A stretch of 64,000 nt of DNA from Flavihumibacter fluminis (GTDB lineage Bacteria > Bacteroidota > Bacteroidia > Chitinophagales > Chitinophagaceae): positions 930,001-994,000 of the forward strand of contig NZ_JAKEVY010000002.1 of the NCBI RefSeq assembly GCF_021491375.1, given 5' to 3'. Shown piece after piece: positions 1 to 64,000 of the stretch. Under the pieces are notes generated by a model. That model worked only from the letters and a program-made list of their open reading frames with translations, ran no database searches and was not told the DNA's origin. A program made the translations under genes and the position numbers. The first letter of the stretch is position 1; the number at the start of each line of letters is the position of its first letter.

Positions 1-4
1 AAGT

Positions 5-577
5 ATGACGAAAGCAGCCCTGAGAGCCGAATTCCTGAAGCGCCGCATGGCGTTGGCGGAACAGGAGAGGAGTCGCCTGGATGATCTGATCCTGATCCTT
101 TTTCAGCAATGGTATTGGCCAGACCAGCTGCAAATGGTTTTGTCTTATTGGCCGCTAAGAGAAAGAGCAGAACCCAATACTTTTTTACTGACAGATTTCA
201 TGGAGTTCCGGATTCCGGAACTGCGGTTATGCTACCCTGTTATCAATGCCAAAGCCTCCACAATGGAAGCGAGGCTGGTAGACATGGACACCGATTATGT
301 GAAAAATCAATATGGAATTGCAGAGCCGAAAACTGAGGAGGTAATAGCACCCATTGAACTGGACCTGGTATTGGTGCCCTTGCTGGCGGTGGATAAAAAA
401 GGGTACCGCCTGGGATATGGAAAAGGCTTTTACGATCGCTACCTGTCACAGGTAAGAACTGATTGTTATACCCTGGGAATTAGTTATTTTGAACCGGTAG
501 AGGAGATCCCGGAGCGGGATGAATATGATCTGCCACTGAATGGCTGTTTAACCCCGGATGCATTTTATGAATTTTAA
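5..577 (+). CDS. fthC: 5-formyltetrahydrofolate cyclo-ligase (MTHFS)
   Basis: This 190-residue protein has the family's usual length. It should catalyse the ATP-dependent conversion of 5-formyl-THF to 5,10-methenyl-THF in the cytoplasm, returning stored folate to the one-carbon pool. The diagnostic glycine/tyrosine motif GYRLGYGKGFYDRYLS lies at residues 133-148 and forms the nucleotide/substrate site. The start is the ATG four bases into the window, so an upstream in-frame start cannot be ruled out. The stop overlaps the start of lpxK in the string ATGAATTTTAA, which suggests translational coupling. The coupling is inference; the family assignment is secure. Confidence 0.93.
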   Translation: MTKAALRAEFLKRRMALAEQERSRLDDLILILFQQWYWPDQLQMVLSYWPLRERAEPNTFLLTDFMEFRIPELRLCYPVINAKASTMEARLVDMDTDYVKNQYGIAEPKTEEVIAPIELDLVLVPLLAVDKKGYRLGYGKGFYDRYLSQVRTDCYTLGISYFEPVEEIPERDEYDLPLNGCLTPDAFYEF

Positions 578-1643
578 TTTTCCCTTGCTGAAGCCCCTGC
601 GGATCTTGTTGTTTCCGTTTTCACTGGTTTACTGGCTGGCCATTTTTGTACGCAATAAACTCTATGATGCAAATATCCTGAAAGCTGCAAAGTTTAATAT
701 TCCCATTGTATGCGTGGGTAATATTGCTGCAGGCGGAACCGGTAAATCGCCTATGGTGGAATGGATCCTGCGACAGTTTGAAAAGGAACTGCAACTCGCA
801 ACTCTGAGCAGGGGGTATAAGCGTAAAACCAGGGGCTATGCGCTGGCCAATGAAACCACCACTGCATTGGAAATTGGGGATGAACCCATGCAGTTTCACC
901 TGAAGTTTCCGGATGTTTCAGTAGCGGTTGGAGAAGAAAGGGTAGTGGCAGTACCCTTGTTGCTGCATGATCGTCCGGATACCAAATTGATTGTGCTGGA
1001 TGATGCATATCAGCATCGGGCGATTGAGGCGGGGTTGAATATTGTGCTAACAGATTACAGTAATTTATACACGCGCGACTGGTACCTGCCAACAGGAGAT
1101 CTGAGAGATGAAAAGCGAAGTGCCGCCAGGGCGGACCTGATCGTGGTAACCAAATGCCCGCTTAACCTGAGCCAGGAAGATGCAGAACTGATCCGGCAGG
1201 AATTGAATCCGGCTCCTCATCAGCAGGTGTTTTTTTCGGGCATCACCTATGGCAAACCCTACCAGTTGGTGGACAGACAGGAAACAGTATTAAGTGCTGA
1301 AATGGAAGTGTTGCTGGTAACCGGTATTGCGAATCCCAAGCCACTTAAACGTTATCTGGCCAACCAGGTAGGCAGTTATGAACAACTGGCCTATAGTGAT
1401 CACCATATTTTCACCATTGACGATATAAAAGAGATCCAGCGAAAATTCAACCAGTTGGGAGGGGGGCAGAAATTGATCCTGACCACTGAAAAGGATGCGG
1501 TTCGCTTAATTAAATTCCAGCAGGAACTGAGGGACTGGCCGATCTATGTGTTGCCCATCGAAATGACATTTTTATTTGATGCGGGGGACCGGGTTCGCAC
1601 GATAATCGGTACATTTAGTAAACAGTATTCTCCTTCTGCTTAA
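567..1643 (+). CDS. lpxK: tetraacyldisaccharide 4'-kinase LpxK
   Basis: This is the lipid A pathway kinase that phosphorylates the 4' position of the tetraacyldisaccharide 1-phosphate at the inner face of the cytoplasmic membrane. The N-terminal hydrophobic helix (about residues 10-30) fits the membrane-anchoring segment of the family, and the P-loop GNIAAGGTGKSP follows at about residue 52. Total length, about 358 residues, is normal. An in-frame ATG three codons upstream (558) is also possible. I prefer 567 because it gives MNFNFPLL and sits exactly in the stop overlap with the cyclo-ligase gene. Presence of lpxK indicates a Gram-negative envelope with lipid A. Confidence 0.93.
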   Translation: MNFNFPLLKPLRILLFPFSLVYWLAIFVRNKLYDANILKAAKFNIPIVCVGNIAAGGTGKSPMVEWILRQFEKELQLATLSRGYKRKTRGYALANETTTALEIGDEPMQFHLKFPDVSVAVGEERVVAVPLLLHDRPDTKLIVLDDAYQHRAIEAGLNIVLTDYSNLYTRDWYLPTGDLRDEKRSAARADLIVVTKCPLNLSQEDAELIRQELNPAPHQQVFFSGITYGKPYQLVDRQETVLSAEMEVLLVTGIANPKPLKRYLANQVGSYEQLAYSDHHIFTIDDIKEIQRKFNQLGGGQKLILTTEKDAVRLIKFQQELRDWPIYVLPIEMTFLFDAGDRVRTIIGTFSKQYSPSA

Positions 1644-1653
1644 CTATGAAAAA

Positions 1654-3696
1654 ATGAGTAAAAAGAAATCTTCTTCAAAGAAAAATAAGGCAAAAGGTAC
1701 TGGTCCTGAGTTGCCGGTAGGCAGACTTGATATAACCCGAAGTGGAATGGGATTTGTGATCATAGAGGGACTGGAACAGGATATACTGGTAAAGCCGAAT
1801 GATTTCAATACCGCCTTACATGGAGATAAAGTAAAAGTGCAGGTGATGCGTTCCTCCGGAAGAGGTGGTGGACGCCTGCAGGGAATGATTACAGAAGTGG
1901 TAGAGCGCAAGCAGCAATCCTTCCTGGGTAAGATAGAGCTAAGTAAAAGTTTTGCCTTTTTCATTCCGGAAACAGACAAACCCATGCCGGATATTTATAT
2001 CCCGCTGGATAAACTGCATGGGGCTGAGAATGGCGCGCGGGCAGTAGTGAAAATTGTGGAATGGTCGAACAACAAGAAGCCGGTAGGGGAAGTGATGGAA
2101 GTACTGAAAGAAGAGGCTGCGAATGATACGGCGATGAAAGAAATCCTGCTGGAGAATGGATTTCCACTTTCATTCCCGGAGGATGTGCTGGAGGAAACAG
2201 CCCGCATACCGGAAACACTGGATGCAAAGGAGATTGCAAAGCGCAAGGATATGCGGGAGGTGCTGACCTTTACGATAGATCCTATGGATGCGAAGGATTT
2301 TGATGATGCCTTATCGATACAATCGGTGAAAGGAGGATATGAGATCGGGGTGCATATCGCGGATGTGAGTTATTATGTAGAGCCCGAGACCGAGCTGGAT
2401 AAGGAAGCTTATCTGCGCGCAACTTCGGTGTATTTACCTGACCGGGTGAATCCCATGTTGCCGGAAAAGATATCCAATGAACTCTGTTCCCTGCGGCCGC
2501 ATGAAGACAAGTTCACGTTCTCGGCAGTATTCCTGATCAATGCAAGAGGAGATGTAAAGGAGAGTTGGCTTGGCAGAACTGTGACCCATTCGGATCATCG
2601 GTTTACCTATGAAGAGGTGCAGGAGATCATCGAGAATGAAGATGGGTTGTACAAAGAGGAAATACTGCTGCTGAATAAATTTGCGCAGCGCATGCGCAAA
2701 CAGCGTTTTAAAAAAGGCGCGATCAATTTCTCCTCCCAGGAAGTTCGCTTCAAGCTGGATGAGAACCGCAAGCCAATAGGCATCATGATTAAGGAGAGCA
2801 AGGAAGCGCATCAGTTGATCGAAGAGTTTATGTTGCTGGCAAACCGGACCGTGGCAGAATTCATCAGCAAGATAGAAGTCAATAAAAAGACATTGCCCTT
2901 TCCATACCGGGTGCATGATCAGCCGGATGAGGAAAAGCTTACACCCTTTGCAGCATTTGCCCTCAAATTCGGACATACGTTTCATACCAAATCACCGGAG
3001 CAGATTGCAGCATCCTTTAACCAGTTGTTACAGGATGTGCAGGGCAAGCCCGAGCAGCATGTGCTGGAGCAGTTAGGCATCCGTACCATGGCGAAAGCGG
3101 TATATACGACCAAGAATATAGGGCATTATGGATTGGGATTTGAGCATTATGCACACTTCACTTCTCCTATTCGCCGCTACCCGGATGTATTGGTGCATCG
3201 CGTGCTGCAGCAGGTGCTGGATGAACAATACCTGCCAGACAAGAAGATGGAAGAAAAGTGTAAACACTGCAGTGAACGCGAGCGGGCAGCAATGGATTCA
3301 GAAAGAGCTTCCAACAAATACAAACAGGTGGAATACCTGATGAATTTTCTCGGGGATGAATTTGACGGCGTGATCAGCGGGGTATCTTCCTTTGGATTCT
3401 GGGTGGAAACGGTTGAGCATAAATGTGAGGGATTGGTAAGTATTACAAGCTTATCTGAATATGATGATTTCCGGCATGTGGAGTCGGATTATATGCTGGC
3501 CGGCAGAAGATCGGGGCGGACCTTTCGAATGGGGGATAAAGTGAGGATCAGGGTGGTGGCAGCCAACCTGGAAAAGCGCCAGCTGGATTACGAGTGGGTA
3601 ATCGCAACCGCCATGAAAGAAGAAACCGGGGATGCGAGAGCAAGAAAAGCGGCAGCTAAAAAAGCAGGAAATAAAAAACACGGAAAGAAAAAATAA
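1654..3696 (+). CDS. rnr: ribonuclease R
   Basis: This is a 3'-5' exoribonuclease of the RNB/RNase II superfamily, which degrades structured RNA in the cytoplasm. A lysine/serine-rich start is followed by cold-shock-like OB domains (about residues 20-150). The RNB catalytic domain begins near residue 205, and its metal-binding acidic motif DPMDAKDFDDA lies at 209-219. A C-terminal S1 domain is at about 585-660, followed by a very basic tail rich in Lys/Ala. At 680 residues it is somewhat shorter than the roughly 800-residue E. coli enzyme. It starts 10 bases after lpxK and its 3' end overlaps the possible ATG of the next gene, so the four genes look co-transcribed. Confidence 0.95.
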   Translation: MSKKKSSSKKNKAKGTGPELPVGRLDITRSGMGFVIIEGLEQDILVKPNDFNTALHGDKVKVQVMRSSGRGGGRLQGMITEVVERKQQSFLGKIELSKSFAFFIPETDKPMPDIYIPLDKLHGAENGARAVVKIVEWSNNKKPVGEVMEVLKEEAANDTAMKEILLENGFPLSFPEDVLEETARIPETLDAKEIAKRKDMREVLTFTIDPMDAKDFDDALSIQSVKGGYEIGVHIADVSYYVEPETELDKEAYLRATSVYLPDRVNPMLPEKISNELCSLRPHEDKFTFSAVFLINARGDVKESWLGRTVTHSDHRFTYEEVQEIIENEDGLYKEEILLLNKFAQRMRKQRFKKGAINFSSQEVRFKLDENRKPIGIMIKESKEAHQLIEEFMLLANRTVAEFISKIEVNKKTLPFPYRVHDQPDEEKLTPFAAFALKFGHTFHTKSPEQIAASFNQLLQDVQGKPEQHVLEQLGIRTMAKAVYTTKNIGHYGLGFEHYAHFTSPIRRYPDVLVHRVLQQVLDEQYLPDKKMEEKCKHCSERERAAMDSERASNKYKQVEYLMNFLGDEFDGVISGVSSFGFWVETVEHKCEGLVSITSLSEYDDFRHVESDYMLAGRRSGRTFRMGDKVRIRVVAANLEKRQLDYEWVIATAMKEETGDARARKAAAKKAGNKKHGKKK

Positions 3697-4612
3697 GACA
3701 TTGGAAGAATCCATCAGTATAAATAAGTTCATCAGTGATACCGGTTATTGCTCCAGAAGAGAGGCCGATGACCTGATTGTAGCAGGAAGAGTGTTGTTGA
3801 ATGGTCGTAAGGCCAAACCAGGAAACCGGGTAAAGCCAGGCGATGAAGTAGAAGTGGATGGCAGTTTGATTACACGCAAGCAAAAAGAGAAACCGGTATA
3901 TATCCTGCTCAATAAACCGGTAGGCATAACTACTACCACGGAAGAACATGTGGCGGGTAATATTATTTCCTTTCTGAATTATCCCAAACGAGTGTTTCCC
4001 ATAGGCAGGCTGGATAAGGATTCAGAGGGACTTATCCTGCTTACCAATGATGGCGATATTGTAAACAAAGTGTTGCGGGCAGGAAATGCTCACGAGAAAG
4101 AATACCAGGTGAGGGTGAATAAGCCTATTGGTCCCGGTTTTGTAGACCAGATGGAAAAAGGCATACCTATACTGGATACAGTAACACTACCCTGTAAGGT
4201 TCGGGTAACAGGTAAGCAGCAATTTACAATCATACTAACGCAGGGGCTTAACCGACAAATCCGGCGTATGTGTGAATACCTCGGGTATGAGGTAACAGCG
4301 CTGAGAAGGGTACGATTCATGCACCTGACAATTGGCAACCTGGCTATAGGAAAATGGCGGATGCTGAGTCCGGTTGAACTGGAGAAATTGAATGCGGCCA
4401 TTGAAGATTCTTCCGGACTACCGGTGAAGATTAAACGAATCAAACCGGAGAGGGCTCCAAAAATTAAAAAGGCGCCTAAAGAAGCACCTGTAGAAAAGGA
4501 AACTGTTAAGGCTAAGGCAAGGCCAGCAGCCAAACCAGTTGGCAAAATGGAAAAAGAGCCCGCAAAGAAGGGCTCTTATAAAGCGTTTCGGCAGAAAGGT
4601 CGCCAGCGCTAA
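3632..4612 (+). CDS. RluF/RluB-type rRNA pseudouridine synthase
   Basis: This protein isomerises a uridine of 23S rRNA to pseudouridine. An S4 RNA-binding domain (about residues 29-75, core SRREADDLIVAGRVLLNG) precedes the RsuA/RluB catalytic domain. The catalytic Asp is residue 128 in GRLDKDSEGLILLTND, and the motif GLNRQIRRMCEYLGYEV further on is closest to RluF, so U2604 is the likely target. A basic low-complexity tail of about 65 residues follows. The ATG at 3632 lies 65 bases inside rnr and adds 23 basic residues of doubtful value. A TTG at 3701, just before the S4 domain, is an equally good start. The last 60 bases also encode a terminator for the opposite strand. Confidence 0.88.
   Translation: MREQEKRQLKKQEIKNTERKNKTLEESISINKFISDTGYCSRREADDLIVAGRVLLNGRKAKPGNRVKPGDEVEVDGSLITRKQKEKPVYILLNKPVGITTTTEEHVAGNIISFLNYPKRVFPIGRLDKDSEGLILLTNDGDIVNKVLRAGNAHEKEYQVRVNKPIGPGFVDQMEKGIPILDTVTLPCKVRVTGKQQFTIILTQGLNRQIRRMCEYLGYEVTALRRVRFMHLTIGNLAIGKWRMLSPVELEKLNAAIEDSSGLPVKIKRIKPERAPKIKKAPKEAPVEKETVKAKARPAAKPVGKMEKEPAKKGSYKAFRQKGRQR
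4554..4577 (-). terminator. intrinsic terminator for the DUF2207 gene, inside the rluF-like 3' end
   Basis: Read on the - strand, AAGAGCCC, an 8-base loop and GGGCTCTT form a perfect 8-bp stem that runs into a T-rich stretch (CTCTTTTTCC). It lies about 50 bases past the stop of the - strand DUF2207 gene. It falls within the coding sequence of the convergent pseudouridine synthase, so the same bases serve both roles. Function is inferred from structure. Confidence 0.7.
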
Positions 4613-4624
4613 TGGTTGGATGGA

Positions 4625-6760
4625 TTACCATCCTCCACCTCCACCACCGCCGCCTCCACCGCCACTTGATCCTCCGCCTCTGCTGCCACCACTGCTGCTG
4701 CTTGGTGGGGTGGATGAGGAAGAAATGGTACTGGATAAACCGGAGGATACGCCCCTGGTCAAATCAGCAAATTGCAGATTTTGTGAAAAGCCCCTGCCTG
4801 CATGAAAATAACCTGGTTGATATCCCTGCTCCAGTGCTTTTTTCAGAATGGAATCAAATTGTTCCGCCCATTCGTTTTCAACTTTTAAGGCGATCGCATA
4901 GGGGAGGTAACGTTCAAACAGATCCAATGTTTTTTCAGGAGGAGCGAGGGTATTGAACATTCGTTGCTCGGTATGCTCCAGGTACATTTTGAACCCTTCA
5001 ATATGGTCGGCGATCATTCGGCCTTCTTTAGTATAAGCGGGTAAGATCTTGTAAAAGAAGATCAGGGTAATCAGCAGTACTATGAGGCAGGTGGCTGCAA
5101 AAATTCCAAGGGGAACGGTAAAGTTTTGGACCAGGAAAAAAATGCTGGCGCCAAAACAAATGAAGAGCAGAAAGGCACCCCAGAAAATAACTCCGCGGTT
5201 TAAGGAAAAATAACCCTCTTTTTTGTTGTGCCCTTTTTCTAATTGGAACTTATTCTTCAGTTGGGTTTCCAGAGAAGTATAAAGTGATTTCAGTGTGCTG
5301 TTATAGGTACCTGCTTTTAACTGCATGCCATAGAGGGCAGAAATATCCAGACCGAATCGTTGCATCAGTACACTGGCACTGGGACTAGCAACATGCCTGA
5401 CATTATTAAACACGTATTCGGTACCTGCAAACCAGGAACCACCCTTGTTCACTTCAATTTCCAGCTGTTTTTGAACTGCTGCATCTACCAGGCTGGCAAC
5501 AAACAGATGAGAGCCGTATTGCTGCTGTTGGATATACCCTACATCAGCGGGGCGTAAACCGGCAGGAGGTTCAAACTGCGGAAAGATGGTACCCTTCTCG
5601 GGGTCTTTTCCTTTTTTTCGCCAGATATTCCAGTAAAACAAAGGAACAAAAAAAAGCACGGCCAGCAGGAAGGGCACCAGCCAGTTGGCGCGCATGAAAT
5701 TGAGTGCATCATCCGCCTTTCCGGGAGGAATAAGAATACCTTTTTGGATATCAGCAGCGATGGTGAGTCCCTCGTAGGGCTGGAGTCCACGGGTTGTCTG
5801 AAATTGAATCGTATTGCCGGTTGGTTTGGTAAAACTGCAGTATTGTTCTGTGGAGCCCATCAGTCCGGTATAACATTGCTGGGCGCCGATTTCAGCCTGC
5901 GAGGGGAATTCCAGGGTAGCTGCAACCGTATCAAACCGAAAGCCCCAGCCATTGCCATTTACATTCCAGTAGAGTTCATCGCGATCCTGATGGAAAATCA
6001 GCTGGCGGTTGGTTTCGTATTTCAGCACATAGGTATAAATCCCTTTGGGAAGAAGATAATCCGCATTACCAATCTGCACCCGGGTTCCATTCTCGAGTGA
6101 TTGGGTACTGTAGTTTTCTTCCTTACCATCAAGGGTAACCGATTTCAGGTTAAATCCTGTATGCACCCAATAGCCTTTCTGGTGCAGGTATTTGGTTGGA
6201 AAATCGCGCAGGATGCCACGCTTGATATCATCGTTCTCGCTGAGTGCACCACCCTCTCCATTGTAAATTTTGATGGTTTCGGTAACCTCGATTTGTCCGT
6301 CAGGTTGAACCTTCAGGTAGGAATGAAAATTGAGTACACGATCCGATTCATCAGCTTCCATCAGGGGATGAACAGAGGCCGGTGTTGAAATAATGCGCTC
6401 CAGCGCTTCATTCAGTTTGGAGAGATAGGCAGCCTGCCTCGATTGAAAAGCAGGAGAGCCAGTGGCGGGAATGCCGGGCCTGAATTTCATATCCAGTTCC
6501 CGGAAGGAAAACAGGGAAAGGGATTTAACTAATTCGGCTATACGGGGCCGATAGGCATTGTAGCGATCATTAAAAAGAGACGGGCCCACAGCTCTATTTG
6601 CAGCTGCAGTCCGAAGTGTGGAGCTGGTGATGGAATCCACCATGGTAGGTGGAATATAGTTGGCTGAATAGTCGGTAATGGTGAAGCCTTCCTGCGCAAA
6701 AGCGGATCGAAGCAGCAGGCAGCAACAGCCGAGCAGGAAAAGCAATCTGAATGTTCGCAT
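4625..6760 (-). CDS. DUF2207 family membrane protein with poly-glycine tail
   Basis: This 711-residue protein has an N-terminal signal peptide ending near AFAQ. A large extracytoplasmic DUF2207 region follows (roughly residues 145-345; it has the motif RGILRDFPTKY). Then come a membrane segment (about 355-377), a cytoplasmic region, two more membrane helices (about 525-575) and a C-terminal cytoplasmic part. The last 30 residues are Ser/Gly-rich and end in an uninterrupted glycine run plus Trp. Such glycine tails are common in this family, whose biochemical role is unknown. The gene lies 11 bases downstream of lemA on the same strand, a pairing often seen in bacteria, so the two products probably act together at the membrane. 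Confidence 0.85.
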   Translation of the reverse strand: MRTFRLLFLLGCCCLLLRSAFAQEGFTITDYSANYIPPTMVDSITSSTLRTAAANRAVGPSLFNDRYNAYRPRIAELVKSLSLFSFRELDMKFRPGIPATGSPAFQSRQAAYLSKLNEALERIISTPASVHPLMEADESDRVLNFHSYLKVQPDGQIEVTETIKIYNGEGGALSENDDIKRGILRDFPTKYLHQKGYWVHTGFNLKSVTLDGKEENYSTQSLENGTRVQIGNADYLLPKGIYTYVLKYETNRQLIFHQDRDELYWNVNGNGWGFRFDTVAATLEFPSQAEIGAQQCYTGLMGSTEQYCSFTKPTGNTIQFQTTRGLQPYEGLTIAADIQKGILIPPGKADDALNFMRANWLVPFLLAVLFFVPLFYWNIWRKKGKDPEKGTIFPQFEPPAGLRPADVGYIQQQQYGSHLFVASLVDAAVQKQLEIEVNKGGSWFAGTEYVFNNVRHVASPSASVLMQRFGLDISALYGMQLKAGTYNSTLKSLYTSLETQLKNKFQLEKGHNKKEGYFSLNRGVIFWGAFLLFICFGASIFFLVQNFTVPLGIFAATCLIVLLITLIFFYKILPAYTKEGRMIADHIEGFKMYLEHTEQRMFNTLAPPEKTLDLFERYLPYAIALKVENEWAEQFDSILKKALEQGYQPGYFHAGRGFSQNLQFADLTRGVSSGLSSTISSSSTPPSSSSGGSRGGGSSGGGGGGGGGGGW

Positions 6761-6771
6761 AAGCGGGTCAG

Positions 6772-7329
6772 TTAGGAACCGAATTTTACTTTTGGTACTT
6801 CCCGGCTTTCCGGATTTTCTTCAAAGAAAGGTTCAGCTTTGAAACCGAACAGGGAAGCCACGATATTACTCGGAAACACTTCTACAGAAGAATTGAGATT
6901 GCGGACAGTGGCATTGTAGTAACGACGGCTCTGGTTCAGATTGGTTTCAATTTCCTTCAGATCCTGCTGGAGTTGCAGGAAATTCTGATTGGCTTTGAGT
7001 TCGGGATACGCTTCTGCCAGGGCAAAGAACTTACTAAGAGCAGCATTCAGCTGGTTGCTGGCTTCCATCTGTTGGGCGGGTGAAGTTCCTGCCTGTAATT
7101 GATTGCGCCATTTAATTACATCGGTGAGGGTACTGCTTTCGTGAAGGGCATATCCTTTCACGGTTTCCACCAGGTTGGGAATAAGATCGTTGCGTTGTTG
7201 CAGGAAAGTGCCAATACCACTCCAGCCTTCCCGGACCAGAATTCGCTGTTTTACGAGGCGGTTGTAGAAGTAGATCATTACAATTCCAACCAGAACGATG
7301 ATGAGTATAACCAGGTAGGAGACTGCCAT
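6772..7329 (-). CDS. lemA: LemA family protein
   Basis: This is a 185-residue LemA protein with one N-terminal membrane helix (about residues 3-21) followed by the long-helix LemA domain. The conserved segments are ready to see: the QRNDLIPNLVETVKGYA motif, a central helical region, FLQLQQDLKEIE, and a C-terminal SRRYYNATVRNLN followed by FPSNIVASLFGF. LemA proteins are membrane-anchored with unknown biochemical function. The gene is first in a probable operon with the DUF2207 gene, 11 bases away. It is divergent from the PAS kinase with about 100 bases between the two starts. Confidence 0.93.
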   Translation of the reverse strand: MAVSYLVILIIVLVGIVMIYFYNRLVKQRILVREGWSGIGTFLQQRNDLIPNLVETVKGYALHESSTLTDVIKWRNQLQAGTSPAQQMEASNQLNAALSKFFALAEAYPELKANQNFLQLQQDLKEIETNLNQSRRYYNATVRNLNSSVEVFPSNIVASLFGFKAEPFFEENPESREVPKVKFGS

Positions 7330-7430
7330 GGATTAAATTTATTTATAATAATAAGGTTTTTCGTGAAATTCGCCCAAAAGGATTAAACAAGACAAGTAAC
7401 AGGTATTATTGCAGAAATATTTGTACAGGT

Positions 7431-9767
7431 ATGAAGAGAGGGTTCAGTGAAATCGCTAAACAGGCTCCTGTGGGATTGTGTACCCTCATAGGTGAGGAAT
7501 TTATTGTAGAAATGGCGAATGAAGCCTATCTCGAAATGGCTGACAAAACAGAAGAGGAAGTTTTAAATAAACGGCTATTTGAGGTGATCCCGGAAATTCG
7601 GGAACTGGTAGAACCTGTATTTTTTAATGTTTATCACACCGGGATTCCTTTCACTGCAACAGATTATAGGGTTGTTTTAAATCGAAGCGGGAAACCCCAA
7701 ACAGCCTATTTTAATCTGATTTACCAACCCTTGCGCAATGAGGAAAGCAATATTGTTGGCATCATTGTAATTGCCATTGAGGTAACTGATTTGGTAGTAT
7801 CCAGGAAAAAACTGGAGCAAAGGGAGCAGAATTTTCGCCAAATGGTGATGGATTCTCCAATTGCCATGACCATATTAAGAGGGCGGGATTTGAGAATTGA
7901 AATGGCGAATGAACTGATGTTAACCAGGTTTTGGAGACGCACAGCAGCAGAGGTGAATGGCAGGCCACTGCTGGAGGTATTTCCGGAGCTCAAAGGTCAG
8001 CGATTTCCTGATTTGCTGTTGAACGTGCTGGAATCTGGCCAGGTATGCCGGGATAAGGAGGCTGAGGCGATTATTGATGCGCAGGATGGTCGCAAAGTTT
8101 TTTACATGGATTTTGAATATGCGCCTCTCATGGAAGATTCGGAAGAAGGGGTGACAGGTGTTATGGTGAGTGCCTATGATGTAACTGAAACGGTACTTGC
8201 AAAGCGAGCAGCAAAAGAGGCAGAGGAACGGTTGAAACTGGCCATTGAATCAACCGGAATGGGAACCTATGAAGTTGATCTGCTGAGTAATGAAATGACT
8301 CATTCCCGTAGTTTCCTCCAAATATTTGGTATGAATCCGGATTTGCCGGTGGATAGAAAGGAATTGGTAAGCAGGATTCATCCGGATGACCTGGAAATCC
8401 GGCGCAAGGCGCATGAGCGATCTTTAAAAACAGGCGTACTTACCTACGAATTCAGGTTAAACAGGGGAGACAATGAATGGCATTGGATCAAAGCCTGGGG
8501 CAGGGTATTGTTTGATGAATCAGGAAAACCAATTCGGTTAACCGGGACCATCCTGGACACAACTGATGAGAAACTCACCTTGCTGGCATTAAGAAGCAGT
8601 GAGAAGCGATTCAGAACTCTGGCTGATACATTGCCAGCCATGGTTTGGATAAGTGATCCTGAGGGGAATCTGTATTATTACAATCGATCTGTGCACGAAT
8701 ATTCGGGTTTCACACCTGAAGAGTTAGCGAGGGTTGGATGGCTTGAAATTGTTCATCCCGAAGATCGCGAAGAGAATGTTGCCAAATGGATGCACTGTAT
8801 CCAGACCCAGGAACCATTTTTGTTTGAGCATCGCTTCCGCAGGCATGATGGGGCGTATCGCTGGCAACTGAGCAGGGCGGTTCCTCAATACAATGAAAAT
8901 GGGCAGGTGGAAATGTGGGTTGGAAGTAGTACTGATATTCATGAGCACAAAATATTTGCGGATGAATTGGAGGAACAGGTAATCCAGCGTACGCAGGAAT
9001 TGATCAATTCAAATGAAGCATTGCTGAAGTCGAATACGGAATTGGCCCAATTTGCATATGTAGCCAGTCATGATTTACAGGAACCCCTGCGTAAGATCCA
9101 GACTTTTGTAACCATGGTGTCTGACCTGGAAAGAACCCGGATTTCTGAAAAAGGTGCAGAAATTCTCCAACGCTTACGGTCAACCGCAGAACGCATGCAA
9201 CAACTGGTAATTGATCTGCTATCTTATTCCAGGGTAAATAAGATGGAAAATCATTTTGCCAAAACGGATTTGAACTACCTGGTGCACAGCATTCTTCAAC
9301 AGTTGGAAGAAAGGATTGATCACCTTCGAATCAAATTGCAACTGGATACCTTACCGGTGATATGGGCAGTGCCTTTTCAAATGGAGCAGTTGTTTACCAA
9401 TCTGCTAAGCAATGCAATCAAATTTTCCGATCCTTCCAAATCCTCCAAAATTGAAGTTCGTTATCAGCACTTGCCTGCAGGAACAGAAAAGAGTGCGTTG
9501 TTGAATGAGACATGGGATTATCACAAAATTGAAATCGCGGATAACGGGATTGGATTTGATAATGAATACAAGGAAAAAATATTCCAGGTATTCCAGCGGC
9601 TGCATGGAAAAGATATTTTTCCCGGTACCGGAATCGGTCTTGCTATTTGCAAAAAGATCATCGATAATCACCAGGGCCTAATCAGCGCCAATGGGGCTAT
9701 AGGTGAGGGGGCATTGTTTACGATTTATATCCCCGATTTTTCTCCTGAAGGCCTCTCCAATATTTAA
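7431..9767 (+). CDS. multi-PAS sensor histidine kinase
   Basis: This is a soluble sensor kinase of 778 residues without membrane helices or signal peptide. Four PAS/PAC units are visible, at about 10-125, 130-260, 265-385 and 390-515. The third carries the PAS_3-like pattern IHPDDLEIRRKAHE, and the fourth carries VHPEDREENVAKW. A short coiled coil leads to a HisKA domain of the phytochrome-like kind, with the phospho-acceptor His547 in YVASHDLQEPLRKI. The HATPase domain shows the N box NLLSNAIKFS, the G1 box DNGIGF and the G2 box GTGIGLAICKKI. No response regulator lies next to it, so it is an orphan kinase whose signal and partner are unknown. Its 3' end overlaps the convergent ATPase gene by 50 bases. 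Confidence 0.92.
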   Translation: MKRGFSEIAKQAPVGLCTLIGEEFIVEMANEAYLEMADKTEEEVLNKRLFEVIPEIRELVEPVFFNVYHTGIPFTATDYRVVLNRSGKPQTAYFNLIYQPLRNEESNIVGIIVIAIEVTDLVVSRKKLEQREQNFRQMVMDSPIAMTILRGRDLRIEMANELMLTRFWRRTAAEVNGRPLLEVFPELKGQRFPDLLLNVLESGQVCRDKEAEAIIDAQDGRKVFYMDFEYAPLMEDSEEGVTGVMVSAYDVTETVLAKRAAKEAEERLKLAIESTGMGTYEVDLLSNEMTHSRSFLQIFGMNPDLPVDRKELVSRIHPDDLEIRRKAHERSLKTGVLTYEFRLNRGDNEWHWIKAWGRVLFDESGKPIRLTGTILDTTDEKLTLLALRSSEKRFRTLADTLPAMVWISDPEGNLYYYNRSVHEYSGFTPEELARVGWLEIVHPEDREENVAKWMHCIQTQEPFLFEHRFRRHDGAYRWQLSRAVPQYNENGQVEMWVGSSTDIHEHKIFADELEEQVIQRTQELINSNEALLKSNTELAQFAYVASHDLQEPLRKIQTFVTMVSDLERTRISEKGAEILQRLRSTAERMQQLVIDLLSYSRVNKMENHFAKTDLNYLVHSILQQLEERIDHLRIKLQLDTLPVIWAVPFQMEQLFTNLLSNAIKFSDPSKSSKIEVRYQHLPAGTEKSALLNETWDYHKIEIADNGIGFDNEYKEKIFQVFQRLHGKDIFPGTGIGLAICKKIIDNHQGLISANGAIGEGALFTIYIPDFSPEGLSNI

Positions 9768-12255
9768 TTGGTTCCATCCATAAAACGGAAACTGCACCCG
9801 CCAGCAAGCAATAGAGATACAGGTTGGTTTCGAGGTGACGGAAACCAAAGAAATCACGGAAGGCCGGGATCCATAATAACAGTATTGTCAACAATACGGT
9901 GAGGAAAGTGATCAGGGGTATCAGTCGGTTCCGGTACTGAATCGTGGTGAAAATGGTAAAGCGAAAAGACCGGTTGACAAGAGTTAAAAAGATATTCGCG
10001 GTCACCAGCGTCAGAAACACCATGGTGCGTGTAGCCGTTTCATCCAGTCCGGATCTCCAGGCATACTGATAAATACCAAGGCAGGCAGCTGTTATAACCA
10101 ATCCCTGTACAACACTCACACTAAGTTCGGACCAGCTGAAGAAAGTAGATTGAAAGGGACGGGGAGGGGCCTGCATGGTACCAGCTTCCATCGGTTCATT
10201 TTCATAGATGATGGAACAGGTAGGACCCATAATCAGTTCCAGGAAAATCACATGAACCGGAGTGAAAATGCTGGGGAAAGCCCAGCCTAAAACCAGCGGA
10301 ATAAATACAGTGAGGATGATTGGAATGTGAATGGAAATAATGTACCGGATGGCTTTTTTGAGGTTGGTATAAATTTTCCGGCCCATGGCAACAGCTTCTG
10401 CCATCTTGCCCAGGTCATCGTCAGTAATAACCAGCGAGGCTGCTTTTTTAGCCAGCTCCGAACCTTGGTTGCCCATGGCAATACCAATATGGGCTGCTTT
10501 TAACGCGGGACCATCATTCACTCCATCACCTGTCATGGCTACCACTTCCTGGTTGGCTTTCAGGGCTTCAATGATGCGCAGTTTCGCTTCCGGAAAGAGG
10601 CGCGCATACAATTGGTATTGTTCCACTTCCTGCTTAAGCGCGGCATCGGAAAGTTTCACCAGTTCATTGCCCTCTATAACGGTGTCGCTACCACGAAAAT
10701 GAATTTCTTTTGCAATGGACTGGGTAGTCAGGGCATTGTCGCCGGTTAAAATTTTCACCTTGATACCGGCATTGTAGAACGTCTCCAATACTTGCTGAAT
10801 GCCTTGTTTGGGTGGATCATAAAATGCGATAAGTCCTAATAACCGGAACTGAATTTCCTGCTGGGTTTCCGGATACGCGCGAGATTCCGGATCAAATATA
10901 CCCTCTGCTATTCCAAGCACGCGATAACCCTGCTTCGCAAAAGTTTCAATAGCCTGATAATAGTCGGAATGTTGGCTGGCAGGAATCTGACTCACGTTTA
11001 AAATAGCTTCAGGAGCACCTTTGGCGGCGATGATGCGTTGCCCGTCGGCGGACCTGAAAATATGTGTCATCATAGGAGGTTTGCCTCCCAGCGGATATTC
11101 TTTTTCCATTTGGTAAGCCGGACGTTCATCCTGCTCACGGCCTTGTATATACGCTTCGTGCAGAGCCTTTTCCATCGGGTCGAAGGGGATGGGTTCACTG
11201 CCAAACATAGCCACCCGGATCAGTTCTTTGATGGCAGGTGAGTGGGAGTTTGCAGGATCATGAAAACTGCGATCCTCCCAGCTGTACAAGCCAGCCAGCG
11301 ACATCCGGTTTTCGGTAAGGGTGCCGGTTTTATCGGTGCAGATAACAGAAGCGGAGCCAAGTGCTTCTACAGTAGTAGTTTGTTTTACGATGATTCCTTT
11401 CTGCAGGAGTCGCCAGGCACCCAGCGCCATAAACGTGGTGAAGGCAACAGGGATTTCTTCCGGCAGAATACTCATCGCAAGGGTGAGGGCTTTGAGCAGG
11501 CTATCCAGAATGATTCTTGTTTGCAGGTAATGAATCAACCATACAATTACAAAAACCAAAATGCCTGCCAGGGCCATTTTTTTTACAAAGGAGGCGATCT
11601 GAGCCTGCAGCGGGGTGGGTTCTTCTTTAATACTGACCAGCTGTTTGCCGATTTGTCCCATCCGGGTTCGCTTACCCGTTGCTGTTACCCTTGCAATTGC
11701 TAGTCCGCCTGTGACAAGAGTTCCCTGGTAGAGTTCATCATTGCGTTCATCGTTGTCACTGACAGATTTGGTAACTGTAAAAGATTCACCCGTTAGAATA
11801 GATTCGTTTACGCTGCAATCATTGGCCTGGAGAATGGTGCCATCTGCCGGTATCAAATTGCCTTCTTCAACTATGAAAATATCTCCAGGTACCAGTTCGC
11901 TGGAGGGTATGGTCTGGTGCTGGCCATCCCGGATCACCTGGGTAAGGGGTTCAGTGAGTTTTTTGAGCGCATCCAGGGCATGTCTGCTTCTCGCATCCTG
12001 GTAAAGAGAAATGGTGCTGACCAATACAGTTGCTACCACCATAAAAATCCCTTCACCTGTTTGGCCGCTGATGAAGTATAAAATAGAGGCAGCCAGCAGC
12101 AGGATGAACATCGGTTCTCTGAAGAGGTCCTTTACAGCTCTCCAGATGGGCGATTCACCGTCCTTCTCTAGTTCATTGAGGCCATACTTTTCCCTGGCTG
12201 CTGCTACTTCATCTGCATTCAGGCCAGTAAATTGTATGGATGAGGGTTCGGCCAT
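9718..12255 (-). CDS. cation-translocating P-type ATPase (P2-like)
   Basis: This is an 845-residue inner-membrane cation pump. In order it has an N-terminal cation-ATPase segment, two membrane helices, the actuator domain with TGES, helices with LPEEIPVAFTTF in the M4 position, the phosphorylation motif ICTDKTGTLTEN with Asp308, the hinge motif MTGDGVNDGPALKAA, and a C-terminal bundle of about six helices. No heavy-metal-binding domain or CPC motif is present, so it belongs with the P2-like Ca2+/monovalent-cation group rather than the P1B metal pumps. The ion cannot be fixed from sequence alone. It starts 10 bases after the amidase stop, so the two are probably co-transcribed, and its 3' end overlaps the kinase gene on the other strand. 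Confidence 0.92.
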   Translation of the reverse strand: MAEPSSIQFTGLNADEVAAAREKYGLNELEKDGESPIWRAVKDLFREPMFILLLAASILYFISGQTGEGIFMVVATVLVSTISLYQDARSRHALDALKKLTEPLTQVIRDGQHQTIPSSELVPGDIFIVEEGNLIPADGTILQANDCSVNESILTGESFTVTKSVSDNDERNDELYQGTLVTGGLAIARVTATGKRTRMGQIGKQLVSIKEEPTPLQAQIASFVKKMALAGILVFVIVWLIHYLQTRIILDSLLKALTLAMSILPEEIPVAFTTFMALGAWRLLQKGIIVKQTTTVEALGSASVICTDKTGTLTENRMSLAGLYSWEDRSFHDPANSHSPAIKELIRVAMFGSEPIPFDPMEKALHEAYIQGREQDERPAYQMEKEYPLGGKPPMMTHIFRSADGQRIIAAKGAPEAILNVSQIPASQHSDYYQAIETFAKQGYRVLGIAEGIFDPESRAYPETQQEIQFRLLGLIAFYDPPKQGIQQVLETFYNAGIKVKILTGDNALTTQSIAKEIHFRGSDTVIEGNELVKLSDAALKQEVEQYQLYARLFPEAKLRIIEALKANQEVVAMTGDGVNDGPALKAAHIGIAMGNQGSELAKKAASLVITDDDLGKMAEAVAMGRKIYTNLKKAIRYIISIHIPIILTVFIPLVLGWAFPSIFTPVHVIFLELIMGPTCSIIYENEPMEAGTMQAPPRPFQSTFFSWSELSVSVVQGLVITAACLGIYQYAWRSGLDETATRTMVFLTLVTANIFLTLVNRSFRFTIFTTIQYRNRLIPLITFLTVLLTILLLWIPAFRDFFGFRHLETNLYLYCLLAGAVSVLWMEPIKYWRGLQEKNRGYKS

Positions 12256-12265
12256 TTAGTTATTG

Positions 12266-13885
12266 CTAACTGGTAAAAAGTTTTTTGAATGTTGGTGTCA
12301 CTCTTGCCTTGGCTGCCTGTTCGAATGCAAAAGCAAGACCAAGCAGTACGGACTCTGAATACGCCGGACCAAAGAAAGAGAAACCTACCGGGAGTTCATA
12401 AACCAGTCCGGCTGGCACAGTGATGTGCGGATATCCGGAAACTGCAGCAGGAGAAGTCAGCGAAACATCTCCCCAGCGATCACCATACCAGAGATCAATG
12501 GCGCAGGATGGCCCCATAGTAATACCGGCAATAGCATCCAGTTGGTTGGCTTTGATCACATCATCCAGAATCTTACGTGAACCTATATGCGAAGCTTGCA
12601 GCGCTTCCTTGTATTCTTTTGAATCCAGTCCGCCTAATGCTTCACAGGCTTCCAGGGTTTCCTGTTTGAAGTAGGGCATGGCGCGGTCAACATTGGCTTT
12701 ATTGAAGGCGATGACTTCGGCGAGGCTTTTCACTTTCGCATTACCGTTAGCCAGGTACTTGTTGACACCCTCCTTGAATTCGTATTTCAGCACATTGTAT
12801 TCATGCCGACCCAGTTCATCAATTTTATCAAGGTATTCAATCTCAACAACGGTCGCACCCTGGGCAGTTAAAAGCGCCTTGCATTTGTCCAGTAAAGCAA
12901 GTATGTAATGATTGGTTCCCTGAGGTTTTTTCTCTATGCCAATTCGTTTGCCTGCCAATGCTTTTGCATCCAGGAATTGCGTGTAGTCCTTTGCTGCTTT
13001 ACCCTGAGCAGCAACAGAAGCAGGATCCTGTTGATCAGTGGCAGTTAATGCACTTAATGTTATGGCTACATCGGTAACTGTTCTGCCCATGGGGCCTGCA
13101 GTGTCCTGGGTGTGGGAAATTGGAATGATGCCAGATCTGCTGAGTAATCCAACTGTAGGTTTCAATCCCACCAGGGCGGCTACAGAAGAGGGACAGGTAA
13201 TGGATCCATCAGTTTCTGTACCTATGGTGATGGCTGCTAAGTTAGCTGCTGCTGCAGTACCGGAACCGGAACTGGAACCACAGGGGTTATGCGTGAGCAG
13301 GTAGGGACTGCGTGTTTGTCCGCCTCTGCTGCTCCAGCCGGAGCAGGAACGATTGGACCTGAAGTTTGCCCATTCCGACAGGTTGGTTTTACCCAGGATG
13401 ATGGCCCCTGCTGCTCTTAGCTGTTGTACAATAAAGGCATCTTTGGATGCGATATTTCCTTCCAGGGCCAGGGCACCGGCGGTTGTCTGCATTTTGTCAG
13501 CCGTATCAATATTGTCTTTGATAAGAATAGGAATGCCATGTAGGGGACCGCGAACCTTACCATCTTTTCTTTCCTTGTCAAGGTCTTTGGCAATTGCCAA
13601 AGCGTCGGGATTGAGTTCAATAACGGAATTTAAAAGCGGACCATCTCTATCAATAGCATGAATCCGGTCTATGTACAACTGGGTAATGGCTGCAGCAGTA
13701 TATTTTCCTGAAGCCATTGCCTCCTGTAATTGAGGGATAGTCCACTCGAGGAGTTCAAACCGGTCTTCCTGATCCTCCGATGTTTTGGTTTCTTTGGGCG
13801 TTTCGGTTTTGCAGCCTACCAGGCTGGCGGCCGTAACGGAGAGTCCGGCCAGGCTACCACTTTTTAAAAAATTACGACGATTCAT
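12266..13885 (-). CDS. exported amidase-signature enzyme
   Basis: This is a 539-residue amidase-signature hydrolase. The N-terminus carries a twin-arginine motif (RRNFLK at residues 3-8), a hydrophobic stretch and a lipobox ending in Cys25 (ASLVGC), so it is probably a Tat-exported lipoprotein. The Ser-cisSer-Lys catalytic system is complete: Lys123 in PILIKDN, the serine cluster at 204-206 in CGSSSGSG, and the nucleophile Ser228 in TETDGSI. It should cleave an amide bond in the periplasm; the substrate is unknown. It is not GatA, which is cytoplasmic and accompanied by GatB/C. The ATPase gene follows after 10 bases. Confidence 0.9.
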   Translation of the reverse strand: MNRRNFLKSGSLAGLSVTAASLVGCKTETPKETKTSEDQEDRFELLEWTIPQLQEAMASGKYTAAAITQLYIDRIHAIDRDGPLLNSVIELNPDALAIAKDLDKERKDGKVRGPLHGIPILIKDNIDTADKMQTTAGALALEGNIASKDAFIVQQLRAAGAIILGKTNLSEWANFRSNRSCSGWSSRGGQTRSPYLLTHNPCGSSSGSGTAAAANLAAITIGTETDGSITCPSSVAALVGLKPTVGLLSRSGIIPISHTQDTAGPMGRTVTDVAITLSALTATDQQDPASVAAQGKAAKDYTQFLDAKALAGKRIGIEKKPQGTNHYILALLDKCKALLTAQGATVVEIEYLDKIDELGRHEYNVLKYEFKEGVNKYLANGNAKVKSLAEVIAFNKANVDRAMPYFKQETLEACEALGGLDSKEYKEALQASHIGSRKILDDVIKANQLDAIAGITMGPSCAIDLWYGDRWGDVSLTSPAAVSGYPHITVPAGLVYELPVGFSFFGPAYSESVLLGLAFAFEQAAKARVTPTFKKLFTS

Positions 13886-14114
13886 AACATTGAATGTACT
13901 GAATCTGTCAGTTATCTGGAGCAGGTTGGGGTGAGATTTCTACAACCTGTTGATGGTGTACCTCTGTTGGGGTATAAAACCCTGAACGTTTCCGTTATAG
14001 GGTGCTGGCATAGGAATTGAACTTATACAATTAGTTTTTCATAGGATATTGGATTTAAAAACGGGGTGTATGTCAATACTGCCCTCAATCTTGAACTACA
14101 ATCAGAACAAAACA

Positions 14115-14145
14115 AAAGCCCCTGCATTTTTGATGCGGGGGCTTT
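14115..14145 (-). terminator. intrinsic terminator after the Gfo/Idh/MocA gene
   Basis: Arms at 14115-14127 and 14133-14145 pair over 13 bases with one G-U wobble around a 5-base loop. On the - strand the stem is followed by TTTTGTTTTG. It sits 25 bases past the stop of the oxidoreductase gene. The remaining gap up to the amidase start (13886-14114) should hold the amidase promoter, but I could not pick out convincing elements there. Confidence 0.85.
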
Positions 14146-14169
14146 GTATACTGCTACTAATATAAAGTC

Positions 14170-15504
14170 TTAAATGTATTTTGTTTTACCTGGAACTGCA
14201 ATTGGATAGAATCCGTCTGCACCTGGAACAATTGGTGGTGCGGCTGTCCAGCTGAACTCTTTGGGCATAATATCAAGTCCGGAGTTGATTGCTTTATCCC
14301 ATTCAATCACCTGACCGCTGTAGGTGGCCATACGACCCAGGACGGAAGTCATGCTGCTTTTAGCTCCATTTTCTGCATCTGCAAATTTGTATTGACCCTT
14401 TGCGATGGCTGCAAACAGTTCATCATGTTCCGTCTGATAGGGGTTGTTTTCTGTATTGCTGTCGAACTTATAAAGTTGTTTTCCTTTGTTATCTGTGATA
14501 CTGCCGGCTCCGGTAGCTATTCTTCCTTTGGTACCGATCAGTAATTCATCCACGCGCGCCATGGTGCCGGGAATATGGCGGCACTGGCTGTTGAGAATGG
14601 AACCATCTGCATACGTGAATTCCACATAGTGGTGATCAAAAATCTCACCATGATCTTTCCCATTCCGTACCTGGCGGCCGCCCATCCCCTGGGCTTTTAC
14701 GGGGTAGCCACCTTTGAACCAGTTGATGACATCAATATTGTGAATATGCTGCTCGGTAATGTGATCGCCGCAAAGCCAGTTGAAATAATACCAGTTGCGC
14801 ATCTGGTATTCCATTTCTGTTTGTCCGGGTTTACGCTCCCGCACCCAAACACCATCATTATTCCACCAGGCTTGTGCTGAAGTGATTTCTCCGATCAGGT
14901 CTTTGCGTTTAAAGAGTTCGCGGTAGGAGTTTTGGTAATGACGCTGCAAACCAACCACCACATTCAGTTTTTTCTGTTTAGCGATGGCTGCAGCCGCCAG
15001 AACTTTCTGTACACCTGCAGGATCTACTGCAACCGGCTTCTCCATGAAAATATGTTTGCCCTGTTTAACAGCTTCTTCAAAATGAATAGGGCGGAAACCG
15101 GGAGGAGTGGCCAGGATAACTACATCGGCAAGTGGAATAGCTTTCTGGTAGCTATCAAAACCACTGAAGCGTCTATCTTCCGGAACATCGATTTTTGCTT
15201 TGATGGTTGGGTTTTCTGCTGCTTCACCCATGATGGCTTTCAGCGAATTGTCAAGATTGTCGCGAAAAGCATCTGCCATCGCCACCAATTTTACATTTTG
15301 CTTGGTAAGCAGGGCCTGGATGGCAGCACCGGTACCACGACCGCCACAACCAACAAGGGCAACTTTAATAATATCTGAGGAACCTGAGAAAAAATTGGCC
15401 TGTGAAAGCAGGGGCGCGGCCATCAGTCCGCCAGCCAGCAAACCTGAATTTTTTACAAACTCGCGGCGGCTTTTGCCGGCATCATTGGAAGCATCGTGTA
15501 TCAT
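14170..15504 (-). CDS. Tat-exported Gfo/Idh/MocA family oxidoreductase
   Basis: This 444-residue protein has a twin-arginine signal (RREF at residues 13-16, then a Gly/Ala/Leu-rich stretch). The Rossmann fold with VALVGCGGRGTG begins near residue 48. The family's EKPVAVDP motif is present at about residue 155, carrying the conserved Lys that contacts the cofactor and substrate. It continues into the GFO_IDH_MocA C-terminal alpha/beta domain. Secreted members of this family in Bacteroidota act on sugars, and some are NAD-dependent glycosidases or epimerases, but the substrate here cannot be assigned. The FGE-fold gene lies 64 bases upstream on the same strand, so both may belong to one transcript ending at the strong terminator near 14.1 kb. 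Confidence 0.88.
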   Translation of the reverse strand: MIHDASNDAGKSRREFVKNSGLLAGGLMAAPLLSQANFFSGSSDIIKVALVGCGGRGTGAAIQALLTKQNVKLVAMADAFRDNLDNSLKAIMGEAAENPTIKAKIDVPEDRRFSGFDSYQKAIPLADVVILATPPGFRPIHFEEAVKQGKHIFMEKPVAVDPAGVQKVLAAAAIAKQKKLNVVVGLQRHYQNSYRELFKRKDLIGEITSAQAWWNNDGVWVRERKPGQTEMEYQMRNWYYFNWLCGDHITEQHIHNIDVINWFKGGYPVKAQGMGGRQVRNGKDHGEIFDHHYVEFTYADGSILNSQCRHIPGTMARVDELLIGTKGRIATGAGSITDNKGKQLYKFDSNTENNPYQTEHDELFAAIAKGQYKFADAENGAKSSMTSVLGRMATYSGQVIEWDKAINSGLDIMPKEFSWTAAPPIVPGADGFYPIAVPGKTKYI

Positions 15505-15568
15505 ATCGGAAGTTTAGAGGTTTGAATGTAGTTGGTTTCCCTGGTTAATTATGTTACAATTTTATCCA

Positions 15569-16540
15569 TTAGTTGCCTAATATTTCCTTGAAGAAGGCAG
15601 CTGCTTCTTCTTTTGTGGGTTGCTGCAGAGGGCGCACCACGCGAAAACCAACTGATGCGGCATCCGTCAGCCACCAGCGGCTCTTTGGGATTTGCGGATC
15701 TCTTTTGTTCCAGGAGGGGTCAGATTGTTGACGGTCTGAGCAGCGCAGGGCTGGCTCCAGATCTGTATATCCACCCCCTTTTAAAACCTTGGGGTATTTG
15801 ACAGGATTCACTGCAACCCGGGGATCCTGTGGCTCACCGGTCAATTGTTGCAGGCGATCTTCCTGGTAGTGATCCAGGGTCCACTCACTTACATTCCCCA
15901 GCATATCATAGAGGCCCCAGGCATTTGGTTTTTTCTGTCCGCTTTTCTGAAACTTGTTTTTGCTGTTGCCTTTGAACCAGGCATAGTCGCCAAGTTGTTT
16001 GGGATCATCACCATAGTAATAAGCAGTAGTGCTACCTGCCTTACAGGCATATTCCCATTCGGCTTCTGTGGGCAGGCGATAGAAGATGCCGGTTTTATCA
16101 TACAGCCAGCGGCAGAACATCAGGGCAGTAAACTGCGACATAGAATTGACCGGGAAGCCACCTTCCTTGCCCATGCCCCAGGTAAGATCGATGTACTGGG
16201 CGCTTGGCCGGGTAACGGCATCCACTTTAGAGTTCTGGCTGGTGTTGGCATCTTTGAAATAGACATCGAAAATATCTCTGCTGAGTTCAAAGCTGGCCAT
16301 CCAGAAGGCGGAGAGCTGAACCTTTTGTTGCGGACTTTCATCCGGCTGGCGGTTTTTCTCCGTATCCGGGCTGCCCATTAAAAAGGAGCCAGCTGGAATT
16401 GGCACCATGGACATTTCCAGGGGGGTGCCCGGAATGGTTTGTTTGTAGGGTTTGAAATCCGGGTTATTTTCCTGGGCCAGGGTAAACTGTGAAAGCGAAA
16501 GCAGCAATCCACCTGCTGCAAGGATTTTCTTCATACTCAT
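15569..16540 (-). CDS. secreted SUMF1/FGE-fold protein
   Basis: This 323-residue protein has a signal peptide (cleavage near TLAQ) and an FGE-sulfatase domain. The domain shows IPAGSFLMGSPDTEKN near its start, LPTEAEWEYACKAG in the middle and WGLYDMLGNVSEWT further on. In true formylglycine-generating enzymes a Cys pair near the C-terminus binds copper. Here the corresponding stretch (GGGYTDLEPALRCSDRQ) holds a single Cys, so that activity is unlikely, and there is no sulfatase gene nearby. In Bacteroidota the fold also occurs in gliding proteins GldJ/GldK and in many secreted proteins of unknown role. No specific function is assigned. Confidence 0.85.
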   Translation of the reverse strand: MSMKKILAAGGLLLSLSQFTLAQENNPDFKPYKQTIPGTPLEMSMVPIPAGSFLMGSPDTEKNRQPDESPQQKVQLSAFWMASFELSRDIFDVYFKDANTSQNSKVDAVTRPSAQYIDLTWGMGKEGGFPVNSMSQFTALMFCRWLYDKTGIFYRLPTEAEWEYACKAGSTTAYYYGDDPKQLGDYAWFKGNSKNKFQKSGQKKPNAWGLYDMLGNVSEWTLDHYQEDRLQQLTGEPQDPRVAVNPVKYPKVLKGGGYTDLEPALRCSDRQQSDPSWNKRDPQIPKSRWWLTDAASVGFRVVRPLQQPTKEEAAAFFKEILGN

Positions 16541-16563
16541 ACAACTAAGCTATAAATCTAGGA

Positions 16564-17595
16564 TTAATGTTCTGGTTCAGGTGACGCAAACGTTTTCATA
16601 AATTCTTCAAAGCCACGAGTGTGCCTGAACAGCAGTTGTTCATTTTTGTATTCCGCCACCAGGAAATCGGCATTCCATTTTCGGGCCAGGCGTTTCGCTT
16701 TTCTGTAGGAAAGCAGGCTGACGGACTTGGTCAGCCAGTCGGCTACTAAAGGATCCTTTGCTATAACGGTAACGGATAAGCGTTTTGTAATACCATACCC
16801 GGTTTTAGGATTCAGGATATGGGAATAACGCTTGCCTTCATGTTCCATGTATTGATAAAGATCGCCGGAGGTAGTGACAGAATGATCTTTTAAAAGAAGG
16901 TGTTCATGTAACCATTCTGCTTCGTGGTGGGGGGTATTGATTGCCACAACCCAGCCGGCTTTACCGGGGGGATTTCCTCTTGCAGTGATATCGCCGCTCA
17001 CATCCACCAGGGCGGCAGTAATGCCCTGGTCAAGCAGGAAACGCATCACTTTTTCTCCTATATATCCTTGTGCGATGCCACCCAGATCGAGCTGGATACC
17101 TGCTTTGAGCATGCGGGCGGTACCTGTTTTAGGATCCAGCTGCAGGTATTTCATGCCAGTCAGTTCTTTGGCGGCAGCAATGGCTTCTTTGGAAGGCCAT
17201 TGATCGGATTGGCGGGCTGCGCGCCAGAGTTTGGTCAGTCGGCCTATGGAAATATCAAAACTGCCCTTGCTGGTGGCGTGGGCTCTTTTGCTCAGCAGCA
17301 GGATATCAAAAAGGGCAGGAGAAATCGGATGATAGGTGGCGGTATCAGCAGCAGTTGCGCAGAATTGATTGAGTTCGCTGTTGGGGTCATAATCCGTAAA
17401 GATGGCAGCCAGGCTGTCAACGATATGAAAAGCACGGGCAGCAATCTGTTGTGCCTGCAGGCTGTCGGTATGATAAAATACAATGGTAAAAGGCGAGGCC
17501 ATTTTGGTTTCCACAAACTCGAAGCGTTTCGGTTGTGCGTAACTGGTATAGCCGGCAATTAACCAGGACAGGGAAAAAATTAACTTCTGGATCAA
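16564..17595 (-). CDS. apbE: FAD:protein FMN transferase (ApbE family)
   Basis: This is a 343-residue ApbE protein. It should transfer FMN from FAD to a Ser/Thr of exported flavoproteins in the periplasm, using Mg2+. The early stretch ends TKMASPFTIVFYHTDS. The FAD-site element LDLGGIAQGYIGEKV lies at about 170-185, DVSGDITARG follows, and the Mg2+/FAD-binding HILNPKTGYG is at about 258-267. The start is a TTG at 17595 that gives a signal peptide (MIQKLIFSLSWLIAGYTSYA). The next ATG is inside the mature domain, so the TTG is preferred. Target flavoproteins such as NqrC/RnfG are not in this window. It is divergent from the Hyi-like gene with only 53 bases between the starts. Confidence 0.92.
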   Translation of the reverse strand: MIQKLIFSLSWLIAGYTSYAQPKRFEFVETKMASPFTIVFYHTDSLQAQQIAARAFHIVDSLAAIFTDYDPNSELNQFCATAADTATYHPISPALFDILLLSKRAHATSKGSFDISIGRLTKLWRAARQSDQWPSKEAIAAAKELTGMKYLQLDPKTGTARMLKAGIQLDLGGIAQGYIGEKVMRFLLDQGITAALVDVSGDITARGNPPGKAGWVVAINTPHHEAEWLHEHLLLKDHSVTTSGDLYQYMEHEGKRYSHILNPKTGYGITKRLSVTVIAKDPLVADWLTKSVSLLSYRKAKRLARKWNADFLVAEYKNEQLLFRHTRGFEEFMKTFASPEPEH

Positions 17596-17648
17596 ATTGG
17601 TCGTTTTTGAACGGGATTCCGGTAAATTTAGTCATCAAATTGTTTTCC

Positions 17649-18590
17649 ATGCAAAGAAGAAATTTTGTTCGCCAGTCTTTACTGGCTGGGGGAGCCCTGG
17701 CCGGCGGTGTTTTAACAGGAACCGGTGCCCTGGCAGCAGCCGGGGATAAACTGGATACCAGTTCTTTATCCGATAAACCCTTCAACCTGGATTATGCCTT
17801 TCATGATGGGATGTTTTCGAGCCATGCCGGCAAAGATTTTATCGAGCAGATCAAGTTTGGGCACAGCATGGGCTTCCGGTCCATTGAGGACAATGGCATG
17901 ATGGGGCGTTCGGTGGACCAGCAGAAAAAGATAGGCGAAACCCTCGCCAAACTGGGCATGCGGATGGGGGTGTTTGTGATCACCTCGGACAGCTGGCATT
18001 GGAAAACATCTTTGACTACCGGTAAGAAAGAGCATATTGACCGGATGAAAAAGGATTGCTATCAAGCAATTGAAGTAGCCAAGCGTTGTGGAGCAAAATG
18101 GATGACCGTAGTGCCTGGCAATTATGATCGCAGTCTGCCCCATGATCAGCAAACCGCGAATGTGATAGAAGCTTTGCGCATTGCATCGGATATTCTGGCA
18201 CCGCATGGATTGGTGATGGTGCTGGAAGCGCTGAGTGATAATCCGGACTTGTTCCTTCGTTATACCAACCAGACCTATATGATCTGCAGGGCGGTTAATA
18301 GTCCGGCTTGCAAGTTCTTATATGATATGTACCACATGCAGCGCAATGAAGGAGATATCATCAAAAACATTGACCGCACCTGGTCGGAAACGCCTTATTT
18401 CCAGATTGGTGATAATCCGGGCAGAAATGAGCCGGGAACAGGTGAAATGAATTACCGCAATATTTTCAAACACATTCATTCAAAAGGATACAAAGGAATA
18501 TTGGGAATGGAGCATGGAAATGCGAAACCTGGGAAAGAGGGAGAGCTGGCGTTGATAAAAGCTTATCGCGATGCAGATAATTTTATCTAG
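17649..18590 (+). CDS. Tat-exported Hyi-like TIM-barrel isomerase
   Basis: This 313-residue protein has a Tat signal (RRNF at residues 3-6, then an Ala/Gly-rich stretch) and an AP-endonuclease-2/xylose-isomerase-like barrel. The C-terminal half matches hydroxypyruvate isomerase: VLEALSDNP supplies a metal-ligand Glu, FLYDMYHMQRNEGD supplies Asp and His, QIGDNPGRNEPGTGE holds a conserved loop, and GMEHGN supplies the last Glu. Substrate is uncertain because secreted relatives act on various sugars. The open frame extends upstream to 17535, but the ATG at 17649 is chosen because it begins exactly at the Tat signal. Confidence 0.88.
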   Translation: MQRRNFVRQSLLAGGALAGGVLTGTGALAAAGDKLDTSSLSDKPFNLDYAFHDGMFSSHAGKDFIEQIKFGHSMGFRSIEDNGMMGRSVDQQKKIGETLAKLGMRMGVFVITSDSWHWKTSLTTGKKEHIDRMKKDCYQAIEVAKRCGAKWMTVVPGNYDRSLPHDQQTANVIEALRIASDILAPHGLVMVLEALSDNPDLFLRYTNQTYMICRAVNSPACKFLYDMYHMQRNEGDIIKNIDRTWSETPYFQIGDNPGRNEPGTGEMNYRNIFKHIHSKGYKGILGMEHGNAKPGKEGELALIKAYRDADNFI

Positions 18591-18720
18591 CAGGTAAAGT
18601 TTTCAGAAATTGGACTAATCCTGCTTAAATATTAACCTTCTTATAGCGAAGGGTAGAAAGCAACAACGCAAAAGGACTAAATTGAAGGCGAAACAATAAA
18701 CCTTCATCAAAATTGCGCTC

Positions 18721-21261
18721 GTGAAGTTTTCTACCCTTTTTTTAGCGGCAGCGATGACACTGACTGCCGGCAGGATTACAGCACAGGAAAATGAAAATGC
18801 TCCTGCTTCGTTTAACCATATCCGTTCAACACATTCCTTTACCAGTGGTCTGATTGCTCCATTTCCATCGAGGTATGGAAGAGAAGCCGTATATAGTGAT
18901 GAACTGGCCTACCTGTATTTCAACAAGCAGTTACAGGAACCTAAGGAAGGCGCAAGTGTAGGAACTACCGCAGACGGACAACCGATCGTTTGGGAATCAT
19001 TGGATATTGACAGCACAGGCCGGCTTCGTCCAAAAAGAGGGCGGGCATTGGGAGGCGCACCTGCGGGCCCGGGTGTACGGGCCGGAGCAACCCGGGGTGG
19101 ATTATCCTGGGGCAGCCGGATTATTTATCTGACCTATACAGCACCCAAAGCACAAACAGCGATATTATCAGTAAAAGGAAACAGCAGTGTATTGATCAAT
19201 GGAGAAATGCATACAGGTGATCCGTACAACATGGGATTTCTGTTCATACCGGTTCAACTGAAAAAAGGAAAGAATGAATTTTTCCTTCGTGGATCAACAG
19301 CAGTAGCCAGTTTGTTATTTCCATCCAAACCGGTGCAGTTGCAGGCGGAAGATATGACCTTGCCACATATTGTACCAGGCGTACAAACCGGAATGCAGGA
19401 AGGAGGCGTGGTGATCATGAATACAGGCAATCAACCCCTGAAGGGATTGCGTATTCAGGCCATCGTATCGGGACAAAGCCAGGAGACAACCTTGCCCGAT
19501 ATACCGGCCATGAGTACGCGAAAAGTTGCTTTTCGCTTTGATGGAACCGGCATCACAACAAAAGGAGCTTTTACCGGAACCTTGAATTTATTGAATGGCA
19601 GAACGATCCTGGATCAGCGATCTTTCACAGTGGAGAGTATGAATCCGGGAGATGCTTATAGCAGCACCTTTATCAGTGAGATCGATGGAAGTTTGCAATA
19701 TTATTCGGTACGTCCCCAAACTCCAGGTTCTGTTTGGGAGCCAGGAAAAAATGCCTTGTTTTTATCTGTGCATGGGGCGGGAGTGGAAGCGATCAGCCAG
19801 GCAAGAGCATATAAATCCAAAGATTGGGGAACCCTGGTAGCAGCAACGAACAGAAGGCCACGTGGCTTTAACTGGGAGGACTGGGGCCGCCTGGATGCGC
19901 TGGAAGTATTGAGTATTGCAAAACAACGATTCCAGCCGGATCCCGCAAAAGTGTACCTGACAGGGCACTCCATGGGAGGACATGGTACCTGGTTTTTAGG
20001 AGCAACTTATCCCGATAAATGGGCGGCGATTGCACCCTGTGCGGGATATCCTACAATGAAAGGGTATGGTTCGGCAGACGGACTCATTCCTGATTCCAGT
20101 GGTAACCTGTATGAGCAGCTATTGCTCCGGGCCAGTAACCAGAGTGATGTAATTAAGCTGGCAACCAATTATAAACATCATGGCGTTTATATTTTCCATG
20201 GAGATGATGACCGTACGGTATCGGTTCGGTATGCTCGCCAGATGAGAGAGTTGCTGGGAACCTTCCAGCCTGATTTTGTGCATTATGAATATCCGGGAGG
20301 AAGTCACTGGTTTGGAGATCACAGTGTGGACTGGAAACCATTGTTTGATTATTTCCAGTGGCATGAACGTTTGCCGGACAGCAGTGTAAGCAGTATTGAT
20401 TTCACAACTGCGCATCCGGGCATATCAGCCAGTTCACGCTGGGCGACCATCCTGCATCAGCAGGAGATACTGGAGTATAGCAGGGTGCAGTTGAATCGCA
20501 ACCGTGCAAAAGGACTGATCAGTGGTACTACCACAAATATCAAATTACTGCAACTGGATTTGTCCGATTTTTCAGTTGGAAGCACTGTGGAAATAAGACT
20601 AGACAGTTTATCGATGGTGAAACATATTGTTGGAACCTCTTCTGATAAAATTGTGTTGCAAAGAACAGCATCCGGATGGGAAAAAGGGGTAGCGCCAACA
20701 GCAGATCAAAAAGGTCCACATCGTTATGGAACATTGAAAGAGGCTTTCAATAACCGAATGGTATTTGTGGTTGGAACAATTGGTAATAAAGAGGAGAATG
20801 CCTGGAACTGGAACAAGGCACGCTATGATGCGGAGACCTGGTATTACCGGGGAAATGGCGCGGTAGATATCATAACGGACAAAGAGTATTCACTGGAAAA
20901 ATACAAAGACAGGGGAGTGATCCTGATAGGTAATAAGAGTACCAATGCGGCCTGGAATATGCTGTTGGCGGATTGTCCGATTCAGGTAGAGCGCAACCTG
21001 ATTACTGCAGGTGAGCAGCGTTGGGAAGGGGATGACCTGGCTACTTATTTTGTATGGCCGTTGAAAAACTCTTCTCAAGCATCGGTGGCGGTATTAACCG
21101 GTACCGGCATGAAAGGTAACAATGCTGCTTATGCGAATCAATACTTCGCGGGTGCCAGTGGATTTCCGGACTACATGATCTTCAGCTTTGACATGTTGAA
21201 AGAAGGAGCAAAGCACCTGAAGCTGACCGGCTTCTTTGATGAGAACTGGAAGTTGAAATAG
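18721..21261 (+). CDS. large secreted alpha/beta-hydrolase (prolyl-oligopeptidase/esterase fold)
   Basis: This 846-residue protein starts at GTG with a signal peptide (cleavage near TAQE). An N-terminal beta-rich region (about 30-310) precedes the alpha/beta-hydrolase domain. The nucleophile Ser417 is in TGHSMGGHGTW, a candidate acid is in HGDDDRTV, and the His is in GGSHWFGDHSV, so the triad appears complete. A further roughly 270 residues of unassigned C-terminal sequence follow. This layout recalls secreted esterases and peptidases of the PhaC/Esterase_D or S9 type. The substrate cannot be assigned. A strong terminator follows the stop by about 20 bases. The 130-base upstream gap contains no promoter I could identify with confidence. 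Confidence 0.85.
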   Translation: MKFSTLFLAAAMTLTAGRITAQENENAPASFNHIRSTHSFTSGLIAPFPSRYGREAVYSDELAYLYFNKQLQEPKEGASVGTTADGQPIVWESLDIDSTGRLRPKRGRALGGAPAGPGVRAGATRGGLSWGSRIIYLTYTAPKAQTAILSVKGNSSVLINGEMHTGDPYNMGFLFIPVQLKKGKNEFFLRGSTAVASLLFPSKPVQLQAEDMTLPHIVPGVQTGMQEGGVVIMNTGNQPLKGLRIQAIVSGQSQETTLPDIPAMSTRKVAFRFDGTGITTKGAFTGTLNLLNGRTILDQRSFTVESMNPGDAYSSTFISEIDGSLQYYSVRPQTPGSVWEPGKNALFLSVHGAGVEAISQARAYKSKDWGTLVAATNRRPRGFNWEDWGRLDALEVLSIAKQRFQPDPAKVYLTGHSMGGHGTWFLGATYPDKWAAIAPCAGYPTMKGYGSADGLIPDSSGNLYEQLLLRASNQSDVIKLATNYKHHGVYIFHGDDDRTVSVRYARQMRELLGTFQPDFVHYEYPGGSHWFGDHSVDWKPLFDYFQWHERLPDSSVSSIDFTTAHPGISASSRWATILHQQEILEYSRVQLNRNRAKGLISGTTTNIKLLQLDLSDFSVGSTVEIRLDSLSMVKHIVGTSSDKIVLQRTASGWEKGVAPTADQKGPHRYGTLKEAFNNRMVFVVGTIGNKEENAWNWNKARYDAETWYYRGNGAVDIITDKEYSLEKYKDRGVILIGNKSTNAAWNMLLADCPIQVERNLITAGEQRWEGDDLATYFVWPLKNSSQASVAVLTGTGMKGNNAAYANQYFAGASGFPDYMIFSFDMLKEGAKHLKLTGFFDENWKLK

Positions 21262-21281
21262 TGTTCAGCTAATAGGTTTGA

Positions 21282-21315
21282 GCCCGTTTGCAGGAAACTG
21301 CAGGCGGGCTTTTTT
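21282..21315 (+). terminator. intrinsic terminator after the esterase gene
   Basis: Arms at 21282-21293 and 21298-21309 pair over 12 bases with two G-U wobbles around a GAAA tetraloop, followed by six T residues at 21310-21315. It ends the + strand esterase transcript. The T tract overlaps the stop codon of the convergent - strand gene. Confidence 0.9.
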
Positions 21316-21805
21316 ATAAGGCCATATCGCACAAGAATACATGCGAACTGTCAGTGCCGAAAAATAAAGTTTGTGCTCTTTTGGGATTATTACTGTAGCG
21401 TAGTTTATAAACAGTATCTCTTATTACTGCAGGATTCCACCAGGAGGGTCTATCTGCAAAAGAAGTGCTTAGAGTCAAGGAATCCGGATGATTATAAATA
21501 GAAATCTCGTAATTTTTTTGTTGTACGATTCGTTTCAGTTCATCTGGGCAAAGTTGAATTTCCATCCAGATGCAACAGTCCAGGATCGGCAGTAGCTGAT
21601 CTTTGGTATTTCTTATTGTAACGCAATTTTCAAGAGGCGGTTTGAAAAGAACTGAATAAATCTGTTCTGGCGTTTTCGGACTGGAGTTTTTAATAATTCT
21701 GCTGAGATTTTCAGTCATGTTTCGGGATCCTGTGAAAAGTAGTATAGCGGTAATTGCTACAACAATCAGTATAGCACCTACAAGTATTCTTTTTGTTGAT
21801 AGCAT
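21314..21805 (-). CDS. hypothetical single-pass membrane protein
   Basis: This 163-residue protein has one hydrophobic segment (about residues 7-25), so it is membrane-anchored or secreted with a long signal. The rest is a soluble domain with four Cys residues spread along it (ENCVTI, LDCCIW and QLCPDE, plus one near the C-terminus). I do not recognise the family. It starts 19 bases after the stop of the ankyrin gene on the same strand, so the two probably form an operon. Its stop is shared with the T tract of the convergent terminator. Confidence 0.7.
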   Translation of the reverse strand: MLSTKRILVGAILIVVAITAILLFTGSRNMTENLSRIIKNSSPKTPEQIYSVLFKPPLENCVTIRNTKDQLLPILDCCIWMEIQLCPDELKRIVQQKNYEISIYNHPDSLTLSTSFADRPSWWNPAVIRDTVYKLRYSNNPKRAQTLFFGTDSSHVFLCDMAL

Positions 21806-21824
21806 ATGGGTATAAAAACTTGAA

Positions 21825-22433
21825 TTAAAAAAGCTGGTAGGATTCCAGCCGAAAATTAATCAGGTCTGATTTTGCACTATCTCGGGTTGCATTGCTTGCA
21901 TCCGGATCTGCTCCTGCATCAATAAGTTCCTTAAAAACCTTTCTTAATTGTTCGATGAGGATTCCATTTTGTAAGTCTGCACTGGGATTGTTTATCATTT
22001 GTCTAGCATCCAAAATAGCCCTTCCTAAACATGAATTTCCATATGAATCGGTAGCATTTGGATTGGCTTTATTTTCCAACATTCGTTTCAAAAGAGAAAA
22101 AGCTTTGTCGAATTTTGAAGTATCCTGTTGAAGGGTATAACTATTGAATATGGTAGCCCTTATGCAATCGTGCAACACAGGTGTAGTCCATTCATTAATG
22201 GTGGATGTTTCCTGAAAGTTGACATCTGATCCGCGATCAATCAATAGTTGAGCAATTTCAAACCGGCCTGTTTTAAATGCCAGTTGAAGTCCGGATTGTC
22301 CATCGTCTTTTTTGGGTGGTGCAACATTGCAAACTTTCAGGTATTCCGGCTTTTCATCCAGGAGCCGGTTTAAAGTTGCCAGGTCTCCATCAGTTATAGC
22401 TTTGAAATAGGTCTTGATTTCTTTTTTCGTCAT
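21825..22433 (-). CDS. ankyrin-repeat protein (cytoplasmic)
   Basis: This 202-residue protein has no signal peptide. Ankyrin-like repeats are visible in the N-terminal half: DGDLATLNRLLDEKPEYLKV, then SGLQLAFKTGRFEIAQLLID followed by RGSDVNF. Further units carry LENKANPNATDSYGNSCL and LIDAGADPDA. Ankyrin repeats bind proteins, and no partner is evident. It is the first gene of a likely two-gene unit with the membrane protein downstream. The start is 24 bases from the divergent beta-lactamase-fold gene, so the two promoters must overlap each other or the opposite coding sequence. Confidence 0.82.
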   Translation of the reverse strand: MTKKEIKTYFKAITDGDLATLNRLLDEKPEYLKVCNVAPPKKDDGQSGLQLAFKTGRFEIAQLLIDRGSDVNFQETSTINEWTTPVLHDCIRATIFNSYTLQQDTSKFDKAFSLLKRMLENKANPNATDSYGNSCLGRAILDARQMINNPSADLQNGILIEQLRKVFKELIDAGADPDASNATRDSAKSDLINFRLESYQLF

Positions 22434-22457
22434 AACGAAAACAGTGTAGTTTAGGGA

Positions 22458-24077
22458 ATGAAACTACTGCTTTTGTTGGGATTATTTCCCCTGCAGCTAT
22501 TGGCACAATCCAACTTTTCGGACACTGCCCGCCAGATTGAAACAGTATTAAAACCCTGGTCGAATCCAAACTTACCAGGGATGTCAGTAGCAATCAGCCG
22601 GAATGGACAGCTGATCTATGCACAAGCATTCGGCGCTGCTGATTTAGAACACGATGTGCTTAATGATACTGCGACCATTTTTGAAGCAGGATCCGTTTCC
22701 AAACAATTTACGGCTGCAGCTATCTTATTGCTGGAGCAGGACGGCAAACTCAGCCAGCAGGACGATGTACGTAAATACATTCCCGAATTACCGGATTATG
22801 GTTCGGTAATCACTATTTATGATCTGATACATCACCAGAGTGGTTTGCGAGACTGGGGATCGGTTGCGGAAGTTGAAGGCTGGGGGCGCGGTTCAAGAGC
22901 TCACACCAATGCACATGCGCTGCAGATTATTTGTCGCCAGACAGCGCTCAACAACCCACCGGGCACTGAATACATATACAGTAACAGTAACTACAATTTG
23001 ATGGCCATTATTGTGGAGCGGGTGGCCAAAACAAGCTTTGCGCAATTCTGCAAGGACCGCATTTTTATTCCGGCAGGTATGACCCATACCAGTTGGCGAA
23101 ATGATTTCCGGCAGGTTGTGAAAAAACGTGCGGTCGCTTATCAGCAAACACCGATGGTACTTAAATTGTCCATGCCTTTTGAAGATGCCCATGGAAATGG
23201 AGGCATGCTGACAACCGCCTCGGACCTGGTTAAATGGGCTGCCTTTATGCATGGTGGTAAATTAGGCGGAAAAGTACTGCTGGATCGGCAACTGGAACTG
23301 GGAAGATTCAGAAATGGCAAAGTACATCCCTATGCTGCCGGCTTACGCATCAGTACGTTTAATGGTCGGGATCAGGTATCGCATAGCGGGGCTACTGCAG
23401 GGTATCGGGCCAACCTGGATTATTTCCCAGAATTGGGATTGTCCATCGCCTTATTATCTAATACCAGTAGTTTTTCTCCGGTGCAAATAGCTGAAAAGCT
23501 TGCGCGAATTTTTGTTCCTGACCAACTCCGGATTTCTGCTGCTGCAGAGCCGGAAGTATATAAAGCAGACCCGGCAACGCAAAAAAAACTGGCAGGCTGG
23601 TATCGGGATGACAGAACAGATGAAGGCATCTTCTTACAGGTATCGGACAGTACATTATTGATGCCCAATAAGAAACCGGTTTATGCAGCTAAAGATGGTA
23701 AGTTGATGGCCAATGGATACCAGCTTCTATTTGAAAAATCAGGTTTGAAAAGGATTGATTTCGGTCCGCCTGCTGATACCTTACAATTTATTAAAGAACC
23801 CGCTGCAATCGGATCGCCGGAAGAATTGAAACAATTTGAAGGAACTTATAGCAGTAAAGACGCGAACACCACCATACGGATAAAAGTTAGCGGTAAACAG
23901 CTACAGCACATACAGGAACCCACTGCCCTTGTCCAATTTGCTCCTACTTACAAAGATGGATTTGCAGCACCTGGATCCAACATTCGATTCGTAAGAGATA
24001 AAAAAGGAAAGATTACCGGGTTTACTTTATCAGTTGGCAGAGCCAGGAGAATTTGGTTTAGTCGTTCAGCTATCTAA
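22458..24077 (+). CDS. secreted serine hydrolase, beta-lactamase/class C fold
   Basis: This 539-residue protein has a signal peptide (MKLLLLLGLFPLQLLAQ). The penicillin-binding-type catalytic domain spans about residues 30-350. Ser79-x-x-Lys82 lies in GSVSKQF, the Tyr-x-Asn motif is YSN near 174, and the third motif is HSGATAGYRAN near residue 306. A C-terminal beta-rich region (about 370-539) resembles the lipocalin-like domains often attached to these enzymes. Members include esterases, D-aminopeptidases and beta-lactamase-like proteins. A true AmpC role is not supported by sequence alone, and there is no ampR nearby. Confidence 0.9.
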   Translation: MKLLLLLGLFPLQLLAQSNFSDTARQIETVLKPWSNPNLPGMSVAISRNGQLIYAQAFGAADLEHDVLNDTATIFEAGSVSKQFTAAAILLLEQDGKLSQQDDVRKYIPELPDYGSVITIYDLIHHQSGLRDWGSVAEVEGWGRGSRAHTNAHALQIICRQTALNNPPGTEYIYSNSNYNLMAIIVERVAKTSFAQFCKDRIFIPAGMTHTSWRNDFRQVVKKRAVAYQQTPMVLKLSMPFEDAHGNGGMLTTASDLVKWAAFMHGGKLGGKVLLDRQLELGRFRNGKVHPYAAGLRISTFNGRDQVSHSGATAGYRANLDYFPELGLSIALLSNTSSFSPVQIAEKLARIFVPDQLRISAAAEPEVYKADPATQKKLAGWYRDDRTDEGIFLQVSDSTLLMPNKKPVYAAKDGKLMANGYQLLFEKSGLKRIDFGPPADTLQFIKEPAAIGSPEELKQFEGTYSSKDANTTIRIKVSGKQLQHIQEPTALVQFAPTYKDGFAAPGSNIRFVRDKKGKITGFTLSVGRARRIWFSRSAI

Positions 24078-24139
24078 GCTTGAACCACAAAATACAGTAA
24101 CTCTATTCATGTTAACTTTTGAACCGCTAATTTAGCTAC

Positions 24140-25210
24140 ATGGCTGACAAGCTTGTATTTTTTATCAGTACAATTGGGTGGTTCAATGGCCTGCTGTTAA
24201 GCGCCTACTTTCTGTTTTTCTATAAAAACAGGAAATTATCCGGACTCCTGTTCGGCGCTATGCTGCTGGCCCTGAGTCTGCGTGTAGCTAAGTCTGTGAT
24301 CTGGTGGTTTTATCCGCAACTCCCGGTTATCTGGGTCCAGCTTGGATTGGTGGCCTGTTTGTTCATCGGACCACTTTTATTTTATTTTCTCAAAGCATCC
24401 ACCTTTGGAATAAAAGAAATGCCTGCCAGGTGGAGCTATACCCTGGTTGGGTATGCGATTGTTTCCCTGGTGCTGTTGTTGTTCTTTTCGGCCAGGCCGT
24501 ATTATCCAATATGGCGACAGTATATTATCCCTTTTATTTACCTGCAATGGTTCATTTATATAATCGTGAGTGGCTGGCTGATCAGGCCAGTAGTTCGTAA
24601 ACTTATCAGGAAGGGGGTATCCCTTCAACCGAATGAAAAATGGGTACTGGGCATTTATATCGGAAGCCTGGTAACCGCTACTGCTTATTTATTGTCCTAT
24701 TTCGATATCAAGCTATCTTATATTGCCGGTCCCATCAGTTTTTCTGTATTACTGTATCTCAACAGCCTGATCCTGCTGTATCGGAAAAGAACCGATGAGC
24801 TGTTTCAGTCGGAGCCGGAAAAATATGCCAATAAAAAGCTGGATGCGCAATTGGCCAGCGACAGTTTGACAAAGTTGGAAGAACTAATGCTCAGCCAGGA
24901 GGTTCATGCAAACCCGGATTTAAAACTGAATGACCTGGCTGCGCTACTGAATCTTTCCGGTCACCAGCTTTCCCAGTTGCTGAATGAACGGCTCGGGAAA
25001 AACTTCAACACCTATATTAACGAGTACCGGATCCGGCGGGCTTGTGAAATTATTTCGAAGGATCGCAACCTGAAGCTGGAAGCCGTGGGTTATGAAGTTG
25101 GTTTCAACTCTAAATCGGCATTCTTCAGTGCCTTTAAAAAATATACGGGCAAAACCCCGAACCTCTTTAAACAGGAGCAAATCCAGTCAGTTTCTGGTTC
25201 TGATTTATAG
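24140..25210 (+). CDS. membrane-anchored AraC-family transcriptional regulator
   Basis: This 356-residue protein has about seven hydrophobic helices in its first 215 residues, a linker, and a C-terminal AraC DNA-binding domain (about 255-345). The DNA-binding domain shows LNDLAALLNLSGHQLSQLLN for the first helix-turn-helix and AVGYEVGFNSKSAFFSAFKK for the second. Such proteins are frequent in Bacteroidota and are thought to sense a signal in or at the membrane. The downstream DJ-1/PfpI gene on the same strand, 84 bases away, is a candidate target. That link is inference from position. Confidence 0.9.
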   Translation: MADKLVFFISTIGWFNGLLLSAYFLFFYKNRKLSGLLFGAMLLALSLRVAKSVIWWFYPQLPVIWVQLGLVACLFIGPLLFYFLKASTFGIKEMPARWSYTLVGYAIVSLVLLLFFSARPYYPIWRQYIIPFIYLQWFIYIIVSGWLIRPVVRKLIRKGVSLQPNEKWVLGIYIGSLVTATAYLLSYFDIKLSYIAGPISFSVLLYLNSLILLYRKRTDELFQSEPEKYANKKLDAQLASDSLTKLEELMLSQEVHANPDLKLNDLAALLNLSGHQLSQLLNERLGKNFNTYINEYRIRRACEIISKDRNLKLEAVGYEVGFNSKSAFFSAFKKYTGKTPNLFKQEQIQSVSGSDL

Positions 25211-25294
25211 ATTTTGACCTAAAAACAGGAAATCAATACCTCTTTTTGATAGGCAAACCTGATTTTCGAAAGATTATCAATTAAATCTTTTTAA

Positions 25295-26431
25295 ATGAAA
25301 ATCAAGGTCTTGTTGTTTTTTGCCCTGCTACCCATGTTGCTGGTTGGGCAATCCAAACCCATTGCTCAGCATTCAACCCAGGCTGGTAAGAAAGTGCTGA
25401 TTGTAGTAAGCAGTTATGGTAAAAAAGAGGGTAAACTGCGCCCCGGTTTCGAGTTCGACGAGTACTCACAGGCTTACCTTATTTTTAAAGCAAATGGGCT
25501 GGAGATCGATGTTGCCAGTCCTAAAGGGGGACCTGCTGAAGCAGATGAATTTAATCGCGCCAAAGCCTATAATAAAGAACTGCTGGAGGATAAAGTGGCG
25601 ATGGCCAAATTGCAGCATACGATTCCAACGGCGAAGGTGAATCCTGCGTTGTACTCGGCCATTTATGTGGTAGGAGGTAAGGGAGCCATGTTCGATTTGC
25701 CCTATGATCCTTCACTGCAGGAACTCATCAGTTCGATTTATAAAAAACCAGATGGAGTGATTGCAGCAGTTTGTCATGGTCCGGCTGCTTTTGTAAACGT
25801 AAAACTGGAAGATGGTTCCTATTTGATTGCCAACAGGAAGATCACTGGTTTTTGTAATGAAGAAGAAGATAAGTTCGGCAAGACCTGGAAGGCCGAGTTT
25901 CCTTTTTTGCTGGAAGACAAACTAAAGGCCAGAGGGGCACAGTATGAGCGAAATGCTGCTATGTTGCCTCAGTTAATCAGGGATGGGAAACTCATAACAG
26001 GACAAAATCCATTTAGTACCACTGTGCTGGCAGAAGAGCTGGTGAGGGCAATTGGTGTAGAGCCTGTTTCAAGAACATTGTATCCCGATGAGCGCAGCAT
26101 CAATCTGGTAGATAAATACCTGAAAGGAGCAACATCCTGGGCAGAAGAGGAACTCAGGAAGAATCATGGCGCATATGATCTTGAACTGATTGCTGTTTAT
26201 GGATACTATGGCTTAATCAAAGGGGATGGCAGTAAAGAAGGCATTGGGTCTGCTCTTGGTATTATTGAACTGGTAAAACCCTGGGTTTCCAATGAAAACC
26301 TGGAGTACGAAATGGCAAGGGGTTATTTAAAACTGGGCAATAAAGAAAAAGCGAAAGCAATTTTACAGCAGGTGGTGGCAAAAGCTCCCTCATTTAAGGA
26401 GGCAAAAAAATTGTTAGAAGAAATTAACTAG
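25295..26431 (+). CDS. secreted DJ-1/PfpI family protein with TPR-like C-terminus
   Basis: This 378-residue protein begins with a signal peptide (cleavage near VGQ). The DJ-1/PfpI domain covers about residues 30-260, with the nucleophile-elbow Cys160 in AAVCHGPAAF. A preceding acidic region carries FEFDEYSQAY, which fits the Glu that supports the Cys in this family. An extra helical region of about 110 residues follows, ending with a TPR-like unit (YEMARGYLKLGNKEKAKAIL). Related proteins include glyoxalase III/Hsp31-type enzymes and chaperones. Export and the C-terminal extension are unusual compared with the usual roughly 190-230-residue cytoplasmic members. Confidence 0.85.
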   Translation: MKIKVLLFFALLPMLLVGQSKPIAQHSTQAGKKVLIVVSSYGKKEGKLRPGFEFDEYSQAYLIFKANGLEIDVASPKGGPAEADEFNRAKAYNKELLEDKVAMAKLQHTIPTAKVNPALYSAIYVVGGKGAMFDLPYDPSLQELISSIYKKPDGVIAAVCHGPAAFVNVKLEDGSYLIANRKITGFCNEEEDKFGKTWKAEFPFLLEDKLKARGAQYERNAAMLPQLIRDGKLITGQNPFSTTVLAEELVRAIGVEPVSRTLYPDERSINLVDKYLKGATSWAEEELRKNHGAYDLELIAVYGYYGLIKGDGSKEGIGSALGIIELVKPWVSNENLEYEMARGYLKLGNKEKAKAILQQVVAKAPSFKEAKKLLEEIN

Positions 26432-26452
26432 TCTAAAAAAGATAATAAATTA

Positions 26453-26482
26453 TTGTTTTACGATAATTAATATATACATTTG
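26453..26482 (+). promoter_or_regulatory. Bacteroidota-type promoter for the DUF2975 operon
   Basis: A TTG at 26453-26455 is followed after 19 bases by TACATTTG at 26475-26482, a full match to TAnnTTTG. The DUF2975 ATG follows 21 bases later, giving a short leader. Spacing and both elements fit the primary sigma factor consensus of Bacteroidota. Confidence 0.6.
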
Positions 26483-26503
26483 TATAATTAAATCGTAATT
26501 GGT

Positions 26504-27019
26504 ATGATCCCTTCCAGGTTGATTTCAAAATTGGTGGCCTTTATTTTTTTACTGCTTGGGGCTGTATATGGGTTGGCATCTATATATGCGTTGATTTGTC
26601 TTTTTACCGGTTGGAACATAGTTCCGTTTAATGATGGAACGCAACTGAATATCCTGTATCCCTTTTCGGCAAAGCCCTTTTTGATTTTGGATAACAATGG
26701 TCTTTATATTGTTTTTTCATTTTTGTTGCCCTTTTTATTGTATACCGTTTTCTTTTTTTTGACAGCCAGAATGTTCGGGGTATTCAAGCGTCCAAGATTG
26801 TTTACGGCTCCCAATCACCTACAGTTGAAACGATTTTATGTATTCAATTTGCTGGTGCCGCCACTTAGTGTTGCTGTAGCTTTTTTCTTTGTAGAAATTG
26901 AATTTATAATCGGCGTACTGGTAGTGCTGCACCTGATCATGGGCATCTTTGTATGGTTTGTAGCAGCCATATTCAAACAGGGAATCCAATTGCAAAACGA
27001 ACAAGATTTATTTATCTGA
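26504..27019 (+). CDS. DUF2975 family membrane protein
   Basis: This 171-residue protein has four hydrophobic helices (about residues 8-35, 63-90, 110-130 and 132-155). The arrangement is typical of DUF2975 proteins, which are almost always encoded just upstream of a small Cro-like regulator. That is the case here, with one base between the stop and the next ATG. Its function is unknown; a role in sensing or in controlling the regulator is a reasonable inference from the fixed pairing. A well-matched promoter precedes it. Confidence 0.8.
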   Translation: MIPSRLISKLVAFIFLLLGAVYGLASIYALICLFTGWNIVPFNDGTQLNILYPFSAKPFLILDNNGLYIVFSFLLPFLLYTVFFFLTARMFGVFKRPRLFTAPNHLQLKRFYVFNLLVPPLSVAVAFFFVEIEFIIGVLVVLHLIMGIFVWFVAAIFKQGIQLQNEQDLFI

Positions 27020-27020
27020 C

Positions 27021-27227
27021 ATGCCGATAATCGTAAACCTTGATGTGATGCTTGCGAAACGCAAAATGCAAAGCAAGGAATTGGCAGAGAAACTGGACAT
27101 CACACCAGTGAATCTTTCTATTTTAAAAACAGGAAAAGCAAAAGGTATCCGGTTCGATACACTGGAAGCGATCTGCAGAATTTTGGATTGCCAGCCCGGT
27201 GATATCCTTGAGTATCGGGAAGAATAA
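27021..27227 (+). CDS. Cro/C1-type HTH regulator (YozG-like)
   Basis: This 68-residue protein consists of a single helix-turn-helix domain. It shows LAKRKMQSKELAEKLDITPV, then NLSILKTGKAKGIRF and LEAICRILDCQPGDILEY, which match the HTH_26/YozG family that accompanies DUF2975. It should bind DNA, and self-regulation of this two-gene unit is likely but not shown. Translation is probably coupled to the upstream gene because the stop and start are separated by one base. The ABC transporter operon begins 74 bases downstream and could be a target. Confidence 0.9.
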   Translation: MPIIVNLDVMLAKRKMQSKELAEKLDITPVNLSILKTGKAKGIRFDTLEAICRILDCQPGDILEYREE

Positions 27228-27301
27228 ATCAATCAACATATAGCAGTAAAAAATAGCAACTATCAGGTTGCCAGGTATACTATTGTCTAAACCTTATCAA
27301 T

Positions 27302-28177
27302 ATGAATCAACTTTGCATTGAAAAACTCAACCTTCAGTATAAGAATGGTGTAAAGGCCATTGATGATATCAGTCTTACCATCCGGAATGGTATGTTTGGT
27401 TTGCTGGGTCCCAATGGAGCAGGAAAATCTTCCCTGATGAAAACCATTGTCGGACTACAACAACCACAATCAGGGAAACTGCTTTTCAATGGAATTGATA
27501 TCATTCAACAACCTGAATTTATCCGGAAGCAACTCGGTTTTCTGCCCCAGGATTTTGGTGTTTATCCGCGAACCAGTGCCCTTCAGTTATTACAACATCT
27601 TGCTGTACTGAAAGGAGTAGCAGATGCCAAAGAAAGAAAAAAGCAGATTGATATCCTCCTGGAAAAGGTCAACCTGAGCGCTGAGAAAAACAAGGAGGTC
27701 TTTCGTTTTTCGGGAGGAATGCGACAGCGTTTTGGCATTGCACAGGCATTGCTGGGTAATCCTTCCATCATCATTGTGGATGAACCAACAGCGGGATTGG
27801 ATCCGGAAGAAAGAAATCGTTTTAATGGAATATTAAGTGAAATCAGCAAGGAAGTGATTGTGCTGCTCTCTACGCACCTGGTGGAGGATGTACGCAACCT
27901 GTGCAGTTCGATGGCTATTCTGAAGGATGGAAGGATCCGCGTTGTTGGTAGTCCGGGTGACCTGGTATCCACCTTGCAGGGAAAGATTTGGGCAAAAAAG
28001 ATCAGCAAAACTGAATTGACGGATGTTGAACAACGCTTCAATGTAATCAGTCACCAGTGGGTGGAGAATCAGCAGGTAATTTCAGTTTATGCAACCCAAC
28101 AGCCGGAAGGCTTTGAAGCAGTGCATCCCACACTGGAGCATTTTTATTTTTATACCATCAAGCAGTCAGTAGCATGA
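27302..28177 (+). CDS. ABC transporter ATP-binding protein
   Basis: This 291-residue ATPase has Walker A GPNGAGKSS at about residue 36, a Q-loop in LGFLPQDFGVYP, the signature FSGGMRQRFG and Walker B IIIVDEPTAGLDP, followed by the switch His in LLSTHLVEDV. It belongs to the ABC-2 exporter type. The TGA stop overlaps the ATG of the following permease-peptidase gene in ATGA, so the two are translationally coupled and work as one complex in the inner membrane. Confidence 0.95.
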   Translation: MNQLCIEKLNLQYKNGVKAIDDISLTIRNGMFGLLGPNGAGKSSLMKTIVGLQQPQSGKLLFNGIDIIQQPEFIRKQLGFLPQDFGVYPRTSALQLLQHLAVLKGVADAKERKKQIDILLEKVNLSAEKNKEVFRFSGGMRQRFGIAQALLGNPSIIIVDEPTAGLDPEERNRFNGILSEISKEVIVLLSTHLVEDVRNLCSSMAILKDGRIRVVGSPGDLVSTLQGKIWAKKISKTELTDVEQRFNVISHQWVENQQVISVYATQQPEGFEAVHPTLEHFYFYTIKQSVA

Positions 28178-31100
28178 GATCCGTATTGTTATTCGATATC
28201 CATTCCTATATAAGAAACTATGTGTCTTATTTAGTGCTGCTGCTCTGTGCCGCAATGGGCTGGTATGCAGGCGCCAATTTTAATATTTCAGTAGGAGAAG
28301 GGGTGTACCTGAATTCCGCTTTTTCAATAGGTTATATTACAGGTTTTCTCAGCCTGGCTGTAATCTTTATTTCAAGTATCATTGGCAGTCAGTTACTCTT
28401 TAAGGATTGGGATGCGCGGATGGACAGTTTACTCTTTACCACACCGCTTTCAAAAGCCGGATTTCTTTCAGGGAGGGCTCTTTCATATGGATTGGTGGTG
28501 CTTTTTGTTTTTCTTTCTCTATATACCGGATTCGTGATCGGGCAAAGCAATCGTACCGGTTCCGAAATGCAGCCGGGATTTTTCCTGGTTCGGTACCTCT
28601 ATGCTTTCCTCGTTCTTGTACTGCCATCTCTGCTGTTTGTTTGCTCATTCCTGCTGTTTGTTGCCATGCGTTCAAAGCATAAGTTGTTATTGGTAATTTC
28701 CGGTTTATTAGTGTATGTCTTGTATATGGTAGTGCTGGTCTATTCCAATTCGCCTTTTATGAATGCCGCTTCTCCGCAATCGGTAGTTGCTCAAAAATTG
28801 GCTGCACTATTGGATCCGTTCGGACTCTCTGCTTATTATTATTCGGCACGCGACTTTACAGTTGATCAACGAAACCAGGAACTGGTGCCTTTAACAGGTT
28901 TCTTTTTATTGAACCGGTTACTCTATAGCGCACTGGCTATTGCATTTATTTATTTGTCGTATCTGTCTTTTTCTGTTAGGCAGGTTAAAAAGAGTGGGAA
29001 AGGAAAAAGCCCGGCTGTTCTTCCTGAAAAAAAATCCGTTGCTTTCAGTCCGGTTGTAACCGCGCAGGTAAAGTTTGATTTTTCACAAAAACTAAAAGCG
29101 ATTTATTCCTTTGTGAAACTGGACCTGGTGTATGTATTTAAAAGCGTACTCCTGCCTGCGTCCAGCCTGCTGTTGGTATTTGCTGTGGGAATGGAAATGT
29201 ATGGTGAGATTGAAAAAGGGATCCGCATGCCGCAACGCTTCGCCAGTTCAGGATTATTGGCAGGTGTGATCCATGAAAACTTTCAGGTGCTGGGTTTGTT
29301 CCTGATCACTTATTTTATCAACGATCTCTACTGGAGGAGTGCAGCTTACCGCTTCAATACGGTAGAGGGCAATACAGGTTTTGCGCATGCGAAAGTTGTG
29401 GCGCATGGATTCAGTATAACAGTCCTGATTCTGTTTTATTCCATACTGCTTATTGGAGAAGGATTGCTATTCCAACTGGCTTATCAGTACAGTATAGTTG
29501 ATGCAGGTGCCTACCTGGGTGTCTTATTATTCAACAGCGTCCCACTAGTACTGTTGGGTAGTTTTCTGTTGCTCATCAATACAATAGTACCGCAAAAGTA
29601 TATCGCATTGGGATTGGCATTCCTGTTTGCTCTGCTGCTTGCAAGTCCGATTGCGTTGAATCTGTTCAAACATCCTCTAGCATTGTTACTAACCGGTTAT
29701 TCAGCCACCTGGACAGACTTTAGCGGCTATGGCGGGTATCTTGATTCATTTCTGCAAAAGATGGTGATAGGAGCAGGAGTGGCAGCCATTTTATGGATGG
29801 GTGCACACGCAATTGCTACTAGAAGATTTGCGCTTTTTTTGGGAATCTTACCAATTGCCGGATTACTTGCCTTTACAATACCCAACTACATCGAGGGATA
29901 TAAGAACCTGGATAAAAAGGAGCAAGAGCAGAAAGCTGTCAACTATGAGAAAAGTTATAGAAAATTCCAGGTGCTTGCTCAGCCGACTATACAGCGCGTA
30001 ACTACCACCATTGACCTGTATCCGGATAAAAGAAGTTATCGAATCGAGGGAACTTATCTGTTGCGTAATACAACTGCTGCGGAAATGCCGGCAGTATTGG
30101 TGAATTTTCCGGAAGGATTCCAGCTTGAATCAGCAGCACTCAATTATGGAGAGGAGCTGGTTCCTGTAAAAGAAGCGGTAGAAGCTATTCGATTAAAAAA
30201 AGCAATTCAACCCGGAGATAGTGCTTATCTGAGATTTCGTTTGCACTATCAATGGTATCCGGTCAATGCGCACCAGCCAGTAAATCTCATTCAGGAAAAT
30301 GGAAGTTTCATGCGCATCAGTCGATATTTTCCAAGCATCGGTTATAATGCTGCAATTGAACTGGAAGATTCCCTGGAGCGTGTGCAATATGGGTTAGGAC
30401 CCGCAACTCAGCTGAAAAAACTGGAGGCCCCAAAAAACAACAGCGAAGATTTTATTGCGCTCGATATGATTGTATCCACCAGTGCGCAGGAGCAGGTGAT
30501 TGGTACCGGTGAGTTGCTGAAACAATGGGAGCAGGAAGGCAGAAATTATTTTCAATTCCGGGCAGAAAAAATCCCCTTTCGTTTTGCGTTATCATCAGCC
30601 AGCTATGCGGTAAGCAAAACTGTTCACAGCGGCATCCCCATTCAGGTGTATCATCATCCCCTGCATAGTGAAAATGTAAACGCCCTGATTGAACAAAGCA
30701 AAAGAAGCCTGGACTATTGTCAGCAACATTTTGGAACCTATCCATTCAGGAGTATCACCTATGCGGAAGTTCCTTCTTTCGTGAGAGGATTTAATGCCAC
30801 TGCTTATCCGGGTGTGATCTTTATGACTGAGCAAATGGCCTTTTCTTCCAATCTGCAGGCAGAACCTGATAACGATGTGATTATTGAACTGGCAGCACAT
30901 GAATTATCGCATTACTGGTGGGGAAATAACCAGCTTTCACCAGATGAACGGGAGGGTGCCAGTATGTTGACAGAGAGCCTGGCTATGTACACGGAAATGA
31001 TGCTCTATAAACAGCAATACGGGGCAGCAAAAATGAAAGCGCGATTGGCCCTGCAAGAACAGATTTACCAGGCTGAAAAAGGATATTTTAAATCAGAACC

Positions 31101-31338
31101 GCTTTATAAGGTTAGTCCCGGAGCCACTCACTTGGCTTATTCCAAAGGTGCCCTTGTGATGGTAAAACTGTCTGAACTATTGGGTGAAGAAAAGCTGAAT
31201 CTTTTTTTGAAGGAGTTTTTGGAGCGATATAAATATCCGTATCGGGCCACCACGCTGGATTTTCTGGAGCTACTAAAAAGCAGGGTGCCTGCCACGAAAC
31301 AGGAGGAAATCCTGTCATTGTTTACAAGTATGGATTAA
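28174..31338 (+). CDS. ABC-2 permease fused to an M1-family metallopeptidase
   Basis: This 1054-residue protein has about twelve membrane helices in residues 1-585, in two ABC-2 permease-like blocks separated by a basic linker. An extracytoplasmic M1 aminopeptidase-like domain follows (about 600-1054). The zinc motif is intact: His909-Glu910-Leu-Ser-His913, with the likely third ligand Glu934 in MLTESLAMYTE. The spacing from the second His to the Glu is 20 residues rather than the classical 18. The usual GAMEN exopeptidase motif is not obvious; FNATAYPGVIFM occupies that position. The fusion is a known architecture in Bacteroidota. It suggests that peptide cleavage and transport are combined, but the substrate is unknown. 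Confidence 0.92.
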   Translation: MRSVLLFDIHSYIRNYVSYLVLLLCAAMGWYAGANFNISVGEGVYLNSAFSIGYITGFLSLAVIFISSIIGSQLLFKDWDARMDSLLFTTPLSKAGFLSGRALSYGLVVLFVFLSLYTGFVIGQSNRTGSEMQPGFFLVRYLYAFLVLVLPSLLFVCSFLLFVAMRSKHKLLLVISGLLVYVLYMVVLVYSNSPFMNAASPQSVVAQKLAALLDPFGLSAYYYSARDFTVDQRNQELVPLTGFFLLNRLLYSALAIAFIYLSYLSFSVRQVKKSGKGKSPAVLPEKKSVAFSPVVTAQVKFDFSQKLKAIYSFVKLDLVYVFKSVLLPASSLLLVFAVGMEMYGEIEKGIRMPQRFASSGLLAGVIHENFQVLGLFLITYFINDLYWRSAAYRFNTVEGNTGFAHAKVVAHGFSITVLILFYSILLIGEGLLFQLAYQYSIVDAGAYLGVLLFNSVPLVLLGSFLLLINTIVPQKYIALGLAFLFALLLASPIALNLFKHPLALLLTGYSATWTDFSGYGGYLDSFLQKMVIGAGVAAILWMGAHAIATRRFALFLGILPIAGLLAFTIPNYIEGYKNLDKKEQEQKAVNYEKSYRKFQVLAQPTIQRVTTTIDLYPDKRSYRIEGTYLLRNTTAAEMPAVLVNFPEGFQLESAALNYGEELVPVKEAVEAIRLKKAIQPGDSAYLRFRLHYQWYPVNAHQPVNLIQENGSFMRISRYFPSIGYNAAIELEDSLERVQYGLGPATQLKKLEAPKNNSEDFIALDMIVSTSAQEQVIGTGELLKQWEQEGRNYFQFRAEKIPFRFALSSASYAVSKTVHSGIPIQVYHHPLHSENVNALIEQSKRSLDYCQQHFGTYPFRSITYAEVPSFVRGFNATAYPGVIFMTEQMAFSSNLQAEPDNDVIIELAAHELSHYWWGNNQLSPDEREGASMLTESLAMYTEMMLYKQQYGAAKMKARLALQEQIYQAEKGYFKSEPLYKVSPGATHLAYSKGALVMVKLSELLGEEKLNLFLKEFLERYKYPYRATTLDFLELLKSRVPATKQEEILSLFTSMD

Positions 31339-31348
31339 AAAACGAATC

Positions 31349-31933
31349 ATGAATTTAGCAGCACAACTGAAACAGGCTTTTGATCCTTATTTTTCTGCTT
31401 CCCTACAGGTATGGGAGCGCGTAGTAGAGCTGGGAGAATGGTATACGGCAAATGCAGGAGAAGTACTGAAGCGACCCAACAGCAGCGAATATTACCTGAG
31501 TTTTATCATTCAGGGATCAGGTGGTGTATTCCTGACAAAGCGAAACAGTTTATTCTGTATTGATCTTTGTTATGAGAATGAATTCTTTGGCGACTATATG
31601 TCGTTTTTATCTGGCCAGCCTACCGAACTGGAAATTAAAACCTTTGAACAAACGGAATTGTTTCGGATTTCCAGAACCAGCTTTGAGCAATTGCAAAAAG
31701 CCAATGCCTATGGCGATAAGTTCTTTCGCTATGCTGCGGAATCGCTGTTCATGCATAAACAACAGCAGCAGATAGATTTGATCAGCAAAACCGCTGAAGA
31801 ACGATATGATAATTTACAGAAAAAGCAATCTCAAATCCTGCAGCGAACTCCCCAGAAATACATTGCATCCTATCTGGGCATCACACCCCAGAGCCTGAGC
31901 CGGATCCGGAAAAAAAGCCTTATCCGGAATTAG
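31349..31933 (+). CDS. Crp/Fnr-family transcriptional regulator
   Basis: This 194-residue protein has an N-terminal cyclic-nucleotide-binding-like barrel (about 20-125) and a C-terminal winged helix with TPQKYIASYLGITPQSLSRI. No Cys cluster is present, so it is not an oxygen-sensing FNR. The cAMP-contact Arg/Ser pair is also not evident, so the ligand is unknown. It follows the ABC/M1 gene after 10 bases and probably belongs to the same transcript, where it could regulate it. The 3' end overlaps the convergent hydrolase gene by 14 bases. Confidence 0.9.
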   Translation: MNLAAQLKQAFDPYFSASLQVWERVVELGEWYTANAGEVLKRPNSSEYYLSFIIQGSGGVFLTKRNSLFCIDLCYENEFFGDYMSFLSGQPTELEIKTFEQTELFRISRTSFEQLQKANAYGDKFFRYAAESLFMHKQQQQIDLISKTAEERYDNLQKKQSQILQRTPQKYIASYLGITPQSLSRIRKKSLIRN

Positions 31934-32816
31934 CGTTCAGTAAGGCAATAAGTTGATTTCTGGCTTGTTTTGCTTCCTTCATAACTGGTAATAGAGGCCA
32001 TATATGCGGCATCCCTTTTCCAATAACCAGGGAAAAATTCACATTGGCTTCCTGAAGGCGCTCAGCAAAAACCTGTTGATCCGGATAGGTAATATCAAGT
32101 TCCCCTGCAAATAAATGCGTTTCTGGAAATCCTTTACAGGATCCGTAGAGCGGGGAGATTCGGGGGTCTCTTAGATCACCGGCGATCGCGCATAGTTGTT
32201 TGGCACTTTTTGCACCTGCTACAGAAAGCATGGGATCCAGGGGTTCAATGGCAGCAATGGCAGGATTGCTGAAACTGGCATCCAGTACCGGTGATAGCAG
32301 GATCAGCTTAGATGGAAGCGGTTGCTGGTTTTTAATAAGTCGCTGTACTAATGCTATAATCAGGGTGCCACCTACTGAATCACCCATCAATACTATATTT
32401 TCAGCTGCATAGTGGGAAAGCGCAAAGGAATACACTTCGTCCAGGTTTTCTGAAATAAGGTTGATTCGGTGCTCAGGAGCTTTGGGATAGTTGCAGAGCC
32501 AGCTGCAAACATTGGCAGCGTTTGTAAGGGTTTCCAAAAAATCCCAGTGGTGCTGACCCGGACCGGCAACAAAAGCTCCTCCATGAACATAGAGGAGCAA
32601 TCGTTCCGGCCGGCTGGTTTTTCTGATAACTGTTATGGAGCTTTCGTCAATTTTAAAAGTTGTGGTATTAAATTTTCTCAGTAAACCATTGGTAGGACGA
32701 TAAACATCCTTTTCTCTGATTTGCCGGTAGTTGATTGGGTTTTCACTGAATTGTTTTTTTATACCCTTGATTTTGAGCATACCCAACACCAGGTAATAGG
32801 ATAAACTGCGACTCAT
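31920..32816 (-). CDS. alpha/beta hydrolase of the hormone-sensitive-lipase family
   Basis: This 298-residue cytoplasmic hydrolase has the HGGAF oxyanion motif at residues 78-82 and the nucleophile Ser147 in GDSVGG. A probable acid is in AGELDITYPD and the His is in GMPHIWPLL. It should hydrolyse short acyl esters; the natural substrate is unknown. Its ATG overlaps the stop of the upstream lipoprotein gene by four bases. It is last in a three-gene operon running 34188 to 31920. Confidence 0.9.
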   Translation of the reverse strand: MSRSLSYYLVLGMLKIKGIKKQFSENPINYRQIREKDVYRPTNGLLRKFNTTTFKIDESSITVIRKTSRPERLLLYVHGGAFVAGPGQHHWDFLETLTNAANVCSWLCNYPKAPEHRINLISENLDEVYSFALSHYAAENIVLMGDSVGGTLIIALVQRLIKNQQPLPSKLILLSPVLDASFSNPAIAAIEPLDPMLSVAGAKSAKQLCAIAGDLRDPRISPLYGSCKGFPETHLFAGELDITYPDQQVFAERLQEANVNFSLVIGKGMPHIWPLLPVMKEAKQARNQLIALLNANSG

Positions 32817-33406
32817 CTTAAAACAACCTCCGTTATTTCGTTTTCATTTTTAACCTCAATGAACTGTTCCAGCCGGTGGTTTTTAGATACGCTGTATCGT
32901 TCCTTTTGATAAAAGCGGGTGCCATAGGAATTGGTACCTACTTCTACATCCTGAGAGTAGCGTTGGGTGGTGGTCATAAAGGCCTGAAGAAAATACTTGC
33001 CGGGTTTCATTTTTTCAAAAACAAAGCGTCCATAGTTATCGGAAGTGGTTTCCAGCCGATACCGGAAGGCTTCATCTGAAATAAATACACGGGTCCGCTT
33101 GTCTTCTTTTTTCTCGCGCAATTCATACCATTCCATAAAATAGGGAGTAACCGGATACAAGGTGATTTTGACACCAGTTCCATAGGTCTTGCCACCCCCA
33201 ATGGTCATTTTATCTGTTTTTTTAAAAATGATGCCCTTGATTGTGGCCGTTCCGTAGGTCAGCATTTTCTTAGCTGATAGCGAATCAAATGCCTGCTGCG
33301 GATATAGGTTTTGGATTTCATTTTTGGAGGCACGTTTGTCTGCATTTTTAACCGGACTGCAGGCTGCCGCTAACATAATGAAGGCAGGATAAAACAGTGA
33401 TTTCAT
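32813..33406 (-). CDS. hypothetical lipoprotein with prealbumin-like region
   Basis: This 197-residue protein has a lipobox (AAAC at residues 13-16), so it is probably a lipoprotein. The segment YGRFVFEKMKPGKYFLQAFM is the pattern of carboxypeptidase-regulatory/transthyretin-like beta-sandwiches, where a side chain-rich loop is followed by a G-x-Y-x-L strand. No catalytic residues are recognised. It overlaps its neighbours on both sides by four bases (ATGA), so its amount is probably tied to theirs. Confidence 0.75.
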   Translation of the reverse strand: MKSLFYPAFIMLAAACSPVKNADKRASKNEIQNLYPQQAFDSLSAKKMLTYGTATIKGIIFKKTDKMTIGGGKTYGTGVKITLYPVTPYFMEWYELREKKEDKRTRVFISDEAFRYRLETTSDNYGRFVFEKMKPGKYFLQAFMTTTQRYSQDVEVGTNSYGTRFYQKERYSVSKNHRLEQFIEVKNENEITEVVLR

Positions 33407-34188
33407 AGTGATGAGGTAGCTATTTTTATTTTATATCGGTAAAACTGGTTATTAATAACCTGTTCGAGTTTCAGCACTTCTTTGGTTTTTTTGCTGATCC
33501 AGAAAGTTTCTTTGTTTCCTTTCGTTTCATGAACCAGTAACCAACAGTCTATTTTTTGTTGATCATATCCTTCCAGTTGAGCCGATCCGGTAACGGTATA
33601 CACCACCTGTTGCAGCCCTGTTCTGGTGGCAGGATCATAAAAGGGAATTCTGAATACAGCATCTTTTTTGAACGGTAAAGTTGAAAATACCTCGAGGTCG
33701 AGATGCCAGTTGAAGTTCGTTTGGGTGCGGCTGTTGGTAAAACCCTGCCAGGCCTCCTTAAATCGTTGTGTGGTATCCTGATCTGAAAGTTCATGATCAT
33801 TGACTACTAATTTGCCGGCTGGAAAATCAACTTTAGTAGTGCCTGCATTGATCCATTGACTGCCTGATTTCCACCAGAATTCATGGGTGACAGGGGTAAA
33901 AGTTTTGGCATCACAAACTGAATGGGTAGTATGAACGATTGTATCTTCAGCAACCCATCGCTGGTCGATTACGAGTTGATTGTTTTGAAGTTGGATGGTT
34001 CTGGTCCAGAATTGGGGTTTCGAAATCGGTTTATCTTTTCCCATCTTGAAATAGACGAGATACTGGTGAGTTCCTTGTTTCAGGACAGCGGTTGAAATAT
34101 GCTTTGAAGTGATGTCCAGTGTGTCCCCTGGATTAGCAAATGATGACAGGTGTAATAACAGTGCAAAAGCAAGAACAGAAAAGCGCAT
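33403..34188 (-). CDS. secreted protein of unknown function (DUF3108-like)
   Basis: This 261-residue protein has a signal peptide (cleavage near SFANP). It is mostly beta-strand by appearance, with alternating hydrophobic pattern and C-terminal strands such as TFWISKKTKEVLKLEQ that resemble DUF3108 or LolA-like sheets, where a final statement about converting a stored value recurs. No function is assigned. It is the first gene of the operon with the lipoprotein and the hydrolase. Upstream TACCTTTC (34202-34209, - strand) is one base from the -7 consensus. Confidence 0.72.
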   Translation of the reverse strand: MRFSVLAFALLLHLSSFANPGDTLDITSKHISTAVLKQGTHQYLVYFKMGKDKPISKPQFWTRTIQLQNNQLVIDQRWVAEDTIVHTTHSVCDAKTFTPVTHEFWWKSGSQWINAGTTKVDFPAGKLVVNDHELSDQDTTQRFKEAWQGFTNSRTQTNFNWHLDLEVFSTLPFKKDAVFRIPFYDPATRTGLQQVVYTVTGSAQLEGYDQQKIDCWLLVHETKGNKETFWISKKTKEVLKLEQVINNQFYRYKIKIATSSL

Positions 34189-34246
34189 ACCTAATTTTTA
34201 GGAAAGGTAAAATCGTGCCATTTTCTATTTCTTACCTTATGGTAAT

Positions 34247-34272
34247 TTATCAAGAAATCTAGTTCTTGATAA
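34247..34272. repeat. 26-bp palindrome, possible operator
   Basis: TTATCAAGAA and TTCTTGATAA form perfect 10-base inverted arms around ATCTAG. The element lies in the divergent gap between the DUF3108-like gene and the ankyrin gene, and its right end is one base from a -33-like TTTG. Its position suggests a regulator site, but it could also form an RNA hairpin. Confidence 0.6.
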
Positions 34273-34273
34273 G

Positions 34274-34302
34274 TTTGCATTTATCTGTATGATGTAATTT
34301 TC
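34274..34302 (+). promoter_or_regulatory. candidate promoter for the secreted ankyrin gene
   Basis: TTTG at 34274-34277 and TAATTTTC at 34295-34302 (one mismatch from TAnnTTTG) are separated by 17 bases. The ATG follows 14 bases later. The 26-bp palindrome abuts the upstream element. Confidence 0.4.
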
Positions 34303-34316
34303 CACAAATAATTGAG

Positions 34317-34877
34317 ATGAAATTTTTGGTACTAATCAGTTTGTTTATCAACAGTTCAGTTTGTGCACAACAGAAGGATAGTTTGAATCAGTTATTGCTC
34401 GCTGCAGCCCTTCACGGCAATGTACAGGATATTAAAAAGGCGCTTGAGTTGGGTGCTGATATCAACGCAAAAAATGAACAGGGAGCCACTGCCCTGAATA
34501 TGGTTTGTAAATTGAGTTATGAGTTTTTAGTCCCTTTTTTAATCGAAAAAGGGGCAACTGTTAACAGTCCGAATAACGATCACATATATCCCTTACATTA
34601 TGCAGTTGAGTATGATAATGTAGCCATTGTTAAGGCGCTGTTGAAAAATGGGGCGGATATCAATGTGTTGGATGGTATCCAGGAAACACCGTTGCACTGG
34701 GCAGGCTGGACAGGCAATATCCGGGCGGCAAAAATGCTGCTGAAACGGGGTGCCAATCCATACAAAGGGAATAATAGTGGAGTTACTCCCATTGATTTAA
34801 CCATCCGGCAGGAGCATAAAAAGTTGCAGCGATTATTTCAGAAAAGAAAGTATCGGCATTTTAAAGCATCTAACTAA
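34317..34877 (+). CDS. secreted ankyrin-repeat protein
   Basis: This 186-residue protein has a clear signal peptide (cleavage near VCAQ), followed by four ankyrin repeats covering nearly all of the mature protein. Units begin AALHGNVQDIKKALELGADI, then GATALNMVCKLSYEFLVPFL, YPLHYAVEYDNVAIVKALLK and TPLHWAGWTGNIRAAKMLLK. It is therefore a periplasmic or secreted binding protein; no partner is evident. Its 3' end overlaps the convergent TPR-like gene by eight bases. A second ankyrin protein in this window (21825-22433) lacks the signal peptide, so the two are not interchangeable. Confidence 0.87.
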   Translation: MKFLVLISLFINSSVCAQQKDSLNQLLLAAALHGNVQDIKKALELGADINAKNEQGATALNMVCKLSYEFLVPFLIEKGATVNSPNNDHIYPLHYAVEYDNVAIVKALLKNGADINVLDGIQETPLHWAGWTGNIRAAKMLLKRGANPYKGNNSGVTPIDLTIRQEHKKLQRLFQKRKYRHFKASN

Positions 34878-36288
34878 TGTTTTCAGTTCTTAGATTCAAC
34901 CACCACTGTAACAGTTGTTCGAGTGAAAGAAGGGATCTTTTGTATTCAATATTTAGATCGGGTTGATCTTTCCAATAAGTAGATTCCTCCAGCATTTCTG
35001 CTGGTGTTTTTGCATAGATGGTTTTAACGATTCGCTTCCTGCTATAGGCTTCCATCATTAAAGTAGTAAATCGTTCACGGTCCATTGCAAGTCCGTATTC
35101 CAATAAATTGGGAAGTAGGTTTTCTGTACCTCTTTGAGGCATGGAATCAAGGATAAATAGTATGGTTCGCTCAAATATATTCAGTATTTCAGGTCTCTTA
35201 TCGGGTTCATGTGTGCTGGTTAATATAAGCCCTTCGGCAATCGATACGGCTGACCACTGGTGATCGAAGTTTTCCTTTAAGGCATTTTCCATGATTCCGA
35301 GTTCCTTTCGACCTAGTTTCCAGCTTACCCGGTGGCCCATTTCCAGCAAAAAATCTCCCATCCAGAACTCGATCAAGTAGGCAGGTTTGCGAAGGAAGCT
35401 TATCCATTCCTCTATGTCTCCTGGCTGTTCCAGTTCTGCCAGTAAAAGAAATCCCGCAAGTGCCAAATCCGGTTGTATGCTTTCCGGAGTGAATTCACGG
35501 TAATAAAAGTCGTTAAAATAGATGTCACGAATAGCTGAACGTAAATCAGGCAGTAAACTTTCACGCGGCAACTGTAGCAACTGCATCAGAGCAGGAATAT
35601 CTTCCGGAAATAACTCCCGTTGCAAAATGGATAGTTCCGGATGCCGTAAGGATGGCATTTTGTAATACTGATTACCTGCAACCTTTTTATAAAGGAGTTG
35701 CAGCATCTCGTGCGTAGCAGCATCATATTCTTCCGGCTCAAGATAATCGTCAATTAATTCAATGAGTTCTTCGTATTCCTGGAATTCCTTTGGCATTGTC
35801 TCCAATACCTGAATAATTTTTCGGAATCGATCATACCCCAGATGAAATTCACCGTTAACAAACAGCCATTCTGCAACTAATTGTTCATATGGCAACCATT
35901 CTTCCAGGGCAACCGACATTCTGTGGGGGAATTGTTGCTCAAATGGTAGGGAGAAATCTGCCAAAACTTCCATCATATCAAATTCTTCCAGCTCCAGTAA
36001 AATCTCACCAAGAGAAGTAAGAACAATTGGTTCGCGGGGATAAGATTCATTTAACGGTAGTAAAAGATCAAGTGCCTGCCTGGATTTCTCCTGGTAATGA
36101 TAGACTCTTGCCAACGTACACGTAGGTTCAGGAAAACCTGGATAGTCGATTCTTAGTGATTTCAACTTATGTACTACTGGTTGATTGCTGTTTAGTACTT
36201 GTTCCTCCAGCGTATCCAATTCTAGCTTCAGGCTGACAGGTAGTAGAGGAGATCGATCTGTAGCGAAATAATCGGAAATGATTTTCAT
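34870..36288 (-). CDS. hypothetical protein, helical/TPR-like
   Basis: This 472-residue protein has no signal peptide or membrane helix. It is rich in Leu/Glu and predicted helical, with a TPR-like unit near residues 50-80 (PTCTLARVYHYQEKSRQALD). It contains many acidic patches such as YLEPEEYDAATHEML. I do not recognise a family beyond an all-helical scaffold, and no catalytic motif is visible. It is divergent from the GH127 gene with 98 bases between the starts. Confidence 0.72.
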   Translation of the reverse strand: MKIISDYFATDRSPLLPVSLKLELDTLEEQVLNSNQPVVHKLKSLRIDYPGFPEPTCTLARVYHYQEKSRQALDLLLPLNESYPREPIVLTSLGEILLELEEFDMMEVLADFSLPFEQQFPHRMSVALEEWLPYEQLVAEWLFVNGEFHLGYDRFRKIIQVLETMPKEFQEYEELIELIDDYLEPEEYDAATHEMLQLLYKKVAGNQYYKMPSLRHPELSILQRELFPEDIPALMQLLQLPRESLLPDLRSAIRDIYFNDFYYREFTPESIQPDLALAGFLLLAELEQPGDIEEWISFLRKPAYLIEFWMGDFLLEMGHRVSWKLGRKELGIMENALKENFDHQWSAVSIAEGLILTSTHEPDKRPEILNIFERTILFILDSMPQRGTENLLPNLLEYGLAMDRERFTTLMMEAYSRKRIVKTIYAKTPAEMLEESTYWKDQPDLNIEYKRSLLSLEQLLQWWLNLRTENIS

Positions 36289-36386
36289 GTTTGATATGTA
36301 GGCCAGGTTGTAAAAAACTTACCGTAAAGGTGAAGAAAATGAACCAAATAGAATGTAAATTGATTATTCACCTAAATCCGCCAACA

Positions 36387-38342
36387 ATGACCCGATTGTT
36401 TCTTGCCGCAATAGTTTGTTTGTCCTCAACAACTCTTCATAGCCAATCCCTCCAGAAGTTGCAACCTGTCTCTTTTTCTGAAGTGACAATTGAGGATGGT
36501 TTCTGGTCGCCCAAACTGGCTACCGTAGCAAATGTTACGATTAAAGCATGTATTGACTATACGGAAAATAAAACCGGTCGTATTCGCAATTTCGAGAGAG
36601 CGGCCGCTCATAAGCCGGGTGCTTTTGAAGGAATTTTTTACGATGATTCTGATGTGTACAAGGCCCTGGAGGCAATTGCCTATTCTCTGCGCAATCATCC
36701 CGATGCTGCAATTGAAGCAAAAGCGGATGAATGGATTGCTAAAATTGCTGCTGCACAATTGCCGGATGGGTATCTCAATTCGTATTATACACTAACTGGG
36801 TTGGATAAGCGCTGGTCAGATATGGACAAGCATGAAACCTATTGTGCCGGACACTTGATTGAAGCAGGAATCGCCTATCACAATACTACTGGAAAAAGAT
36901 TGTTACTGGATGTGGGTGTTCGTTTTGCCAATTATATGGATTCAATTTTCCGGTTGGCAAACAACGCCTGGGTGCCTGGCCACCAGGAAATAGAACTGGC
37001 GCTGATGAAACTGTACCATCATACAGGCAATAACCGCTACATGGAGCTGTCTAGATGGTTCCTGGACCAGCGGGGAAGGGGACATTGGAAAGGAGCTATC
37101 AAGTACGATGAAAATAGTCGGCAGTACTATCAGAATATGGAACCGGTAAAGGAACAAAAAGAAATCACCGGTCATGCTGTTCGTGCTATGTATCTCTATA
37201 CCGGAGCGGCGGATGTGGCAGCTGTAACAAACGATGCCGGATATGTACAGGCAATGAAAACCATCTGGGAGGATGTAGTTTATCGGAACATGTACCTGAC
37301 AGGAGGTATTGGTGCCCAGGCAAGAAATGAGGGATTTGGTGTCGATTACGATCTGCCCAATGAAGATGCCTACAGTGAAACCTGTGCCTCGGTAGGTATG
37401 GTCTTCTGGAACCAGCGCATGCACATGCTCAGTGGGGATGGCAAATATGTGGATGTCCTTGAACGCAGCCTGTACAATGCTGCCCTGGATGGCCTTTCAC
37501 TCAGCGGGGATCGTTTTTTCTATGGCAATCCGCTTGCCTCTACTGGTACGCATAACCGAAGCGAGTGGTTTGGAACAGCTTGTTGTCCGTCTAATATAGC
37601 GCGACTCGTAGCATCGTTGGGTAACTACATTTATGCTACTTCAGCAGATGCCATCTGGGTAAATCTCTATGTGGGCAGTAAAACAACTCTGAAGATGACG
37701 GGTACCAGGGTAGGGCTGCAACTGGAAACCGGTTATCCCTGGAAGGGAAGTACGCAGCTAACGGTAACACCTGATCGAAAGAAAGCCTTTTCCCTGCGTC
37801 TGCGCATGCCGGGTTGGATGAACCAGCCGGTGCCAGGGGCCTTGTATCAATATGCCGAAACTAAAACGATGGCAGCAAGGATTGAAGTAAATGGCAAGCC
37901 GGTTGAGTATACGCAGGAGGATGGATATGCGGTTATCAATCGTATCTGGGCAAAAGGTGATAAGGTAACCATTGACTTGCCTATGAAACCACGACTGGTG
38001 GTAAGTCGCCCTGAACTAAAGCAGAACAATAACCGGATGGCTATCCAGTATGGTCCTCTTGTGTATTGCGTGGAAGGGAAGGATAACAACAATGCGGCCT
38101 GGAATATCGTGCTGCCGGATAAGCCCTCCTTTACTGTTTCGTATCGAGCTGATTTGCTGGGAGGAATTAATGTGATCAATTTTTCTGCACCAGTAACTAG
38201 TATTGGAGCTGATCGCAAAACAGTACAAACGAACCTGCAAACAGTAACAGCTATTCCCTATTTCAGTTGGAATAACCGGGGCGCAAGTCCCATGCAGGTT
38301 TGGTTACCGGTGTATGTTGAGGAAGTGAAGTTGAATTATTGA
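36387..38342 (+). CDS. GH127 beta-L-arabinofuranosidase (DUF1680)
   Basis: This is a secreted 651-residue glycoside hydrolase. The ATG at 36387 starts a signal peptide (MTRLFLAAIVCLSSTTLHS). The open frame extends to 36291, but those codons do not look like protein start. The (alpha/alpha)6-barrel domain shows the residues known from HypBA1 chemistry: Glu331 and Cys333 in SETCASVG, and the Cys399-Cys400 pair in TACCPSN, which hold zinc and supply the Cys nucleophile. A C-terminal beta-domain completes the family layout. It should remove beta-L-arabinofuranosyl units from plant glycoproteins or pectin. No SusCD pair is nearby, so it stands alone rather than in a typical polysaccharide locus. 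Its last bases overlap the next gene on the other strand. Confidence 0.92.
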   Translation: MTRLFLAAIVCLSSTTLHSQSLQKLQPVSFSEVTIEDGFWSPKLATVANVTIKACIDYTENKTGRIRNFERAAAHKPGAFEGIFYDDSDVYKALEAIAYSLRNHPDAAIEAKADEWIAKIAAAQLPDGYLNSYYTLTGLDKRWSDMDKHETYCAGHLIEAGIAYHNTTGKRLLLDVGVRFANYMDSIFRLANNAWVPGHQEIELALMKLYHHTGNNRYMELSRWFLDQRGRGHWKGAIKYDENSRQYYQNMEPVKEQKEITGHAVRAMYLYTGAADVAAVTNDAGYVQAMKTIWEDVVYRNMYLTGGIGAQARNEGFGVDYDLPNEDAYSETCASVGMVFWNQRMHMLSGDGKYVDVLERSLYNAALDGLSLSGDRFFYGNPLASTGTHNRSEWFGTACCPSNIARLVASLGNYIYATSADAIWVNLYVGSKTTLKMTGTRVGLQLETGYPWKGSTQLTVTPDRKKAFSLRLRMPGWMNQPVPGALYQYAETKTMAARIEVNGKPVEYTQEDGYAVINRIWAKGDKVTIDLPMKPRLVVSRPELKQNNNRMAIQYGPLVYCVEGKDNNNAAWNIVLPDKPSFTVSYRADLLGGINVINFSAPVTSIGADRKTVQTNLQTVTAIPYFSWNNRGASPMQVWLPVYVEEVKLNY

Positions 38343-38878
38343 TGGCTTTCAGCTTTTTTCATCAGTTTATTTTGCTTTGCCGTATAATATTTTTTTAAGT
38401 CGGGATTGAACCAATCTTCAATGGATTCAATTTCTTTACTTTTAAAGTAAGCTAAAAATTCAAGTTCATATTTGTCGTCAAATTTTTTTCTTAAACGACC
38501 AATTTTACTGTTTGTAAAGACAAGATCATTCTTATTAACGTAACATTCCTCCAATTCTGAATAAATTAAATAATAATCTCCGTATTTAATAATTACTGCT
38601 TTTATCTCCCCAATTGAAAAGATTGATATAACTTTTCCTTCTGCGACGCTATATACTTCGGATGGTTTGTTTGTAATAAATACAATTCCATAGAAAGGAA
38701 TTGACGTTATCATAAGTCCTGAAGCAAATTTATTTGGAAGAAAAATATTAGTGACATTATCTAATGGCATCCTCCATTTGCCCTTACTAAGTTCAAATGT
38801 TTTATTTGAGTCTAATTGGGCATAAGCGCAAGAGGTGACAAGGCAACAAAATACAATAATGAAGATGCGAGTGATCAT
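38336..38878 (-). CDS. degenerate M23/LytM-like secreted protein
   Basis: This protein is about 180 residues from the ATG at 38878, which begins a signal peptide (MITRIFIIVFCCLVTSCAYA; a lipobox TSC is also possible). The middle resembles the LytM/M23 core: VYSVAEGKVISIF, then VIIKYGDYYLIYSELEECYV and KIGRLRKK. The zinc ligands are missing. The place of the usual HxH carries LEFLAYF, and the first His/Asp pair is also absent. It is probably a non-enzymatic LytM fold, as in EnvC-type activators. The longer frame to 38920 is less likely. The coding sequence is clearly more A+T-rich than the GH127 gene beside it. Confidence 0.7.
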   Translation of the reverse strand: MITRIFIIVFCCLVTSCAYAQLDSNKTFELSKGKWRMPLDNVTNIFLPNKFASGLMITSIPFYGIVFITNKPSEVYSVAEGKVISIFSIGEIKAVIIKYGDYYLIYSELEECYVNKNDLVFTNSKIGRLRKKFDDKYELEFLAYFKSKEIESIEDWFNPDLKKYYTAKQNKLMKKAESHQ

Positions 38879-38894
38879 TTCAGTTTTTTGAATA

Positions 38895-39422
38895 TTAAGG
38901 GTAAAGTTCAAAAAATTCAATTTCAGATCCCGCGAGTATTATTTTCTTTATATTTTTATTGTTGTTTAAAAAGTTGGTAGATGATATCGCTTTCTTAATA
39001 TCATTTTTCAGTACATCAACAAGCTGATTACCTGACATCTTTTGATACTCTTGAAGTTGAATATTGGGATGGCCTGCAATTGGCATATTTTTCATTTTGC
39101 TCACTAATTCATATAGATCATTTGAACGGTTACTAAAGTAACCCATCGTTAAGTAAAACTGCGAGCTGGTTTCTGCAAGCCGAAAGACAACAATTTTCTC
39201 TGTTGTATCTGATGGGTTTGGTGATTTTATTTTATTTAACCATTGATTCAATGTTGGATAGGTTGAATCGGGAGGTAGTGGAGGAGGAGGTTCCTCATAT
39301 TTTTTTGTGCTGGAAATCGGTTCAAGAACAAGCTGGTTATTCGTGTAATTGTTGCACGATACTAGCAGTGAGATTAGAAGAAATGTAATAATTAAACCAT
39401 TGGGGTATTTTTGATCGACCAT
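38895..39422 (-). CDS. hypothetical lipoprotein, A+T-rich
   Basis: This 175-residue protein has a hydrophobic N-terminus ending in a lipobox (LLVSC at residues 19-23), followed by a Pro-rich stretch (YEEPPPPLPP). The rest is a soluble domain of no recognised family. It precedes the M23-like gene on the same strand by about 16 bases and shares its A+T-rich composition, so the two look like a co-transcribed pair of lineage-specific genes. The start is directly preceded by the 22-bp tandem repeat array. Confidence 0.65.
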   Translation of the reverse strand: MVDQKYPNGLIITFLLISLLVSCNNYTNNQLVLEPISSTKKYEEPPPPLPPDSTYPTLNQWLNKIKSPNPSDTTEKIVVFRLAETSSQFYLTMGYFSNRSNDLYELVSKMKNMPIAGHPNIQLQEYQKMSGNQLVDVLKNDIKKAISSTNFLNNNKNIKKIILAGSEIEFFELYP

Positions 39423-39424
39423 TT

Positions 39425-39534
39425 AGCACTGTTTAACCATTCAAGTACCACTGTTTAACCACTCCGGCACCGTTCATTAACTACTAATGAACCGCTAGTG
39501 AACCACTCTGGAATCGTTCCCAACCGCTCTGTCT
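39425..39534. repeat. 22-bp degenerate tandem repeat, five units
   Basis: Units start at 39425, 39447, 39469, 39491 and 39513. Units 1 and 2 share CACTGTTTAACCA; units 3-5 keep the AAC(C/T) core at positions 11-14 and a [TA]CT or similar end. The period is constant at 22 bases, about two DNA turns. The array fills the divergent gap between the A+T-rich lipoprotein gene and the transglutaminase-like gene. Spacers are absent, so it is not a CRISPR array. Confidence 0.72.
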
Positions 39535-39664
39535 GCAAATTAGAAGTAGAACACAATTCTGATTTGCTACTGTTATTTTACTCTTTTTTTTTGAAAATGA
39601 AAAGAAAATTTCCTTTGGTAAACAAGCTTTGGAGGGTAAAAGGAAAAGCCATAAGTTTCAGTTA

Positions 39665-40828
39665 ATGAACTATTGGTTATTTGTCTGCTTCTTTTATTTT
39701 GGTTCTGTTTTGCCTTTGGTTGCTCAGCAGGAAAGGTATATGCCGCGCTATTCTTCCACCTTGCATACAGTGTTGAAGATGGAAGAAGTTCGGATAGGAC
39801 GGACAGATCTGATCAATCGTTACGATTCAACCTTTCGGTTGGTAGATCACCTGATTGACCGTGCCCATAAGGAAATAAGTTTCAGTCCCGGTGAAAATTC
39901 AAATGCTGCTGCCAAGCTGGTCCTGAAAAATATACACGAATTATTATTGGATGAAGGTTTTATTTTCAATCGATCCAAAGGAAGCTTCTATGAATCATTG
40001 ACACCTATCGCTCCTGATTCACCTGAAATTCCAAAATACCTGGGCAATCTTCGTCCGGCTGAGCGCCGTGCGGCAGCTAAACGTAAACCGGAAGCTTATT
40101 ACCTGGCCGATTGTGACATCAGTGTGCTCTTGTATATGGCAATAGGTGAATTGCTGCAACTGCCTGTAACTGCAGTATGGCTTCCTAAACATATGATCTT
40201 ACGATGGGAATTACCGGACAATAACATGCTGCTGGTAGAAACGCAAACTGGCAGGATTAGCAATAGCGAGGTTGCCTATCGTGAAAAATATCGTATCAGT
40301 TTAGCGGAAGAAGTAGCGTATGAATATTTTAAGCCCCTAGGACCAACTGAACTAAAAGGTTTATACAGTATGTTATTTGGTATCGATAAATGGATGTATC
40401 CTCCATGCAGCGACAGTGTTCGAGGACAGTTACTAGACCAGGCGCTGCAACTACGACCTGCGATGCCATTTTTACAGGTGATGTGTATCAATCACTGGCT
40501 GATAACAAATGATACAGCCCGATTTAATAAAGCATCCGAACTGGCAGCTACCTTACTGAAAATTACACCGCGACACAACTACTATCAATTGGTTCATGCC
40601 TATGCAGCCATTAAAACCGGTAAAGCCAGTGAAATGGTAGTACAGCTTGAACAGGAACTGCAGGCAAATCCTGCAAATGGCGCTATGGTTGATATGCTCG
40701 GTTATGCCTATCTGAAAACAGGCCAATCTGAAAAAGCATGTGAATTCTTCTCTAAAGCAAAGGTGCTGGGAATTACAGCGCATGCTGAAAAAGAGATCCA
40801 GTCTTTTATTGAGAAAAGTTGTAATTAG
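39665..40828 (+). CDS. secreted transglutaminase-like protein with TPR C-terminus
   Basis: This 387-residue protein starts at ATG 39665, which opens a signal peptide (MNYWLFVCFFYFGSVLPLVAQ). An upstream TTG at 39629 only adds basic residues. The central region looks like a transglutaminase/SirB1-like fold: Cys150 in LADCDISVLLYMA, His176 in PKHMILRWE and a following acidic residue in LVETQTG. The C-terminal part has TPR-like helices, ending with AMVDMLGYAYLKTGQSEKAC. Enzymatic activity is not certain. Function is unknown; it may be a peptidase or scaffold in the periplasm. Confidence 0.78.
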   Translation: MNYWLFVCFFYFGSVLPLVAQQERYMPRYSSTLHTVLKMEEVRIGRTDLINRYDSTFRLVDHLIDRAHKEISFSPGENSNAAAKLVLKNIHELLLDEGFIFNRSKGSFYESLTPIAPDSPEIPKYLGNLRPAERRAAAKRKPEAYYLADCDISVLLYMAIGELLQLPVTAVWLPKHMILRWELPDNNMLLVETQTGRISNSEVAYREKYRISLAEEVAYEYFKPLGPTELKGLYSMLFGIDKWMYPPCSDSVRGQLLDQALQLRPAMPFLQVMCINHWLITNDTARFNKASELAATLLKITPRHNYYQLVHAYAAIKTGKASEMVVQLEQELQANPANGAMVDMLGYAYLKTGQSEKACEFFSKAKVLGITAHAEKEIQSFIEKSCN

Positions 40829-40834
40829 ATACCC

Positions 40835-40854
40835 TTCTTGATTACGATCAAGAA
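40835..40854. repeat. perfect 8-bp inverted repeat before the methyltransferase gene
   Basis: TTCTTGAT and ATCAAGAA flank TACG. It ends exactly at the ATG at 40855. The half-site TTCTTGA is shared with the palindrome near 34.26 kb. It has no T tract, so a terminator is unlikely on its own. Confidence 0.55.
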
Positions 40855-40905
40855 ATGAAATATCTATTCAAGCTGATCTTTGGGGGATTCAAAATTCTAC
40901 TGCAC

Positions 40906-41685
40906 ATGAATGAAACTGAACTTGCCAGTTATTGGAATAATAATGCGCCTGCCTGGATTGAACTTTCACGGGCAGGATATGATATTTACCGGGACTATCT
41001 GAATACACCTGCTTTTTTTACTATCCTTCCGGATGTTAAAGGATTAAAGGGAATTGATATCGGATGTGGGGAAGGTCATAATACAAGGCTATTGGCAACA
41101 AAAGGAGCAATTGTGGATGCAATCGATATTTCATCCCTGTTTATTGAAAGTGCCATTAAAATGGAAAAGGAATATCCACTGGGGATTCGTTATACCGTTG
41201 CGAGTGCAACAAAACTTCCGTTTAATAATGACAGTTTTGATTTCGCTACTTCTTTTATGTGTTTGATGGATTTGCCTGATCAGGAGCAAGCGGTATCCGA
41301 AGCGTATCGGGTACTTAAGCCAGGAGGATTTTTCCAGTTTTCAATTGAACATCCCTGTTTCAAAACGCCGTACCAGAGAAAAGTGGAGAATGCGCAGGGA
41401 GATATCGCTTTTGAAGTGGGCAATTACTTTAAAAGCGCTAACGGTACTATTGAAGAATGGATTTTTGGTGATGCGCCGGATGAGTTAAAAAACCGCCTGC
41501 CAAAATTCCGCATACCCAATTTTCATCGAACCTTAAGTTGGTGGATCAATACCCTCATTTCGGTAGGATTCTCTATTGAGCTTCTTCACGAACCTTATCC
41601 TGATGAGGAGGCCGTTCTGAATAAGCCCAAGTTAAAAGCCGCCAGAGAAATTAGCTACTTTTTACAGGTGAGATGCAGAAAATAA
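40906..41685 (+). CDS. class I SAM-dependent methyltransferase
   Basis: This is a methyltransferase with motif I GIDIGCGEGHNTRLLA, an acidic residue in IDISSLFIESA, motif II region FDFATSFMCLMDLPD and a later motif around VLKPGGFFQFSIEHPC. The Methyltransf_11 fold is clear; the substrate is not. I place the start at ATG 40906 (MNETELASYW), where the domain proper begins. The ATG at 40855 would add 17 residues but sits directly on a perfect inverted repeat, and GATCTTTG at 40875-40882 could be the promoter for the shorter form. About 259 residues result. Confidence 0.88.
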   Translation: MNETELASYWNNNAPAWIELSRAGYDIYRDYLNTPAFFTILPDVKGLKGIDIGCGEGHNTRLLATKGAIVDAIDISSLFIESAIKMEKEYPLGIRYTVASATKLPFNNDSFDFATSFMCLMDLPDQEQAVSEAYRVLKPGGFFQFSIEHPCFKTPYQRKVENAQGDIAFEVGNYFKSANGTIEEWIFGDAPDELKNRLPKFRIPNFHRTLSWWINTLISVGFSIELLHEPYPDEEAVLNKPKLKAAREISYFLQVRCRK

Positions 41686-41829
41686 ACAGCCCAGCATCGC
41701 ATAATCAAGGCAATTGGATTCGGATTTTACGAAAGGGTATAATTAATTTAATTTAAGAATTCATCTGGGCATTTTTATTGTCGTTCTGTATGGTATATTT
41801 AGAAAAAATTATTGACTAGCTGTTTTCAA

Positions 41830-42330
41830 ATGACAAAGAGGCAAGTCGTCATACATTCGGGTAACTGTAAATTAAAAATTACAACAAACAAGCGCACTTT
41901 ATTTAGCAGGATTATCATAACCTTACTATTTGTACTTTCAATTTTAAGTATTCTACTCTGGATTTATTTAAATATCAATAAAAAGTGGGATTATTTTGAA
42001 TATCTCTCTTTCAGTATTATTTGCATCTTTTTATTTATACTGTCACAGCGAATGATTCATAATTCATCCTTTACAATTGAAAGCATATCGAATCAGTTCC
42101 TTATTAATGGTAAATATCTTCATAGTAACATGGATTCTAAAAGTTTGGTAGTTTACGAATATGCAGGAGAAACAATTATAAATTCAATAGGAAATCTATC
42201 GATTAAAATGGGTGGCCGGGAATATAAAATCTTTAATTCGGCTAATGAACAAACGATAAATGAGATTAAATCGGCTCTAAATGAATTTTTCGCTATCTCG
42301 TTAAATGTAGAAAAGAAAATTATTTATTAG
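41830..42330 (+). CDS. hypothetical two-helix membrane protein, A+T-rich
   Basis: This protein is about 166 residues from ATG 41830; an upstream TTG at 41812 would add six residues. Two hydrophobic segments lie at about residues 26-46 and 60-75. A soluble part follows, with SISNQFLINGKYLHSN and ISIKMGGREYKIF-like beta-strand patterns. The layout recalls small PH-domain-like or YcxB-like membrane proteins, but no family is recognised. Composition is A+T-rich relative to the neighbouring genes, like the pair at 38.3-39.4 kb. Confidence 0.6.
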   Translation: MTKRQVVIHSGNCKLKITTNKRTLFSRIIITLLFVLSILSILLWIYLNINKKWDYFEYLSFSIICIFLFILSQRMIHNSSFTIESISNQFLINGKYLHSNMDSKSLVVYEYAGETIINSIGNLSIKMGGREYKIFNSANEQTINEIKSALNEFFAISLNVEKKIIY

Positions 42331-42425
42331 TGTACCCTATTTTTTGATTTATAAACTGAATTCGATACGCACTTCATTCGTCTTATCCCCAAAACACCTA
42401 TTTTAGCCCTTCGCAATTTATAGGT

Positions 42426-43391
42426 ATGCAATCATTCGAACAGCTTTCTTCCCAATTCGGTAGTTTTTTTAACCAGGCACATTTTCCTGCGCAGCCGGAA
42501 AGCCTTTATCGTCCGGCGGAATATTTCCTGGGACTCGGAGGCAAGCGCGTGCGGCCGGTTTGCTGCCTCATGGGAAATGAACTGTTTGATGAAATCCTGC
42601 CCGATACCTGGCAGGTGGCCACCGCCATTGAACTGTTTCACAATTTCACCCTCATCCATGATGATATCATGGACAAAGCTCCCCTGCGTCGCGGGCTGGA
42701 GACCGTGCACATCAAATATGGTGAACCTACCGCGCTGTTAGCCGGGGATGTGATGCTGGTGGTTGCGTACGATTATCTCAACAAGGTCAAATCGCCCCAT
42801 TACCACCGGCTGGTTTCTCTGTTCAATACCACCGCCAAAGAGGTCTGTGAAGGTCAGCAGCTGGATATGGATTTCGAAAAACAGGATACCGTTTCCCTGG
42901 ATGCCTATCTTCACATGATCGAACTCAAAACCTCCGTGCTCCTTGCTGCCAGCCTCAAACTAGGCGCCATCCTCGGCGGGGCAGGAGAGGGCAATCTTCA
43001 TCATATCTATGAATTCGGAAAAAACCTGGGCATCGCTTTCCAGGTGCAGGATGATTACCTCGATTGCTTTGGTGATCCCTCCAAATTCGGGAAACAGGTC
43101 GGAGGCGATATCCTCTCCAATAAAAAGACTTTTCTGCTGATTCGGGCGCTGGAAACTGCCCAGGGCAAAGACCAGCAGGACCTGCAGGCCCTCCTGCAAT
43201 CCAACCCGCCTGATAAAGTACAACAGGTGCTCCGTATTTATAAAAATACAGGGGTCGACCAATGGGCCGTGCAACTCAAAAACCAGTTCATGGAGAAGGC
43301 CCTCCAGCACCTGGATGATATTGCCGTACTCAGCAAACGCAAGGAACCCCTCCGCCAACTGGCGCATTTCCTGGTACAACGCGATTACTGA
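42426..43391 (+). CDS. polyprenyl diphosphate synthase
   Basis: This 321-residue trans-isoprenyl diphosphate synthase condenses isopentenyl diphosphate with an allylic diphosphate in the cytoplasm. Conserved GGKRVRPV is present. The first Asp-rich motif is Asp79-Asp-Ile-Met-Asp83, and the second is Asp209-Asp-Tyr-Leu-Asp213. Length fits the short- to medium-chain enzymes (farnesyl or geranylgeranyl type). The residues just before the first motif include a Phe five positions upstream, which suggests a short product, but product length is not certain. No other isoprenoid gene is adjacent. Confidence 0.93.
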   Translation: MQSFEQLSSQFGSFFNQAHFPAQPESLYRPAEYFLGLGGKRVRPVCCLMGNELFDEILPDTWQVATAIELFHNFTLIHDDIMDKAPLRRGLETVHIKYGEPTALLAGDVMLVVAYDYLNKVKSPHYHRLVSLFNTTAKEVCEGQQLDMDFEKQDTVSLDAYLHMIELKTSVLLAASLKLGAILGGAGEGNLHHIYEFGKNLGIAFQVQDDYLDCFGDPSKFGKQVGGDILSNKKTFLLIRALETAQGKDQQDLQALLQSNPPDKVQQVLRIYKNTGVDQWAVQLKNQFMEKALQHLDDIAVLSKRKEPLRQLAHFLVQRDY

Positions 43392-43435
43392 TCAACAGGA
43401 AATCCCTATATTGGCCCTTTAAAACCTAACGCTGC

Positions 43436-45115
43436 ATGTCGAATTCTTTTTTCCGGAAAAAGTCGATTGAGAAAATTATTGCGGATCACGAACAGGGACT
43501 GGCCGATGATCACGGTCACGGTGGCATGCGAAAAGTACTGGGCGTACGGGATCTTACCCTGATGGGTATCGCGGCTGTAATTGGTGCCGGAATCTTTTCT
43601 ACCATTGGCGCGGCAGCTTATAATGGAGGTCCGGGTGTGATCTTTCTTTTTATCATCACTGCCATCACCTGCGGTTTCACTGCCCTTTGTTATGCAGAAT
43701 TTGCTTCCCGGGTACCAGTATCCGGGAGTGCTTATACCTATTCATATGTAACTTTTGGAGAGCTCATCGCCTGGATCCTGGGCTGGGCCCTGATCCTGGA
43801 ATACAGTATCGGTAATATCGTGGTGGCGATCAGCTGGAGCTCCTATTTCAAAAATATCCTGGAGAATGTTTTTGGATTTGATTTGCCGGATCACCTGAGT
43901 GTCGGGTACCAGACCGCCAAGCATGCCTATGAAGCAGCCCTCGCGGAAGGTAAACCGGTGCAGGATATGATCTACGCAACCGCGCCAAAAATTGCCGGGA
44001 TTCCATTTATTATCAACCTGCCGGCCTTTGTCATTGTGGTACTGGTAACCATGCTGGCCTATATCGGGATCAAGGAAAGTAAGAATACCGCCAATTTTAT
44101 GGTGGGATTAAAAATCGCTGTACTGCTCCTGATCGCGGCTATCGGGATCTGGATCATCTTTACGGATGACCTCACAGGTAACTGGTCGCCTTTCCTGCCC
44201 AACGGCATGGCAGGAGTGCTTAAAGGTGTGTCTGCGGTTTTCTTTGCCTATATCGGTTTTGATGCTATCTCCACTACAGCAGAAGAATGCCGGGACCCGC
44301 AGCGCGATATGCCCCGCGGTATGATTTATTCGCTGATCATCTGTACGGTGATTTATGTAATCACTACCCTGGTGATCACCGGCCTTGTAAAGTACGAGAA
44401 TTTCAAGGGTGTTACGGATCCCCTGGCATTTGTATTCGACAGCATCAATATGCAGAAGCTGGGTACATTTATCTCCATCTCTGCGGTGGTAGCAGCCACT
44501 AGTGTAATGCTGGTTTTCCAGATCGGGCAGCCCCGGATCTGGATGAGTATGAGCAGAGACGGATTGATGCCTAAATCCTTCGGTAAAATTCATAAAAAAT
44601 ACCAGACACCCTGGTTCGCGACCATTATTACCGGATTGGTGGTTGGTATACCTGTGCTCTTTGTGGATGATCTGCTGATGACGGATCTTACCTCCATTGG
44701 TACCTTGTTCGCTTTTGTGCTGGTGTGTGGAGGCGTGCTGATTCTGCCACGTATGGCGAATAAACCCGGACGTTTCAACCTGCCTTATATCAATGCGAAG
44801 TTTATCATTCCGGTAGTTGTATTGCTGTTTACGATTTTATTCTGGGAGCGGATACAGCTCGCCGTTAGTAACATCAACAATGAAGGGTACCAGGAAGTGT
44901 TGTTCCTCGTATTCATGGTGGTGGCCTGGCTGATCGCCGTATTTTCTTTTATCCGCAACTATTCCCTGATCCCGGTACTGGGCATGCTCTGTTGTTTGTA
45001 CCTGATGATCGAGATCCCGGCCAAAAGCTGGCTGGTATTTTTCGGTTGGATGGCAGCCGGATTGCTGATCTATTTCCTCTACGGGTATCGCAAGAGCAAG
45101 CTGGCGGGAAGTTGA
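43436..45115 (+). CDS. APC-family amino acid permease (cationic amino acid transporter-like)
   Basis: This 559-residue inner-membrane permease has at least twelve helices. The first carries the substrate-binding glycine motif GIAAVIGAGIFSTIG, followed by the conserved TALCYAEFASRVPVSGSAY. The length and the extended C-terminal helices point to the CAT-type (TC 2.A.3.3) branch, which takes up neutral or cationic amino acids. The substrate cannot be fixed further. The gene follows the polyprenyl synthase by 44 bases and ends 13 bases before the Smr gene, so a shared transcript is possible. Confidence 0.92.
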   Translation: MSNSFFRKKSIEKIIADHEQGLADDHGHGGMRKVLGVRDLTLMGIAAVIGAGIFSTIGAAAYNGGPGVIFLFIITAITCGFTALCYAEFASRVPVSGSAYTYSYVTFGELIAWILGWALILEYSIGNIVVAISWSSYFKNILENVFGFDLPDHLSVGYQTAKHAYEAALAEGKPVQDMIYATAPKIAGIPFIINLPAFVIVVLVTMLAYIGIKESKNTANFMVGLKIAVLLLIAAIGIWIIFTDDLTGNWSPFLPNGMAGVLKGVSAVFFAYIGFDAISTTAEECRDPQRDMPRGMIYSLIICTVIYVITTLVITGLVKYENFKGVTDPLAFVFDSINMQKLGTFISISAVVAATSVMLVFQIGQPRIWMSMSRDGLMPKSFGKIHKKYQTPWFATIITGLVVGIPVLFVDDLLMTDLTSIGTLFAFVLVCGGVLILPRMANKPGRFNLPYINAKFIIPVVVLLFTILFWERIQLAVSNINNEGYQEVLFLVFMVVAWLIAVFSFIRNYSLIPVLGMLCCLYLMIEIPAKSWLVFFGWMAAGLLIYFLYGYRKSKLAGS

Positions 45116-45128
45116 TTATCTTTGCGCC

Positions 45129-46157
45129 ATGAAATTTGAAGTGGGCGATAAAGTAGTAGTGCGACTTACCAATGAAGACGCGGAAGTAGTGGAAGTCATC
45201 AATGAACGGATGGTGATGGTTAATGTGCGGGGAGTGAAATTTCCTGCCTATACCGATCAGCTCGATTTCCCGTATTTTAAACAATTCTCCAAGCAAAAGC
45301 TGGTGCCGGAAAAGAAACCGGTTCCTAAAACCTATATTGATCAGGTCCCGACGGAGAAGATCAAACAACTTCCCAAACGTGATCCCAATGGCGTTTGGAT
45401 TACGTTTATCCCGGTATTTGAGCAGGATGATTTTGGGGATGAAGTAGTGAGCCTGCTGAAAGTGCATCTTCATAACCAAAACGATGAGGGGTATTCCTTT
45501 ACCTACAAATTGAATTATTTCGGAGAGCCTGATTTCGAGTTGAAGAACCAGGTATTGAGTCACCAGGATTTTTACCTGCACGATATTCCCTTCGCCAACC
45601 TGAATGATTCACCCTCTTATCATTTTGAATTCCAATTGCTGACACCGGTCAAAAACAAAGCACCATTTTACGAGGCTTCGTTGAAACTGAAGCCGAAGCA
45701 ATTGTTTCAACGCATCCAGCAGTTGCAGGAGAAGGGGGAACCTACTTTTTCGTACCAGTTGTTCAAGACCTATCCTGATAAAGTAGAGGAGGAGAAGATG
45801 GAATTGGGCAAACTGGCTGCAGCCGGTTATAAAGTATATGAAGCAGCGAAGGCCCGGCAACATTTACCTCCTGCCCGTACGGTGGTGGATCTGCATATTG
45901 AAAAACTGACTGACAACTGGAAGAACATGAGCAATGCAGAGATCCTGCAATTCCAGGTGGATGAATTTGAAAAATATTACGAGCTGGCGCTGGCACATTA
46001 CCAGCCCATGTTAACGGTGATACATGGCCTTGGTTCCGGTAGGTTGCGCGATGAAATTCATTCGCTGCTGAGACTCCGCAAGCCGGTGAAGTATTTTGTG
46101 AATCAGTATCATCCGAATTATGGATACGGGGCAACGGAGATATATTTTCAATACTAG
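45129..46157 (+). CDS. DUF2027 and Smr domain protein
   Basis: This 342-residue protein has an N-terminal SH3-like region (VGDKVVVRLTNEDAEVVEV), a DUF2027 beta-domain in the middle (about 90-215) and a C-terminal Smr domain (about 257-342). The Smr domain shows VVDLHIEKL and TVIHGLGSGRLRDEIH, the latter resembling the nuclease-associated H-G-x-G motif of MutS2-type Smr domains. Smr domains bind or cut branched nucleic acid. DUF2027 is a Bacteroidota-specific partner of unknown role. TATCTTTG at 45117-45124 matches the -7 consensus directly before the ATG, but no -33 element is visible. The stop is followed by a GTGAGAY heptad repeat. Confidence 0.9.
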   Translation: MKFEVGDKVVVRLTNEDAEVVEVINERMVMVNVRGVKFPAYTDQLDFPYFKQFSKQKLVPEKKPVPKTYIDQVPTEKIKQLPKRDPNGVWITFIPVFEQDDFGDEVVSLLKVHLHNQNDEGYSFTYKLNYFGEPDFELKNQVLSHQDFYLHDIPFANLNDSPSYHFEFQLLTPVKNKAPFYEASLKLKPKQLFQRIQQLQEKGEPTFSYQLFKTYPDKVEEEKMELGKLAAAGYKVYEAAKARQHLPPARTVVDLHIEKLTDNWKNMSNAEILQFQVDEFEKYYELALAHYQPMLTVIHGLGSGRLRDEIHSLLRLRKPVKYFVNQYHPNYGYGATEIYFQY

Positions 46158-46160
46158 AAA

Positions 46161-46188
46161 GTGAGATGTGAGACGTGAGATGTGAGAA
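46161..46188. repeat. GTGAGAY heptad repeat, four units
   Basis: GTGAGAT, GTGAGAC, GTGAGAT and GTGAGAA follow one another at 46161-46188, directly after the Smr gene stop codon. The same heptad, on the opposite strand with drift, recurs at 60355-60382. Confidence 0.75.
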
Positions 46189-46197
46189 GGTGTGTTG

Positions 46198-46692
46198 TTA
46201 TCCTACACCGTCATAGGCGTTCTTCAATGCCGCCATATCAAATTTCTTCATTTTGAGAAAGGCGGCAGTTACGCGTTGAACTTTGGATGAATCCGGGTCG
46301 GACATATACTGCGCCAGGATGGAAGGTACAATCTGCCAGGATAGACCAAATTTGTCTTTTAACCAGCCACAGGGACCTTCTTCTCCTTCAAGAGTTAGGT
46401 TATTCCAGTAGTGATCAATTTCTTCCTGGGTATCGCAGTTGACCACAACAGAAACGGATTCATTGAATTTGAATTGAGGTCCGCCATTGAGTGCCATAAA
46501 CTGCATATCATTCAGGGTGAATTCAACTACCATTGCGGTGCCTTCCGGCTTTTTGTGAAATTCAAAACCTTCTTTGCCATACCGGCTTATTTTACCAAGC
46601 GTACCATTCTTAAATATGGATAGGTAATGGTTGGCGGCTGCTTCTGCCTGGTCATCAAACCAGAGACAGATGGACATGGTTTGTTTGTTCAT
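46198..46692 (-). CDS. VOC/PhnB-like protein (3-dmu-9_3-mt family)
   Basis: This 164-residue protein belongs to the glyoxalase/bleomycin-resistance-like superfamily of the PhnB/3-demethylubiquinone methyltransferase-named group. It has SICLWFDDQAEAAANHYLSI at the start, VVEFTLNDMQFMALNGG in the middle and the typical WLKDKFGLSWQIVP near the end. Catalytic function is unknown for most members. It is the last of three closely spaced - strand genes (six bases after the NTF2-like gene). Confidence 0.9.
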   Translation of the reverse strand: MNKQTMSICLWFDDQAEAAANHYLSIFKNGTLGKISRYGKEGFEFHKKPEGTAMVVEFTLNDMQFMALNGGPQFKFNESVSVVVNCDTQEEIDHYWNNLTLEGEEGPCGWLKDKFGLSWQIVPSILAQYMSDPDSSKVQRVTAAFLKMKKFDMAALKNAYDGVG

Positions 46693-46698
46693 AGCTGC

Positions 46699-47046
46699 TT
46701 ATTTTGACTGTATGCAATAGGAAGTGATCGATTGTATTTGCCCTTGCTCGTTAAACAGGTAGATATCACACCCATGTACAAAAGAAATACGTTGACCATT
46801 GCGAATAAATTCAGCGGTTCCTGTTACTGCAATTTTATTTTTCTCTTCAATTACCTGGAGCACTTCAAAATGGGTAGTAACGGATTTGAAATAAGCGGCC
46901 ACCTGACTGCACTGTTTAATAATAGCCTGTTTGTTTTCATATGTATTTTCGCCCAGTACCACCCAGCGGGCATCTTCTGAGAGGTGATCATTGGTTTGAT
47001 CAAATGCTCCTTTTGAAAATGCGATTGCGATAGCTGATTTAGTCAT
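46699..47046 (-). CDS. SnoaL/NTF2-like small protein
   Basis: This 115-residue protein has the cone-shaped NTF2-like fold suggested by RWVVLGENTYENKQAI, then VIEEKNKIAVTGTAEFIRNG and FVHGCDIYLFNEQGQI in beta-strand order. Members bind small molecules or act as isomerases; nothing here fixes a substrate. The ATG overlaps the stop of the upstream HHH gene by four bases, so the two are translationally coupled. Confidence 0.82.
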   Translation of the reverse strand: MTKSAIAIAFSKGAFDQTNDHLSEDARWVVLGENTYENKQAIIKQCSQVAAYFKSVTTHFEVLQVIEEKNKIAVTGTAEFIRNGQRISFVHGCDIYLFNEQGQIQSITSYCIQSK

Positions 47047-47336
47047 GGTGTTGATTTAAATGTTAAGCCTTCTTTTTTTAGCGCTTCTTTCAATTTAGGT
47101 AGGGAAGAGGGCCCTATGCCGTGCAATTGGAGTATTTCTTTTTCCGAGTGCAGGGAAAGATCTTTTACTGAATGGATGCCTGCCTGTTCCAGGGCTCTTC
47201 TGGCAGGAGCGCTTAGGATGGATTGAAATCCTTCCAGGGGTTTTCGTGCTGCTTCACAAATCGGGCAGGTGGGACAATCACTGGTTTTGTAGAATGAATG
47301 CCCAATAGAACAGGTTTTAAGTGATGCTATTGCCAT
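47043..47336 (-). CDS. small zinc-ribbon/helix-hairpin-helix protein (RNAP alpha-CTD-like)
   Basis: This protein is about 97 residues from ATG 47336; a longer frame to 47360 adds eight unconvincing residues. The N-terminus has GHSFYKTSDCPTCPICEAAR with a CPTCPIC cluster that may bind zinc. The C-terminal half resembles the RNA polymerase alpha C-terminal domain: LSAPARRALEQAGIHSVKDL, then HGIGPSSLPKLKEAL as a helix-hairpin-helix. Such small proteins are seen widely in Bacteroidota, with unknown role. It leads the operon with the NTF2-like and VOC genes. Confidence 0.82.
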   Translation of the reverse strand: MAIASLKTCSIGHSFYKTSDCPTCPICEAARKPLEGFQSILSAPARRALEQAGIHSVKDLSLHSEKEILQLHGIGPSSLPKLKEALKKEGLTFKSTP

Positions 47337-47490
47337 GCTATTGTTTTCTTGGCATCTCAAATTTGGTTCAATCTATCCTATCTGAGCAGTTAGAAATACG
47401 ACAGTTTCAAGGGTTGATCGCGACAGGCAAGCTGCAGGAAGAAATACACGCAGTAGTTGTATCGATAAGGGACATCGATAAGAAAAAAAT

Positions 47491-47877
47491 CTTCTCTCCT
47501 GTAAGCCGGATTCTGTTCCCGGAGCCGGTTTCCCGGGCACCAGGCCGCTGCCATTTATCTGGCCGCACCATTACTGGGGCGATCTATCTGCCTACCCTCC
47601 GGCGTGAAAGCATTGCTGCTTTCTTGAACGGGCCGCTCTCGACCACCGGTTTACATGGCATTTCAGCATACAAGGTTTACCCGCATCATCCATTACTGGA
47701 GAATGCCGTAGGCTCTTACCCTACATTTTCACCTTTTCCCTCTTACGAGGGTAGTTATTTTCTGTGGCACTATCTGTGAATGGTTACCCACCCCCTGGCC
47801 GTTAGCCAGTGTATTGCCCTATGCTGTCCGGACTTTCCTCGATACGCCAAAGCGCACCGCGGCAGCGCGGAGAGAAG
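47491..47877 (-). ncRNA. rnpB: RNase P RNA, bacterial class A
   Basis: This is the catalytic RNA that trims the 5' leader of precursor tRNAs. Read on the - strand, the 5' part contains GAGGAAAGTCCGGAC and the 3' part ACAGAATCCGGCTTACAG, the two halves of the universal core. Between them lie GTGCCACAGAAAATA, GGTAAGAGCC, GGGTAAACC and AGATAGATCG, all hallmarks of class A RNase P RNA. The ends pair as TTCTCTCC with GGAGAGAA to form helix P1, so the limits are good to a few bases. Length is about 387 bases. A run of T residues follows the 3' end. A protein-coding frame on the + strand across this RNA is not a gene. Confidence 0.95.
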
Positions 47878-47881
47878 GGTA

Positions 47882-47889
47882 CGAAGATA
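47882..47889 (-). promoter_or_regulatory. rnpB -7 promoter element
   Basis: TATCTTCG on the - strand differs in one base from TAnnTTTG and lies about five bases before the P1-derived 5' end of rnpB, which is the right place for a -7 element. The -33 region falls in the purine-rich repeat tract and shows only TTTCC-like words. Confidence 0.5.
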
Positions 47890-47996
47890 GCAATATCGGA
47901 GGAAAGGAAGAGGGAGGAAAGGAAGAGGGGCCATAGGAGACAAAGGAGGCATGGAGAAGGGAGACGGGAGGAGGGAGGAATGGAAGAGGGAGGAAT
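47890..47996. repeat. purine-rich GGA/GAA intergenic repeat tract
   Basis: About 100 bases between rnpB and the alpha/beta-hydrolase gene are almost all purine on the + strand, built from words such as GGAGGAAAGGAAGAGG. The 12-mer GAGACAAAGGAG is at 47937-47948 and ATGGAAGAGGGAG is near 47979. Both words recur at 60.18-60.35 kb. Confidence 0.72.
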
Positions 47997-48015
47997 CTTA
48001 ACATATGGTAATTTA

Positions 48016-48046
48016 TTTGCTCTAAATGCTGCTTAATTTACCTTGG
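48016..48046 (+). promoter_or_regulatory. promoter for the alpha/beta-hydrolase gene
   Basis: TTTG at 48016-48019 and TACCTTGG at 48039-48046 (one mismatch from TAnnTTTG) are separated by 19 bases. The gene's ATG follows at 48070. Confidence 0.5.
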
Positions 48047-48069
48047 TTCATCAATAAGAAATACATTAA

Positions 48070-48954
48070 ATGCATCCAAGGCTGGCCAATTGGATTTCTC
48101 AGGGTAAGTACACGTCTTTTAATGGGCTCTCTATTTTTTATCGTGTATTGGGAGAAGGTCCTGCCTTGCTGATTTTACATGGTTACCCATTTAACGGATT
48201 TGATTTTGAAAAATTGATGGATTCGTTGGCAGAAAGGTTTACTATAATACTTCCTGACATGCCGGGGATGGGGTTTTCAGACAAGCCAGAGAACCACGAG
48301 TATAGCTTTGAGGAAATGGCGGATGTTTACTCAGCCGTATTAAAGGAACTCCAGACTACTGAAGTTCATATGCTTGCACATGATTTAGGAGACAGCGTGG
48401 TTCAGGAGTTACTCGCCAGAGACCAGGAAAAGACCAACCTGTTTACCATTCGAAGTGTTGCCTTCTTAAATGGAGGATTGTTTTCGGATGTTTATAGACC
48501 CAGACGGATGCAGGTTCTCTTATCAAAATCACCTGCTTTTTTAGGAAGTTTTATAAGTCGCAGTCTGACCAAAAAAATGGTGATACGTGCAACCTCCGAA
48601 GTTTTTGGTAAATACACAAAACCATCAACGGAATTGGAAGAAATCTTTTGGGATATTCTAAATTATAAAAATGGTAAGCGAATCACTTATTTGTTGGGGC
48701 GCCTGGTATTTGCAAAACTAAAATATCAGTCAAGATGGATTACTGCCATGCAACGTACAACTATTCCACTTTCTTTTATTAATGGGCCGGCTGATCCCAA
48801 CTCCGGTATCCTTATGGCTAACCGATACATGGAACTGCTTCCAAATGGTAATGTATATCTGCTTGGTAAAAATATTGGCCACTGGCCACAAATCGAAGCT
48901 CCGGAAGAAACACTCCAAAAGTTTTATGATTTTCATTCCTCTCTCGAAAAATAA
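48070..48954 (+). CDS. alpha/beta hydrolase, epoxide hydrolase/haloalkane dehalogenase-like
   Basis: This 294-residue hydrolase has an LHGYPFNGFDFEKLM oxyanion region (HGYP) and DMPGMGFSDKPE. The nucleophile elbow AHDLGDSVVQE has Asp in the nucleophile position, as in epoxide hydrolases and haloalkane dehalogenases, rather than Ser. The catalytic His lies in KNIGHWPQIEAPEE. The acid residue is probably in NGPADPNSG. Substrate is unknown. It is followed after 7 bases by a small membrane protein gene, probably on the same transcript. Confidence 0.88.
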   Translation: MHPRLANWISQGKYTSFNGLSIFYRVLGEGPALLILHGYPFNGFDFEKLMDSLAERFTIILPDMPGMGFSDKPENHEYSFEEMADVYSAVLKELQTTEVHMLAHDLGDSVVQELLARDQEKTNLFTIRSVAFLNGGLFSDVYRPRRMQVLLSKSPAFLGSFISRSLTKKMVIRATSEVFGKYTKPSTELEEIFWDILNYKNGKRITYLLGRLVFAKLKYQSRWITAMQRTTIPLSFINGPADPNSGILMANRYMELLPNGNVYLLGKNIGHWPQIEAPEETLQKFYDFHSSLEK

Positions 48955-48961
48955 TATCCAA

Positions 48962-49312
48962 ATGAAACTTTTAATCATTTTGATGGGCCTTTTGAATGGA
49001 CTTTTTATGTTAGCGGATGGGATATATGTAACCCTGAAGGGTAAATATATTGGTCCGGAAAAACCTGGCCCTTGGGCGGGCATTTTTCAAAAAATGAATA
49101 TCGATGTGTTTAAAATGGGATGGGTATTTATTCTGTATGGTTTGCTATGGTTGATCTGGGTAATTGGTATATGGCAAAATAAAGACTGGGCTTTTTATTG
49201 GGGAATTGCTATCTGTGTCTTGACTTTATGGTATTTGCCAGTTGGGACTATTATATCAATAATTATTTTGGCGATTTTATACTTTAAGGAGCAGAAAATT
49301 CTAGGTGATTAA
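48962..49312 (+). CDS. hypothetical small membrane protein
   Basis: This 116-residue protein has four hydrophobic helices (about residues 2-20, 48-66, 73-88 and 92-108). The ATG at 48962 lies just past the hydrolase stop. A longer frame from 48782 overlaps the hydrolase and is not credible. No family is recognised. The stop overlaps the 3' end of the convergent AlkD-like gene by 12 bases. Confidence 0.72.
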   Translation: MKLLIILMGLLNGLFMLADGIYVTLKGKYIGPEKPGPWAGIFQKMNIDVFKMGWVFILYGLLWLIWVIGIWQNKDWAFYWGIAICVLTLWYLPVGTIISIIILAILYFKEQKILGD

Positions 49313-50401
49313 CCGAAATTCCACAGGCTCTGTTTCCTTTCCATTGACAATAATGCTGAGTCGCTGGATGCCGGTATAGTATACACGTGTAGTAATGCGG
49401 CGGAAAGCATGACTGCGGGATACTTCAATGGAACTGTTTCCTGGAATTGTTTTCTCACTGATCTTGAAAACCTTCTTGCCATACTGTCCATTTTGGCGAA
49501 GAAAATACAAGGCATATTCCAATCGTGTTAAAACCGGTTTTTTGCTCTTATTGCTGACAGTACATTCAAAATTCAGTGATTCACCCATACGGAGTTTGCG
49601 GGTTTGTTGAAGTTTGCTTACTTCAAGATAACGTGCATCCAAACCATGTATGGATAATACATCGGCATCACCTTTTTTCAGCAAAGTGCGACAGGCATGT
49701 TTGATCAGGGCATCGGTTTCAGGGGACAATCCCTTCCACTTACGGGCAACTTCAAGAACTACAGATGGATTGTCTTTAGCGATATCATTCAGGTGATTGG
49801 CTACACTCCGGCGAACATATTCAGAAGGATCATTGCGTAAATTCTCCAGCAAGGGCAGTGCTGGGCGGGGATCTTTTTTGAAAGCAGGTAAGGCAATCGC
49901 CCAGGGCAAGCGGGGCCGGCTTCCTTCAGAGGCTAATCGTCTTACATGATGATTGCTATGTTTGGACCAGGCGATCATTCGTTTTAACATGGCATCCGGA
50001 TACCGAATCAAAAAAGGCCTCACCGCAAACTCGCAACTGGTGATCGGTGTGATTTTTTCAAATAGAGCAACTGCCTGATCAAAATGATCTATGCCATATC
50101 GCTCTACATAATCCGGTAGAAACATCAGAGCCAGACTTCCACTTGGAAAACGAAAACCATTGAGCTGATCGGTCAGCTTATCAAGCACCAAAGCAGCCTG
50201 GGTAAAATCAGCAGGTAACTCACGGTGCAGCATATCCGCCGTATGCCGCATGCGATCCTTGAGTTCTTTTTGGTGCCAGTCGGGCGACTGAATCTTTTTA
50301 AGAAATCGTGCTGGCGAAAAGGTCGGTACTACCATCTTTACCTGCTTGCCAAATGCCTGGTAAAATTCTTCGGAATAGATATCCTTCAATAACGTGCTCA
50401 T
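49301..50401 (-). CDS. DNA alkylation repair protein (AlkD-like HEAT-repeat)
   Basis: This 366-residue protein has a HEAT-repeat region resembling the AlkD/AlkC DNA glycosylases. The repeats show FEKITPITSCEFAVRPFLIR, SNHHVRRLASEGSRPRLPW and NDPSEYVRRSVANHLNDIAK, with the basic concave-face residues expected for DNA binding. A beta-rich extension of about 100 residues follows, typical of this subfamily. It should remove alkylated bases, but the key residues of a specific glycosylase cannot be fixed from reading alone. Confidence 0.88.
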   Translation of the reverse strand: MSTLLKDIYSEEFYQAFGKQVKMVVPTFSPARFLKKIQSPDWHQKELKDRMRHTADMLHRELPADFTQAALVLDKLTDQLNGFRFPSGSLALMFLPDYVERYGIDHFDQAVALFEKITPITSCEFAVRPFLIRYPDAMLKRMIAWSKHSNHHVRRLASEGSRPRLPWAIALPAFKKDPRPALPLLENLRNDPSEYVRRSVANHLNDIAKDNPSVVLEVARKWKGLSPETDALIKHACRTLLKKGDADVLSIHGLDARYLEVSKLQQTRKLRMGESLNFECTVSNKSKKPVLTRLEYALYFLRQNGQYGKKVFKISEKTIPGNSSIEVSRSHAFRRITTRVYYTGIQRLSIIVNGKETEPVEFRLIT

Positions 50402-50448
50402 GCTGTAAAAATAGTGGCGGAATTGACAACCCTATGTCAGGAGCCAAA

Positions 50449-51183
50449 TCAATATCTGGTAGTTATTTTTTCTATTGGTAAATACAATTTAACGGATCCG
50501 CTTTTTAGCCTAACTTGATCAAGATGCCCCATTTTCTGGCGATCACTGGTGATCAAATGCAGGTGTAAAAATGTATCATGATGTGTGAAAATTGTTTTGT
50601 GCTCTGTGGAGAAAAATCCAACGATATCAACAGACTGATCAGAAATCATATAATTGACATTGCCTTGATGAGCATCCTGTGGTGAACGTACAGTTGCTCC
50701 CTGGGGAAGATTCACAATATGAATAATCGCCTCCTCTGCTATACCGGAGAGTTTGAATAGAAAGGGGCGTGGTGCTTGTTTGGTTTGTTGATCCAAATAT
50801 ACTTCCAACGCCTCTATGGTTTGAATGGAAGGCGGCAGCATTATTTCCTGCCATGCTGGTATATGAGCATAGCCGAAAAAAGGAGCTTTAAGGTTAAATG
50901 TTTCCTCCACTCGCATGGCTGTTTGTGAAATCACAGTAGATTTATAGGACTTGCCATCAATAATCAGAATTTCACCCGATAAATATTCAACAGGACCTAT
51001 TCCATAAAGGTGCTGTTTATCCGCAATGGTGTCCAGGGAAATCTTTCCTTTTAACTCTCCTTTCCACATAACATCTTTCATCTGTCCGACTAATTTTACC
51101 CGGCTCAACGGATCCTGTGCTAAAGAAGAAACAAAGGATGCCTGAATCAGTAAAATCAATAAGAAGCTGAATTGATATTTCAT
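50449..51183 (-). CDS. hypothetical secreted protein
   Basis: This 244-residue protein has a signal peptide (cleavage near SLAQD). The mature part appears beta-rich, with patterns such as SGEILIIDGKSYKST and TSDRQKMGHLDQ. No family is recognised. It is 20 bases downstream of the arfB stop on the same strand and may be co-transcribed. A 47-base gap separates it from the AlkD-like gene. Confidence 0.68.
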   Translation of the reverse strand: MKYQFSFLLILLIQASFVSSLAQDPLSRVKLVGQMKDVMWKGELKGKISLDTIADKQHLYGIGPVEYLSGEILIIDGKSYKSTVISQTAMRVEETFNLKAPFFGYAHIPAWQEIMLPPSIQTIEALEVYLDQQTKQAPRPFLFKLSGIAEEAIIHIVNLPQGATVRSPQDAHQGNVNYMISDQSVDIVGFFSTEHKTIFTHHDTFLHLHLITSDRQKMGHLDQVRLKSGSVKLYLPIEKITTRY

Positions 51184-51203
51184 TTAATGCAATTTTTAAA
51201 GGA

Positions 51204-51614
51204 TCAATCCCAACTGCCGGGACGAATCTTTTTTCGGGTAGCTTTCACGGTGCCTTTCTGTTTTTTGGATTCGATGCGCTTTTCATGTACGGCTTTGGAG
51301 ATTTTGGTCGCGATCCGAGCTTTCTTTTTGACCAGGGCTTTTTCCAGCAAGTCCTGGAATTTGCGCAGCACGCGTTCTTTATTGCCAGACTGAGACCGCT
51401 CTTCCTGGGATTTCAATAAGATGCTGCCATCTTTATTCAGCAGGTGTTGCAGTTTTTGCAACACCAGTGCGCGCTGCTCATCATTCAGGGCAACCGATAG
51501 GGAAGGAATCCATCGCCCCTGGACCATGGTTTCCACCTTGTTCACATTTTGTCCGCCTTTGCCACCACTGCGGGCAGTTTGAAATTCAATTTCCTTGCTG
51601 ATATCGGGTGCCAT
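51204..51614 (-). CDS. arfB: alternative ribosome-rescue factor ArfB (GGQ protein)
   Basis: This 136-residue protein hydrolyses peptidyl-tRNA on stalled ribosomes. The GGQ catalytic motif is at residues 20-22, within SGGKGGQNVNKVET. The C-terminal tail is strongly basic (KKARIATKISKAVHEKRIES, then KKQKGTVKATRKKIR), as needed to enter the empty mRNA channel. Length agrees with the ArfB/ICT1 family and is far too short for a complete release factor. It is 31 bases downstream of the CPBP gene and may share its transcript. Confidence 0.95.
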   Translation of the reverse strand: MAPDISKEIEFQTARSGGKGGQNVNKVETMVQGRWIPSLSVALNDEQRALVLQKLQHLLNKDGSILLKSQEERSQSGNKERVLRKFQDLLEKALVKKKARIATKISKAVHEKRIESKKQKGTVKATRKKIRPGSWD

Positions 51615-51645
51615 GGCGCTAAATTACTGCAAATAAATGGTGTGC

Positions 51646-52575
51646 CTATTTCTTCCAGTACAAGGCAATCGAAGCTGCCAGTTCCATCATCCAGGCAAGT
51701 CCCAGGTGCACCACAATGCCCCCGTAAATCGATTGCGAATAACAGGCAAAGATGCCGAGCAGCAGGCCACCAAAATACGAGGAGATACATTCCAGCATGG
51801 GTTTTCCGAAATGAATGGAACAGTAAAACACCGCCATCGGTAAAATAGCAGCCGGACCAATCCAGCGTGCTAACAAGACCACCAGGAACCCGCGAAAGAA
51901 CAATTCAATGGTAAAAAAATCAGACCCGTAGGCCAGTTGAAAAGCGATTTTTTGCCAAAGTGATGGGGCAGGGGCAGCATTCAATTGAAGCAATTTCATT
52001 TTGGGATAGGTCTGCAAGAAATCAGCCTGTGTAGCAGCAAAACTCACCAGCGGAATAATTACTGCCAGCATGATCAGGTAGGGTGTCCAGTTAACGCCTG
52101 CCAGCTTCAAACCGGTTGCGGAAGCAAACCCGGTCAAGCGACCATAAAGTATTGTGTAGATCAGGATCAGTATACTAACAGTTACGACTAATCGAATTGG
52201 CCAGTTGATTAGTACATTGATGCGATGACCTTCTATACCCGGGCGGGCTGCCTGCACCCATTCCTGCCATCCGCCCATCCCTGATTTCAGGGCAAATACG
52301 AGGGGGGCTAAGGCAATTATCAAAATCAATGCGGGATTCCAGTTGAAACCCGGTACCAGCAGCCAATAGAGCAGATAGGGAAGTGTAAACGCCAATGCAT
52401 AAACGAAGTAAAATCCGAGTACGCGTTGTGGGCGCGTTGGTAAGTTATAAATCCACTGCTTCTCCCAGCCCCAGTAATAATTACCTGTAATCAACAGCGC
52501 GGTAATCAGGGTGCAAATCAGGAAATGTGGTTTGTTTAATTGCGCGAAGTATTCTGAGATATAATTGAATAACAT
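51646..52575 (-). CDS. CPBP-family intramembrane protein, active site altered
   Basis: This 309-residue protein has about eight hydrophobic helices and the Abi/CPBP region in its C-terminal third. The first motif, normally EExxxR, reads Ile223-Glu224-Leu-Phe-Phe-Arg228 here, so the first, catalytically important Glu is missing. The later histidines His255 (in CSIHFG) and His290 (in VVHLGLAWM) are present. The family includes Rce1-type CAAX proteases and bacteriocin-processing enzymes. The Ile substitution suggests an inactive or changed enzyme. It is divergent from the M20 gene. Confidence 0.85.
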   Translation of the reverse strand: MLFNYISEYFAQLNKPHFLICTLITALLITGNYYWGWEKQWIYNLPTRPQRVLGFYFVYALAFTLPYLLYWLLVPGFNWNPALILIIALAPLVFALKSGMGGWQEWVQAARPGIEGHRINVLINWPIRLVVTVSILILIYTILYGRLTGFASATGLKLAGVNWTPYLIMLAVIIPLVSFAATQADFLQTYPKMKLLQLNAAPAPSLWQKIAFQLAYGSDFFTIELFFRGFLVVLLARWIGPAAILPMAVFYCSIHFGKPMLECISSYFGGLLLGIFACYSQSIYGGIVVHLGLAWMMELAASIALYWKK

Positions 52576-52697
52576 AGAGAAAGATCAATTAATTAATTAT
52601 ACACTTGTGATAAAATTTATATATTCAGGAATAGAAATCCGAATAAATCGAGAAATTCTCAGGTTACGGCAGATTTGAAAGTAGCATATTAAAAATT

Positions 52698-54101
52698 ATG
52701 TTGCTTATGAAAAATGTTCGGAAATCAGCTCAAGTCCTTAGCTGCGCGGTACTACTGGTTACATTTACCTGCTGTTTGAACGCTCAGGCGCAAAAGAAAA
52801 AAACAGCAAAAGTTACAAGTTCTGACAGCCGACTGGCTGAAATAAACAAGTTGGTGGGATCCGATTCTGCTAATCTGGTGGAGATATTTAAAGACATCCA
52901 TGCGAATCCCGAATTGGGTTTTATGGAAACACGAACTGCTGCTATTGTTGCCAAAGAACTGCAGGCGGCTGGTTACGATGTTAAAACAGGTATAGGTATT
53001 ACAGGAGTGGCAGGCATTCTGAAAAATGGGGAAGGGCCCATAATCATGTGGCGGGGTGATATGGATTGCAATGCAGTAAAAGAAACTACCGGTCTGCCGT
53101 ATGCGAGTACAAAAGTAGTGAAGCGTGAGGATGGATCTGAATCACCGGTTATGCATGCCTGTGGGCATGATGCACATGTAACCTGGTTGATTGGGTTGGC
53201 ACGGGCCATGGCACAAATGAAAAATGCCTGGAAGGGAACCTTCATTGTAGTAGGGCAACCAGCAGAAGAACCCATTTTAGGCGCAGAGGCAATGGTCAAA
53301 GATGGGCTTTATACAAAACATGGCATTCCCGAGCCAGATTATTTACTTGGTATTCACAGTGCCCCTGTACCAGTTGGTGTGGTAGCCATTGCAAGTGGTG
53401 TGCGTATGGCGGGCACAGATCAGATTGATGTTGTGTTTAAGGGGATAGGCGGACATGGAAGTAATCCGCAATTGAGCAAGGACCCTATTGTGATGGCAGC
53501 GGCAGCTATTATGCAGTACCAGGTGATTGTGAGTCGGGCGGTTGACCCTCAAAAAGCAGCTGTTCTTACTGTAGGTAGCGTGCAGGCAGGTAGTGATAAC
53601 AATGTTATTCCTGCAACTGCACTGATAAAAATCAATTTGCGCTGGTTTGATGAGGCTGACCGAAACCTGATGATTGAAGGAATCAAAAAAATTAATGAGG
53701 GCATAGCGCACAGTTATAATCTACCCAAAGAATTGTATCCTGAAATGAAGATGAAGGGATTCGCCTATCCTTTGGATAATGATACGACGCTAACTGCAGC
53801 AGTATTGACAGGAGTAAGAAAATTGCTTCCTGATAATCAGATTCTTCGTGAAAAGCAGTTGCCTGCCGTTATGGGTTCGGAAGATTTTCATCACCTTGTT
53901 ATTCATAATAATAGAAAAGTGTATTGCTATTACAATGTAGGCATAGCGAATCCAGCTGTTTTTGCACAGGCCATTAAGGATGGGAAAGCACTTCCCTTTA
54001 ACGCACACAACGGTGATTTTCAGGTTGACCTGGCTGGTATTCCATTGGGCACCAAAGTAGCTATACTTGGCGTTTTGGAAGCATTTCAGCTAAAAAAATG
54101 A
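52698..54101 (+). CDS. secreted M20 amidohydrolase
   Basis: This 467-residue protein has a signal peptide (LLVTFTCCLNAQAQ). The M20 peptidase/amidohydrolase metal-binding pattern is visible: MWRGDMDCNAV, then MHACGHDAHVTWLIG, the catalytic acid in VGQPAEEPILGAEAM, LGIHSAPVP, and the late GSEDFHHLV. It should cleave an acyl-amino acid or a hippurate-like amide, using two metals in the periplasm. A dimerisation lid domain is inserted in the middle. It is convergent with plsX, with six bases between the stops. A second ATG three codons in is possible. Confidence 0.9.
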   Translation: MLLMKNVRKSAQVLSCAVLLVTFTCCLNAQAQKKKTAKVTSSDSRLAEINKLVGSDSANLVEIFKDIHANPELGFMETRTAAIVAKELQAAGYDVKTGIGITGVAGILKNGEGPIIMWRGDMDCNAVKETTGLPYASTKVVKREDGSESPVMHACGHDAHVTWLIGLARAMAQMKNAWKGTFIVVGQPAEEPILGAEAMVKDGLYTKHGIPEPDYLLGIHSAPVPVGVVAIASGVRMAGTDQIDVVFKGIGGHGSNPQLSKDPIVMAAAAIMQYQVIVSRAVDPQKAAVLTVGSVQAGSDNNVIPATALIKINLRWFDEADRNLMIEGIKKINEGIAHSYNLPKELYPEMKMKGFAYPLDNDTTLTAAVLTGVRKLLPDNQILREKQLPAVMGSEDFHHLVIHNNRKVYCYYNVGIANPAVFAQAIKDGKALPFNAHNGDFQVDLAGIPLGTKVAILGVLEAFQLKK

Positions 54102-54107
54102 AACAAA

Positions 54108-55058
54108 TCAGGATTGGAAGCTTTCCTGCATAATCTGTAGCAGGTTGCTGTCGATCATTTTCTCCGCCAATGTAATCATGTTGGAAAAGGCCCTGGACTG
54201 AGAGATTCCATGGCCAATAATAACCGGCTTATTCACACCCAGAACAGGTGTGCCACCATAGTTTTCAAAATTGAAGCGATCAAAGTATTCGTGGTGAATG
54301 CCTTTGCGATCTGTGATCTCGTAAATAGATTCAGCCAGCTTCAGGATAATATTTCCGGTAAAACCTTCGCATACCATTACATCCGCTTTATCCAGTAACA
54401 CATCGCGGCCTTCGATATTACCAACAAAATTGATCGCGGTATTTTCCTTTAAGAGGGGATAGGTAGCCTGGGCCAGCAGATTGCCCTTGCCTTCTTCTTC
54501 GCCGATATTAATCAGCGCCACCCGGGGATTATCAACACCCAGGATATGCTTTGCATACAGTGAACCCAGCAGCGCGAACTGGTTCAGGTTTTCTGGTTTG
54601 CAATCGGCATTCAGGCCGACATCCAGTAACAAACCGGTACCACCATTTTCTTTTGGAATAATGGTGGAAATGGTAGGCCTTAATACACCTTCCATCGCTT
54701 TGAGGGAATAAACTGCGCCTACCAGCATCGCTCCGGTATTACCTGCACTGATAAAGGCATCAATAACGCCTTTGCCCAGGTATCCGAATCCAATAGCAAT
54801 GGAAGACTGTTGTTTTTCTTTCAGCGCTTTGGTCGGATGTTCATGCATCCCGATTACTTCAGGAGCATGCACAATTTTAACCGCTTCCAGGGGAATATTG
54901 TATTCCTCCAGCAGCGGTTGGAGCTGAGCTTCATCGCCGAATAAAAACAGGTTCGCCGGAGAAGTCGTGCCAGACAGATACAGTTGCAAACTTTTTACCG
55001 CTTCTAACGGTGCAAAGTCTCCACCCATCATGTCCAGACCGATTTTCATCTCCGGCAA
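54108..55058 (-). CDS. plsX: phosphate acyltransferase PlsX
   Basis: This is a 316-residue PlsX protein that makes acyl-phosphate from acyl-ACP, the first step of glycerophospholipid synthesis in most bacteria. Family motifs are present: GLDMMGGDFAP at the start, then VIGMHEHPTKALKEKQQSS and FISAGNTGAMLVGA. NIGEEEGKGN and VCEGFTGNIILK follow near the C-terminus. It is the last gene of the conserved DUF177-rpmF-plsX unit, 25 bases after rpmF. Confidence 0.95.
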   Translation of the reverse strand: MPEMKIGLDMMGGDFAPLEAVKSLQLYLSGTTSPANLFLFGDEAQLQPLLEEYNIPLEAVKIVHAPEVIGMHEHPTKALKEKQQSSIAIGFGYLGKGVIDAFISAGNTGAMLVGAVYSLKAMEGVLRPTISTIIPKENGGTGLLLDVGLNADCKPENLNQFALLGSLYAKHILGVDNPRVALINIGEEEGKGNLLAQATYPLLKENTAINFVGNIEGRDVLLDKADVMVCEGFTGNIILKLAESIYEITDRKGIHHEYFDRFNFENYGGTPVLGVNKPVIIGHGISQSRAFSNMITLAEKMIDSNLLQIMQESFQS

Positions 55059-55083
55059 ATCGTTTGTATTGTATACAGGTTAA

Positions 55084-55278
55084 TTACTTCTTGATGGGCG
55101 CTTTCTCGCTCACCAGCTTACCCTTGTAGAACAATTTTCCTTCACTCACATGCGCACGGTGACGTACATGCAGTTCACCAGTAGTGCTATCTGTGCTGAG
55201 TGTAGCGGCTGAAGCCTTGTAATGCGTTCTTCTTTTAGCACTACGTTGCTGTGAATGTCTGCGTTTCGGATTTGGCAT
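55084..55278 (-). CDS. rpmF: 50S ribosomal protein L32
   Basis: This 64-residue protein begins MPNPKRRHSQQRSAKRRTHY, typical of L32. The C-terminal part has VRHRAHVSEGKLFYKGKLV. The zinc-ribbon cysteines of some L32 proteins are absent, so this is the Cys-minus form. It follows the DUF177 gene by 26 bases, the usual order in bacteria. Confidence 0.96.
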   Translation of the reverse strand: MPNPKRRHSQQRSAKRRTHYKASAATLSTDSTTGELHVRHRAHVSEGKLFYKGKLVSEKAPIKK

Positions 55279-55304
55279 CTCTCAACAATTTATAAATACA
55301 AAAA

Positions 55305-55865
55305 TCAATTATCCAGGTCCTTAAATTTTTCCAATCCTTTCCAGAGCGGATTGGTACTCTCTGACTGGTTCTCCTCACCGGTTTCCATCTTCTTCAGAAT
55401 AGCCAGGGCTTCCTGGTTACAGTAGGGATGACTTCCCGCTTCGGCAGTGTCACACATGGTTTGCATAGGTAAACTCAGCAGCAAGAATTCATAAATCCAG
55501 TCGGCTACATGCAAATGACTTTCGCCTCTTGAGATATAGTACACATCCGGATCTTCTTCCTGCTCGTTCATCTCTTCGGGATTGTCTACCAGTTTCACCA
55601 CAATATTAAACTCATCCAACAGATTCCAGGGTAAACTGTTACTCCCGCACCGATCGCAAACCACTTCTGCTTTTCCTCCGATCTCGAACTTCAGCAACAT
55701 GAATCCATTCTTCTTATCCAGCGACAGTTTCACCTGCGCGGCGCAATTCCTGAATTCGGTTGACTGATACGCTTCAAAAAAGCGATCGCCGATCTCGTAC
55801 TGATACTCATGAATCCCGGGCTTCAGTCCCACAAAAGCGATATCAAATTCCCGTCTGCTACTCAT
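55305..55865 (-). CDS. DUF177/YceD family protein
   Basis: This 186-residue protein has the DUF177 core with CDRCGSN and the later CDTAEAGSHPYC, which may form a metal site. YceD proteins are linked to 23S rRNA accumulation and nearly always precede rpmF, as here. The exact activity is not established. TACCTTTG lies 23 bases before the ATG. The gene starts the operon with rpmF and plsX. Confidence 0.93.
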   Translation of the reverse strand: MSSRREFDIAFVGLKPGIHEYQYEIGDRFFEAYQSTEFRNCAAQVKLSLDKKNGFMLLKFEIGGKAEVVCDRCGSNSLPWNLLDEFNIVVKLVDNPEEMNEQEEDPDVYYISRGESHLHVADWIYEFLLLSLPMQTMCDTAEAGSHPYCNQEALAILKKMETGEENQSESTNPLWKGLEKFKDLDN

Positions 55866-56167
55866 GACTACCTTTTTAAAAGGTTGGCAAAGGTAATAAA
55901 ATATTCCAGATTAAACGGGAAATTTTTAAAGGAATCCCGTAATTTCGTCGGCGTATCCAAAAGTACTTTTTTCACAGGCATGAATGCACGTATTAACATA
56001 TTTGGTGCTTACCTGGCCTTCCTCCGGTCTGCCTGTGCTAATATTCCCTGATCCCCGTGCGCCAGTAGTTTCTTTTTATTCAAGTGATCCGGTGACCCTG
56101 GCGTTATCCCCCTATTTTTTATTGTTTTCACTGATTTCCATTAATTCATACATTAAACTTCCTTGTA
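55866..56167. other. 302-base divergent gap
   Basis: The gap holds the DUF177 operon promoter on the - strand (55888-55895) and a short inverted repeat CCTTTTTAAAAGG next to its start. A second short pair, ACGGGA with TCCCGT, lies at about 55915-55940. The + strand side must contain the promoter of the saccharopine dehydrogenase-like gene, but no consensus element stands out. No gene, RNA or repeat was found in the rest. Confidence 0.6.
55888..55895 (-). promoter_or_regulatory. -7 element for the DUF177-rpmF-plsX operon
   Basis: TACCTTTG on the - strand is a full match to TAnnTTTG, 23 bases before the DUF177 ATG. A T-rich -33 region (GTTTAATC) lies 16-17 bases upstream, somewhat short. Confidence 0.5.
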
Positions 56168-57238
56168 ATGAAGAATGTTGCTGTTATTGGTCTCGGTAAG
56201 GTTGGTTCCCTCGTTGGGACCCTGCTGAGCGATGTTTTCACAGTTACCGGTTTTGATCGTCAAAAGCCGGCTACTGAAGTTCCTTTTGATGTGGTTACCG
56301 GTTCGGTTAATGATGCCGATCAACTGCGTTCCTTCCTGGCTGATAAGGATGCCGTAGTATCCTGTTTGCCTTATAACCTGAACCTGCCTGTTGCCCAGGC
56401 TGCGCATGCACTGGGTATTCATTATTTCGATCTTACAGAAGATGTGCCTACCACAACCGCGATTCGCGAAATGGCCAAAACTTCCAAAGGTGTGATGGCT
56501 CCTCAGTGTGGTCTGGCACCTGGTTTTATTGGTATTGTGGGAGCAGATTTGTACAATCGTTTTACCAAGCTGCGCGATGTGGAACTGCGCGTGGGAGCGC
56601 TTCCCCGCTATCCAAATGGCCTGATGGGCTATTCCTTTACCTGGTCGCCCGCTGGTGTAATCAATGAGTATATCAATGATGCTGAAGTGATCCATAATGG
56701 TCAGCGCAAAATGGTGCCTTCCCTGGATGGTATTGAGATGATCAATATCGAGGGACAGGAATTCGAAGCCTTTAGTACTTCCGGTGGTTTAGGTACCATG
56801 TGCGAAACCCTGGCTGGTAAAGTTGATACCCTGAACTACAAAACCATGCGTTATCCGGGGCATGCCAAGCTGATGCGCTTCCTTTTATATGAACTGATCC
56901 TGAAAGAAAAGCGTGAACTGGTGGAGCAAATCCTGACGGAAGCAAAACCTCCTGTCCGCGAAGATGTTGTATATGTATATGCGGTAGTGGAAGGATGGAA
57001 GGGTGATCAATTGGCCCGCGAAGAATTTTACCAGGCCTATCATCCGATCCTCATTCATGGTAAAGAATGGAGAGCCATCAGCTGGACAACTGCTGCTTCT
57101 GTTGCTGCCGTAGTTGAAATGGTGGCGAATGGCACCCTGCCAAAACAGGGTTTCATCAAGCAGGAAGAAATTCCATTTGATGCCTTCATCAAAACCAAAA
57201 ATGGATCGCTGTACCTAAACCACGAATCCGCGAAATAA
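56168..57238 (+). CDS. saccharopine dehydrogenase-family oxidoreductase
   Basis: This 356-residue protein has a Rossmann start (VAVIGLGKVGSLVGTLL) and the C-terminal saccharopine dehydrogenase domain, with APQCGLAPGFIGIVGADLYN. TSGGLGTMCETLAGKVDTLN, then MRYPGHAKLMRFLL, match the LYS9-like group. It should use a nicotinamide cofactor to cleave or form saccharopine or a related amino acid conjugate. The next gene, 13 bases on, encodes a DUF1338 protein of the 2-oxoadipate dioxygenase family. Together they point to lysine breakdown through 2-aminoadipate and 2-oxoadipate (see findings). Confidence 0.88.
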   Translation: MKNVAVIGLGKVGSLVGTLLSDVFTVTGFDRQKPATEVPFDVVTGSVNDADQLRSFLADKDAVVSCLPYNLNLPVAQAAHALGIHYFDLTEDVPTTTAIREMAKTSKGVMAPQCGLAPGFIGIVGADLYNRFTKLRDVELRVGALPRYPNGLMGYSFTWSPAGVINEYINDAEVIHNGQRKMVPSLDGIEMINIEGQEFEAFSTSGGLGTMCETLAGKVDTLNYKTMRYPGHAKLMRFLLYELILKEKRELVEQILTEAKPPVREDVVYVYAVVEGWKGDQLAREEFYQAYHPILIHGKEWRAISWTTAASVAAVVEMVANGTLPKQGFIKQEEIPFDAFIKTKNGSLYLNHESAK

Positions 57239-57251
57239 CCTCACCCGAGCT

Positions 57252-58157
57252 ATGACACAGAATAGTGCTTTAGAACAAGTGCTGGGCGGACTCATGCGCC
57301 GCTACCAGGAAAGAGTACCCGATGTGCAGGGTATCATCGCCGCCATGATTAAGGAAGGGCTGATTGAAAAGGCGGAAGATATAGAGAATGACCATATCGC
57401 ATTCAGAACTATGGGCGTTCCGCATTTAGGTATCCAATCGCTGGAAAAGATCTTCCTGCATCTGGGATACAGGCGGATGGATCATTATGTGTTCAGGGAG
57501 AAAAAGCTGGATGCTTACTGGTATGCACCACCTGCTCCTCAATACCCGCGTATTTTCATCAGTGAATTACGTGTACAGGACCTGAGTCCTGTAACACAGT
57601 CCATCATTCGCTCTTACACAGATGAAGTGACCAGTGATCCGGTGGATGCTTTGGACCTGAATGATGCTGCTGCCGTGGATCAGTTCCTGCACAGCGGACT
57701 CTGGCCCACACCTACCTATGCTGATTTCCTCGAACTCGGCAAGGAAAGTGAATACGCTGCCTGGGTTATTTATAACCGTTATTATCTAAATCATTTTACC
57801 GTAAGTGTGCATAACCTGCCGGAAGGATTCAATCGCCTCGAAGCGTTTAATGAATTCCTGGAACGCAATGGTTTTGTATTAAATGATTCGGGAGGCAAGA
57901 TCAAGGCGAGCCCGGATGGTTACCTGCGCCAGTCGTCAACTGTTGCCCGCAAAGTAGAGGCACAGTTTGCGGGAGGTGAGAACCATCTGATTGCGGGTTC
58001 CTATGTTGAATTTGCAGAGCGTGGGGTGCTGAAAGAATTCCAGCACCTGCCTGCTGACCAGATTCGTAGGGAGCATCGGCGCGAAGGATTTGAGGCCGGT
58101 AATGCGGATAAGATTTTCGAAAGCACCTACAGTGCGCAGACAAGCCGGGTGAATTAA
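57252..58157 (+). CDS. DUF1338 protein, 2-oxoadipate dioxygenase/decarboxylase-like (HglS family)
   Basis: This 301-residue protein belongs to the DUF1338/HglS family, whose studied member converts 2-oxoadipate to D-2-hydroxyglutarate using Fe(II). Candidate metal ligands are His48 in NDHIAFRTM, His181 in LNHFTVSVHNL and Glu253 in GSYVEFAERG, in the same order and roughly the same spacing as the His/His/Glu set of HglS. It starts 13 bases after the saccharopine-dehydrogenase-like gene and is presumably on the same transcript. The other steps of the pathway are not in this window. Confidence 0.88.
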   Translation: MTQNSALEQVLGGLMRRYQERVPDVQGIIAAMIKEGLIEKAEDIENDHIAFRTMGVPHLGIQSLEKIFLHLGYRRMDHYVFREKKLDAYWYAPPAPQYPRIFISELRVQDLSPVTQSIIRSYTDEVTSDPVDALDLNDAAAVDQFLHSGLWPTPTYADFLELGKESEYAAWVIYNRYYLNHFTVSVHNLPEGFNRLEAFNEFLERNGFVLNDSGGKIKASPDGYLRQSSTVARKVEAQFAGGENHLIAGSYVEFAERGVLKEFQHLPADQIRREHRREGFEAGNADKIFESTYSAQTSRVN

Positions 58158-58219
58158 TCACAATTCAACCGGCAAATACTGCAATTCATCGTTAATCCTG
58201 CAACTTTGTACCATCTGAC

Positions 58220-58250
58220 TTTGGGCGATACCCTCAATGGGCTATCTTGA
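58220..58250 (+). promoter_or_regulatory. candidate promoter for lytS-like gene
   Basis: TTTG at 58220-58223 and TATCTTGA at 58243-58250 are separated by 19 bases, and the ATG follows 12 bases later. The -7 element differs from TAnnTTTG at two positions. Confidence 0.38.
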
Positions 58251-58262
58251 AAAAAAGTCTGG

Positions 58263-59309
58263 ATGTTGAACAGTATGGCCTTCCTGAAATATTCCAAAAG
58301 TGAAAGGTGGATAGCGGCACTGCTGCTGCCACCTTTTGCTATTATTGCGAATATTTTACTCTTTGGAAGCAAGTATTTCCAGTCTTTATCCGGATTTCTG
58401 ACTGCCACCCTGATTACACTGGCAGTGATCTTTCTGGTGTATGTTTCCTGCGGAATGGTAGCTGTTATTTTTTTGCATAAGTATCCAAAATACAGCCAGA
58501 CATTCAAGCGGATCGGCTTCAGTTTACTTGCTTATATCTTAATGATGACAGCAGGGATAAGTCTTTTGTTTTGGGGCTATGATTACCTCGGTTTTATGGG
58601 CTTTACCATGAATTATACCAATTTCTTCTGGACGCTTATGGTTGGTTTAGCCTGTAATTTGCTGGCAACCAGTTTTAATGAGGGAGCCACCTTTTACGAG
58701 AAATGGAGAGTTCTTGTAGATGAAGCGGAGCAATTGAAAAAAGAAAACCTGCAAAGCCAGCTGGAGGGACTCAAGGGCCAGGTAAATCCGCACTTTTTGT
58801 TCAACAGTCTCAATTCCCTGTCCAGTTTAATCAGTGAAGATCCGGGAAAGGCTGAGAAATTCCTGGATGAAATGAGTAAGGTGTACCGGTATATGTTGCG
58901 TACGAATGAAGATGGTCTCACTACCCTGGAAACCGAATTACAATTCATTCATAGTTATTTCCACCTGCTCAAAACGCGTTACGGCGATGGCCTGGATATG
59001 GAACTAAAGGTCGATGAAAAGCTGCTGCATTACCTGATTCCGCCGCTGACACTTCAGATCCTTGTAGAAAATGCAGTTAAGCATAACATGATTCTTCGCG
59101 ATAGCCCGCTCGTGATTCAGTTGCTCACTACCAATAGCCGTAAACTCATTGTTACCAACAACCTGCAGCGAAAGAACCGGATGGTTTTTTCCAATAAAGT
59201 GGGACTTAATAATATCCATAACAAATACCGGCTGATGAAGCAGGAGGAGATCCTGATCCGGGATGACGGGAAAGAGTTTTCGGTTATTGTACCGTTGATT
59301 CAGCCCTGA
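58263..59309 (+). CDS. LytS/YehU-type sensor histidine kinase
   Basis: This 348-residue membrane kinase has four hydrophobic helices (about residues 15-38, 44-68, 83-105 and 112-138), a short coiled coil and a His_kinase domain. The phospho-accepting His177 lies in GQVNPHFLFNSLNSL. The HATPase-like part carries LQILVENAVKHN and a late VGLNNIHNKYRLM. The next gene, 89 bases on, encodes its likely partner LytTR response regulator, so they form a two-component pair. The input signal is unknown. Confidence 0.92.
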   Translation: MLNSMAFLKYSKSERWIAALLLPPFAIIANILLFGSKYFQSLSGFLTATLITLAVIFLVYVSCGMVAVIFLHKYPKYSQTFKRIGFSLLAYILMMTAGISLLFWGYDYLGFMGFTMNYTNFFWTLMVGLACNLLATSFNEGATFYEKWRVLVDEAEQLKKENLQSQLEGLKGQVNPHFLFNSLNSLSSLISEDPGKAEKFLDEMSKVYRYMLRTNEDGLTTLETELQFIHSYFHLLKTRYGDGLDMELKVDEKLLHYLIPPLTLQILVENAVKHNMILRDSPLVIQLLTTNSRKLIVTNNLQRKNRMVFSNKVGLNNIHNKYRLMKQEEILIRDDGKEFSVIVPLIQP

Positions 59310-59398
59310 TTTACAGTTCATGCACTGATTTTAGCAACTAATCCGCTTCTTATACCAGAGGCGGACGGGGCATATTAATTTTGTGTAATATCGTTTGT

Positions 59399-60178
59399 AT
59401 GAAAGTACTCATTGTTGAAGATGAAGAACTGGCAGTAAAGAAACTGCAGAAGACCCTGCAATCTGTGACATCCGACGCGGAAGTGGTAGGTATTACAGAT
59501 AGCATCCGGTCTTCAGTTAAATGGTTGCAGGAAAATCCCACGCCGGATCTGATCCTGATGGACATAGAACTGGCAGATGGACAGAGTTTTGAAATCTTCG
59601 ATAAGGTTGAGGTGAATACCACGGTAATTTTCACCACTTCCTATGATGAGTATGCGCTGAAAGCATTTAAGGTAAACAGCGTGGATTACCTGCTCAAACC
59701 GGTTCAGAAAGAAGACCTGGAAGCAGCCCTGGACAAATTTCACCGGATGAAAAAAATGCTGCTGGGTGCTGAGCCTTCGGGCAACCTGAACATGGATAGC
59801 CTGGTAAAAGAATTACAGCAGCGATTACAACCCAAAGAGTTTCGGAAACGCTTCCTGGTGAAACAGGGACAAAAACTCGTAAGTGTGGAAGTGGATGAAA
59901 TCGCCTATTTCTATAGTGATGGGCGCGTTAATTTTTTCAAGACCAAGGACAACAGAAAGTTCATCGTAGATTATACCATGGATGAGCTGGAAGCCATGCT
60001 CGACCCTGACCGGTATTTCCGGATCAGTCGCTCATTTTATGTCTCCATCGAAAGCGTGGATCAGATCCATGATTATTTTGGCAATCGCCTGCTCTTGCAT
60101 CTTCAGCCCGTGGTTGATAAAGAGGCCATTGTCAGCCGGGAGAAGGTAACCGACTTCAAACGTTGGATGGGGAAGTAA
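59399..60178 (+). CDS. LytTR-family response regulator
   Basis: This 259-residue protein starts at ATG 59399. An in-frame TTG 18 bases earlier is not needed. The receiver domain has the acidic pocket VEDEE, the phospho-accepting Asp55 in LILMDIELADG, Thr and Lys at the expected places (VIFTTSYDEYALKAF; DYLLKPVQ), and a linker. The C-terminal LytTR DNA-binding domain (about 155-255) shows VKQGQKLVSVEVDEIAYFYS and RYFRISRSFYVSIESV. TAATTTTG at 59376-59383 matches the -7 consensus. It should be phosphorylated by the LytS-like kinase just upstream. The gene ends in the intergenic repeat shared with the rnpB region. Confidence 0.93.
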   Translation: MKVLIVEDEELAVKKLQKTLQSVTSDAEVVGITDSIRSSVKWLQENPTPDLILMDIELADGQSFEIFDKVEVNTTVIFTTSYDEYALKAFKVNSVDYLLKPVQKEDLEAALDKFHRMKKMLLGAEPSGNLNMDSLVKELQQRLQPKEFRKRFLVKQGQKLVSVEVDEIAYFYSDGRVNFFKTKDNRKFIVDYTMDELEAMLDPDRYFRISRSFYVSIESVDQIHDYFGNRLLLHLQPVVDKEAIVSREKVTDFKRWMGK

Positions 60179-60189
60179 GAATGGAAGAG

Positions 60190-60337
60190 GGAGAAGGGAG
60201 ACAAAGGAGACGGGAAGCCACATGAGCTTTTGTGAACTTAAAATCTCAAATTGCTGATATGATGTTTTTGTTTTTCTTGGACCTTTCCTCCTGCCTCCTT
60301 TGTCTCTAGTCTCCCTCCTCCTTTGTCTCCCTTCTCC
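60190..60337. repeat. purine/pyrimidine inverted repeat between lytTR and the Reg_prop sensor
   Basis: A perfect 20-bp inverted repeat has arms at 60190-60209 and 60318-60337, separated by about 108 bases. The word GAGACAAAGGAG is at 60198-60209, and its complement is at 60295-60306, 60318-60329 and 60334-60345. The same word occurs at 47937-47948 near rnpB. RNA from either strand could fold into a long stem between the two convergent genes. Confidence 0.75.
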
Positions 60338-60354
60338 TTTGTCTCCTAATCCAT

Positions 60355-60382
60355 ACGTCTCACGTCTGACGTCTGACATTTC
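60355..60382. repeat. ACGTCTS heptad repeat
   Basis: ACGTCTC, ACGTCTG, ACGTCTG and ACATTTC run at 60355-60382, reading into the stop codon of the - strand sensor gene. On the - strand this is CAGACGT/GAGACGT, the same family as the GTGAGAY heptads at 46161-46188. Confidence 0.7.
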
Positions 60383-62048
60383 ACGTTTTCAACTTCATCT
60401 CCAGTCTCACCAGGGTTCCCGTATTTTTTTCAGATAAAATTTCAAGGTTGGCATTGATGGCGGCAGCGCGACGTTTCATGTCGAGGATACCGCGGCCTTT
60501 GGCTACACCGGATGTATTAAAGCCCTTGCCATCATCCTGGATCAGTAGTTGCAGTTTCTGTTTGCGGAGACGCAGTTGTACCTGGATATTACGCGCACCG
60601 GAATGTTTCACTGCATTGGTGATCGCTTCCTTATAGATGGAGAGCAGTTCATAACGGTGTTCCATATCCGAATGTTTGTCCTCGATATGCGGGTCGGCTT
60701 CAATCTGAATATTGACATCATTAAAGGATTCCTGCTCAAGTGCAAATTGTTTCATCCGCTCCAGGGTTTTCACCATCTGATCATTCTGTGGATTGATGCT
60801 CCAAACCATATCATACATGGCCTGTGTCATACGGTTGCTGGTTTCACTGATCTGGTGGATATAATCCCGCGTACGCTCACGGTCCTGTTCAATTTTATTT
60901 TTTGCGAGTTCACTAGAAATATTAATGCTGCTCAGTGAATTGGTCAGGTCTTCTGTTAAACTGGTGGCAATCCGGGTCCGTATACTTTCTGTTGCCCGGA
61001 TCTTTTGCATCCGAAGGCGATCGAGCCAGTATAGAAAAGCCAGCAGAAGAAAGACCATCATCGCCATAAACCAATAGGAACGCCAGAAAGGAGGGCGCAC
61101 CTGGATAATCAGACGGGTAACGGCTTCCGATTCCTCACCATCACCATTAACCGCTTTTACGAGGAAGGTATAATTGCGATAGGGCAGGTAGTTATAAATA
61201 GCCTGATTTCGGGTGGAACGAACCCAGTATTCATCGAGTCCCTCCAGTTTATGATAATACGTAAGTTGTCCGTGTTCCAGGTATTGAAGCGAAGCATAAT
61301 CGATGGTGATAGAATTGTTTCTATGATTTAATTCCATGCGTCCTTCCCGCATGATTGAATCGTAATTCATTCTTTTGTTCAGTACTTTCAAATCAGTAAT
61401 GGTTACCTGTGGCGGGCGGGTGGAATGCATTACCATTTCGGGATCAAACACCAGGAAATTGTGACTGGTAGTAAAAGCAAGCAGGGAGTCACCGATACGA
61501 TAAGCACCACCTGAAGTGAAATTATCAAACTGAATTCCATCCCGGCGATCAAAGACCGTAAAGGAGTTCTGAGAAAGATTCCAGCGGCACAAACCATCCT
61601 GCAAACCTATCCATACACGGCCTCTTCTGTCAATTTGCAGGTAGGATGCGGAATTGGAAGGAAGTCCGTCATCTGCAGAAATAATCCGGTGGGTCATACT
61701 GCGCGTATTCAGTACCGTTAGATTGGCAGTAGCCAGCAGCAACAGGCTGTCATTATACCGGATGATATCGGTTGGGGAATCATTCCCTGTTTTCCAACCG
61801 CTTTCAGAAGAGCGTGTAATATGATGGAGGATAACCCCGGTAACCGGATCAATATGATAGGTGCCCCAGCCAAGCGTGCCGACCCATAAACTGCCATCCC
61901 AATCTATATACAGTTTATGTACCAGTCCGATTTCATGGATGAGTTCATATGCTTTAGTGGGATCTCCGCCTGATTTTTTAAAATCCCATTTGATCAGACG
62001 TCCGCCCTGGGTACCAAACCAGATATTTCCTTCCCGGTCTTCCACCAT
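60381..62048 (-). CDS. C-terminal half of a split Reg_prop/Y_Y_Y sensor, HisKA_3-like, His lost
   Basis: This 555-residue frame starts VEDREGNIWFGTQGGRLIKW, a Reg_prop propeller blade, so it cannot be a natural N-terminus. Further blades follow, then a Y_Y_Y domain (about 225-310), one membrane helix (about 325-345), a HisKA_3-like dimerisation helix and a HATPase_c domain with NAVKHSGARNIQVQ and DDGKGFNTSG. In kinases of this group the helix reads like ARDLHDDIG; here the sequence is ATSLTEDLT, so residue 365 is Thr (ACA, 60954-60956) and the acceptor His is absent. The frame is in phase with the upstream half, interrupted only by a TAA at 62064-62066. It probably belonged to one roughly 1025-residue protein and is unlikely to signal as a normal kinase. 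Confidence 0.85.
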   Translation of the reverse strand: MVEDREGNIWFGTQGGRLIKWDFKKSGGDPTKAYELIHEIGLVHKLYIDWDGSLWVGTLGWGTYHIDPVTGVILHHITRSSESGWKTGNDSPTDIIRYNDSLLLLATANLTVLNTRSMTHRIISADDGLPSNSASYLQIDRRGRVWIGLQDGLCRWNLSQNSFTVFDRRDGIQFDNFTSGGAYRIGDSLLAFTTSHNFLVFDPEMVMHSTRPPQVTITDLKVLNKRMNYDSIMREGRMELNHRNNSITIDYASLQYLEHGQLTYYHKLEGLDEYWVRSTRNQAIYNYLPYRNYTFLVKAVNGDGEESEAVTRLIIQVRPPFWRSYWFMAMMVFLLLAFLYWLDRLRMQKIRATESIRTRIATSLTEDLTNSLSSINISSELAKNKIEQDRERTRDYIHQISETSNRMTQAMYDMVWSINPQNDQMVKTLERMKQFALEQESFNDVNIQIEADPHIEDKHSDMEHRYELLSIYKEAITNAVKHSGARNIQVQLRLRKQKLQLLIQDDGKGFNTSGVAKGRGILDMKRRAAAINANLEILSEKNTGTLVRLEMKLKT

Positions 62049-62063
62049 TTGCCGGATGGTTCG

Positions 62064-63458
62064 TTATTTGAAAATGGAGGGTTGGTCGTTGCGTACGGTA
62101 CCAGTTTTGGGATTGTAGATCTTTAGAAATCCGGTTTGTTCACCTAGAAAAATCAGCCCTGTTTTACTGTGTTCCAGGATACTCCAGATGGTCATTGTAT
62201 TCTTCCAGGGATTGAATGCAGCCGGTAGTTCCAGTGGCCTGAATTGCTTATCATAGAGATATAATCCTGCTCCCCAGGTGGCTACCAGGATCTGGCCATT
62301 TTTTAATTGCTGAACATGCTCAACCGGACCGTCCTGCACATTTTTTTCTCCCGGCCTAACCAGGTAATAAGCATTAAATGCCTGGGCTGTTGGATTGAAT
62401 AAAAACAGGCCGTCTGTTGTTGCCAGCCAAAGATTTTCTTGTCGGTCTTCATATGCTTGCAGACCTACATCAAACCGAAATTTTTCTGTGTAGGGGGCAG
62501 TCTGATGTACAAACTGAAATCGTTGGTGTAAGGTATCGAACTCAGCAATAAAGGGCAGCCCATACACCCAGATCGTTCCGTTTTTTTGTTGGGACATACC
62601 TCTGAATTCATGATAGACTCTTGGAATGTAAGGTCCAATATAATGGCGAGTCTTTTTGCCCGTATTGCCATCGTACCAATAGAAATAAGGAACAGGATGT
62701 CGATAAGGCCAGTGAAACAGTGCCAGGCTTTTACTATTGTGAATGGGTTCAATTCCCTGGATATTATGTATACCTGCAAAGCTGTCGATGATTGGGTCCC
62801 TGGACCGGTTGTTCCCGGGATAGGAGAGTCTTTTCAGATCCGGTTCGTATTTGACCAACCCCGAGTCGCATCCCAGCCAGAGCACTTTACGATTGGCATC
62901 CGGTTGAAAATAGAGAACGGTCCAGTTTGCAGGAAGCGTTACCTCCCTGCTGATTGGCAGGAAGCGCTGTTGGCTTTCATCCAGGCGGAATACGCCTCTT
63001 CCAATCATCAGCAGGTAGAGGGTTCCTTTCCAGTCCTCTTTAAAGATAGAGGTATGAAAAATATTCAGTGATCTCGGAGGCATTTCAGCTTCTACATCCT
63101 TATAAGTGAAGCGTTCATTGTCAAACAGCCCAATTTGGTTTTCTTCATTAATAATCCACACCCTGCCTTTTGAATCGCAGAACATAGTAGCCAGGTTATT
63201 GGAAGGTATGCTGTTGGGCTGATTTGGATGGTGTTTGAAGGTGATAAATTCCCTGCCATCAAATCGCTGCAACCCATTGGTAGTGGCCAGCCAGATATAT
63301 CCTTTTTTATCCTGGCCAACTGCATTCACATGATTGGATACAAGTCCGTTTGCCGTACTGTATTGTGTAAAAGAATACTGTCTGGCCTGTTGTGCCAGCA
63401 GGGATGCTGTGCATCCTGCAAAAAAAAGCAGTACTGAAAGGAGGGATTGCTTCAACAT
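62064..63458 (-). CDS. N-terminal half of the split Reg_prop sensor
   Basis: This frame starts at ATG 63458 with a signal peptide (SVLLFFAGCTASLLAQ), preceded by a TATATTTG promoter element. A longer frame to 63614 begins upstream of that promoter and is rejected. The mature part is a beta-propeller of Reg_prop repeats, with blades such as VGQDKKGYIWLATTNGLQRF, FCDSKGRVWIINEENQ and RQENLWLATTDGLFLF. The frame stops at TAA 62064-62066 in the middle of the propeller (after QPSIFK). The following codons continue the blade in the same frame (RTIRQMVEDREGNIWFG), so the stop is a single-codon interruption. If translated only to the stop, the product is a secreted partial propeller of about 464 residues. 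Confidence 0.85.
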   Translation of the reverse strand: MLKQSLLSVLLFFAGCTASLLAQQARQYSFTQYSTANGLVSNHVNAVGQDKKGYIWLATTNGLQRFDGREFITFKHHPNQPNSIPSNNLATMFCDSKGRVWIINEENQIGLFDNERFTYKDVEAEMPPRSLNIFHTSIFKEDWKGTLYLLMIGRGVFRLDESQQRFLPISREVTLPANWTVLYFQPDANRKVLWLGCDSGLVKYEPDLKRLSYPGNNRSRDPIIDSFAGIHNIQGIEPIHNSKSLALFHWPYRHPVPYFYWYDGNTGKKTRHYIGPYIPRVYHEFRGMSQQKNGTIWVYGLPFIAEFDTLHQRFQFVHQTAPYTEKFRFDVGLQAYEDRQENLWLATTDGLFLFNPTAQAFNAYYLVRPGEKNVQDGPVEHVQQLKNGQILVATWGAGLYLYDKQFRPLELPAAFNPWKNTMTIWSILEHSKTGLIFLGEQTGFLKIYNPKTGTVRNDQPSIFK

Positions 63459-63475
63459 TCGTTTGTTCAGGTACT

Positions 63476-63503
63476 CAAATATACTCCGGTGAAAGGTACC
63501 AAA
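63476..63503 (-). promoter_or_regulatory. promoter of the Reg_prop sensor gene
   Basis: On the - strand TTTG (63500-63503) is followed after 16 bases by TATATTTG (63476-63483), a full -7 match. The ATG at 63458 lies 17 bases further. The intact promoter supports the start at 63458. Confidence 0.5.
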
Positions 63504-63625
63504 AGGAATGCCTTTACTAATATGCCAGAATCGTGGATGGATTGATGAATTTAATGGATAAGCTGTAATCAAGATAAGCTGGTTACAGTTGGGTGCAAGT
63601 TTTTGCGGTTTCATGCAGCAATGCC

Positions 63626-63656
63626 TTTCCCCGGGGCTTTGGGCAATTTAATATTG
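63626..63656 (+). promoter_or_regulatory. candidate promoter of the glycosyltransferase gene
   Basis: TTTC at 63626-63629 and TAATATTG at 63649-63656 are 19 bases apart. Each has one mismatch from the consensus. The ATG at 63688 follows 31 bases later. Confidence 0.35.
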
Positions 63657-63687
63657 CAGACGCTTTTAATAACCTTATCGATCAGCT

Positions 63688-64000
63688 ATGAAATTATCAA
63701 CCGGCAGGAAGATCCTGTTCGCCAATGTACCGGCAGACGGGCATTTCAATCCACTCACTTCACTGGCTGCCCATCTGTTGGAAGAGGGCTATGAAATTGC
63801 CTGGTACTGTTCTGAGTTATACGAAGGAAAGATCCGGCAACTCGGAATTCGCTTTTTCCCCTTCCGGGAAGCATTGGATATCAATGTGCAGAATATTGAT
63901 GTGTTGCTTCCGGAGCGTTCCAAAAAAAAAGGCAAAATCGCGCAGCTCAATTTTGACATGCAGGAGTTTTTCATCAAAAGAGGGCCGGAATATTACCGCG
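63688..64000 (+). CDS. glycosyltransferase, GT1/MGT-like (3' end outside window)
   Basis: About 104 residues are visible before the window ends. The ATG at 63688 begins MKLSTGRKILFANVPADGHF, and the stretch NPLTSLAAHLLEEGYEIAWY follows. This is the N-terminal sugar-acceptor domain pattern of the UGT/MGT-type glycosyltransferases (GT1), which take an NDP-sugar and glycosylate a small molecule or sterol-like acceptor. The catalytic His that follows the first strand fits HFNPL. The nucleotide-sugar domain is beyond the window, so the activity is tentative. It is divergent from the Reg_prop sensor gene with 229 bases between the starts. Confidence 0.8.
   Translation, partial: MKLSTGRKILFANVPADGHFNPLTSLAAHLLEEGYEIAWYCSELYEGKIRQLGIRFFPFREALDINVQNIDVLLPERSKKKGKIAQLNFDMQEFFIKRGPEYYR

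Follow-up and report, generated by a model that had tools for sequence, protein, structure and literature searches.

DivL of Caulobacter is a kinase-like protein with Tyr in place of the acceptor His; its orthologues lack the His as well but preserve the H, N, G1, F and G2 boxes, and signalling proceeds without kinase activity, as described in the passages of PMC4211667 drawn on here. DivL shows that replacement of the acceptor with the boxes kept can be a stable functional state. In the same passages DivL is described as binding an ATP analogue weakly (PMC4211667), so kept boxes are no proof of good ATP binding. RocA acts through CovS and represents a pseudokinase that steers a real kinase (PMC7028121, from excerpts), and the heterodimers formed by the ChrS pseudokinase likewise indicate that a real kinase can be steered in this way (PMC9491836).

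The locus studied here lies in a 64,000-nucleotide stretch of the Flavihumibacter fluminis genome (4.71 Mb in 41 contigs, completeness 99.99), referred to below as the window. The sensor gene occupies a minus-strand frame at 63458-60381. Translation of 63458-60378 gave a single reading frame whose sole break is a TAA at 62064-62066, after which come the codons RTIRQ and then MVEDREG. The original prediction had described two minus-strand frames in the same phase, split by this TAA and RTIRQ; the translation agrees and the coordinates were correct. It had also placed the start of the second frame in mid-propeller and proposed an intact protein of about 1025 residues. Pfam matches to Reg_prop on either side of the TAA bear this out, and the intact sensor, with the parts Reg_prop, Y_Y_Y, HisKA_3 and HATPase, comes to about 1025 codons. 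Y_Y_Y and HATPase_c exceeded their Pfam cut-offs, and HisKA_3 reached 23.5 bits against a cut-off of 24. With an alignment profile, DesK chains were matched at a level near 3e-12. The order of parts, from propeller repeats through Y_Y_Y to a membrane helix, identifies the gene as a Reg_prop/Y_Y_Y sensor, and its N-terminal piece aligns almost end to end with seven orthologues at identities from 97% to 44%.

Thr365 of the second frame (ACA, 60954-60956) had been predicted to replace the acceptor His, and this Thr does align with the phospho-acceptor column of DesK and of the paralogues. In the profile alignment the DesK chains show His-Asp opposite the Thr (Glu-Asp in one mutant entry), and 45/45 canonical paralogues carry His at this column. 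The His of helix 2 (YIHQ/YIHH) is off the acceptor position.

Table 1. Features of the sensor locus and its neighbours, in window coordinates.
Feature	Position	Strand	Evidence
N-terminal sensor piece, signal-peptide-like start and Reg_prop blades, 464 codons	62067..63458	-	translation, Pfam, orthologue alignment
In-frame TAA, seen only in the window genome	62064..62066	-	sense codon in 7 aligned orthologues, frame open in 8/8
C-terminal piece: remaining propeller, Y_Y_Y, membrane helix, DHp, HATPase; 555 codons from the first post-stop ATG	60381..62048	-	translation, Pfam, alignment
Membrane helix joining Y_Y_Y to DHp, residues 326-344 after the stop	61032..61088	-	hydropathy scan
Thr-type kinase module, DHp and ATP-binding domain	60381..61040	-	alignment, module tree, DesK match
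Thr codon ACA at the phospho-acceptor position, Thr365 of the second ORF	60954..60956	-	25 Thr genes in 124 family members
LytTR response regulator, convergent with the sensor	59399..60178	+	Response_reg and LytTR domains; in 9/9 Thr-sensor genomes of the genus
LytS-type histidine kinase, PF06580, three membrane helices	58263..59309	+	Pfam, simple helix scan

Members of the sensor family were collected by searching 294 genomes of the bacterial family with a profile, the best four candidates per genome being scored at E <= 1e-90, and by a search of the genus. This generated 124 members with a profile score of at least 300. Genes with His, the N-box Asn and the G1 box were assigned to class 1, genes with another residue and both boxes to class 2, and the rest to class 3; retention of the boxes in classes 1 and 2 is thus in part a product of this rule. 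Class 1 contains 45 genes, and in 45/45 the His is followed by Asp-Asp. Class 2 contains 25 genes, the window copy included, from 24 genomes in nine genera of Chitinophagaceae. The orthologue comparison that had been proposed for the acceptor position returned Thr in all 25. Class 3 contains 54 genes (45 by the rule and nine left open by it) with an eroded ATP site and His in 50/54. Two features of the classes are not built into the rule: 25/25 Thr genes keep the boxes, and the four other genes without His (two Ala, one Tyr, one Gln) do not.

Class 2 was invariant (25/25) at the columns for the N-box Asn, the G1 Asp, Gly, Gly and Phe, and the G2 Gly. The G2 box has Arg in 25/25 class-2 genes and Asn in 44/45 class-1 genes. 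All four Thr codons are used in class 2 (11, 6, 6 and 2 of 25), so Thr itself seems to be selected. The following residue is acidic in 21/25 and Lys or Arg in 4/25. The 56 best-scoring loci read from samples of the order (348 genomes) and of the phylum (345 genomes, overlapping in part with the first) comprised 51 with His and five with Thr, and each of the five belonged to the window's family. The acceptor His of HisKA_3 modules (DesK/NarX type) is absent, with Thr in its place, from the window gene and all 25 class-2 genes. Class 2 thus carries the sequence marks of a pseudo-histidine kinase, a non-His acceptor residue conserved among orthologues and ATP boxes that are kept. Between the window and its nearest relative (L024), dN/dS was 0.015 for the kinase module, 0.040 for LytS and 0.020 for LytTR. 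Judged from these comparisons the Thr is old and the stop, if real, young, and the Thr form is under strong purifying selection and not part of a decay.

The Thr class resembles DivL in having a non-His acceptor residue across orthologues with the ATP boxes kept. It differs in that DivL has PAS sensors, Tyr and the partner DivK (PMC4211667, from excerpts), whereas the Thr sensor has a Reg_prop/Y_Y_Y propeller, Thr, a HisKA_3-like module and linked LytS-LytTR genes. The proposed likeness to RocA is that of a kinase-like membrane protein working through a second, real kinase; RocA as described in the excerpted passages of PMC7028121 differs in keeping a dispensable His, in an ATP domain that lacks several key residues, and in a sensory part of six membrane segments with no propeller. 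The closest relatives are the canonical Reg_prop/Y_Y_Y HisKA_3 sensors of Chitinophagaceae that make up class 1, which share a length of about 1030 aa and the order of parts with the Thr sensor and differ from it in the acceptor motif and in the neighbouring genes. Hybrid two-component systems of Bacteroides combine Reg_prop/Y_Y_Y, kinase, receiver and AraC parts in one chain and keep the His. They share the type of periplasmic sensor with the Thr sensor and, unlike it, have their own receiver and DNA-binding domain. Two open frames of 1373 and 1379 aa in the window's own genome, with similarity to Reg_prop and the acceptor motif SHEFRTP, resemble these hybrids.

The genes next to the sensor differ by class. 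In 23/25 class-2 loci the sensor is tail to tail with a LytTR gene within 1.5 kb, and LytS lies behind LytTR. The two exceptions are L097, which sits beside a linked copy (L123) in tandem arrangement, and L030 (genome G003), whose LytTR gene is about 11 kb off on the same contig. Among the class-3 loci 26/54 are convergent with a LytTR gene within 1.5 kb and 5/54 have one elsewhere in the stretch; for 23/54 no LytTR gene was found in the stretch examined, several of these loci being near contig or stretch ends. The 45 class-1 stretches, of which 36 include at least 3 kb of 3' flank, lacked any match to LytTR or LytS at E <= 1e-8 (0/45). A co-directional LuxR-like frame lies 3' within 2 kb in 36/45 class-1 loci; it is placed or oriented otherwise in 2/45, and a simple motif pattern found none in 7/45.

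LytS genes were counted in linked loci with at least 3.5 kb of 3' flank. Class 2 has one LytS gene in 13/14 loci, and the fourteenth (L027) contains a single gene interrupted by a run of N. Class 3 has two in 21/21; the second has a degraded N-box, and its pattern needs one change on the LytS tree. In a simple scan, the three membrane helices of the window LytS were packed too closely to leave space for an extracytoplasmic sensor domain, which makes a separate receptor plausible. The sensor and the LytS-LytTR genes are convergent and not a single operon. LytS-LytTR pairs with no sensor of the Thr-sensor family in the fetched stretch also occur.

Trees were compared for the output and sensor parts. 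In a quick tree of the kinase module, made with the acceptor column masked, each class was one side of one branch, with SH-aLRT values of 100 (class 1), 99 (class 3) and 87 (class 2); the branches of class 3 are long and the order within it is unreliable. In the tree of the sensor part class 1 was again one side of a branch (99), and the Thr genes were scattered within classes 2 and 3, with at least six changes (eight on an 84-row subset). A single Thr clade on the sensor part was rejected (log-likelihood difference 1044, AU p 4e-10). The LytTR and LytS sets were collected using the window's own proteins as queries, and distant rows were dropped (L240 from the LytTR tree, L240-L242 from the LytS tree). 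On these sets the Thr-linked LytTR genes formed one clade (23/68 rows, 99/93), as did the Thr-linked LytS genes (21/106 rows, SH-aLRT 95, quick tree). The module, LytS and LytTR each form one clade and the sensor parts do not; the Thr module and LytS-LytTR thus resemble a jointly inherited unit that apparently received its sensors by swapping. No other result speaks as strongly for the Thr module working with LytS-LytTR as this shared clade structure does.

The genus search found the sensor gene in 9/15 genomes at E <= 1e-100, the window genome included. A LytTR protein 83-100% identical to the window's was present in 9/9 of these genomes and in 0/6 genomes without the Thr sensor, two of the six being only 55% and 75% complete. 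G002 has a class-3-like sensor and a LytTR at 75% identity. In the family sample, where genomes with a class-2 or class-3 sensor were listed by hand, a LytTR match at E <= 1e-110 was found in 56/56 counted genomes with such a sensor and in 62 of the 288 genomes searched. Of the six remaining LytTR genomes, two proved on inspection to have a class-3 gene (G212, with its frames broken, and G249), and G141 is 75% complete with its LytTR match at a contig end. In G068, G135 and G187 the match at E <= 1e-110 was present and no class-2 or class-3 sensor was found. Two class-3 genomes (G298 and G302) were excluded from the count of 56 and absent from the LytTR listing; both have LytTR in the fetched locus. 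The Fisher value was 3e-53, which assumes the same 288 genomes in both searches and independent genomes, neither of which is strictly true.

Our preferred reading, held with moderate confidence on these sequence comparisons, is that the intact gene encodes a DivL/RocA-like pseudo-histidine kinase that is the receptor subunit of the adjacent LytS-LytTR pair. The propeller would be the periplasmic receptor, and the DHp/ATPase part an output module that has been without its acceptor His since long ago and has kept its ATP boxes. A ligand on the propeller/Y_Y_Y part would change the conformation of the ATP-bound Thr module, for which ATP would be a structural ligand. The Thr module would contact LytS and set its kinase/phosphatase balance, and LytS would phosphorylate LytTR. 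We infer the physical contact, the direction of signalling, the binding of ATP and the absence of phosphotransfer by the sensor. The points counted against the receptor model were the convergent genes, the G003 pair about 11 kb away and the LytS-LytTR pairs without a sensor. A structure model of the kinase module was poor (mean pLDDT 56.7), and the fold was not used as evidence.

Direct contact of the DivL kind with LytTR, and not with LytS, fits the same data. The Thr DHp helix would bind the LytTR receiver, perhaps only when phosphorylated, and the sensor would modulate the regulator. DivL, whose acceptor is likewise replaced and whose H, N, G1, F and G2 boxes persist, binds DivK~P (PMC4211667, from excerpts), and the single clade of Thr-linked LytTR genes (99/93) agrees with such contact. 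However, the Thr-linked LytS genes likewise group in one clade (95), and how many LytS genes are linked depends on the sensor class (one versus two), which points to LytS; we felt that contact with the regulator was unlikely. A further partner of DivL is CckA. GHKL enzymes such as RsbW and SpoIIAB phosphorylate Ser/Thr, which raises another reading, in which the GHKL ATP site of the module transfers phosphate to the conserved Thr (or, in trans, to a Thr/Ser) and leaves a stable phosphate mark. The presence of Thr in 25/25 genes, though Ala, Tyr and Gln replace His in class 3, and the kept ATP boxes are in its favour. NCBIfam matches to RsbW and SpoIIAB were far under their cut-offs. The residue after the acceptor His is acidic in canonical kinases and is likely the general base; Lys or Arg after the Thr in 4/25 makes a Thr kinase less likely, and we consider such autophosphorylation very improbable.

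A wider proposal is that Chitinophagaceae have reciprocal half-kinase receptors, ATP boxes without His (Thr) in one and His without boxes in the other, with related LytS-LytTR outputs and propellers exchanged by recombination. In its boldest form the GHKL site would phosphorylate the Thr and the module would be a Thr kinase. We give this proposal little credence. Trans-phosphorylation between classes 2 and 3 was rejected as a general mechanism: at the scores used only 4/24 Thr-sensor genomes have a class-3 gene (G006, G014, G097 and G173), and in G097 and G173 each class adjoins its own LytTR.

In the open literature, with subscription journals and preprints outside the scope, the matches listed contained no joint description of Reg_prop/two-component regulator propellers, LytTR and such a pseudokinase. 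Examples of pseudo-histidine kinases are on record; a Thr lineage spread over several genera, with a sister class of the reverse defect and a LytS-LytTR partner, was not found described among those matches. The original prediction made no mention of the adjoining LytS-LytTR genes or of the reverse-defect class. The lineage offers a built-in comparison of canonical sensors with LuxR-like regulators versus two half-defective modules, both with LytS-LytTR. With candidate partners named, it becomes testable whether LytS proteins without a sensor domain are fed by separate pseudokinase receptors.

The stop codon was examined separately. Seven orthologous loci were taken from public genomes, six labelled Flavihumibacter and one MAG labelled Flavipsychrobacter, and each has one open frame of 1028-1094 codons that spans the TAA site. 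All eight same-genus orthologues are uninterrupted (8/8); seven of these are apparently the seven aligned, and the eighth is in G005. The orthologue comparison proposed earlier for the TAA gave a sense codon in all seven aligned genes, at a residue that is not conserved, and TAA in the window only. Relative to the nearest relative the site has no indel, and it is outside any homopolymer run. Against L024, dN/dS was 0.048 for the whole gene and 0.034 behind the stop. Counted against the outgroup L025, the window branch carries 67 synonymous and 12 non-synonymous changes, the L024 branch 79 and 22. The post-stop part was therefore under selection until recently. The stop occurs in the window only and selection on the window branch is not relaxed; it is therefore either a null allele of very recent origin or an error of assembly.

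Should the TAA be an assembly or sequencing error, the strain would have an intact gene; this reading concerns the stop alone and is compatible with the receptor model. The unrelaxed constraint on the window branch and the restriction of the stop to a single assembly favour an error, but the site differs from the nearest relative without an indel or a homopolymer run, and no further clear internal stop turned up in the window among 46 matched ORFs. We regard an error as quite possible, though we lean away from it. The original prediction had offered a young pseudogene that lost its His first, and here the order of events stood; the loss of His as a step of decay did not, given Thr in nine genera, kept ATP boxes and purifying selection. 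A gene in decay, with the Thr and the stop as steps in one loss process, would account for the nonsense codon of the window copy. It is extremely unlikely, since the Thr is common to nine genera and the dN/dS values and branch counts given above run against it, and a common cause of the Thr and the stop is contradicted. The best fit among the options first put forward is a non-phosphorylating sensor with a recently acquired stop. A recoded stop, also put forward, fails on the open frame in 8/8 orthologues and the sense codon at the non-conserved residue; recoding was rejected, as no orthologue has TAA. Re-initiation at the ATG five codons past the stop is possible and not favoured: the Met is Ile in 3/7 relatives, and the product would be without a signal peptide. 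If the TAA is real, the receptor of the window strain would end before the membrane helix, LytS-LytTR would be without a receptor, and the strain would be a natural receptor knock-out.

Of the ORFs in the sister genome (G001), 46 found a match in the window at 75% or more and served as a control; four were flagged as broken or short: the sensor gene, an ORF cut by the window edge, an ORF with a stop upstream of the real start, and an apparent spurious antisense ORF. The split sensor is the only clear internal-stop case within the window. When window ORFs were matched against G001 in turn, 3/46 drew a flag, and for two of these the stop fell within the matching G001 sequence, so the sister assembly has internal stops too.

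The class-3 sensors, in which the acceptor His was retained in 50/54 despite eroded ATP boxes, mirror the defect of the gene in the window, where Thr stands for His and the ATP boxes are kept. Class-3 loci linked to a LytTR gene carry LytS genes in tandem, two per locus (L132, L133, L134, L149, L164, L166 and others). One LytS of the tandem has an intact N-box, ENAVKHN or ENVVKHN. The N-box of the other is degraded, with the His still present, and the LytS tree accounts for this paralogue with one change. The class-3 sensor and LytS genes of genome G212 (L226:6733-13138) appear as several broken frames, possibly a further loss in the sensor/LytS module or an assembly error.

The G1 region usually reads D-x-G. 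Judged against this norm, the predicted ATP site of the window's LytS (58263-59309) and its relatives is itself unusual because NNL or a similar motif is found at G1 instead.

Two Thr sensors stand in tandem at G204:C30 (locus L123, with L097 as its upstream part). Their propellers fall in different branches and a single LytS-LytTR pair adjoins them; the tandem is possibly an intermediate of sensor swapping.

The match to the window ORF listed below contains one internal stop, on the sister-genome side.

Coordinates of example class-3 sensors and of the window ORF.
Feature	Location	Length	Basis
Class-3 sensor	L171:242-3313		
Class-3 sensor	L166:3460-6522		
ORF	window 3632-4612	326 aa	match in sister genome
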